Made by a program: the position numbers and the translations under genes. This document shows positions 1 through 34,087 of a stretch of DNA of 34,087 bases, piece by piece (within the stretch, counting starts at the first letter, position 1; each line of letters starts with the position of its first letter). Source of the DNA: a virus; IMG/VR virus record IMGVR_UViG_3300020159_004774, positions 1-34,087 of that record; one strand, given 5' to 3'. Under the pieces are notes generated by a model. It did no database searches, had not been told where the DNA came from, and worked only from the letters and a program-made list of their open reading frames with translations.

Positions 1-2460
1 GAACACAGCGAATTTAACTTGATGAACATGTCAACTGGTGTCGCAAGCTACCTTTACACAAATAACTTTTCTTTAGGAGGTTATGTTGTTGGATTGGATG
101 GTAATCCAAGCAAAGGATACTTCACGGCTGGAGGGGTTAATTCCCTAGTTGCAAGTTCAACAGATGTAAATTGCCTGACAAGTCGTGTTGATTATATTAG
201 TCAAACCTTGAGTTTTGTTGGCTCTGCCAATTTGAAAACAAGATCGAACGGCAGGGCTGGCATAAGTGGAAATACAGCAACATCCTTCATTACTGGTGGA
301 TACAATCTCTTAAATACTGGAATTTATGAACCTTATAATGGATGCGTTCTGCCATTGCTTGCAAGTACTGAAACAATTGATCATGCAAGCGACACATCAT
401 TTGTTTTGTCAACAACCGTTTTGCAAGAACCTAGATGTGCTCAACAGACAGTTGCTAGACTTGATACCAAGGCATATTTAGCTGGAGGTCAGAAACTTAA
501 TTATGGAGGCTACGATACTGTTACCGGCAGTTGTATTCCAGTTACTTTGACTAATCCCGCAAACACTGAAATTTTAGATTTTTCCACTAGAGTTTTTAGT
601 TTGCAACCGTCTGCCAATCTTTCAAGTCCTGTTGTATCCTCCACTCTGGATGACAGATACAACAAAGGATACTTTTTGGAAGGGCAAATAATTGCAGGCG
701 CAAATATATCTGTTCAAAGTATTAACTATTCCACTAATGTATCTGCGACTGCCACATCAAGTTTCGGACAGTTTTTTGCCGGGAGCCTTTATCCCCAGAC
801 GGGATTAAATGAATATCCTTATTTCTTTAACGATTTAGACCCGCCAGATTCTGCAACATCATCTTTCCCAACCGGATCAATAAGTGTTGTTGGCGAAGCA
901 GTAACAAGCAAGTTTGTATATGCGACAGAAACATGGAATCATACAGCTATAAGTGACATCTTTATTGGTTCTGGCAGAGGTTGGAGTCCTGCATCACCTT
1001 ACAATAATTCACTAAATCCGGCTTATTTGTCTGGCAATACAACCAAGGGATATATTGAACAAACAAGAATAACATATTCCACAGAGGTAGCAACAAAAAT
1101 AACACAAAACATAACAGATTTGTTGTACAATGTTGCAGGATTTGGTGATGGAAACAATTTCGGTTACATCACTGAATGTGGAGGCATTTTTGGTGCAGAT
1201 TTGGCACAAAATTATGTTGCCGTCACCAACGCCAAAATGTCCAAAGTAACATATAGCACAGACACATCAGCTGCCTTGCTGAAGACTATTCCAGTTTCCA
1301 ATTCTGCTTTCTTGAGTGGTTTTGCAACTCTGTCAAAAGACCAAGAGAAAGCATTGATAGTGGGCGTTGCCAAAGCCACAAGCAATACAGTAATACCAGT
1401 TGCACAGTTTGTATATGCCACAGAAACCGCATCTACAATTAATTTGACCGGCACTACGGCATGGAATAGTTTTGCTACTGGTTACAAAGGCAGGCCGTTG
1501 ACAACCCAATTTGATGGAATATCATATGGATACATAAAAGCTTACAACACAACAACTTATAACAATTCAGATTTGTATACAAACATATTTGTAAGTAGTA
1601 GTGTTACAAAGTTGTCATATGCCACAAATACATATTCAATAATTAGTTACACCAATCCAGAAATAGGCGATGGTGGTGGCGACTTTGAAAACAGAGGGAC
1701 GGCTGGTTATGGATCGACCAGTCCTATTCAAATCAAGTGTTTGATAAATGGAAGCGAAACTCTCTGCCAAAGACAAGTACCTTCAATATTTAAATTCAGT
1801 TACACTACCGAGTCTTTTTCTTCAATTTCTCCTGACATATATCTAAGTTCCATGAAATACGAGGCAGAGCCTATTGGCAGCATGTATTGCGGGCTTTCTC
1901 CTTATGTCTTGCAAGCTGTCAGCTTTGCCTTTTCACAAGATGAGGAAGTTGTTCAACAGCAGGAACAGATCACATATGACAAATTTTACATAATAAAACT
2001 GAAGAATGGCAAAAATGTCGTGATTAACTTGGAAGACAAACCCGAGGCTAATTATTATGCTGGGCCTTTCAAATCCTACGAAGATGCGATGAATTTCCAA
2101 TACAAGCAAAAACAAGATATAGAGGTTTCACATAATATTGGTTATGTTGTCAGACGAGATCAAGGTTACGAGCAAATTCCAATAATCAAAAAAGTACATA
2201 GCAATCTTCCAAATTTGGAAACAAACGCAAAAACTTTGACTTATTCCAATAACGAAGATAGTTTATCCTCTGGGCTTCCAAAACTTGAATCAAGTGGCAT
2301 GGGATCGAAGGAAATTTTCAACGACCTATCAGTCAATAATCAGCCCCAAACTATAGAAATAGAATATCCCAAGTCAAATCTTCCAAAACTAGACAATATT
2401 GTGAAGATTGTGCCAGTTGATTCACATGTGACCATAGATACCAAGGAATTGATGGAATAA
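1..2460 (+). CDS. Giant kelch-like adhesin/tail-fibre paralogue, 5' end cut by window
   Basis: The frame is open from base 1, and its first codons (EHSEF) match the QHSEF stretch inside the next gene, so the true start lies outside the window; the TTG at 19 is not a credible start. About 819 codons are visible. They align throughout with the last ~810 residues of the following giant protein, sharing TGVASYLY, SGNTTKGYIEQT, the Gly-rich GDGGGDFENR and the C-terminal tail. Kelch-like turns (GYFTAGG, AYLAGG) are followed by Tyr-Ser-Thr strands, suggesting beta-propeller or beta-rich repeats. The C-terminus has a FYIIKLKNGKNVVINLEDK segment, then three LPxLE/D motifs. It is probably a virion surface or receptor-contact protein, inferred from architecture. 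It ends 78 bases before the next gene on the same strand. Confidence 0.8.
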   Translation, partial: EHSEFNLMNMSTGVASYLYTNNFSLGGYVVGLDGNPSKGYFTAGGVNSLVASSTDVNCLTSRVDYISQTLSFVGSANLKTRSNGRAGISGNTATSFITGGYNLLNTGIYEPYNGCVLPLLASTETIDHASDTSFVLSTTVLQEPRCAQQTVARLDTKAYLAGGQKLNYGGYDTVTGSCIPVTLTNPANTEILDFSTRVFSLQPSANLSSPVVSSTLDDRYNKGYFLEGQIIAGANISVQSINYSTNVSATATSSFGQFFAGSLYPQTGLNEYPYFFNDLDPPDSATSSFPTGSISVVGEAVTSKFVYATETWNHTAISDIFIGSGRGWSPASPYNNSLNPAYLSGNTTKGYIEQTRITYSTEVATKITQNITDLLYNVAGFGDGNNFGYITECGGIFGADLAQNYVAVTNAKMSKVTYSTDTSAALLKTIPVSNSAFLSGFATLSKDQEKALIVGVAKATSNTVIPVAQFVYATETASTINLTGTTAWNSFATGYKGRPLTTQFDGISYGYIKAYNTTTYNNSDLYTNIFVSSSVTKLSYATNTYSIISYTNPEIGDGGGDFENRGTAGYGSTSPIQIKCLINGSETLCQRQVPSIFKFSYTTESFSSISPDIYLSSMKYEAEPIGSMYCGLSPYVLQAVSFAFSQDEEVVQQQEQITYDKFYIIKLKNGKNVVINLEDKPEANYYAGPFKSYEDAMNFQYKQKQDIEVSHNIGYVVRRDQGYEQIPIIKKVHSNLPNLETNAKTLTYSNNEDSLSSGLPKLESSGMGSKEIFNDLSVNNQPQTIEIEYPKSNLPKLDNIVKIVPVDSHVTIDTKELME

Positions 2461-2475
2461 TACGAGTCTTTTCCA

Positions 2476-2483
2476 CATAAATA
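2476..2483 (+). promoter_or_regulatory. T4-late-promoter-like octamer CATAAATA
   Basis: CATAAATA is a one-mismatch copy of the T4 late element TATAAATA. It lies in the 78-base gap between the two giant adhesin genes, about 55 bases before the TTG start of the second. Similar octamers occur in several other gaps here. AT-richness makes chance occurrence likely for any single copy. Confidence 0.35.
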
Positions 2484-2488
2484 AGTCA

Positions 2489-2507
2489 AGTTATTAATCA
2501 AATAACT
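2489..2507. repeat. Small perfect inverted repeat between adhesin genes
   Basis: AGTTATT (2489-2495) and AATAACT (2501-2507) form a 7-bp A/T-rich stem with a 5-base AATCA loop. No T-run follows, so it is a poor intrinsic terminator. It could be an RNA processing hairpin or an operator, or be chance. Confidence 0.35.
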
Positions 2508-2538
2508 CATATATGTATGGCGAAAAAAGGCGTGAAAA

Positions 2539-5500
2539 TTGTCGGAATCATTTGTACCAAAACCTGTTTATCCACAAGAAATAGACAGTGATTATACATT
2601 ATTCAAGGTGTACAATACCTCTGAAACAACAATTTCACAAGACTTAAATCCGTTTGAATCAACGATATACATTGAACCAGTTGATGCTGACAATAATGAA
2701 CTTTGGGCCAATAATGGTTTTGCGAACATAAATGGCGAATTGTTGTATTACGATTCGGTTACCAAAGATCCAATTACAAACAAAGTCACGATATTACAAA
2801 ATTGCATAAGAAATCTTGGCGGTAAAAAACCGGCATACAACCCTTCTGGCACTGATATTCGTGGTTTCGTAATTGCCGAACATCACAATCAAATAGCTAG
2901 ATCAATAACCAATATTGAAAACTTTATCGGCTATCAAGAAAATCCAGATAAAGCCACTTTGGACTGGCGAATCAGAAATATGGCTCTGCAAAGTCCCATA
3001 GTCGATGATTATGGATGTCCAGATGTAAACTTCTCATACTTTATTGTTTCTCAAGATAGTTTGATCGGAACTACGATCAACTACAATCTAGACATTATTG
3101 GCACAAATTATGTTTTTGAGATTCAGTTCGGTGATGGCAAAAGCACTACAACAGAAAAGAACGGTATACATGTTTATGCTCCAAACACAATAATTGATCC
3201 TATTGTCAGCGTTACTACAAATACCTGCGAACAAGCTGTTAGCGGATTAATAAGAGAACAGGGCGATCAACCACAAGGTGCAGTGGCAGCAGTTGCATTT
3301 GAGGTATTGATTCCAGAAACTCCAACTCTTCCAGACATTAATGCTGATGTTGAAAATATTGTCCCAAACAACATTCTGCAACCACCTATTATATTCCCTT
3401 GCATAGGAAGTGATTTCGGGCCAATATCAATTCCTTCGATTATCAATATTGAACCACCGATCAATCTGCCTAGCACAGTCAGATTCGCTGACTTACCTGC
3501 AATTACAGATTTTATTGAAGTTGGTCCTATAGGAAATATTCCCAGCACTATAACAGTATCGCCTGCGTCAATTACTGGCACAATAGATTTGGAATTCGGG
3601 GGACTGTGTGTCACATGTTTTCCTGAAATAACAGTGACAAATGGAGTAGCGACAAATTATCCAAGACAAACTCCAGCAGAATGTTGCGATAGCAGTTCAG
3701 GTTCATCAAAAATAAGTAATTTACAAGTTGTTGTACATGATTTAAAACTATCCGGTAATACAGATTATGGTTTTATCAAGATGCTTCTTGAAAGTCCTTC
3801 TGGCAAAACATGTTTGTTGATGGGAAGTGCTTCTGGTACTAGTAATTTAACCGATACAGCAACTCTGACATTTAGTGACGCAGCTACAGATACAATTTAC
3901 AGTAAATTTGTAGGTAGTGGTACATACAAGCCTAGTCCTAATGGCAATCAAAACAGCAGAACAGCAGGCAGGGCTAATCTTGCTGGAAGTGCGCCAGCAC
4001 CATCTTATGGCACTCTGTTATCAAATTTTAATGATGATACTTTGGGTGGTGGTAGATGGAAATTATGGCTTGTATCCGGCAACACATCCATGACTGTATC
4101 TATAAATAAAGTTTGTCTGAAGGTTGCTTACGGTGCAAACAATAAGTGTTTTACTCCTATTTCTCCAAGCACGCCAGCAACACCGGCTACACCGGCTACA
4201 CCGGCTACGCCAACAACACCAACGCCTGTTTCTCCAGTAACTCCAACTACAATACCCAAGCCAGACGAAAGAGAAACCGGATACAATCTGTGTAGTGTTC
4301 TTGCGGAATTGCCTACTTTTAATAAAAATATAATTTCTTACAACAATGGCGAATTTACGATAAGAATCACAGAAAATTACAAAAATATATCAAAGTTTGT
4401 TCGTGTATCTAATTACTTATGCCCAGATGGCAAAACAACAATTCCCAACCCTCCAACTGTTTGGCTATGTCCTCCTAATACTGGCACTTGTGATTATGAA
4501 ATTGAATTTTCAAAATCTGTCAATAATATTATTTTTGGAGTCGCTGGTTCTGGATTAGCATCTACTGCCGGATACGAAATCTATTCTTTTACAAATAATA
4601 CAGGTTCTACTACATTGTCATTGCCGGGAATACAATGTGGATCAAGTGTTTCTGGGAACATTCTTACGACAGGAGGCACAGGAACTGGATATTGGGGTAA
4701 TGCTTATGTAAAAGTAACAGGTAGTCAGCAATTTACAAAATTAAGAATTCAGTCCGATAAAGCTTATTTACTTGCTGGTTCTATATTCTCAATTTGTGTT
4801 TCATCTGTTTCCCCTCCAACGCCATCGGCAACACCGGCAACGCCAGCAACGCCAGCAACGCCAGCAACGCCAGCAACGCCAGCAACGCCAGCAACGCCAG
4901 CAACACCGGCTACACCAGCAACACCATCGGCAACTCCAGCAACACCGGCTACACCATCGGCAACTCCAGCAACACCGGCAACACCGGCAACACCGGCAAC
5001 GCCAGCAACGCCAGCAACACCGGCAACACCGGCAACGCCATCGGCTACACCATCATCTGATCTTGGAAGATGTTTTTTTCGTAAAGTTGATGATAAAACC
5101 ATAGAAAAAGGGTTTAGAAATATAGGGGTTATCAATACTATTTCGTGTTCTGGGGACTGCCGAGTTTTTTATGGATATGTCCCTGTAGGTTCAAGATTAG
5201 AAAATCTCTCAAGTATTTATAATTGTGGCCCATGTTTTGGATTTATTTTAGGTCCGAACGGAGGAGGTTTTGCAGTTACATCTACAACTGTCAAAGATAT
5301 TGGTTCAATAAATAGCCTTGATGAGACGACATTAAATAGACCCCTTTTTATAACGACTATTGTTCCAGATGGTAAACGAATTCGTATAAGATCGCAGTCA
5401 TATGATAAAGATAATAATTATCTCAATGACCAAGTAAAGCACGGATTTGGCGTTATTCCCCAAGTAGGCGAATTGGTAGGAGGACCACTAATTTGGTCTG

Positions 5501-8500
5501 GCGGTCCATGTTCTTTGTACAGTGACAATTGGGGTATAGATAATACTCCGGGATTCCTAGACTATACATATTTTATAACTACCCAAGGCGGTGCTTTTTC
5601 TTATCTAGGTAAAATTTATTCATCACATGCAGATTTCGTAACTGGATTTTCGAGAGTCACGGAGCAACCAAGAGGACTTTGGCCAGCTGTCCCAGTATGG
5701 AAGCATGTTTTAACTGGTGCCGGGCCTGCTGCACCAATCTACCAAGTTATAAACAGAACAGATCCATATTTTACAAATTATTGTGATTTAGAAGGGTTCG
5801 GTCCCGCACCACCTGTTCCTTTTACCATGTACGAAAAAAATGCTACATCAATATCGGATCAAAAATTGAATTTAGAAAATTATATTATCAATTTGTTTCA
5901 GACAAATACGGCATATATTTCTGGAGGATCTACTATCCTCGATGCCACAGATGGTTCAACCCAAGCATCTTCCAGCACTTATAAATTTAACTTCAATTTA
6001 GAAACTCAAACGGCAAAATCTTCCGCTGATTTATCAACAGCAAACTATAATTTATCTGGTTGTTCCGGCAATAGGTTATCTGGATATTTTGCAGGAGGAC
6101 AAAACAATATTGTTTATTCTTCGCTGCAAAAAATAAATTATTCGTATGATCAAACAAGCACATTGCCTTCAATATTAGATAAAGGCTTACAAGGCTTGAA
6201 TGCATTGACAGACTTTACGGATAGAGGATTGTTTTTAGGTGGATTGGATTCAAACAATAATTTTTCTTCAAGCATAAATATATTGCAATATTCCACAGAT
6301 TTAATTACTAATTATTTGGGCACTGCTTTGCCTTACAATCTGTCGTATGCAACTTCAATATCGGCAACTATTTCAAATGGATATGTTTGCGGAGGATCAA
6401 CTTCTACTGTAGTAACGAGATCTCTTAAGGTAAATTATTCAACACTAACCTTAACAGAATCTCTTCCAACAAGTTTGAATACAGCATTGCAAGGAACTAT
6501 TGGTCTTGATGGCCAAGGCAGCAAAGGTTTTCTTTTATTTGGAGCGAACGAAGTTGTTACAGCTAACGCTTATAAAATTAATTTTTCTAATGATGTTTGC
6601 AGCGTTTTAACAGATGTAAATCTTACTAATCCAAGATGTTTTGGTGCTGGCATTTCAGACAGAGACACAAGAGGATTTGCTCTAGGAGGAAAGCAAAATA
6701 CAAACTTCAGTAATTTGATATTCTCCCAAGCAGATAAATTTGATTTTGGAACGGAAACAGCTTCGGTTTCTACATCGGCCCAACTTATCAAGCCTTTGTC
6801 TAACATGGTCGGAATTAGTCCATGTCAACCAATTTTGTCTGTAGGACAAACAGGATACGCTGCTGGTGGATACAATACCGAAATATTAAGCCAAGGAGAA
6901 AGCATTTGTTATGATAGCGACACAACATTTATAAATGCTTCACTTTCTTTACAAAATCCTAATCAAAATCTTACTGGTCTTTCCGCCAATTGTGATTACG
7001 GTTATTTTGCTGGTGGCAATACTGGAACGCTAACAAAAAATATTCAAAAAATTGTCTACGGCACAGGACAAGTAACAGGCGTAATAATATCAGAATTGAG
7101 TTCTAGTCGTGAAAGTTTATCTGCTTTATCAAACAACATAGATGCGGGATATTTCTTGGGAGGAAACACAGGAGCAGCGGTAAACAATATCGATAAAATT
7201 ACTTATATAACAGATATCACATCTGCAAGCCCATCAACTTTGTTACAAGCAAGATATGGCGCATTCTCAACAAATCAATTCAACATAAAGGGATTTATTT
7301 CTGGGGGAAGCACAGGAGTATCTTCTATTTCAACATCAGAAAAAATCAATTTTGTGACTGATGTAGTTTCCGCAGCATCCATGTCATCGCTTAGTGTACC
7401 AAGATCTTTTGGATCAAGTATTACTTATGCAGCAGATGCGGGATTAATGCTTGGTGGTGTTAACACAACAACATACTATGACATATCTGAAAAATTATCA
7501 TTTAGTAATGAAGTTGTTTCGGTCGTGGCTTCCGCTACGCTTTCTGCCAATTTCGCTTACACAGCTGGGATGACTAACGGATTTTCAACAGGCTATGTTA
7601 CAGGGGGATCAACATCTAATACTACATTTAGCAATTTAACACAAAAAATTTCTTTTAGCAATTTGACTACATCCAACTCTGCAAGTGCAAGTTTGTGTAC
7701 TGCAAGAAAATCACATGCTTGCGTATCATCTTTCTGCAATTATGATTATCAAAACTCCAGTCATATATGGATGCCAAACAGTAAAAACCAAGGGTATTTG
7801 AATTATCAGAAAATATATCATGATACAGATGTTTCTTCATACAGTACTCAGAGTCAGCTAATCGATCCATCTGACTTCACTGACTACCAAAATATAATAA
7901 CTTGTTCTGGTAATGGCGATGCTGGTTATTTGAGTTTGTATTACTCATCGGGAGACACATCTACATTTAGGTTCCTGAAATTCAATTATGCAAACGAAGT
8001 ATTGGAAACTATTTCCGCCAGTCTTGAAAAAGGCTATGTGGCAAGCGTTTATTCTTGTGGATCTTTGGGTTATTTTTCTGGAGGAATTGATCCTTTTGGA
8101 GAAGGGACATATCTTAATAAAACAGATTTAATTATTTATTCCAACGATACTTTGTATGCTGCCACAGCTGCTGATTTGTCAGAACCGAGATATGGTGCAT
8201 CTGGCATATCAAATTCAAACATAGCTGGCTACATCCAAGGAGGATATTCAAGAGCACCTGTAAAAACAGCTGACAAACTTAGTTTTTCAAACAATACAAC
8301 ATCTAGGGTATCTACGGCAGACCTAAATTATGGAAGATATAAGGCTGCTGGTTGTGATGGAAATGCTGGTAAAGGTTATGTAGCTGGAGGATCAAGTTCC
8401 GGCACATACTTGAATCAAATGGAATTCACGCTTTATTCCCAAGATATAAATTTTACATCAACAACTGCTTCGTTGACTGTGGCAAGAGATAATTTGGCTG

Positions 8501-11379
8501 CTAGCACAGATCGTTTCAGTAAAGGATATTTCTCTGGTGGGTATTCTGGGGCTAGCGTTGGTATAACTGAAAAGATAACATATTCCCAATCAACTTTGTC
8601 ACAAATTAGTACTGCTAATTTGTTATATGAGTCTTCTATTGCTGCTGGTATGTCGCCTAATAGGGGATTAGCTAATGTCGGCAACAGATCTTACTTAGTT
8701 GGCACCAATTCTCTTAGTGCTAACGGTGGCTTGATAGCGACAAGTTGTACTTTTGATTTTAATTCATCTACATTTGCGAACAGTTTGTCTAATTTATCAT
8801 TTAACAATGCTAATTCATATGTTGATCAATCGCCAATCAATCATCTCAATGGTATTAGTAATGGTAGCAAGGGCATAGTCCAATGGTTTACTTGCACAGC
8901 AAAAATACATGATGCATTTAATGGAGCGGAAAATGTGTGTGTCGGCCAGCATTCCGAATTTAATTCAATTAATTTAGGAACTGGAGTTGCGAGTTATCTG
9001 TATGCAAATCCAATGGCTTTAGGAGGATTTGTAGTATCTTTGGATGGTAATTTATCTAAAGGATATTTTACGGTTGGTGGATCGAACGACTTGTACAATG
9101 GGTCTACCGACATAAATCTCTTAACTCACAGATATGCTTATCTTACAGACACGCTTTCCTATGTGGATGTGGCAAATTTGCAAGTAAGAGCAAATGGAAG
9201 AACTGGAATAAGTGGTGATACAGAAAGCTCCTACCTTACTGGAGGGTATAATTTCTTTAATACACAAATATACGAGCCATATTTTGGATGTAATCTTCCA
9301 ATATTTACAAATATTATAGAAACAATAACGCACGCAACTGATGTTTGTAGGATTTTGCAGGCATCGGTGTTGCAACAACCACAGGCTAATAGTGCCAGCG
9401 TATCTAAAATAAATTTGAAAGCATATATTGCAGGAGGACAAAAGCTAGAATTTGGTGGCTACGATAATATTCAAAATTCCTGTAGACCAACCACTGTAAC
9501 AGTTGTGGCCAATACTGAACTATTCAATTTTGCAACTAGCAGTTTTTCCACGCTGACATCGGCAAATTTGAGTAATCCATCTGTTGATGCCTCTATGTCA
9601 GACAGATATACCAAGGGTTTCTTTGTAACTGGCCAACTGATTGGTGGAGAATCTATTCAGCTGCAATCAATAAATTATTCAACTGATGTTTCTTCAACTA
9701 GCAATTACTCCTTTGGAGAATTTTTCTCCGGAAATATGTATCCTCAAACAAGTGTTGGAGAATTTTCGTACTATTTCAACGACAACCCAACTACAGAACC
9801 GGCTCTATCATCATTTAATGAAGGATCAATAAGTGTTATAAATGAATCTGTTGGTAGCAAATTTATGTATGCAACTGAAACATGGAGAAACACGGCAATA
9901 AGCGACATATATGTAGGTTCTGGTCGTGGTTGGGGCAGCACATCACCTTATGATGGATCAAAAAATCCTGCGTACTTATCTGGCAATTCAACAAAAGGTT
10001 ATATAGAACAGACCAAGATAATGTATTCGACGGAAGTTTCCAGCAAATTAACATCGAACATCACAAGTTATGTTTTCAACATAGCTGGATTTTCCAACGG
10101 AAATACGGCTGGATACATTACAGAGTGCGGTGGAATTTACGGATCAGATTTGGCTCAAAACTATGTTCGTGTAACCAACGCTCCAATATCAAAAATGACT
10201 TATGGTAGTGACACACCATCAGCTTTTTCTGGCACTATACCTGTATCAAACTCAGCTTTCTTGAGCGGTTTTGCAACCCTTTCGTATGCTCAAAATAAAG
10301 CCTTTATAGTTGGAGTTGCTAAAGCCAATAGCAACACTGTTCTTCCAGTAGCACAGTTTGATTACACCACAGAAACAGCATCTACCATCAATCTGACAGG
10401 CACTACAGCATGGAATAGTTTTGCAACAGGATTCAAAGGCAGACCTTTGACAACTCAGTTTGATGGCATAGCATCTGGTTACATAAAGGCATATAACACA
10501 ACAACTTATGATAATAGTGAATTGTATAAAAATACTTTCATCAGTAGTAGTGTAACGAAGATAAACTATACTTCGAATACTTATTCCATCATAAATTACA
10601 CACAGCCAGAGGTTGGAGATGGTGGTGGTGATTTTGAAAATCGTGACATTTGCGGATATGGATCATCAAGTCCTATCCAAATAAAGTGCATGATAAATGG
10701 AAGTGAGACTATATGTCAAAGACCTGTGCCTTACATATTCAAATTTAATTATGTAAATGAAACATTTATAGCAATTACTTCCGACATGTATCTGAATCCA
10801 GTCAAATATCTTGACGAACCTATAGGCAGCACATATTGTGGTCTATCTCCATATCCTGTTGAGAATATCAGTTTTGCATTTCAAGATGAAAGCCCTCCCA
10901 TGTTTAGCATGGCTGGATTACAAGATAAATTTTATATTATTAGTCTTAAAAACGGCAAAAATGTAATCGTAAATCTGGAAGACAAGCCAACTAACAACTA
11001 TTATGCCGGTCCTTTCAAGTCATATGGGGATGCTGCAAAATTTCAAGCCAATCATAAACAAGATGTTGAGATTTCTTATGACATCGGTTATCAAGTAAAA
11101 ACCGACATGGGATATAGACCACATCAAAAAACAATAAAAATACATAGTAGTTTGCCAAACCTTGAAACAAAATCAAATAATCAAAATTTATCTGAAAAAG
11201 AAATTGTTTCTTTTGGTTTGCCTAAAATTTACCATTCAGGCATGGAATCCAAAGAAATAGAAAATGATGTTTGGGAAAAACCAAGTAATTCTGGTTTGCC
11301 GAAACTTGAGAATAAAGTGAAAATTATTCCATTGGATTTATCTGTTACTATCAACAAAGACGAACTTATTGGCGAATAA
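2539..11379 (+). CDS. Giant modular virion adhesin with PKD-like, P-domain-like, Thr-Pro-Ala linkers and kelch-like repeats (2946 aa)
   Basis: Probable tail-fibre or baseplate-attached adhesin. Residues ~1-135 resemble phage structural N-termini (NGELLYYD, then HHNQIARSI). Residues ~184-230 look PKD-like (IQFGDGKSTTTEKNGIHVY). Residues ~389-529 resemble a proprotein-convertase P-domain (LESPSGKTCLL, GRWKLWLVSG). Thr-Pro-Ala linkers at ~545-575 and ~760-840 flank another Cys-containing domain. Residues ~1120-2035 hold about 17 repeats of 50-55 residues with GYFAGG-type turns followed by an I-x-Y-S-T/N strand, consistent with kelch-like beta-propellers. Residues ~2137-2946 duplicate the upstream gene, including the LPxLE tail. 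The start is TTG at 2539, preceded by AAGG at 2526-2529; the ATGs just upstream are out of frame. No catalytic motif was recognised. Host-receptor binding is inferred. Confidence 0.85.
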   Translation: MSESFVPKPVYPQEIDSDYTLFKVYNTSETTISQDLNPFESTIYIEPVDADNNELWANNGFANINGELLYYDSVTKDPITNKVTILQNCIRNLGGKKPAYNPSGTDIRGFVIAEHHNQIARSITNIENFIGYQENPDKATLDWRIRNMALQSPIVDDYGCPDVNFSYFIVSQDSLIGTTINYNLDIIGTNYVFEIQFGDGKSTTTEKNGIHVYAPNTIIDPIVSVTTNTCEQAVSGLIREQGDQPQGAVAAVAFEVLIPETPTLPDINADVENIVPNNILQPPIIFPCIGSDFGPISIPSIINIEPPINLPSTVRFADLPAITDFIEVGPIGNIPSTITVSPASITGTIDLEFGGLCVTCFPEITVTNGVATNYPRQTPAECCDSSSGSSKISNLQVVVHDLKLSGNTDYGFIKMLLESPSGKTCLLMGSASGTSNLTDTATLTFSDAATDTIYSKFVGSGTYKPSPNGNQNSRTAGRANLAGSAPAPSYGTLLSNFNDDTLGGGRWKLWLVSGNTSMTVSINKVCLKVAYGANNKCFTPISPSTPATPATPATPATPTTPTPVSPVTPTTIPKPDERETGYNLCSVLAELPTFNKNIISYNNGEFTIRITENYKNISKFVRVSNYLCPDGKTTIPNPPTVWLCPPNTGTCDYEIEFSKSVNNIIFGVAGSGLASTAGYEIYSFTNNTGSTTLSLPGIQCGSSVSGNILTTGGTGTGYWGNAYVKVTGSQQFTKLRIQSDKAYLLAGSIFSICVSSVSPPTPSATPATPATPATPATPATPATPATPATPATPATPSATPATPATPSATPATPATPATPATPATPATPATPATPSATPSSDLGRCFFRKVDDKTIEKGFRNIGVINTISCSGDCRVFYGYVPVGSRLENLSSIYNCGPCFGFILGPNGGGFAVTSTTVKDIGSINSLDETTLNRPLFITTIVPDGKRIRIRSQSYDKDNNYLNDQVKHGFGVIPQVGELVGGPLIWSGGPCSLYSDNWGIDNTPGFLDYTYFITTQGGAFSYLGKIYSSHADFVTGFSRVTEQPRGLWPAVPVWKHVLTGAGPAAPIYQVINRTDPYFTNYCDLEGFGPAPPVPFTMYEKNATSISDQKLNLENYIINLFQTNTAYISGGSTILDATDGSTQASSSTYKFNFNLETQTAKSSADLSTANYNLSGCSGNRLSGYFAGGQNNIVYSSLQKINYSYDQTSTLPSILDKGLQGLNALTDFTDRGLFLGGLDSNNNFSSSINILQYSTDLITNYLGTALPYNLSYATSISATISNGYVCGGSTSTVVTRSLKVNYSTLTLTESLPTSLNTALQGTIGLDGQGSKGFLLFGANEVVTANAYKINFSNDVCSVLTDVNLTNPRCFGAGISDRDTRGFALGGKQNTNFSNLIFSQADKFDFGTETASVSTSAQLIKPLSNMVGISPCQPILSVGQTGYAAGGYNTEILSQGESICYDSDTTFINASLSLQNPNQNLTGLSANCDYGYFAGGNTGTLTKNIQKIVYGTGQVTGVIISELSSSRESLSALSNNIDAGYFLGGNTGAAVNNIDKITYITDITSASPSTLLQARYGAFSTNQFNIKGFISGGSTGVSSISTSEKINFVTDVVSAASMSSLSVPRSFGSSITYAADAGLMLGGVNTTTYYDISEKLSFSNEVVSVVASATLSANFAYTAGMTNGFSTGYVTGGSTSNTTFSNLTQKISFSNLTTSNSASASLCTARKSHACVSSFCNYDYQNSSHIWMPNSKNQGYLNYQKIYHDTDVSSYSTQSQLIDPSDFTDYQNIITCSGNGDAGYLSLYYSSGDTSTFRFLKFNYANEVLETISASLEKGYVASVYSCGSLGYFSGGIDPFGEGTYLNKTDLIIYSNDTLYAATAADLSEPRYGASGISNSNIAGYIQGGYSRAPVKTADKLSFSNNTTSRVSTADLNYGRYKAAGCDGNAGKGYVAGGSSSGTYLNQMEFTLYSQDINFTSTTASLTVARDNLAASTDRFSKGYFSGGYSGASVGITEKITYSQSTLSQISTANLLYESSIAAGMSPNRGLANVGNRSYLVGTNSLSANGGLIATSCTFDFNSSTFANSLSNLSFNNANSYVDQSPINHLNGISNGSKGIVQWFTCTAKIHDAFNGAENVCVGQHSEFNSINLGTGVASYLYANPMALGGFVVSLDGNLSKGYFTVGGSNDLYNGSTDINLLTHRYAYLTDTLSYVDVANLQVRANGRTGISGDTESSYLTGGYNFFNTQIYEPYFGCNLPIFTNIIETITHATDVCRILQASVLQQPQANSASVSKINLKAYIAGGQKLEFGGYDNIQNSCRPTTVTVVANTELFNFATSSFSTLTSANLSNPSVDASMSDRYTKGFFVTGQLIGGESIQLQSINYSTDVSSTSNYSFGEFFSGNMYPQTSVGEFSYYFNDNPTTEPALSSFNEGSISVINESVGSKFMYATETWRNTAISDIYVGSGRGWGSTSPYDGSKNPAYLSGNSTKGYIEQTKIMYSTEVSSKLTSNITSYVFNIAGFSNGNTAGYITECGGIYGSDLAQNYVRVTNAPISKMTYGSDTPSAFSGTIPVSNSAFLSGFATLSYAQNKAFIVGVAKANSNTVLPVAQFDYTTETASTINLTGTTAWNSFATGFKGRPLTTQFDGIASGYIKAYNTTTYDNSELYKNTFISSSVTKINYTSNTYSIINYTQPEVGDGGGDFENRDICGYGSSSPIQIKCMINGSETICQRPVPYIFKFNYVNETFIAITSDMYLNPVKYLDEPIGSTYCGLSPYPVENISFAFQDESPPMFSMAGLQDKFYIISLKNGKNVIVNLEDKPTNNYYAGPFKSYGDAAKFQANHKQDVEISYDIGYQVKTDMGYRPHQKTIKIHSSLPNLETKSNNQNLSEKEIVSFGLPKIYHSGMESKEIENDVWEKPSNSGLPKLENKVKIIPLDLSVTINKDELIGE
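4171..4230 (+). repeat. Short Thr-Pro-Ala linker repeat (9-bp units)
   Basis: About six 9-base units of the ACACCGGCT/ACGCCAGCA type encode (T-P-A)n directly after the P-domain-like module. This looks like a flexible or polyproline-like linker between domains, and is a shorter version of the array at 4819-5055. Confidence 0.8.
4819..5055 (+). repeat. Thr-Pro-Ala minisatellite linker (9-bp units with S-insertions)
   Basis: About 25 units of ACGCCAGCA, ACACCGGCA or ACTCCAGCA encode T-P-A, interrupted by four S-A-T-P variants (CCATCGGCA/T). Runs of identical units beside blocks with other synonymous codons, and a repeated CCATCGGCAACTCCAGCA block, indicate expansion by slippage or unequal recombination. 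It encodes an extended linker inside the giant adhesin (residues ~760-840). It also opens false reading frames on both strands. Confidence 0.9.
5900..8640 (+). repeat. Kelch-like protein repeat block in the giant adhesin
   Basis: About 17 successive units of roughly 150-170 bases encode a G-[YFL]-x-x-G-G turn, a variable Ser/Thr/Asn-rich loop, a K-[ILF]-x-[YF]-[SDG] strand, and a [LS]-x-x-x-R/N-x-x-x-x-[AG] segment. Examples are GYFAGG, GLFLGG, GYVCGG, GFALGG, GYFLGG, GFISGG and GYIQGG. Two or three units near 7780-7980 are degenerate. The spacing suits one beta-propeller blade per unit. DNA-level identity between units is low, so the expansion is old. Confidence 0.75.
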
Positions 11380-12279
11380 ATGAATTTGAAAAAAACGGGT
11401 GTGAGGACTTTTGATGTTGCAAACTATTTGACTGAGGAAAAAGTTCAAATAGTGATAAAAAAACATGCAAACAGGAACGAGTATTTAAAAGTAAACAATT
11501 TGTGGGTAAGAAATTTTAATAGACAACATGTGTCGCCTAAGGATATTAATACTTTTTATACTGAAGAAGAAACAAGAGAATTGATTCTTAATGAAGTTAA
11601 AAACGCAAGATTAAATTTGCCAAATATAGCTGACGAAGCATTAACATATAGAAAACTTATAGTTGTGTCCGATGGTTTTAATTTTAATCAACATTCTGAT
11701 GTATTAAAAATAATGCCAGCCGATACATGTCTAATAACTGTTAATCAAGCACAGAGACTTTGGGCTGCATCAATATTTGCTAATTTTTATCTGACTGTAA
11801 CTACTGGCGAAAACGCAGCGTCTGTACTATCGGAGAGGTCTTTCCCAAAACTCATAGCTAGCAGGAGAGTCCATCATCATTTTCTTTGTCACTATAAAAA
11901 CTTAATTTATTTCTACGATCCAGTTCCAGATGTAACATATCAGAGCAAATCTGCGAAAGAGTCTTTGTTGTTAATAGATGATTATAGAAATCCAATTTGT
12001 GCGTGTGTTGGTCTTGCCAATCACTTCAAGGTTAAATCTCTATATCTTGGTTTTTGCAGTCATGCTTTCACGGAAGAAAGACCGGGGACAGTCAAGATAG
12101 AGGAAGGAATATACCAATACCCGCAGCAAGTTTTGGCAGATAAATTAGTGGATGCTAATTTATTTTGGTTAAAAGCTGCCAACCCTGAAATTCAAATTTA
12201 TCACACTGGCATAAAAAAATCTTTCATGTTTGCTAAATATTTAGAGAAAGATTTATTTCAAAAAGCGTTGTATTTATGA
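11380..12279 (+). CDS. MptE-like/DUF115-like protein, possible glycan-modification factor
   Basis: This 299-aa protein starts directly after the stop of the giant adhesin (TAA-ATG), so it is probably co-translated. The central part, from about residue 92 (KLIVVSDGFNF), followed by a VLKIMPADTCLITVNQAQRLW-type strand and later CACVGLANHFKVKSLYLGF, resembles the Rossmann-like core of MptE/DUF115 proteins (6-hydroxymethylpterin diphosphokinase MptE-like, often near flagellin or surface-glycan glycosyltransferases). The canonical GPS loop of that family is replaced by DGFNF, so the assignment is tentative. A role in decorating the adhesin is inferred only from adjacency. It overlaps the next gene by 4 bases (ATGA). 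Confidence 0.5.
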   Translation: MNLKKTGVRTFDVANYLTEEKVQIVIKKHANRNEYLKVNNLWVRNFNRQHVSPKDINTFYTEEETRELILNEVKNARLNLPNIADEALTYRKLIVVSDGFNFNQHSDVLKIMPADTCLITVNQAQRLWAASIFANFYLTVTTGENAASVLSERSFPKLIASRRVHHHFLCHYKNLIYFYDPVPDVTYQSKSAKESLLLIDDYRNPICACVGLANHFKVKSLYLGFCSHAFTEERPGTVKIEEGIYQYPQQVLADKLVDANLFWLKAANPEIQIYHTGIKKSFMFAKYLEKDLFQKALYL

Positions 12280-12584
12280 AAAGTATAAAACCAAATTTGT
12301 GGTCGCCATCATTTATGAATGAATTCAAAAAATGGATGGCAGAGCATGAAACAAGAGCTGACGAGATTTCAATAGGCAAACATGTTGGAACAAACTTAGA
12401 TTTAAAACATTTGATTGAGAGAATTGAATGTGTTGAGTTAGAAGGAAATGCTGTTTCTCTGGCTAAACATTTCATCAAAAAAGGTGGCATGGTGCATGAA
12501 AGCACCAATGAAAAAGTATTTATAAAAACAAAAAAGGGCAGTTTTTACCTGCCCAAGAGTGATGTTTACGAAACCGACCTTTGA
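12276..12584 (+). CDS. Small protein of unknown function (102 aa)
   Basis: The ATG overlaps the TGA of the preceding gene, which suggests translational coupling. The protein is mixed and charged, with no signal peptide or membrane segment. Its C-terminal half (EGNAVSLAKHFIKKGG, then VFIKTKKGSFYLP) looks like a helix followed by a beta-hairpin. No family was recognised. It converges with the minus-strand operon with a single base between stops, and its last ~20 codons contain that operon's terminator hairpin. Confidence 0.7.
   Translation: MKSIKPNLWSPSFMNEFKKWMAEHETRADEISIGKHVGTNLDLKHLIERIECVELEGNAVSLAKHFIKKGGMVHESTNEKVFIKTKKGSFYLPKSDVYETDL
12524..12554 (-). terminator. Intrinsic terminator of the minus-strand operon
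   Basis: Read on the minus strand, GGGCAG (12554-12549) pairs with CTGCCC (12541-12536) around a 7-base loop, followed by TTTTTTGTTTTT. It lies just past the stop of the 12586-13104 gene and inside the 3' coding part of the convergent 12276-12584 gene. Confidence 0.8.
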
Positions 12585-12585
12585 T

Positions 12586-13104
12586 TTACTTGTCGGATTT
12601 TTCGATTTTAGGCGCAACTTTTGTTTTGGGCATAGGTTCTCCTGTTGCAGGGCATGTGGCATCCTCCAAAGCTTTGTGGTATCCACGCTCATATTCTGCG
12701 TTGGCAAGCTTTTCAGACTGATCAAGTCCTGAATGTAGTCCCTTGTGAAAAGAAGCTTGTGAGAGCAAACTTAAAAAATTAAAATTCTTTTCCAAGTCGA
12801 TAGGGGATTTAGTGCCCAAATCTATAATCTTTTCAACTTCTTCCTCCGTAAGTTTGGCTGGAGAATTCTGCATCATAAGGATGGCATCAATTTTACCATC
12901 CATTTTAGCAGCCTGTCGAGTATTATCAATATCACGACTGGTGAATTGGAAATCTCCAGCATTTCTACCCTCATCATCTTTGAGTGGGCGAGGCTTTACT
13001 TGAGTAGAGTTTTCGTTACTACCGGCAAATTGCTGATAGAACTGAAACATGTTCAGCGACATGGAAACTGATACACACAAAACCAGCCAGTTGTTAATTT
13101 TCAT
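12586..13104 (-). CDS. Membrane-anchored protein, paralogue of the adjacent gene (172 aa)
   Basis: The N-terminus (LVLCVSVSMSLNMFQFY, residues ~7-23) is one hydrophobic segment, an anchor or uncleaved signal. The rest is charged and mostly helical. It aligns with the neighbour at 13114-13641 at three points: NMFQFY/NILQYY after the membrane segment, AKMDGKIDAIL/AKQTGKLEGIL, and the block at 119-146 with HKGLHSGLDQS and EYERGYHKAL. Function is unknown; the single anchor followed by helices is reminiscent of spanins or inner-membrane adaptors, but nothing proves this. AAGGAG before the ATG overlaps the upstream gene's TAA, so the pair is coupled. Confidence 0.75.
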   Translation of the reverse strand: MKINNWLVLCVSVSMSLNMFQFYQQFAGSNENSTQVKPRPLKDDEGRNAGDFQFTSRDIDNTRQAAKMDGKIDAILMMQNSPAKLTEEEVEKIIDLGTKSPIDLEKNFNFLSLLSQASFHKGLHSGLDQSEKLANAEYERGYHKALEDATCPATGEPMPKTKVAPKIEKSDK

Positions 13105-13113
13105 AACGGCTCC

Positions 13114-13641
13114 TTACTTCTTTTCGGGTGTAGTTTTGATCACTTCTTGTTTCTGTTGGTTATCAGCAATTTTATTTTGGGAATTAATAAATTCCCTGAG
13201 AGCAGTTTTAAAATCTTCTTTGCTTTCCAAGATATTATTGATGCTTTGCAAGTAGTCTGCCCTGCCCTTTGTCAAGCCAGCAGCATAGCCTTTTTCGTAT
13301 TCAAGTTCTCCAACAAACTTGGATTGCTCTAATCCTCTTTCGTAACCGCCATGCCATACAGCACTGTATTCGTTTTCCTGAGGGGCAGCACGATAAGCAA
13401 CAGAAAGAATGCCTTCAAGTTTTCCTGTTTGTTTGGCATTCTCGACAGTATTGTTTCTCAGACCCTCCATGTAGCCAAGAAGAACTTCGTTGAGTGCATC
13501 TTGGTTGATACGACTTCTATCTCTGTTGACTTCGTTAAGAAAAGACTGTTTGTCAGTTTTGTAGTACTGAAGGATATTCATGCCAAGTGATGTTGTCAAA
13601 ATAACTCCAAGTCCTGCCCCAATGATTGTGGTCAATCTCAT
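13114..13641 (-). CDS. Membrane-anchored protein, paralogue of the adjacent gene (175 aa)
   Basis: The start is at 13641 (MRLTTIIGAG), preceded by GAGGG at good spacing; a longer in-frame extension to 13683 lacks such a site. Residues ~3-24 form one membrane segment (IIGAGLGVILTTSLGMNIL), followed by QYYKTDK and a long helical, charged region. Residues 97-123 carry HGGYERGLEQS and EYEKGYAAGL, shared with the downstream paralogue. The C-terminus is Lys/Gln-rich and probably disordered. Membrane location with a cytoplasmic or periplasmic helical domain is inferred; the role is unknown. Confidence 0.75.
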   Translation of the reverse strand: MRLTTIIGAGLGVILTTSLGMNILQYYKTDKQSFLNEVNRDRSRINQDALNEVLLGYMEGLRNNTVENAKQTGKLEGILSVAYRAAPQENEYSAVWHGGYERGLEQSKFVGELEYEKGYAAGLTKGRADYLQSINNILESKEDFKTALREFINSQNKIADNQQKQEVIKTTPEKK

Positions 13642-13680
13642 GGTAAAACCCTCATGGTTGGTTTGCGGGATTGCAATAGG

Positions 13681-13688
13681 CATTTATA
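13681..13688 (-). promoter_or_regulatory. Late-promoter-like octamer TATAAATG
   Basis: TATAAATG on the minus strand is one mismatch from TATAAATA. It sits in the short gap between two minus-strand genes, 40 bases before the start at 13641. Weak evidence on its own. Confidence 0.3.
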
Positions 13689-14048
13689 TTAACTATCAGA
13701 AAATTTCTTCTTTTGCAACATTATTTTTGGTTGCTGGTAAAAAGTTTTTGCCACAGGCTGATTGCTTGTAAAGAATTTTGGAGCCATGTGCCTTGGCAAG
13801 TTGTCGTATTTCCTAGCAATAAGCTTATTTCTAAAATCAGAAAAATCAGAAAAGTCTTCTACAATTAGCTCCCACATCATTTTTTTATCAAAATAATAAT
13901 TTTCAAGTAGAAATTTTTGTTCCTCGCTTAATTGCAAAGCTGAAAAATTGCTTATTCGCATAACATTACTTTTTTCTTGAGAGTTGTTGAAAATCCCCAA
14001 AAGTTCAACCGCTTTTTTATCCCTACGAGCCATGTACAGGTATTGCAT
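13689..14048 (-). CDS. Small basic protein of unknown function (119 aa)
   Basis: The ATG at 14048 follows AAAGG at good spacing and lies one base from the TGA of the preceding 47-aa gene (TGA-A-ATG), indicating coupling. The protein is helical in the middle (LSEEQKFLLENYYF), has a SDFSDF repeat and a basic C-terminus (QQPKIMLQKKKF). No family was recognised. Confidence 0.65.
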   Translation of the reverse strand: MQYLYMARRDKKAVELLGIFNNSQEKSNVMRISNFSALQLSEEQKFLLENYYFDKKMMWELIVEDFSDFSDFRNKLIARKYDNLPRHMAPKFFTSNQPVAKTFYQQPKIMLQKKKFSDS

Positions 14049-14049
14049 T

Positions 14050-14193
14050 TCATTTTCCTTTTAGAAGTAACTTAAAAAGTTCCTCCAGTAATATTTCCCT
14101 GAACACATCATCTTGACCAAATGCATTTGCAAACTCATTTAATGATTGTTCTGTATCTTTTAAAATAATTTCAGGCGAGGGTTTTTCGTTCAT
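14050..14193 (-). CDS. 47-aa small protein heading the minus-strand operon
   Basis: Minus-strand reading from the ATG at 14193 gives MNEKPSPEIILKDTEQ, then an acidic helix (LNEFANAFGQDDVFREILLEE) split by Gly, ending LFKLLLKGK, with TGA at 14052-14050. The stop nearly touches the ATG of the next gene, a typical coupled phage pair. The helical content and coupling support a real gene; the Shine-Dalgarno site is weak. Function unknown. Confidence 0.6.
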   Translation of the reverse strand: MNEKPSPEIILKDTEQSLNEFANAFGQDDVFREILLEELFKLLLKGK

Positions 14194-14221
14194 GGTATCC
14201 ATAAATTTTCTTTCAAAAATA

Positions 14222-14794
14222 ATGAATAATTTTGCGATTATCTATGCTGGAACAGATTTGACTGTCGCAGCAAAAATGGTTGCATTAAAATCAAACATTC
14301 TCAAAGTTTATCCAGAAATCAATCTTTGGTATGTATTTGACAAAGATATTAAATATTTTTTCCAAGAATTTCCTTTGGTAATAGATTTTAATACTTATGA
14401 AGAATATAAAAATAATTTCACTAAAATTTTCAAATTGGAAAGCAACACAAAAACGGACTGCATTGTAGATTTATGCAATGAAAACAATATTAATCTTTTT
14501 ATTTCGAAATCTAAAATAGAAAAAATAAAAAATACGGCGTTGATTACAACAAATACCAGAAAAGACTACATACAAGAGTGTCAAATAAAGTTTCCGAACA
14601 AAATGGTTGTTGATCCTAATTTGCAAGAAGACGGATATTTATTTGATGCTATTGTTGGAAAAGAAAGCATGGACCTAATAGCTTGTGCTGCTATGGGCAA
14701 GAAAATATATATTTTAGAATCTAATTTGGGATTTAATTCGTTCCAAAAAATGTTCCCAGATTCAGAATTATTTGAAAGTGTGAATAATAGATAG
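14222..14794 (+). CDS. Unknown protein, possible degenerate glycosyltransferase-like (190 aa)
   Basis: The ATG at 14222 is preferred because it leaves the divergent minus-strand gene intact; an in-frame ATG at 14192 would overlap it. The N-terminus (FAIIYAGTDLTVAAKM) and the later GKESMDLIACAAMGKKIYIL resemble the strand-loop-helix of GT9-type folds (compare DTGIMHIAGAYGKPSMAIF in the gene at 15477), but no catalytic residue can be named. The protein is short for a full GT-B enzyme (usually 300 aa or more), so it would be half of one. The function is unproven. Confidence 0.6.
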   Translation: MNNFAIIYAGTDLTVAAKMVALKSNILKVYPEINLWYVFDKDIKYFFQEFPLVIDFNTYEEYKNNFTKIFKLESNTKTDCIVDLCNENNINLFISKSKIEKIKNTALITTNTRKDYIQECQIKFPNKMVVDPNLQEDGYLFDAIVGKESMDLIACAAMGKKIYILESNLGFNSFQKMFPDSELFESVNNR

Positions 14795-14821
14795 CTAGAG
14801 ATATTTCGTTAAGGAGCTAAT

Positions 14822-15394
14822 ATGAGTGTATTTCAGGTTCAACTAAACAACTCAAAGCAAGGTCTGTTGGATATTGATCCAGCAACAGGATCGCAAGAAA
14901 ATCCTTCTATTCAAAGAACAATGTATGTTCCCGGTCCTAACAAGATCAACCGTGAGCTACAGGATGGCGCAACATTTACAGATTGTAACTACTGGAAGCG
15001 ATTTGCTTATCCTCAGGTTTCTCTTGAACAAGCTATCGTCACAGTTGTTACTGATGATGGTAGCATTTGGTCAGATGTGGAATCTGAAAATACTTTTCCT
15101 GCCGTCTATAGCACTACTTGTGCAGCTGGCAGTAGCTATGCAGCCAATACTATTGACATTATAGGAGACACAGGCAGTTATGCTGTTTTTACACAACTCA
15201 AAAACACAAGTTCTGATGATGTAACTGTCAAACTCAACGGCCTGTCTTCCGCAATTTTTACTCTAGATGCCAATAGCACACAAATTTTCAATAATGGCGA
15301 TTTGACTTTGACATCAATTGCTTTTGCCAATGCATCAGGCAGTTCAGTTATAGTAGAAACAATTTTGAGCGTTAAGTCTTCCTGCAACAGCTGA
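14822..15394 (+). CDS. Virion structural protein, probably highly expressed (190 aa)
   Basis: AAGGAG precedes the ATG at ideal spacing, and a strong terminator follows 20 bases after the stop, so this looks like an abundant, separately controlled product. The N-terminal half has YVPGPNKINRELQDG, then TFTDCNYWKRFAYPQ, a pattern I associate with structural proteins of aquatic tailed phages. The C-terminal half is Ser/Thr/Asn-rich and beta-predicted (TVKLNGLSSAIFTLDANSTQ). It could be a head-decoration, fibre or tail protein. No signal peptide or membrane segment. Structural role likely, exact position unknown. Confidence 0.7.
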   Translation: MSVFQVQLNNSKQGLLDIDPATGSQENPSIQRTMYVPGPNKINRELQDGATFTDCNYWKRFAYPQVSLEQAIVTVVTDDGSIWSDVESENTFPAVYSTTCAAGSSYAANTIDIIGDTGSYAVFTQLKNTSSDDVTVKLNGLSSAIFTLDANSTQIFNNGDLTLTSIAFANASGSSVIVETILSVKSSCNS

Positions 15395-15414
15395 AAATTA
15401 CAAAAATAAATTTT

Positions 15415-15445
15415 AAAAAGGGAGAGTCACGCTCTCCCTTTTTTT
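15415..15445 (+). terminator. Strong intrinsic terminator
   Basis: AAAAAGGGAGAG pairs perfectly with CTCTCCCTTTTT around the 5-base loop TCACG and continues into a T-run. It follows the stop of the virion protein gene by 20 bases. The symmetrical A/T flanks would allow activity on both strands. Confidence 0.92.
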
Positions 15446-15476
15446 ATTTTGACGAAACACTTAATCTCATATTAAC

Positions 15477-16448
15477 ATGCAAATGTTTTTCAATAAGTCA
15501 CAGGAAACATACAACATCAGTCTCAAGAAATTTTCTAAAATTAAAAACAAAATATGTATTTTAAGGACTTGCGGGGGCTTGGGCGACATAATTAATATGC
15601 GTATGATTTTCGAGGATATAAAAAAGCTTTATCCTCAATTTCATATAACTTGGGCCTTGCCAAGCAATTATTTTGCTGCTGCCGAAAATCATCCATATGT
15701 TGATGCGGTTGTACATTGTGGCGATTTGGATAGAAGCGAATATTTGCAAATTTACAATTTAACTAATGCGTGTACAAGATATGAATGGGCTAAAGGCAAG
15801 GATAATGATAAAAATCGGGCTGACATATGGGCAGAGCATATCGGAATAAAGCTGCATAGTTATAATACGCACATGCCGTCTTATTATTCTGAATTTGAAA
15901 ACATAAAAAGCAAACTTAAAATGATCGGTTGGGATGGCAATAAAAAACTAATAAGTTTTGCTCCAAGATCAGCTTTAGCAGTTAAAAATCTGACACAACA
16001 ACAAGTGGAATACATAAAAAATTTAACTAAGGATTTTTTTCTGGTGATAGTTCACAGTTATCCAATATTGGAATTTGTGCATCTCGGTATACCCATGTTG
16101 ACTGGTATGCCATTAAAAGAGGCAATAGCTACTATTCAGCTATGTGATATGAACATTTCGACTGACACAGGCATCATGCACATAGCTGGAGCGTATGGAA
16201 AACCAAGTATGGCAATTTTTTCGTATACCAATGGCTACAACATAGCGAAATACTATAAAAATGCTAATATTGTACAGAAGCATATTATTGATAATACATC
16301 AACTTGTGGTCCATGCAACAATTATTACAATTGTACTGAATCCGACAATCCTGAAAGTAAGCCTTGCATGACAACCATAGGGCCAGATATGCTTTCGAAA
16401 GGATGGAATAAACTCCTAGAAAATTACACTAAATATATAAATAACTAA
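15477..16448 (+). CDS. Glycosyltransferase family 9 (heptosyltransferase-like) protein
   Basis: GT-B fold enzyme related to ADP-heptose:LPS heptosyltransferases (GT9), which move a sugar from a nucleotide donor to a glycan. The N-terminal domain has the glycine loop GGLGD (residues 33-37) after a KICILR strand. The C-terminal domain has the hallmark STDTGIMHIAGAYGKPSMAIF (228-248), the donor-binding region. A Cys cluster at 277, 280, 286 and 297 may bind metal or form disulphides. At 323 aa it has the usual GT9 length. Two ATGs (15477, 15483) are possible; neither has a good ribosome site. In a phage it may glycosylate virion proteins or alter the host surface; the acceptor is unknown. Confidence 0.83.
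   Translation: MQMFFNKSQETYNISLKKFSKIKNKICILRTCGGLGDIINMRMIFEDIKKLYPQFHITWALPSNYFAAAENHPYVDAVVHCGDLDRSEYLQIYNLTNACTRYEWAKGKDNDKNRADIWAEHIGIKLHSYNTHMPSYYSEFENIKSKLKMIGWDGNKKLISFAPRSALAVKNLTQQQVEYIKNLTKDFFLVIVHSYPILEFVHLGIPMLTGMPLKEAIATIQLCDMNISTDTGIMHIAGAYGKPSMAIFSYTNGYNIAKYYKNANIVQKHIIDNTSTCGPCNNYYNCTESDNPESKPCMTTIGPDMLSKGWNKLLENYTKYINN
16436..16443 (+). promoter_or_regulatory. T4-late-promoter-like octamer TATAAATA
   Basis: An exact TATAAATA overlaps the last codons of the GT9 gene, 30 bases before the start of the small gene heading the actin-like cassette. The position suits a late promoter for 16474-19209. Confidence 0.45.
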
Positions 16449-16473
16449 TTCTCAACACTAGTATAAATTCAAC

Positions 16474-16701
16474 ATGGCACAGCTAATTAAACCCGGAGAT
16501 GTGAAAGTAATAACCAAAGATGGTCAGATAACTGTTCAATTGCAAATTGATCTGAACATAAATTTGAACCAAACCGGGACCGTAAGCGTTTCATCTGATG
16601 GAGAAATAAAATCTAGCACGAAGACAGTTTCGGCTGAAGAAGAACCTTCTTGGGCAATACCGGATTTCGGCAATACCAAGAAAATTAAATTTGGCAAATA
16701 A
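16474..16701 (+). CDS. Small beta-rich protein of unknown function (75 aa)
   Basis: ATG follows a short AT-rich leader without a clear Shine-Dalgarno site. The middle is a strand-rich DGQITVQLQIDLNINLNQTG followed by a Ser/Thr/Glu linker and a distinct C-terminal tail (PSWAIPDFGNTKKIKFGK) that looks like a linear binding motif. It lies 12 bases before the actin-like gene. No family recognised. Confidence 0.65.
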   Translation: MAQLIKPGDVKVITKDGQITVQLQIDLNINLNQTGTVSVSSDGEIKSSTKTVSAEEEPSWAIPDFGNTKKIKFGK

Positions 16702-16713
16702 GAAAGGCAAAAG

Positions 16714-17724
16714 ATGAATCAATTTGTTGGATATGATGCTGGAACATACACGGCTGTTTGCTGCAAAAGAGACAAAAACAATAATTTTGTCTATAGGAAA
16801 GAGATTAACGCATTTCTGGAACTTCCATTAGAGAATCGTTTTGTATTTAACATGATGAAACAGGCAGGAGTTCCTCTTATTGAAAGAGAAAATGTCGCTT
16901 ATGCTCTGGGCGAAGCTGCTGTCAACATGGCATATACCCTGCCTACCTTAGAACTCAAACGACCCATGAAAGATGGGTGCGTCAACCCCAAGGAAAGAGA
17001 CGCATTTCAGATCATGAGCATCATGGCTCATAGTTTAATAGACCCAATCGAAAAAGATGGCGGAAAGTTGTATTACAGCGTGCCTGCAAATGCTATTAAT
17101 CAAGAAACTGATGCCGATTATCATTCCAAAGTCTTGGAAGCTATTTTCAAAAGCTACGCATCTGACGAGGGCAACAAGATTGAGCCTAAGCCAATCAACG
17201 AAGCTTTGGCTGTCGTTTACGCAGAACTAGGCAAGAAGGCGTTTACCGGCGTTGGTGTGTCCTGTGGGGCCGGAATGATAAATGTTTGTTATGCCATGTA
17301 TGGCAATCCAATTTTCCAATTTGCTATCGTTAATTCCGGTGACTGGATTGACAAGCAAGCAGCGAAGGCAACTGGAGAAAGTCCTACCTTCATTAACAAA
17401 GAAAAAACTAAGGTTGATCTGACCAAGAACCCAGAAACATTAGTTGAAAGAGCTATAATTACCCAATATCGTCTGATGATTGAAAAAACGATAACAGGTA
17501 TCAAAGAAGGCTTGGCAACTTCAAATAAAGCTGTCAAGGCAGAAAATCCAGTAGATTTTGTTGTGGCCGGTGGCACATCTATGGCCAAGGGATTTGTTGA
17601 TATTTTCTCAGAATCCCTTAAGACAGCAAAGTTGTCGATTCCTGTTGGAGAAGTGATAAGACCTGCCGAACCACTTTTTAGTGTAGCGAAGGGTTGTTTG
17701 ATAGCTGCTGAAGCAGCTGGTTAA
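16714..17724 (+). CDS. Actin/MreB/ParM-fold ATPase-like protein
   Basis: The five actin-superfamily motifs can be followed: phosphate-1 GYDAGTYT (6-13), connect-1 INEALAVVYAE (161-171), phosphate-2 VGVSCGAGMINVCY (180-193), adenosine VVAGGTSMAKGF (283-294) and connect-2 PLFSVAKG (320-327). The 336-aa length fits MreB/ParM/Alp proteins. Such proteins polymerise with ATP to segregate plasmids or position phage DNA. The phosphate-2 loop lacks the usual Asp (DxGxxTxD becomes VSCGAGMIN), so hydrolysis may be slow or absent. AAAGG precedes the ATG. It heads a run with a DUF5659-like protein and a helical protein, which may be partners. Confidence 0.85.
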   Translation: MNQFVGYDAGTYTAVCCKRDKNNNFVYRKEINAFLELPLENRFVFNMMKQAGVPLIERENVAYALGEAAVNMAYTLPTLELKRPMKDGCVNPKERDAFQIMSIMAHSLIDPIEKDGGKLYYSVPANAINQETDADYHSKVLEAIFKSYASDEGNKIEPKPINEALAVVYAELGKKAFTGVGVSCGAGMINVCYAMYGNPIFQFAIVNSGDWIDKQAAKATGESPTFINKEKTKVDLTKNPETLVERAIITQYRLMIEKTITGIKEGLATSNKAVKAENPVDFVVAGGTSMAKGFVDIFSESLKTAKLSIPVGEVIRPAEPLFSVAKGCLIAAEAAG

Positions 17725-17755
17725 TGAAACGATGAAACGATGAAAGGTAATTATA

Positions 17756-18211
17756 ATGTCAAAAGATTTGGTTCCAAGAAATGTCCACGATTTAGGTGTA
17801 GCAGCATATATTCTTATGCAGGCTTATCAATTAGGGGGTCGTAGAGATAAGACATTTATTTTCAATGTCCATAAGGATAAATTGGTGGAATTTGAAGATT
17901 TGAAAACATCATATCTCTTCAGCGAATTTCACTATTTTGATCACTGCCTTATGGGTTTGAAGAAACTTGAAGAATATCCCTTCGGGATAAATTCAAACAA
18001 GTTTGTAACAGATTTGGGTGCTGCTGCTTTTTTGCTGATGCATAAGTTTAAGCTGATAGGCAAAAAAGGCCGTGCATTTTATTTTGATATCAATAGTAAA
18101 GATGAAGAAAAACAATTCGATGAACTTAATTTGCAATATGCCACTTCTGAATTTCATGACTTTGATTCGAAACTAATGTCGTTGAAAAAAATTGGCGAAT
18201 TTGTTCGTTGA
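17756..18211 (+). CDS. DUF5659-like protein with two tandem copies
   Basis: The 151-aa protein is an internal duplication. Residues ~11-75 (HDLGVAAYILMQAYQLGG, FIFNV, SEFHYFDHCLMGLKKLEE) align with ~84-149 (TDLGAAAFLLMHKFKLIG, FYFDI, SEFHDFDSKLMSLKKIGE). This pattern (DLxxAAxLL, an F-x-F strand, a final short helix with LKxL) matches DUF5659 as I recall it, a small domain of unknown function common in phages. AAAGG lies before the ATG, behind an ATGAAACG tandem repeat. Cytosolic; possibly an adaptor for the actin-like product, by adjacency only. Confidence 0.7.
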   Translation: MSKDLVPRNVHDLGVAAYILMQAYQLGGRRDKTFIFNVHKDKLVEFEDLKTSYLFSEFHYFDHCLMGLKKLEEYPFGINSNKFVTDLGAAAFLLMHKFKLIGKKGRAFYFDINSKDEEKQFDELNLQYATSEFHDFDSKLMSLKKIGEFVR

Positions 18212-18225
18212 TAAATAGATATAAT

Positions 18226-19209
18226 ATGGGAATCAACAAGCAAATTACTCAATACATAAGAGAGGCAGACGAAAGTGCTACCACAGCACCATCTGCAACT
18301 CCCAATCTAGTATCAGTTGATGATATCAAGAAGATGAAAGACGAGCTAAAAAAACTTGTTGATGCTCATATTGTAAATCTAAAATTGTCGCTAGTCAGAC
18401 CCCCAACTACTAAAAGAGGCTTTTTTAGCACTATTAAAAGATGGTGGTCAAATATATGGCATGGCCCATATAACAGAGCCAGAAATCCATACTATTACCA
18501 GAATCTTCTGGGTTCTCTTGGCGACAAGAATGAAAACTATTTGCCTCTGGAGCATTACAACTTGTTGAAAAAACACAGTGAAGTGCTTGAAGAAGCAGTT
18601 GATGTAGGCGCAAGTGTTAGTGGCATTCGTTTAGTATCACTTATAGATCAGTGGGCTATTCAATTGAAAAAAGCATTGGACGAGCTTATAGACAATTGTA
18701 TTGACGGTAAAGGTTGCTCATTAAAATCACTGACTCCTCCAGTTGAAGTAACTGAGAAAAAACCAGAGCTAGAGGCTCCAGTTGTAACACCAAGCGGAGC
18801 ACCTAGAACTACTGCCGAAATGCCAGAACCACCAACTAGTTCGCCAGCAAAACCAACTGGATTGACAAAAACCCAGATTGAAATTGAAAATCTGTTGAAA
18901 AAATTAGAAAACATGGGTGGTCAAGCTGAAGAGTTTGTCAAACAGTACAGGATGGAAGATAGAGGCAAAAACTACAGGAAAATCAAAAATAAATTAGATC
19001 AATTTTTTAAGACTTTTTTGGGCAATTCAGCTTTATTAAATAGGAAAAACTACGCAGATAGTCTAATTGATTTGTTTGTTGAAGATGACGAAAATTATAA
19101 TTATTTGCCTTCTCTTTCAGAATACAATGAAATACCAAAGATATCTTTTGCAAAAGATACCACATTCTACGAAAAAACTCTTACGGTGCTTGAAAAATTA
19201 AGAGCTTGA
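18226..19209 (+). CDS. Helical protein with Pro-rich linker, unknown function (327 aa)
   Basis: The ATG at 18226 (MGINKQITQYIREADE) is preferred; an in-frame TTG at 18208 overlaps the previous stop. Residues ~20-50 are helical (VDDIKKMKDELKKLVDAH), then a basic aromatic patch (FFSTIKRWWSNIWHGPY), a helical bundle, a Pro/Thr/Glu linker at ~175-220, and a second helical domain (QIEIENLLKKLENMG onward). The two domains and the disordered linker suggest a scaffold or adaptor. Its end overlaps the convergent LSm-like gene by 12 bases. No family recognised. Confidence 0.7.
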   Translation: MGINKQITQYIREADESATTAPSATPNLVSVDDIKKMKDELKKLVDAHIVNLKLSLVRPPTTKRGFFSTIKRWWSNIWHGPYNRARNPYYYQNLLGSLGDKNENYLPLEHYNLLKKHSEVLEEAVDVGASVSGIRLVSLIDQWAIQLKKALDELIDNCIDGKGCSLKSLTPPVEVTEKKPELEAPVVTPSGAPRTTAEMPEPPTSSPAKPTGLTKTQIEIENLLKKLENMGGQAEEFVKQYRMEDRGKNYRKIKNKLDQFFKTFLGNSALLNRKNYADSLIDLFVEDDENYNYLPSLSEYNEIPKISFAKDTTFYEKTLTVLEKLRA

Positions 19210-19614
19210 AATAAATTCTCTAAATTCATCAACAGAATCTGGCAAGTCAATTGTCTTGTCTTGTAAATGTTCTGCACCAACAACTACATCTATTTTCTGC
19301 GGAATGTTAATAGTTTTGGGTTCTTCAATTCTTGCAACATTCACTTGCTCAGTGATATTTTGCGACTTTTCTTCTTCTTCTGCTATTACCTGCTCTTCTG
19401 CTATAGACAATATCTTATCATAAAATATGAAAGTCATACATTTGCTTGCAGGATGTTCATACCAAATTCCAAAATCATCTAATTTAACTAGCTTTCCTAC
19501 AAAATAATTTATGGATTGCTCTTCATTAAAATTTCTGTTGATACTTGTGGTGAAAAATGTGACCATTTTGTTTTGAAAATACTCAAGACTTCTTATTTGT
19601 TTATCTGATAGCAT
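19198..19614 (-). CDS. Possible LSm/Hfq-like small barrel protein with acidic tail
   Basis: Either ATG at 19614 or GTG at 19626 could start it; both overlap the end of the primase gene, so it follows the primase in one operon. Residues ~15-70 contain KMVTFFTTSIN, then YFVGKLVKLDDFGIWYEHP, MTFIFYDKILSIAEEQ, a strand-turn-strand order like an Sm fold (Sm1 G-x-hydrophobic-x-x-x-D, with an Sm2-like end). This is a fold guess only. The C-terminal half is Glu-rich and disordered, ending in an acidic DSVDEFREFISSS, which resembles the acidic tip of single-strand-binding partners. Function unknown. Confidence 0.6.
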   Translation of the reverse strand: MLSDKQIRSLEYFQNKMVTFFTTSINRNFNEEQSINYFVGKLVKLDDFGIWYEHPASKCMTFIFYDKILSIAEEQVIAEEEEKSQNITEQVNVARIEEPKTINIPQKIDVVVGAEHLQDKTIDLPDSVDEFREFISSS

Positions 19615-20620
19615 AAGGGGTTTCACTTTCTAGCTCTTTTTCGCTTTTATCAATAAATGCTCTTAGTATTTTAGCGTTATGGTTGCACAAAAGTTCGTTC
19701 CAATCTTTGCAGCCAATAGGAGGCGATACAGTTGTCATTCTTTTAATTGGATTGATTGAACAGTATGCGTTTAGTTTTGAAAGCATATTTGCTATTGCTG
19801 ATTGACCTGCATTGTCTGCGTCCAAAGCCAAACATATTTTGTATTGACTTAGATAAGATGCTTGTTTATCGCTTAGATTTTTGCCTCCGCAAGCCACAGC
19901 AGCCAAACCTGCTTTAGCCAACGACATGGCATCAAATTCTCCTTCGCATAAATAAATTTTTTCGCCTTCGTTTGGATAAGAAGTAAAATAAAGCACATCT
20001 TCCTTGCCAACTCCCGTTTCTTTTTCCGGCCCACGATATCTCAAATCGTGATCAACAATAGTTCTGCCATTGAAGTAAATAAGTTTATTATCCGGTGAAT
20101 AATAGGGTATGATTATTCTTCCAAAATATTTGCCGCCGGAACAAAAATACAAACCTTGCGTGTCAAGTTTTCTCTTTGAAAGATATGCCTGACATTTTTG
20201 ATACCAGTTTTCAGGGGATTTATTTATTAAAACCGTGTTGGGGGGAAGAGAGAGTATTTTCCAATCTATCTTGCCTAATAATTCGGTGAAATTTTCATCT
20301 TGCAAGTTATCATCAAAGTCAAGGCTTTCAATTGGTTTACCACTATTTTTATTTAATCCCAAAGTCTTAAGTGCAGTTTTAAGATCACACTTGTCAACAA
20401 GCATGACAAGACCGATTAATGTGCCTTTTTTTTCTGATTTCCAGCAATGATAGACACCACTTGGCACCCTGCCTTTGCCTCCATTAGGATTGCAATATAA
20501 ATGGTGTTTTGAATCTGAATCTGCAAATATAGAATTTAGACGCACTTCTTGGCCAGCAACTTTGACATCGCCGAATCGACTCTCAGCCCAATCTACAAAT
20601 GTGTCAAAATCTACTGCCAT
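19601..20620 (-). CDS. DNA primase-like protein with CHC2-type zinc region and TOPRIM domain
   Basis: The start is at 20620 (MAVDFDTF): AAGGAGG precedes it, while the longer frame lacks one. Residues 38-60 hold HHLYC and YHCW, a likely zinc-binding CHC2-type motif. The TOPRIM domain has CEGEFDAMSLAKAG (225-238; the acidic Glu pair) and ALDADNAGQSA (265-275; DxD), followed by KDWNELL (305-311) typical of phage primases. At 339 aa there is no helicase domain, unlike T7 gp4, so a helicase must come from elsewhere. It primes lagging-strand synthesis in the phage replisome. It is divergent from the Fe-S nuclease gene, 72 bases away. Confidence 0.87.
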   Translation of the reverse strand: MAVDFDTFVDWAESRFGDVKVAGQEVRLNSIFADSDSKHHLYCNPNGGKGRVPSGVYHCWKSEKKGTLIGLVMLVDKCDLKTALKTLGLNKNSGKPIESLDFDDNLQDENFTELLGKIDWKILSLPPNTVLINKSPENWYQKCQAYLSKRKLDTQGLYFCSGGKYFGRIIIPYYSPDNKLIYFNGRTIVDHDLRYRGPEKETGVGKEDVLYFTSYPNEGEKIYLCEGEFDAMSLAKAGLAAVACGGKNLSDKQASYLSQYKICLALDADNAGQSAIANMLSKLNAYCSINPIKRMTTVSPPIGCKDWNELLCNHNAKILRAFIDKSEKELESETPYAIR

Positions 20621-20641
20621 AAAAATTCCTCCTTCTTTAAT

Positions 20642-20649
20642 TATAAATA
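20642..20649 (+). promoter_or_regulatory. TATAAATA octamer in the primase/nuclease divergent gap
   Basis: An exact TATAAATA lies in the 72-base gap between the divergent primase and nuclease genes, 43 bases before the nuclease ATG on the plus strand. A TATAATTTATT run just before that ATG may be an alternative -10. Which is used cannot be told. Confidence 0.35.
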
Positions 20650-20692
20650 ATGCAAAATTAGTTCGCAAGGTTGTTTTCTACTATAATTTATT

Positions 20693-21457
20693 ATGAGAAT
20701 TGACCATTTAAGTGTAAGCAGAACTCAATGTTTTGATCTTTGTCAGCAACAATACAAATACAGATATCATCTCAAAGTTATTCCAGATAAGCCTGAGCAA
20801 ATATATTTCATGTATGGCAAATTAGTCCATAAAGCAGCAGAAATGTATGTTGAGGAAAAAGGCAAGCGACCAATACAAGAAATTGGGAAATTACTTTTGA
20901 ATGGCGAAATACCATTTGAAGGAACAAATAATTTAGCCAGACTGACTACAGAATATCACAATAAGTTTTGGAATCATTTGGCCAATATTCAAAAACTGAC
21001 AGAAAAAGTCGGATTTGACGGAGAAATAGAATACAAAATCGAATACGATCTGGATTCACCTAACAAAAAAATATTGTTGGGATTTATTGACAGACTCATA
21101 ATCAAAAACAATACGGCTTTGATTATTGACTACAAAACTAGCAAAGACAACGCATGGAGAAAAAACAAACAAACAATTAAACAAGATTTGCAAATGAACG
21201 CATACGCCTTTGTTGTCCACGACCAGTTTGGCATACCTCCAGAAAATATTCATGCAGCCCTGTATTATCTGGAAGGCGGTAAAATCGTCAGCACTAATTT
21301 TAGTTTAGAAAATTTAATGAAACATAAGGAGACTTTACGAAAAACTTTTCTTAAAATAGAACAGTTGCATGAAAATCAAGCATCGGCAAATGTTGGGAAT
21401 CATTGCAACCGTTGTGATTATTCAGAAATTTGTCCTTTTTTCAGAAGAGAGTTTTAA
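20693..21457 (+). CDS. PD-(D/E)XK nuclease, Cas4/RecB-like with Fe-S cysteines
   Basis: Residues show the Cas4/AddB/RecB nuclease signature: H46 (KLVHKAAE), D133 (GFIDR), D146-x-K148 (IIDYKTS) and Q167 (DLQMNAY). The cysteines fit a [4Fe-4S] clasp as in Cas4 and AddB: C13 or C17 at the N-terminus (QCFDLC) with C238, C241 and C247 at the C-terminus (CNRCDYSEIC). At 254 aa it is a stand-alone nuclease without helicase. It probably trims DNA ends in replication or recombination. No cas genes or CRISPR array are nearby, so a CRISPR role is not supported. The next gene starts directly at its stop. Confidence 0.88.
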   Translation: MRIDHLSVSRTQCFDLCQQQYKYRYHLKVIPDKPEQIYFMYGKLVHKAAEMYVEEKGKRPIQEIGKLLLNGEIPFEGTNNLARLTTEYHNKFWNHLANIQKLTEKVGFDGEIEYKIEYDLDSPNKKILLGFIDRLIIKNNTALIIDYKTSKDNAWRKNKQTIKQDLQMNAYAFVVHDQFGIPPENIHAALYYLEGGKIVSTNFSLENLMKHKETLRKTFLKIEQLHENQASANVGNHCNRCDYSEICPFFRREF

Positions 21458-21919
21458 ATGTTTTTCAAGAATAAAGTAAAAACCAAATACAACAAAATCG
21501 TGGTGAACCACCAAGTCTTTCTAACACCAAGTCAGAGAAATAATGTTTACTACGGCGAAACCGTAAAGGTTGTTGGAATTTTGACCCAATATAAAGTTGT
21601 TGATGGACTTTACCCAATCAAACATAATGAAGTATTCTGCAATTACAGTATTTGTAGTAAAACAGACACTCTAGAATTCATCGAATGTCTTCCTGCTGAA
21701 TATAGAATTAATTTGCCAGCTTACGATAGCGAAGGAAAATCAACTCAATATCCAGATATCGATCTAGTTGATATTCTTGACAAAAAACAAGGTGGCAGAG
21801 AAAGTATTTTTTTCGAAGCCATGTACACCGATAGCAAGAAAAAAATTCAGGGATTTCATAAAATAGAAATTAGAGACATAAAGTATTTTGAAAAAAGTCT
21901 TAATTTCATTAAGTTTTAG
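21458..21919 (+). CDS. Unknown protein coupled to the nuclease gene (153 aa)
   Basis: The ATG immediately follows the nuclease TAA, so it is probably translated by coupling. The protein starts basic (FFKNKVKTKYNK) and has beta-like segments (YYGETVKVVGILTQYKVVDG), possibly an OB-type barrel, then an acidic segment (YPDIDLVDILDKK). No family was recognised. A DNA-binding partner of the nuclease is plausible from linkage only. It converges with and overlaps by 4 bases the minus-strand virion gene. Confidence 0.65.
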   Translation: MFFKNKVKTKYNKIVVNHQVFLTPSQRNNVYYGETVKVVGILTQYKVVDGLYPIKHNEVFCNYSICSKTDTLEFIECLPAEYRINLPAYDSEGKSTQYPDIDLVDILDKKQGGRESIFFEAMYTDSKKKIQGFHKIEIRDIKYFEKSLNFIKF

Positions 21920-22440
21920 CAGTTTCTTAAAGCCATAGAGAACCTAACAGAGATTGTATCGCCAGCAGTTACGACCACATTAGATCCTAAAGGCACACTG
22001 GAATATAAGATGCCAGCCGTGCCAGATGATATATTTGTCAGGAACATATTTTTTACTGGTCCCCACGATGAACCAATTGAACTAAAAACGATAACTCCAC
22101 TCTTGGCTTTTACTGTAGTGCCTTCTGTGACTATGGTAAATCCTGTGGTGGAGCTTACAGGCTGTCTGTTGTAACCGCCAGATGCTGGTTCGCCACTTAA
22201 ATTAGATAATGTGTCAGTCACATTAAGTGCTGATCTATTATCAAGACCCAAATAGTAAATGCTAGGTATGTAAGGATTGATGGCTGGTCCGGGTCCACCT
22301 ACGAATAATGCGCTGAGTATTTGAGATTCTCCCCCCAAATGTAAAATATTGTGGAGATTTTCTGCTTGATACAATACTTTATCGTCTCTGGTTACTTTAA
22401 ACTCATCAACAATAAGAATTCCGTGCCAATCTTTTTTCAT
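21916..22440 (-). CDS. Virion structural protein (174 aa)
   Basis: The start is set at 22440 (MKKDWHGILIVDEF), with AGGG a few bases upstream; a longer frame to 22500 would overlap the plus-strand gene. The pattern YYLGLDNRSALNVTDTLSN with GEPASGGYNRQPV, then SSTTGFTIV, is one I associate with tailed-phage virion proteins. The C-terminus is Gly/Ser/Val-rich and beta-predicted (GSNVVVTAGDTISVRF). No membrane segment. Exact place in the particle unknown. Confidence 0.7.
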   Translation of the reverse strand: MKKDWHGILIVDEFKVTRDDKVLYQAENLHNILHLGGESQILSALFVGGPGPAINPYIPSIYYLGLDNRSALNVTDTLSNLSGEPASGGYNRQPVSSTTGFTIVTEGTTVKAKSGVIVFSSIGSSWGPVKNMFLTNISSGTAGILYSSVPLGSNVVVTAGDTISVRFSMALRNC

Positions 22441-22471
22441 ATGTACCCTAGATATATGTATGCTTGGATTT

Positions 22472-22702
22472 ATGGAATATTTGACTATTTTGGAAGGCAC
22501 ACCTGACAGTTGGCTAACACCTTCTCCAGAGCCATTGAATTATTTATATAAAAAATATAAAGCCCCCACATCATGGGGAAATATTAATACCGGAGAAATG
22601 CCTCCTGTAGCAAAACCTAAAATTTTCGAAATACCAGCAAAAAAAGTAAGGAACCGTCAGTCTATCAAAATTGACGGCTCCAAAAAACTTAATAATCAAT
22701 AG
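22472..22702 (+). CDS. Small Pro-rich protein, doubtful but plausible (76 aa)
   Basis: ATG at 22472 (or 22460) opens a frame giving MEYLTILEGTPDSWL, then SPEPLNYLYKKYKAP and a basic C-terminus. It has no clear ribosome site. It lies between two minus-strand genes, and its 3' end carries the minus-strand terminator. The composition is protein-like and there are no better candidates for the interval 22441-22695, but it could be a chance frame. Confidence 0.4.
   Translation: MEYLTILEGTPDSWLTPSPEPLNYLYKKYKAPTSWGNINTGEMPPVAKPKIFEIPAKKVRNRQSIKIDGSKKLNNQ
22541..22548 (-). promoter_or_regulatory. T4-late-promoter-like octamer TATAAATA, minus strand
   Basis: An exact TATAAATA on the minus strand lies 100 bases upstream of the 22440 start of the virion gene and downstream of the minus-strand terminator at 22639-22681. 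That is the expected order for a new transcription unit. Confidence 0.45.
22639..22681 (-). terminator. Intrinsic terminator of the metallopeptidase/acidic-protein operon
   Basis: On the minus strand GGAGCCGTCA (22681-22672) pairs with TGACGGTTCC (22659-22650), 10 bp with one G-T pair, loop 12 bases, followed by TTAC and a run of seven Ts. It lies just after the acidic-protein stop at 22696. Confidence 0.82.
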
Positions 22703-22968
22703 TTCTCCTCATCTTCCTCTTCTTCCTCGTCCTCGTCCCAGCCCTCATCTTCATCCTCGTTCTCATAGTCCCAATCGTAATCATCCTCTTCGTCTTCATC
22801 ATCCTCTTCGTCTTCATCATCCTCTTCGTCTTCGTCATCGTCATCATCATCCTCTTCGTCTTCGTCCCAATCATCGTCATTGTCATCTTCATCAAAACCG
22901 GCAACCATGATGATAGGATCTAACTGAAAACTGCTAAACAAAATGTCGTTTAAATTGAATCTTGACAT
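22696..22968 (-). CDS. Asp/Glu-rich acidic protein (90 aa)
   Basis: AAGGAG precedes the ATG and overlaps the metallopeptidase stop (TAA), so it is co-translated. A short hydrophobic N-terminus (SRFNLNDILFSSFQLDPIIM) is followed by about 65 residues that are almost only Asp and Glu with a few Trp and Tyr. It must be disordered and strongly negative; it may mimic DNA or bind basic or calcium-rich partners, which is inference. The DNA is a GAAGACGAAGAG-type repeat and can change length by slippage. Confidence 0.75.
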   Translation of the reverse strand: MSRFNLNDILFSSFQLDPIIMVAGFDEDDNDDDWDEDEEDDDDDDEDEEDDEDEEDDEDEEDDYDWDYENEDEDEGWDEDEEEEEDEENY

Positions 22969-22977
22969 AATAACTCC

Positions 22978-24609
22978 TTAGCATTTCCCATTGTAATTTA
23001 CAGAACTGCATGAACTATGATAGCGTAAATTGCATGATTTTTCAATTTGATTTACTGGAGTTTGCTGCGAATTAGCGCAACTTCCGTAAGTGCAACATCC
23101 TGAATTGTTTTGTTGTTTGTAACCTTTTCCGTATTCTGGATTACCGGGAATAGTGCTATTGTTAATAAAACAATCACAGCTGAAATGTTTTCTTACTAAA
23201 TTGTTTTTGTTATCTTTAGTCCATACTTTGTCTTCTTCGTCGCCAAAAAGATTATTTTCCATGATGTAGGACAATAGTTCTTTTGCAGCCTCTACCGCTC
23301 CACTTACATCGAAACACAAATTACGAACCATGCCACTTTCTTCATTGATATACATTTCGTCAACTGCAAGTTGGACCTTAAGATTTCCAAATTCAGAATC
23401 ATTCATAGCACTAATGTTTTCTGGAATAATTTCCGAAACACTCATAGATAGAACACATTTTTCTACCTTCAAATCATTATCCATATAAATTTCAACTTTT
23501 TCTTTACTTAAATTCTCTTTAGGCAGTGTTTGATCCGATAACATCGTAACCCTGAAAATATTCCTGCGATCAAATACTTTTTTGAGAATATCTTGATAAG
23601 ATACAGCTTTTGCAACATCTAGTTTCAACCATGTTTGACAAAAAGTTTCATAGAAATTTGCACTAGCTGGCGCAACTTTGCTAGTTTCAACCAAAGAATC
23701 AAGAATATAATCTGTAGCATGTTGGAGACTACTAGCTGTCTTGCCAAGTTTCTCATAAATCTCAACCATCACATCATAAAAAACGCCACTCATGATCCTT
23801 GCAAAACTATGAGGCTCGTTAGCCAACCCGTCCCCGCTCACAATTTTGGGAAGGCTGCTGGGATTCACATACACAAAATCATTGCATGAATCTCTGAGGG
23901 CGGCTGAATATCCTAGATTTTTACCCATTTCTTCAGCCAATTTTGAAACAATATTTTTTTGTCTCAAATTTCCATTTGTTTCTTTCAATACATAATCGAC
24001 AATAAGCTCATGTTTTAAAGTACAAATCATACTGGCAACATCACCAAATGCTTCATGAAATGACCATATTTCCATAGAAGCTACGCTGAAAAAATCTGGC
24101 CTCATGGCATCCAGAATAGCATGGCCAAGTTCGTGACTTACAATATCAGAAGACAAACAAGTGAATATCTCATTCTGTTGTTTTGTAAAATAAAAGAATT
24201 TCAAATTTTCTCTGTCATAAAAAGCATTAGCCTGTCTGCCTGCTAGGGGATCAACATTCAGAACATCCACAGCACACCATCTGCTCAAGTTGGTTTTAGG
24301 TTGGAAGATGTTGATTCCGTGGCAAAGCAAACCATAAACATTCGCAGCTTTGCCTTGCGGACTCTCAAATCCCTCTGTGGCACCTATATAAAATTTAACA
24401 TTTAATTTAAGACGATCTGGAGACGGGTTCAAAATATTGACATATAGATTTGGATACGAAGGATCATTTACTAAATAAGCAACATTACCTTGCTTTATAC
24501 AGAGCGGAGGATATTTTGCTATGTGCGAATCTTTTTTTGGCCAGACCAAATCACAAATAAATTCACAAAGTTTTTTGTAAAAACTCAATACTTTATTAAA
24601 TATCCACAT
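22978..24609 (-). CDS. Zinc metallopeptidase, gluzincin (M4-like HELGH...E)
   Basis: H159-E160-L-G-H163 (SHELGHAILD) with a third ligand E186 in the SFHEAFGDVASM motif is the gluzincin arrangement of thermolysin-type peptidases; E160 is catalytic. The sequence ANAFYDRENLKFFYF before it and NEPHSFARIMSGVFYDVM after it resemble bacterial M4-like enzymes. The N-terminus (MWIFNKVLSFYKKLCEFICDLVW) is amphipathic and could attach to a membrane, but no cleavable signal is evident. The C-terminus is Cys-rich (CDC, CC, then several C), maybe a metal or disulphide module. AGAGGTG precedes the ATG. The acidic protein follows. Substrate unknown: a capsid, host or fibre processing role is possible. Confidence 0.87.
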   Translation of the reverse strand: MWIFNKVLSFYKKLCEFICDLVWPKKDSHIAKYPPLCIKQGNVAYLVNDPSYPNLYVNILNPSPDRLKLNVKFYIGATEGFESPQGKAANVYGLLCHGINIFQPKTNLSRWCAVDVLNVDPLAGRQANAFYDRENLKFFYFTKQQNEIFTCLSSDIVSHELGHAILDAMRPDFFSVASMEIWSFHEAFGDVASMICTLKHELIVDYVLKETNGNLRQKNIVSKLAEEMGKNLGYSAALRDSCNDFVYVNPSSLPKIVSGDGLANEPHSFARIMSGVFYDVMVEIYEKLGKTASSLQHATDYILDSLVETSKVAPASANFYETFCQTWLKLDVAKAVSYQDILKKVFDRRNIFRVTMLSDQTLPKENLSKEKVEIYMDNDLKVEKCVLSMSVSEIIPENISAMNDSEFGNLKVQLAVDEMYINEESGMVRNLCFDVSGAVEAAKELLSYIMENNLFGDEEDKVWTKDNKNNLVRKHFSCDCFINNSTIPGNPEYGKGYKQQNNSGCCTYGSCANSQQTPVNQIEKSCNLRYHSSCSSVNYNGKC

Positions 24610-24631
24610 TTTACACCTCTTGGAGTTATGT

Positions 24632-25153
24632 ATGAGTATAGAAAATAGAATTCAAGAACAAAGAACAAATGAAGCAATAAAAAAAAATTACATGGGACAA
24701 GAAGGAAAAATTTATCTAATAGCCAAATATGTCGGTCATGAAATAGTCAAAGACTCTGGGATATCTGAAGTTCTAGATTTTGATTCGATGTACGAAAATG
24801 ATGATGATAGCTCCATACCAATATTAGACGAAGATGCATATAGTTTTGGATTGGGACATAATTATAATGGCCTAGAGCATGGATACCACATGGAAATCAC
24901 CTGTTTAGATTACGAACAATCAATAAAGCTTTATTATAAGGGATTTTTAGTATATCACGAAGAAGGTGGCAATTTGATACAATTCATTCCAAATAAACTT
25001 TGGGAAGAACTCGTTGACAGGTTATACATTCGTGTTACAGAGATTTTGAAAAATAGAATGAAAAAATATGAAAAAGCAGAGCAGGCTGAGCTAGCCAAGC
25101 TTGAAAAAGAGGAGTTGAATAGATTAAGGGATAAATGGGGCGATATTATTTAA
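24632..25153 (+). CDS. Unknown acidic-helical protein (173 aa)
   Basis: ATG at 24632 has GGAG at good spacing, whereas the TTG 12 bases upstream has no such site. Residues ~35-60 are acidic (YENDDDSSIPILDEDAYSF), the middle has GLGHNYNGLEHGYHMEITC and a beta-like YYKGFLVYHEEGG, and the last ~50 residues form a charged helix (EKAEQAELAKLEKEELNRL). Cytosolic, no family recognised. It is divergent from the metallopeptidase with only 22 bases between starts and converges on the next minus-strand gene. Confidence 0.7.
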   Translation: MSIENRIQEQRTNEAIKKNYMGQEGKIYLIAKYVGHEIVKDSGISEVLDFDSMYENDDDSSIPILDEDAYSFGLGHNYNGLEHGYHMEITCLDYEQSIKLYYKGFLVYHEEGGNLIQFIPNKLWEELVDRLYIRVTEILKNRMKKYEKAEQAELAKLEKEELNRLRDKWGDII

Positions 25154-25978
25154 TTAGGGAGGAGTGATTAAGTCTCCGCTTTGCAGTACATAAGGCGTTT
25201 CCATGACACCAACCAGATCAGATCCCGAATAGGTATAGTAAGTCTTTTTGGCAAGATCCCCTGCGGTAGCTCCAGCATAATATTTGATTTCTTGAGTAAT
25301 AACGCCTCCGTTGTATGTTCTTTTGTAGAAGAAAAAGGCATCGTTCACACCTTGTAAAAGCTGCCAATCTGCTTTTGGAGACGCAGGATCAAATCCGGCA
25401 GCTGTAATAATAGCTTCATCTACTGAATCAGATGGATCTAATTCAATTATTCTATCTGGACCAAGATTGGGATAGTTAAATCGATTAGCTATAGTATATT
25501 TAGAAAATAAACTTGGAAGCTCTCTTACTGGAGCATTTTTGTTGAACTTTATAACAGTTTCGGCAGCTGAATTGGATATGTATGCTCTAAAAATACCTCT
25601 AGATGCCTTGCCTTTAATAAGAACTTTGGTTATGGGACCAGAAGAATTATTAGTCATATATGTCTGAGCAGTAAACAAAGCAGAAAAACTTGAATTGGCA
25701 TTAAGAGCATTTGCTACTTCGCTGGCTTTAGTTGATGAAGCGGTGGCACCAGCTACATTTATGGATATGGGGCAATAATTGGAAAAATTTGTATCTATAG
25801 CATAATTTACTGTCAAAGAATTATAAGTTGAGAAATTATAAGGCTCTGCCAAGCCACTTAGCATGTAGTCGCTTCTGTTGGTATTTGCAGGTAGTTTGAA
25901 AGACATTTGATATTGTCTATCGGCTCCGAACAAAGTCGGTCTGAATTCAAAGTCGAAAACATTTTGGAAAAAAGCCAT
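25154..25978 (-). CDS. Virion structural protein (274 aa)
   Basis: GAGG precedes the ATG at 25978, and an AT-rich late-promoter-like run lies just upstream. The protein is Asn/Ser/Thr-rich and beta-predicted, with FRPTLFGADRQYQMSF at the N-terminus and PSLFSKYTIANRFNYP in the middle, no signal or membrane segment. This composition and its place beside terminase and portal genes suggest a head or tail component. The exact role is not identifiable. Confidence 0.65.
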   Translation of the reverse strand: MAFFQNVFDFEFRPTLFGADRQYQMSFKLPANTNRSDYMLSGLAEPYNFSTYNSLTVNYAIDTNFSNYCPISINVAGATASSTKASEVANALNANSSFSALFTAQTYMTNNSSGPITKVLIKGKASRGIFRAYISNSAAETVIKFNKNAPVRELPSLFSKYTIANRFNYPNLGPDRIIELDPSDSVDEAIITAAGFDPASPKADWQLLQGVNDAFFFYKRTYNGGVITQEIKYYAGATAGDLAKKTYYTYSGSDLVGVMETPYVLQSGDLITPP

Positions 25979-25999
25979 GTTAACCTCAGAAACTAGTAA

Positions 26000-26015
26000 T
26001 ATTTATTTATTTATG
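26000..26015 (-). promoter_or_regulatory. Overlapping ATAAATA repeats, late-promoter-like
   Basis: On the minus strand CATAAATAAATAAATA gives three overlapping ATAAATA copies, about 22 bases before the virion gene start at 25978. It resembles the T4 late element but is also simple AT repeat. Confidence 0.4.
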
Positions 26016-26469
26016 CCAATCGCAAAATCATTTTAAGATTATCTACATCCTTACGGCTCTTTTCCAATTGATCTTCGTAAAATATTTCCATCCATCTTTT
26101 TTCGGGTTCCTCCAAAAGATCGAGATTATCCCTCAACCTTATTGCGTAATTCATTACAACTTCTTCTTCCATCTTCAAAGCATAATTCAAAATATGCCTA
26201 ATATCGTAAAAAATTTCATACGGATTGTGATCGAAAATTTCGTTTGTTTGCGTGAAATCAAGACCCATGCCAAGCATGGCGTTCTGGAATTCCATCACAT
26301 GTGCCATTTCAGACTGAGCTTCTTCAGTCAATAATTCTTTATATTCTTCTCTATTAACTCCGCTTACTGTCGATGCTGCTGTTAAGTAAAACAACATGTG
26401 CTTTTTCTCGTTTTTGAGGTCTTGCAACATCAAATGTGCAAATTTTGAATAATTTTCATTTTTAATCAT
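26011..26469 (-). CDS. Ferritin-like four-helix protein (152 aa)
   Basis: The protein appears all-helical. Helix 1 has E21 (KNEKKHMLFYL), helix 2 has E54-M-A-H57 (QSEMAHVMEFQNAM, an ExxH pair), helix 3 has EEE at 101-103 (KMEEEVVMNYAIRL), and helix 4 YEDQLEKSRKDVDNL provides Glu but no second ExxH histidine. The length and helix order match ferritin-like/bacterioferritin-type folds that bind two iron atoms. The missing last His may weaken the site. GGAG lies 10 bases before the ATG. A role in iron handling, oxidative protection or as a structural bundle is inferred. Confidence 0.68.
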   Translation of the reverse strand: MIKNENYSKFAHLMLQDLKNEKKHMLFYLTAASTVSGVNREEYKELLTEEAQSEMAHVMEFQNAMLGMGLDFTQTNEIFDHNPYEIFYDIRHILNYALKMEEEVVMNYAIRLRDNLDLLEEPEKRWMEIFYEDQLEKSRKDVDNLKMILRLA

Positions 26470-26519
26470 TTTTGGCGATCTCCTCGTTCATATATATTTT
26501 AGTCATCCTTTGGGAAAAA

Positions 26520-28316
26520 ATGAAACAACAATCTTTATGGCATGAGAAATATTCTTCTCCAAAGAAGTATTACGAAGCCAATTACGATCAGCAATTTTAT
26601 TATTTTGATGAATATCAAATGGAAATTGATCCTGATGAAAAGATAGAGGATATGAATAATTATTCTCTTGAAAGACAACGAGAAGAAATTGTCAAATGCA
26701 TGGAAAGCTTTCCATATTTTTGTCAAAAATACATCAAAATTCTACATCCAGTAAAAGGATTAATACCATTTTTGCTTTTTAAATATCAAGCTAGATGTAT
26801 CGAGGAGTACAAACAATTCAGATTTAATATTATTTCTAAATTCCGTCAGGGCGGTTTAACAACAGTTACTCTGTTGTACGGTCTTTGGAAATGCATGTTT
26901 GAACTTGATCAACAGATAATGACATTGTCAAAAACAGATCGTGAAGCCGTAGGCACTGGCATGATGGTTGACCGTGCTGTAGAGCATATGCCTGAATGGA
27001 TTAGACCAAAAAAAGATGGAAAATGGAACGATCACCTCAAACAGTTTCCCGATACCGGCGGTGCCTTGCAGTTCTATTCGCCAGAAGCTGCCCGTGGTAA
27101 ATCAGTGACATTTCTTATCATTGACGAAGCCGCCTTCATCCCTGAAATGGAAAATCACTGGAAAGCTATGTGGCCTGTGTTAAGCACAGGTGGTAGTTGC
27201 GTCCTTGTTTCCACCGTAAACGGTCTTGGAAACTGGTACGAAGAAACATACACAAAAGCCAAAGCAGGCGAAAACAAATTCCATGTCATTGATTTGGATT
27301 ATTACGAACATCCAGACTACAACGAAAAGAGCAACCCGGACTGGATTCATGAACAAAGGGCTCAGTTAGGCGAAAGAGGCTTTCTTCAGGAAGTCATGCG
27401 GTCTTTCTTGGGATCTGGCGAAACATATATACCATCTCAAAAGTTAGCAAGTCTGGATCAAGAACTGAGAAATCTTGATCCCGCAAAGAAAATGTTCGCT
27501 CAATACGCAAATAACGACAATAGCAGCGAAGAAGATAATGATACAATCTACAAGGGTGCTTTATGGTTGTGGAAAGAGCCAGTTGCTGGACAGGAATATG
27601 TACTGGGAGTAGACTGCGCCGAGGGAATAGGAACTAACGGCGATAATTCTTGCATCGAAATTCTAAACATTAATACCCTTGAACAGGTTGCTGAATTTTA
27701 CAGCAACAATATTTCTCCACATGATTTAGCCAACATACTTAATGAATTGGGCATTTTATATAACAATGGATTGATAGCAGTGGAAGACATGGCATCCGGG
27801 GGTATCGTCCTGAATAATCTCCAAATGGATTTCAGCTATGAAAATTTGTTCTATAGCGGGAAAAACAGCAAAAATATGAAGCCGGGTATCAAAGTCACGG
27901 CAGCTAACAGACCAATCATATTGCAAGGTTTTCAATCTCGTGTCATTGATGATACTTTGAAGATGAAAAGCAGAAGATTATTGAGGGAGATGAAGACATT
28001 TGAATTCAACAACACTACAAAAAAAGCAGAGGCGGCAAAAAACAAACATGATGACGCAATTATGGCAATAGCCATAGCCATTTATGCCAGAGATCAATCG
28101 ATAAGAGACATTCCGTTGGGCATGATCGTTTCAGATGGACTTGCCAAGGCAAATTCTAAATTAGATGATATCCGTCAAGAATTGAGAAAAGGTTTGAAAG
28201 ATGATCTGCTAGATAGGATAAGGACAAAAGAAAAATCTGCTAAAGATTTCGATAACGAGATTTTAATAAGCATGTATAGAAAAAAAGACAGCTTACTCCG
28301 TGAATTTGGGTGGTGA
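26520..28316 (+). CDS. terL: Terminase large subunit (TerL)
   Basis: The packaging ATPase and nuclease that drives DNA into the prohead. The start at 26520 (MKQQSLWHEK) is chosen over the longer TTG frame because that frame runs into the divergent gene. The ATPase has a deviant Walker A KFRQGGLTT (107-115, Leu where Lys usually sits, Lys/Arg earlier), Walker B FLIIDEAAF (198-206; D202, E203) and coupling motif STVNG (231-235). The C-terminal RNase H-like nuclease has D365 (VLGVDCAEG), E422 (AVEDMASGG) and D511/D512 (HDDAIMAIAIAIY). The length of 598 aa matches T4 gp17-type enzymes. It leads a three-gene run. Confidence 0.95.
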   Translation: MKQQSLWHEKYSSPKKYYEANYDQQFYYFDEYQMEIDPDEKIEDMNNYSLERQREEIVKCMESFPYFCQKYIKILHPVKGLIPFLLFKYQARCIEEYKQFRFNIISKFRQGGLTTVTLLYGLWKCMFELDQQIMTLSKTDREAVGTGMMVDRAVEHMPEWIRPKKDGKWNDHLKQFPDTGGALQFYSPEAARGKSVTFLIIDEAAFIPEMENHWKAMWPVLSTGGSCVLVSTVNGLGNWYEETYTKAKAGENKFHVIDLDYYEHPDYNEKSNPDWIHEQRAQLGERGFLQEVMRSFLGSGETYIPSQKLASLDQELRNLDPAKKMFAQYANNDNSSEEDNDTIYKGALWLWKEPVAGQEYVLGVDCAEGIGTNGDNSCIEILNINTLEQVAEFYSNNISPHDLANILNELGILYNNGLIAVEDMASGGIVLNNLQMDFSYENLFYSGKNSKNMKPGIKVTAANRPIILQGFQSRVIDDTLKMKSRRLLREMKTFEFNNTTKKAEAAKNKHDDAIMAIAIAIYARDQSIRDIPLGMIVSDGLAKANSKLDDIRQELRKGLKDDLLDRIRTKEKSAKDFDNEILISMYRKKDSLLREFGW

Positions 28317-28320
28317 AAAA

Positions 28321-29130
28321 ATGTTTTATCTGAGAAAACCTAGCATTGAAATTAACTTGGTTGATTATAAAGACGCACTGTTTTCAAGTTTGAGAAATGA
28401 AGAATGGGTTGACAAAGCTTACAACAATGAAACGACAATGATGGAATGGTTTGATCCAACAAACTCCCTGTCTGCAAAAAAAGCAATAAATGAATACAAG
28501 AAAACAAAAGATATCGCAAGTTTAATTAAAGCTAAAAATAAATTGTGTTTCAGCGAACAAGCGATGGAAATAATTTTCAACGCAGGAAAAGCACAAACAA
28601 ATAAAAAATTAGCAGAAATAATCTTCAAAAAAACCGAAACATACGCAAATAATTTAAAGTATCTACTTTACGAATTTTGCGAAAACACAGGAACACATCT
28701 GACAGCACAAATAACTCCTTTCCCTAATGACCTAGATGACACCGTAAAACCAATTTCGCAATTCAAAATCAAACTAAACGACGAAAAAACAATCATCACA
28801 TCCATCTCGGAAAAAGGATTGGACATAATTGAAAATGATTCAAAAATAAAAAATATAACCGCATACTTTGAAGAAAGGTGCAAATGTAAAACAATTAAGA
28901 AAAGATACCTAAAGGCCGATCAAATATCAGAATCACAATACAAAAAAGTTGTAAGAAATCTTATTAATCTCAAAGAATATGAGGTGCCAGTAAACTTATG
29001 TTACCTCACATCCGAAAATTGCATGTATAAAATTTTGTATCGTGGAAATCAATCTATAAGTGATCAAGAAAAAGAAATATCACTTGCCAACACAAACCTG
29101 AAAGTCTTAAGCATAACCAAAATAAAATGA
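28321..29130 (+). CDS. Unknown protein downstream of terminase (269 aa)
   Basis: ATG at 28321 follows GGTGG; the terminase stop is only 5 bases before. The protein is Lys/Asn-rich and mixed helix/strand. It contains EEWVDKAYNNETTMMEWFD near the N-terminus and a CKCKTIKKRY segment near residue 190. No family recognised. It is translationally coupled to the next gene (ATGA overlap) and probably belongs to the packaging or head operon. Confidence 0.7.
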   Translation: MFYLRKPSIEINLVDYKDALFSSLRNEEWVDKAYNNETTMMEWFDPTNSLSAKKAINEYKKTKDIASLIKAKNKLCFSEQAMEIIFNAGKAQTNKKLAEIIFKKTETYANNLKYLLYEFCENTGTHLTAQITPFPNDLDDTVKPISQFKIKLNDEKTIITSISEKGLDIIENDSKIKNITAYFEERCKCKTIKKRYLKADQISESQYKKVVRNLINLKEYEVPVNLCYLTSENCMYKILYRGNQSISDQEKEISLANTNLKVLSITKIK

Positions 29131-29459
29131 ACACAAACGAAAAAAGACTAGATCAAATCAAAAACCAATTGCTTGAACTTTACAGGCAATTGCCAGATCA
29201 ATTCGCATTAGAAAATGTCAAATTAAGTTTTAAGAAAACTCTGCAAGCAATAAATGAAGTTCAAACCAAAAGACAAAAAAGATACAGACAAAATCTTGAA
29301 TATGAGACACAAAACAGAATGGGTTTCCAATCCGTTGAGGCTGCACAAAAAGCCTTGGAAATTTTGGATGGAATGTTGGCAAATGAACAAAAGAATATCG
29401 ACCAAGCACAACAAAAACCAGAACAACTATCATTTAATGACGGATTATTGAACGGATAA
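29127..29459 (+). CDS. Small helical protein, likely coiled coil (110 aa)
   Basis: The ATG overlaps the preceding TGA. Heptad-like helices (RLDQIKNQLLELYRQL, then AAQKALEILDGMLANEQ) suggest a coiled coil, and KTKRQKRYRQ-type segments are basic. The C-terminus (EQLSFNDGLLNG) overlaps a convergent minus-strand gene by 15 bases. Possibly a small packaging or head-assembly factor, by position only. Confidence 0.65.
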   Translation: MNTNEKRLDQIKNQLLELYRQLPDQFALENVKLSFKKTLQAINEVQTKRQKRYRQNLEYETQNRMGFQSVEAAQKALEILDGMLANEQKNIDQAQQKPEQLSFNDGLLNG

Positions 29460-30014
29460 TAATATTTTGTTTCTTTCGTGCAAGTCTATCAAAAAATCCG
29501 ATAACTCATCATTGTGATCATAAGATGCTTGTTTTTCTGCAAAATTTTCATATTCAAAAGGTATTTCAAGAAAATCACATAATTGTTGCTTTATGCCATC
29601 AGTTGCGTTAAGTCCCTCTACTATGACAAGAGGCATTGCAGATTTTTGACATATGTATTTTAATCTTTCAAACCTCATAGAAATATAATTCTTGCAAAAT
29701 AATCTATCAAAATATCTCTCTTCATTTATATTTTTTTCAGCCACCTTACTTGATCCAAATATTACTACATGTTTAAAATCTTGATAAAATTGCTTGTAAC
29801 CGACTTGATAGTTGTGGAGAATAATATCGAACCACCTAGCTCTTGAAAAATACCATTTATTACGCTGTGGTTTTAAATCTTCAATATTGCTGTTTACATA
29901 TGTTTTCAAATTTTCAATATCAAAATTAGATTGAATTCTTTTGTGAGATGATATCAAATTATTCCAAAAAGCGAGGTCTATGCCCAAATGTGTATGAACG
30001 AAAAAAGGTTTCAT
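29445..30014 (-). CDS. Unknown protein, possibly sulfotransferase-like (189 aa)
   Basis: The N-terminal FFVHTHLGIDLAFWNNLISS and the C-terminal sequence RLKYICQKSAMPLVIVEGL followed by LCDFLEIPFEYENF resemble the two ends of sulfotransferase-type P-loop proteins (first strand-loop, then a final RYEDL-like and FLGIPF-like region). The glycine loop for PAPS binding is not present in canonical form, so the fold is a guess. It is a single minus-strand gene between plus-strand head genes and starts 93 bases before the portal gene. Possibly cargo gained by transfer. Confidence 0.55.
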   Translation of the reverse strand: MKPFFVHTHLGIDLAFWNNLISSHKRIQSNFDIENLKTYVNSNIEDLKPQRNKWYFSRARWFDIILHNYQVGYKQFYQDFKHVVIFGSSKVAEKNINEERYFDRLFCKNYISMRFERLKYICQKSAMPLVIVEGLNATDGIKQQLCDFLEIPFEYENFAEKQASYDHNDELSDFLIDLHERNKILLSVQ

Positions 30015-30107
30015 GGTATTGTTTTAAATTAGTTGGTCGGGGGTAAAATTATATCTAAACTACATAACTATAATTAAGCAGAGAACGAAAGGTATTCTAT
30101 CTAAAAC

Positions 30108-32618
30108 ATGCCAACACCAATATGGGCTGATTTCTTCAAAACATTTGATTTTGCATTTACGAGAGATCCGCTTTCCAGAACATTAAACACAAAAGACTTG
30201 GTTGGCGCTGGTATAGCACAGCCAGATTCCATTCCATCTCTTAGCCCTGACGGTAGTTTCTGGAGCAATTCAGACAATAGACTCATAAGACTAAGGGAAA
30301 CAAATGATTTCATCGATTTGTCTACCGTTTCAAACAGACAAAGCAGATACAAAGAATACGAAAGACTTCGAAATATCCCAGAAATAGAAATGGCTCTTAA
30401 TGTTTTCTCAGATGAATCTTGTCTTTCTGGAAAAACAAAAGTTGCCACACCATTTGGCATGATAGCCATAGAGGAATTGGCTGCGAAACAAGCAAATGAC
30501 AAGTTTTTGGTTTACTGCTACGATTTTAAAAAGAAAGATTATGGTCTTGGATGGGCTCATTCTCCAAGAAAAACAAAAATTGCAAAAACGCAAATTTTAG
30601 TTTTCGACAACGGCACGACACTTGAATCAACTCCCGATCACCGTGTATTGATGAGAGATGGCACTTGGAGACAAGCAGGCGAAATAAATGTTGGCGATGA
30701 AGTAATGCCATTTTATAGATTACCAGCAAACCAAAACCTTTCGAAAATTCCAACAAAACAATATCCGAGAATTTTTAGTTTTGAAAAAGGCTGGGTTCAC
30801 GAAAGACAGTTTGTTGACGATTGGCGTTTGGGCAAAACAATCGAAAAATTCGATAACATCAATTTTTATTGCAGATTGATATCTCAAGGATTGAATATGA
30901 ACCAAATTCTGCAACAGGTCGATTGCGATTGGAAAACAATAAAAAATAGACTGAAATCAGAAGGATTCAGCATTGATGAACTTCGCATGATCGCAAGAAA
31001 CAAGGACAGAAGAAGAGTAATCAACAAGATTGAAGGAAAAGAACAGGCAGTTTACGACCTAACAGTCGAGGAACATCATAATTTCTGCACTGAAAACACC
31101 GTTGTACATAATTGCCAAAAAGACGATAAAGGACATTTGTTTAGTATAAATTGTAGAAACGATGATGTTCGTGAAGAGCTTGAATTTTTGTTTTTCCACA
31201 AATCCATGATCAATATCAGCAGAAGAGCATGGGCTGATTTCAAAAGCTTGCTTCTATACGGCGATCTGTTCTATGAGATTGTGATTGATTTGGATAACCC
31301 TAAGGCGGGGGTAATGAGAATAATGAGATTGCCACCCGAATCTATGTACAGGATTGAAACCACAAAAGGCAAACTAGTAGAATTCCAACAGTCCAAGGAA
31401 GGGCCAGATTATCAAAGTCTTACTAGGGCTCCTGTCGTACAAGCTACCGACCAAGACATCATGATGGCAACTGCGATCAGATTTTCTCCAGAACAAGTCG
31501 TACATTCCAAAATAGGCGACGATAGAAACACATTTTATCCTTATGGAGTTTCTATGGTCGAAGCTGCCAGAGGTCCAGCACATCAATTAAGACTTATGGA
31601 AGATGCAATGTTAGTTTATAGATTGTCAAGAAGCCCAGAAAGAAGAGTGTTTTATATCGATGTTGGTGCTTTGCCACCATTTAAGGCCGAAGCTTTTGTT
31701 GAAAAACTTAAAGATCAGTTCAGAAAAAAGAAAGTAAGCAGCAACAGACCCGGAATGCAAGGCCCAAATTCAGTCGAAGAAAGATATCACGCTCCAGCCG
31801 TAGATGAGGATTACTGGCTCCCAATTAGACCTAACTCTAATACCAAAATCGAAACCTTGCCCGGCGCACAAAATCTAGGCGAAATAGATGACGCAGTTTA
31901 TTTCAGGAACAGACTTTTCACTGCTTTGCAATTTCCCAAAAACTACTTCAATGTTGAAGATGCTGCTGTTACTAGAATCACTCTTTCTGCACAAGATATT
32001 CGTGTCGCAAGATTAATAGAAAGACTACAGCAACCCTATGAAGACGCAATGTGGGAAATAGCAGACAGACATCTTAAACTTAGAGGCTTCCCATCCGAAT
32101 CTTATGAAGATTTGATAATAAAGATGACCCCGCCATCAGAATGGCGTGAATTAAGCAGAGCAGAAATAGTTAATGCAAGAATTCAAAATGCCACAAGTAT
32201 AAAAAGCGCAGCAATCATGTCTGATTACGATATCCTTACAAAGTGGATGGGATATACAGAAGAAGATGCCAAAATTGTTATCGCTAGAAACAAAATGCAG
32301 AAAATTGAAGATGCCAAGTTGCAGATTTTGTCCCAAAATCCAGCGCTTCTTGGGGTTGGAATACCAGCAGAAAAAGATGAAAAGAAAGAACCCGAAATCG
32401 GTACAACACCAGAAGGTCCAAGCCCGATGCTGTCCCCACCCGGAGCCGAAACTCCCGAGGCTCCCTCAGCGGAAGGGGAAGTTCCAGCACCTATCGGAGG
32501 TGGCGGGGAACCTATTTCAGAACCAACCGAAGAAGACATCCAAAAATACGATCTTGGTATAAAGACCTACGCCTCAGAAGAGGATATGGAAGAGCCGGAT
32601 TATGACGATTATGAATGA
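30108..32618 (+). CDS. Portal protein interrupted by an intein (836 aa precursor)
   Basis: The portal is the dodecameric ring at the head vertex through which TerL pumps DNA. Residues 1-104 and 336-836 form the mature ~605-aa protein, comparable to T4 gp20-like portals: NIPEIEMALNVFSDE, FSINCRNDDVREELEFLF, SRRAWADFKSLLLYGDLFYE, RLPPESMYRIETTKG, GALPPFKAEAFVEKLKDQFR and NYFNVEDAAVTRI. The last ~90 residues are Pro/Glu/Gly-rich and end in DYDDYE, probably a disordered tail. An intein occupies residues 105-335 and must splice out for function. The nearest purine-rich site (AAAGG) is about 16 bases from the ATG, so the start is fair but not certain. Confidence 0.9.
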   Translation: MPTPIWADFFKTFDFAFTRDPLSRTLNTKDLVGAGIAQPDSIPSLSPDGSFWSNSDNRLIRLRETNDFIDLSTVSNRQSRYKEYERLRNIPEIEMALNVFSDESCLSGKTKVATPFGMIAIEELAAKQANDKFLVYCYDFKKKDYGLGWAHSPRKTKIAKTQILVFDNGTTLESTPDHRVLMRDGTWRQAGEINVGDEVMPFYRLPANQNLSKIPTKQYPRIFSFEKGWVHERQFVDDWRLGKTIEKFDNINFYCRLISQGLNMNQILQQVDCDWKTIKNRLKSEGFSIDELRMIARNKDRRRVINKIEGKEQAVYDLTVEEHHNFCTENTVVHNCQKDDKGHLFSINCRNDDVREELEFLFFHKSMINISRRAWADFKSLLLYGDLFYEIVIDLDNPKAGVMRIMRLPPESMYRIETTKGKLVEFQQSKEGPDYQSLTRAPVVQATDQDIMMATAIRFSPEQVVHSKIGDDRNTFYPYGVSMVEAARGPAHQLRLMEDAMLVYRLSRSPERRVFYIDVGALPPFKAEAFVEKLKDQFRKKKVSSNRPGMQGPNSVEERYHAPAVDEDYWLPIRPNSNTKIETLPGAQNLGEIDDAVYFRNRLFTALQFPKNYFNVEDAAVTRITLSAQDIRVARLIERLQQPYEDAMWEIADRHLKLRGFPSESYEDLIIKMTPPSEWRELSRAEIVNARIQNATSIKSAAIMSDYDILTKWMGYTEEDAKIVIARNKMQKIEDAKLQILSQNPALLGVGIPAEKDEKKEPEIGTTPEGPSPMLSPPGAETPEAPSAEGEVPAPIGGGGEPISEPTEEDIQKYDLGIKTYASEEDMEEPDYDDYE
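30420..31112 (+). other. Intein in the portal protein, endonuclease apparently degenerate
   Basis: The block runs from Cys105 (CLSGKTKVATPFGMIAIEEL, splicing block A) to His334-Asn335, followed by Cys336 (block G, VVHN|C). Block B is TLESTPDHRVL (T175, H178) and block F is VYDLTVEEHHNFC. These give both splicing junctions exactly. The 231-aa length is short for an intein with a full endonuclease. Residues ~219-245 (YPRIFSFEKGWVHERQF) look like the lead-in of HNH homing enzymes, and ~255-290 (LISQGLNMNQILQQ...WKTIKNRL) like a helix-turn-helix, but the HNH core between them is missing. No LAGLIDADG motif. Confidence 0.92.
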
Positions 32619-32930
32619 TTAATTATTAAGTCCAGTTTTGGGGTAATCACCTTTGATGTGCGCTAGACCGTATTCTAGAGGATTACCGGAATAAATTTTT
32701 ATTAAATTTTCCATACTTTGATATTCCGCCTTTATATATTCGTCTTTTTCAGCAAAAGTCCTTATAAAAGCCATGCAATCAGATGGATGTTTTTTAATCA
32801 AATATTCAAATATGCTTAAAGATTTCAACATTACATCTCTCTGAATTACAGGAGACATTTTATTGCTAAATTCTGCGTTCAAATTGTTGATGTTATCGTT
32901 CTCAGCTAAGTATTCGTAAAAAGGTTTCAT
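32619..32930 (-). CDS. Small helical protein on the opposite strand (103 aa)
   Basis: ATG at 32930 has GGTGG a few bases upstream; the frame extends further but lacks such a site. The protein is mostly helical, with KPFYEYLAENDNINNLNAEF, a central RDVMLKSLSIFEYLIKK and SGNPLEYGLAHIKGDYP. No family recognised. It abuts the portal stop with no gap and is the second single-gene strand switch in the head region. Confidence 0.6.
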   Translation of the reverse strand: MKPFYEYLAENDNINNLNAEFSNKMSPVIQRDVMLKSLSIFEYLIKKHPSDCMAFIRTFAEKDEYIKAEYQSMENLIKIYSGNPLEYGLAHIKGDYPKTGLNN

Positions 32931-33071
32931 ATTCCACCAAGAAATGACGGTTACTGCATACATAAGGATAAGTTGGACATTGTTCTCTTTGTGTGTGAAT
33001 GTGCAAAGATTAACATCCTTAATATATAATCTGGAAGTGGATTATATTGAAAACTTTTCAGGGAGATTAAG
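32931..33071. promoter_or_regulatory. Divergent intergenic region before the Lys-rich head gene
   Basis: The 141-base gap is the largest in the head module. It holds a TATAAT within AATATATAATC (33025-33030) but no convincing -35 at the usual distance, and AGGGAGA just before the ATG at 33072. It is a likely site of promoters for the genes on both sides; the exact elements cannot be fixed. Confidence 0.35.
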
Positions 33072-34087
33072 ATGAAGAAAAAATTTATTGATTTCAATGT
33101 TTTCAAGCAGATCGAAAACAATTCTGTCACAACCGCCGAGAGAGAGTTGGCAGAAGCTGCTGAAATCCTAGCCAAGGCTTTGAATGAAACCCGCCTTGCC
33201 CTTTACTGTCTAAGCGAAAACGATGTTACTTACATCAACGCTCAAGGTAATTTTGTACATGCAAATTACCAAATGAATGACAAAGAACTATTCTTGGAGA
33301 ATGTTGAAGAGCTTGTAATTGATGAGAACAGCCTTAGCGAAAATCGCAAAGATATAATTTCCAATCTGGTTGACAATATTCTTGAGGACAAACTTGTTGA
33401 AGCTAATTCCAACTTCACTTCCTACTTCAGCATCCCAACTCTAAGAACTAATCTCCGTGAAGGCATTATCACCGAAGCTAAGAAGCACGGCAAGAAAAAA
33501 GGCAAGATTCCTCCTCAGCTACTCCCTTTCATCAAGAAGAAGAAAGAAGAAGCCAAAGAAGGCAAAGGCCATTCAGAAAAAGAAACAAAGCGACATGCCA
33601 AGAAGAAAAGATTCAATTCTAAGCAGCTCAGTTCACTTGGTGACAAAGCCGGTGAGCACAAGAAAAATGAATGGAATGTTGTTGCCCATAACATTCTTGA
33701 ATTCGTTGATTTCAAGAGCAATGGCAACATTTACAACAATGTGAAAACTCAGAGGGACAACACTGGAAATGTTGTCGCTCTACAAATCCCTCGTAGCCAG
33801 ATCAGAAATGAAGGCAAAGTCCTCATGATGACTTGGAGTGGCTGCAACAATGCAGTTGAAAAGGGTCGTAAGGCAGGCATGAGCGTTGGTATGCATGAAT
33901 CTAACTGGGTTCGTGCAGTTAGCGACATGCGTAGGTTCAATGCTCTAAGCGAAAATACCTCGCTACAGACCACCTTTGAAAATGTGGTTTCAGCATGGCC
34001 AGACCTGCTATTCCTCACACAGACAGAACTATCCAAGAAGATTAACGAGACTCTAGAAGCTGCTGGCGTTTCCAACTATGATGACGA
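33072..34087 (+). CDS. Lys-rich head-region protein, 3' end cut by window
   Basis: The frame is open from ATG 33072 to the last base (338 full codons) with AGGGAGA at good spacing. The N-terminus is helical and acidic (ERELAEAAEILAKALNETRL). Residues ~130-180 are Lys-rich (KKHGKKKGKIPP, KKKKEEAKEGKGHSEKE). The rest is folded-looking (NVVAHNILEFVDFKSNGNIY, VLMMTWSGCNN). Codon use favours AAG, GCC and CTT more than neighbouring genes, which often marks abundant products. Position after the portal suggests a prohead core, scaffold or head protein, but no family was recognised. Confidence 0.75.
   Translation, partial: MKKKFIDFNVFKQIENNSVTTAERELAEAAEILAKALNETRLALYCLSENDVTYINAQGNFVHANYQMNDKELFLENVEELVIDENSLSENRKDIISNLVDNILEDKLVEANSNFTSYFSIPTLRTNLREGIITEAKKHGKKKGKIPPQLLPFIKKKKEEAKEGKGHSEKETKRHAKKKRFNSKQLSSLGDKAGEHKKNEWNVVAHNILEFVDFKSNGNIYNNVKTQRDNTGNVVALQIPRSQIRNEGKVLMMTWSGCNNAVEKGRKAGMSVGMHESNWVRAVSDMRRFNALSENTSLQTTFENVVSAWPDLLFLTQTELSKKINETLEAAGVSNYDD

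Follow-up and report, generated by a model that had tools for sequence, protein, structure and literature searches.

The T4 gp20-like portal gene of a virus contig contains, at positions 30420-31112, an intein of the class-1 type in which all splicing residues are intact and the HNH core of a homing endonuclease is absent. We consider it probable that it represents a class-1 intein that is fixed and vertically inherited in a clade of huge phages, has lost its endonuclease, has retained an insert, and has a second role after its excision. Sequence comparisons establish its identity, fixation and descent, the selection acting on it, and the existence of freed copies outside the portal.

The portal gene and its intein

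The analyzed DNA, i.e. the window, is the 34,087-base virus stretch IMGVR_UViG_3300020159_004774 of IMG/VR. The features of its portal gene are listed below, together with the large terminase gene as context; the limits of the wing domain of T4 gp20 were taken from PMC4493910.

30108..32618 (+), portal (gp20-like) precursor of 836 aa (Portal_T4, 6.9e-75; PDB gp20 structures 3ja7/6uzc, ~3e-29)
30108..30419 (+), N-extein of 104 aa, ending with FSDES; the site maps near residue 100 of T4 gp20, within the wing domain
30420..31112 (+), intein of 231 aa, from Cys1 to His230-Asn231 (profiles, model, family of relatives)
30420..30734 (+), N-terminal splicing region, intein residues 1-105, with Cys1 and block B (TIGR01445, conservation)
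30630..30641 (+), block B TPDH (TxxH motif), intein residues 71-74 (Thr, Asp and His in 100/100 distinct inteins)
30735..30836 (+), lead-in of the insert, residues 106-139, beta-hairpin and helix, QYPRIFSFEKGWVHERQFVDDWRLGK (dN/dS 0.038; Gly124, Trp125 and Glu128 invariant)
30837..31004 (+), basic helix-turn-helix (HTH) part of the insert, residues 140-195 (helices of the predicted model; Pfam HTH in some relatives)
31005..31112 (+), C-terminal splicing region, residues 196-231, blocks F and G with Asp213, His219 and His230-Asn231 (TIGR01443, invariance)
31113..32618 (+), C-extein with the portal core, starting with CysGlnLys, Cys336 being the +1 nucleophile (ORF, Portal_T4)
26472..28316 (+), large terminase, without an intein (Terminase_6N; phrog_2)

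Inside the 836-aa portal ORF, a Pfam Intein_splicing match (2.5e-13) was found, and both TIGR01445 intein_Nterm (residues 105-181) and TIGR01443 intein_Cterm (315-336) exceeded their cut-offs. A first-pass annotation of the sequence had placed an intein with all splicing blocks and junctions at this position of a portal, and the profiles and residues bear it out exactly: Cys105 is encoded at 30420, the codons for His334-Asn335 extend to 31112, and Cys336 occupies the +1 position. In intein numbering, the splice residues are Cys1, Thr71-Pro-Asp-His74, Asp213, His219, and His230-Asn231. The calculated splice products are a portal of 605 aa and an intein of 231 aa.

The motifs of class-1 splicing (reviewed in PMC10663303) are consistently present. 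Cys is found at position 1 and at +1 in the window as well as in all distinct portal inteins, and Thr71 and His74 of block B, Asp213 of block F, and the terminal His-Asn are conserved in 141/141 portal inteins among the matches listed. Empty host alleles also exist, i.e. the T4-like outgroup portals, in which the sequence is continuous across the site, and two portals of the clade itself, on the contigs L206 and L388. The natural empty site of the latter, ADEA|CQIGEN, has the junction predicted for the window, and the intein site adjoins the conserved ADE motif of the portal.

The AlphaFold2 model of the intein (mean pLDDT 95) has a predicted Hint splicing fold, which is shared with the Mtu RecA mini-intein (2in0; Z 22.3, 1.4 Å, 136 residues). 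Neither has an endonuclease core. In contrast to the RecA mini-intein, the portal intein keeps an extra insert at the endonuclease position (residues ~106-195), which is not a short loop but a conserved region of ~90 aa with a hairpin and an HTH.

Judged from these residues, the intein would most likely excise itself autocatalytically, by an acyl shift at Cys1, transfer to Cys336, and cyclization of Asn335. This would release the portal and the intein in equal amounts, with one intein per portal subunit. The wing-domain site suggests that splicing probably precedes ring assembly, as a 231-aa insertion there could disturb ring or capsid contacts.

Elsewhere in the window, a gene of the viral, actin-like Volactin family is found at 16714-17724 (+; PF25216, 2.6e-63), and a single ORF of 2946 aa extends over 2539-11379 (+), with phrog_19111 (unknown function) as its sole match.

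Distribution, selection, and the conserved insert

The sample was obtained by scanning IMG/VR with portal and intein profiles, taking the best 80 matches each, and adding the 595-kb phage LR756511 and one bacterial bin. It comprises at least 141 distinct portal inteins including that of the window. Each of them occupies the same site, has a length of 228-236 aa, and keeps C...HN|C intact, and the exteins of some carriers are only ~55-60% identical. Among the matches listed, the only intein-free portals of the clade are those of L206 (contig 3300032884_000230) and L388 (3300033977_000105), both with YADEA|CQIGEN. Searches of IMG/VR with empty-site DNA patterns gave 22 matches for ADEACQK, none of them a portal of the clade, and no portal match for FADEACQ; YADEACQ recovered the L206 contig and L388. 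The first-pass annotation had pointed to intein-free relatives and to full HNH versions at the same site as informative: two of the former were found, and none of the latter, nor any longer allele, among the 141 portal inteins listed. That the region might be a normal domain of all portals, also considered there, is contradicted by these two portals and by the T4-like outgroups.

Two members of the sample are peculiar. L197 (RXKI01000042.1, a Neisseriaceae MAG) is the only relative in a bacterial genome collection, has both portal inteins (see below for the second site), and is either a binned phage contig or a hint to the host. In L011 the frame is broken inside the intein, resulting in pieces of 164 and 303 aa, which is a sequencing error or a true lesion.

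To quantify selection, dN/dS was calculated from 16 close, independent pairs; omega of all pairs is saturated. The extein has a value of 0.060, the splicing domain one of 0.064, and the insert one of 0.067; within the insert, the lead-in has 0.038 and the HTH part 0.086. The insert is therefore as constrained as the portal. For 96 precursors, the extein and intein trees have 56/93 splits in common. The intein tree has 38 splits with strong support, of which the extein tree contains 36 and contradicts none (Mantel r 0.84). A mobile intein would yield a tree pattern different from such an extein-congruent one. The intein is thus old, vertically inherited, and fixed, and its constant length, conservation, and purifying selection show long-term maintenance and not decay.

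The insert consists of the lead-in, followed by helices with the HTH. Gly124, Trp125 and Glu128 of the lead-in are invariant in 100 distinct inteins, and Pfam HTH_23 is matched by some relatives at 4e-4. The insert is basic, with a median charge of +9 and never less than +3, whereas the splicing domain is acidic (−5). Folded alone, with a shallower alignment, it reaches a pLDDT of 62, compared with 92-95 together with the splicing domain, and its structure matches are weak HTH similarities (DosR/NarL-like, E ~0.7 or more). The helix-turn-helix and the basic charge suggest nucleic-acid binding by the insert, which is our leading guess.

The earlier reading that the HNH catalytic core is gone holds: no HNH family match was obtained for the window intein and 25 relatives, and an HNH-like V.HH.D motif occurs in 0/96 linkers of the clade. 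The patchy distribution and horizontal transfer of HNH homing endonucleases are likewise missing, the intein being fixed and the trees congruent. Aligning the profile of the isolated insert with three individual HNH inteins yielded no signal. We infer the HNH ancestry of the insert from its arrangement, from resemblance, and from a partial structural match to an HNH intein of Bacillus phage SP-15 (BFVD A0A127AYL6), the best viral match (TMq 0.69). The N-terminal splicing half of the SP-15 intein resembles that of the window intein (37.6%), but it resides in another host protein, is 377 aa long, and has an HNH-like MHH...N motif. The lead-in is thus likely a remnant of an HNH nuclease flank. 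The core was probably lost early, before the clade radiated, and the flanking hairpin and basic HTH would have been retained as a conserved domain.

Autorepression in the style of I-TevI, for which a precedent exists (PMC2988022), would involve an insertion-site-like operator upstream of the portal. The best 20-mer identity was 12.8, compared with 12.7 in shuffles (p 0.48), and this model is not supported.

Freed intein genes and alternative explanations

Both contigs with intein-free portals encode a whole intein as a separate gene upstream of the portal, flanked in both cases by the same pair of neighbor genes:

L206:1615-2322, free intein gene with its own Met, 235 aa
L388:11778-12488, free intein gene with its own Met, 236 aa

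The start of the L388 gene overlaps the stop of the preceding gene. The two free copies are 54% identical and orthologous, indicating one relocation event. Cys1, Asp213, and the penultimate His are gone in both; in addition, one has lost Thr71 and the other His74, His219, and Asn231. The loss of these catalytic residues, which are common to inteins generally, indicates a splicing ancestor of the free copies. In contrast to the splicing part, in which 26/35 and 20/35 near-invariant residues remain, all nine near-invariant insert residues are retained in both, and the ratio of lead-in to splicing identity is higher in both free copies than in all 141 listed portal inteins.

Omega between the free copies is 0.45 (pS 0.48, pN 0.28, Fisher p 8e-6). 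Selection is therefore weaker than on the portal inteins, with little constraint on the HTH part (omega 0.72). When neutral evolution was simulated up to this divergence, none of 2000 runs left both frames open, and none attained the lead-in identity of 0.80. In view of the relaxed selection, the free copies may have been functional for a time and then have entered slow decay.

With midpoint rooting, as well as in the intein tree, L206 groups with L279, L284 and L280; this holds for both its portal and its free intein, as expected if the free gene arose from the portal intein of that lineage. On rooting with the distant outgroup, a topology that places L206 outside the portals with an intein was not rejected (p-AU 0.73); in the large extein tree used for rooting, the inteins of a second portal site (site-b, see below) had been removed from the rows. 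In one sub-lineage, the intein would thus have moved from the portal to a gene of its own, lost splicing, and been retained.

The gene just upstream of the free intein lies at L206:988-1533 and L388:11221-11781. The L206 gene matches the Acb1 (anti-CBASS) and 2′-5′ RNA ligase families at ~1e-7.

The free copies are splicing-dead, yet have open frames and retain the insert residues, so that a role of the intein protein beyond splicing, perhaps DNA binding, is likely; once excised, the intein probably serves, or once served, such a second function of its own. A further step, namely that the intein is domesticated, each portal delivering a basic HTH protein with its own job that was taken over by the free gene in L206 and L388, is tentative, and we rate it slightly below an even chance; on this reading, an endonuclease-free intein would have been retained for the excised polypeptide, and not for mobility or splicing alone. 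A competing explanation, which appears rather unlikely to us, is a frozen selfish relic that is immobile without its endonuclease and owes its persistence to the rarity of precise deletions in an essential gene, with an insert conserved only for the needs of the splicing fold. Fixation and vertical descent agree with absent mobility, and with the alignments available, shallower for the insert alone, a confident fold of the insert was obtained only in the presence of the splicing domain. However, known mini-inteins splice without any such insert. An endonuclease domain can affect splicing in other inteins (PMC10663303), in line with a relic, but a splicing-only role leaves unexplained two splicing-dead copies in which the lead-in is the best kept of all and the frames are open.

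Two other explanations fare worse. With a conditional switch, portal assembly would wait for an environmental or cellular signal that triggers splicing. Conditional splicing has been documented for other inteins (PMC10663303), and an intein in the wing domain could block ring or capsid contacts; nevertheless, no signal or sensor motif was identified and L206 and L388 manage without a portal intein, making a switch improbable here. The first-pass annotation had described an actively decaying homing endonuclease. The missing HNH core next to persisting flanking elements fits that description, but an omega of 0.067 for the insert, the invariant Gly-Trp..Glu, the near-constant length of all 141 listed portal inteins, and the lack of any intact or half-decayed HNH version among them render it highly improbable. 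We therefore favor the maintained intein with a second role.

Known systems and further portal inteins

Inteins in phage portals are known from mycobacteriophages (PORT; Kelley et al. 2016, PMC5050341). In the available part of that source, they are reported from cluster C1, and their distinction from the inteins described here is based on description, not on sequence; that part mentions neither a T4 gp20-type clade nor fixation or a freed copy. Non-splicing relatives of inteins are also known. Yeast HO and WHO (PMC7282813) are stand-alone, intein-like genes, and HO has a cellular role. The L206 and L388 copies, not the window intein, resemble HO in being genes of their own that have lost the splicing residues and are under selection, but HO and WHO keep the endonuclease, which is absent from the phage copies. 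Arthrobacter Arth_1007 (PMC3196547) is a non-splicing intein remnant of phage origin without a recognizable host protein, and was judged to be a decayed pseudogene; in contrast, the free phage copies are under purifying selection and have their own Met and no extein.

An intein of the window type is not described in the available text of the huge- and gut-phage papers PMC7162821, PMC12363816, PMC7886860, and PMC12619734. In the accessible open literature, no combination of a fixed, endonuclease-free intein, a conserved insert, and freed copies under selection was found. Whether inteins are mere parasites or are kept for host benefit is an open question (PMC10663303). The portal family amounts to a natural experiment, comprising a fixed endonuclease-free intein, a patchy endonuclease-type intein, and a freed non-splicing lineage, in which a trans function of an intein can be tested directly.

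The patchy type resides at site-b, YRL|(S/T)RAPERR, where 13 of 137 distinct portals carry an additional intein, the measured ones being 395-430 aa long, in contrast to the fixed intein of the window site. The carriers are:

L279, L284, L285, L143, L176, L179, L181, L190, L194, L197, L327, L336, L352

The site-b intein of L279, the one scanned, has a LAGLIDADG_3 match. In the 484-kb huge phage L016 (LR756508.1), the gp20-like portal (ORF from 1027) is interrupted by three inteins of 150, 141, and 458 aa at sites that differ from that of the window; the last one has an HNH_3-like match. At least five intein sites exist in gp20-like portals. The earlier statement that inteins are unusual in portals is true only in part, considering the second inteins, the three of L016, and the mycobacteriophage examples (PMC5050341, as far as available). 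In L312 (portal ORF from 3674), the C-extein is ~400 aa longer than usual, not at the site-b position, and possibly contains another intein site.
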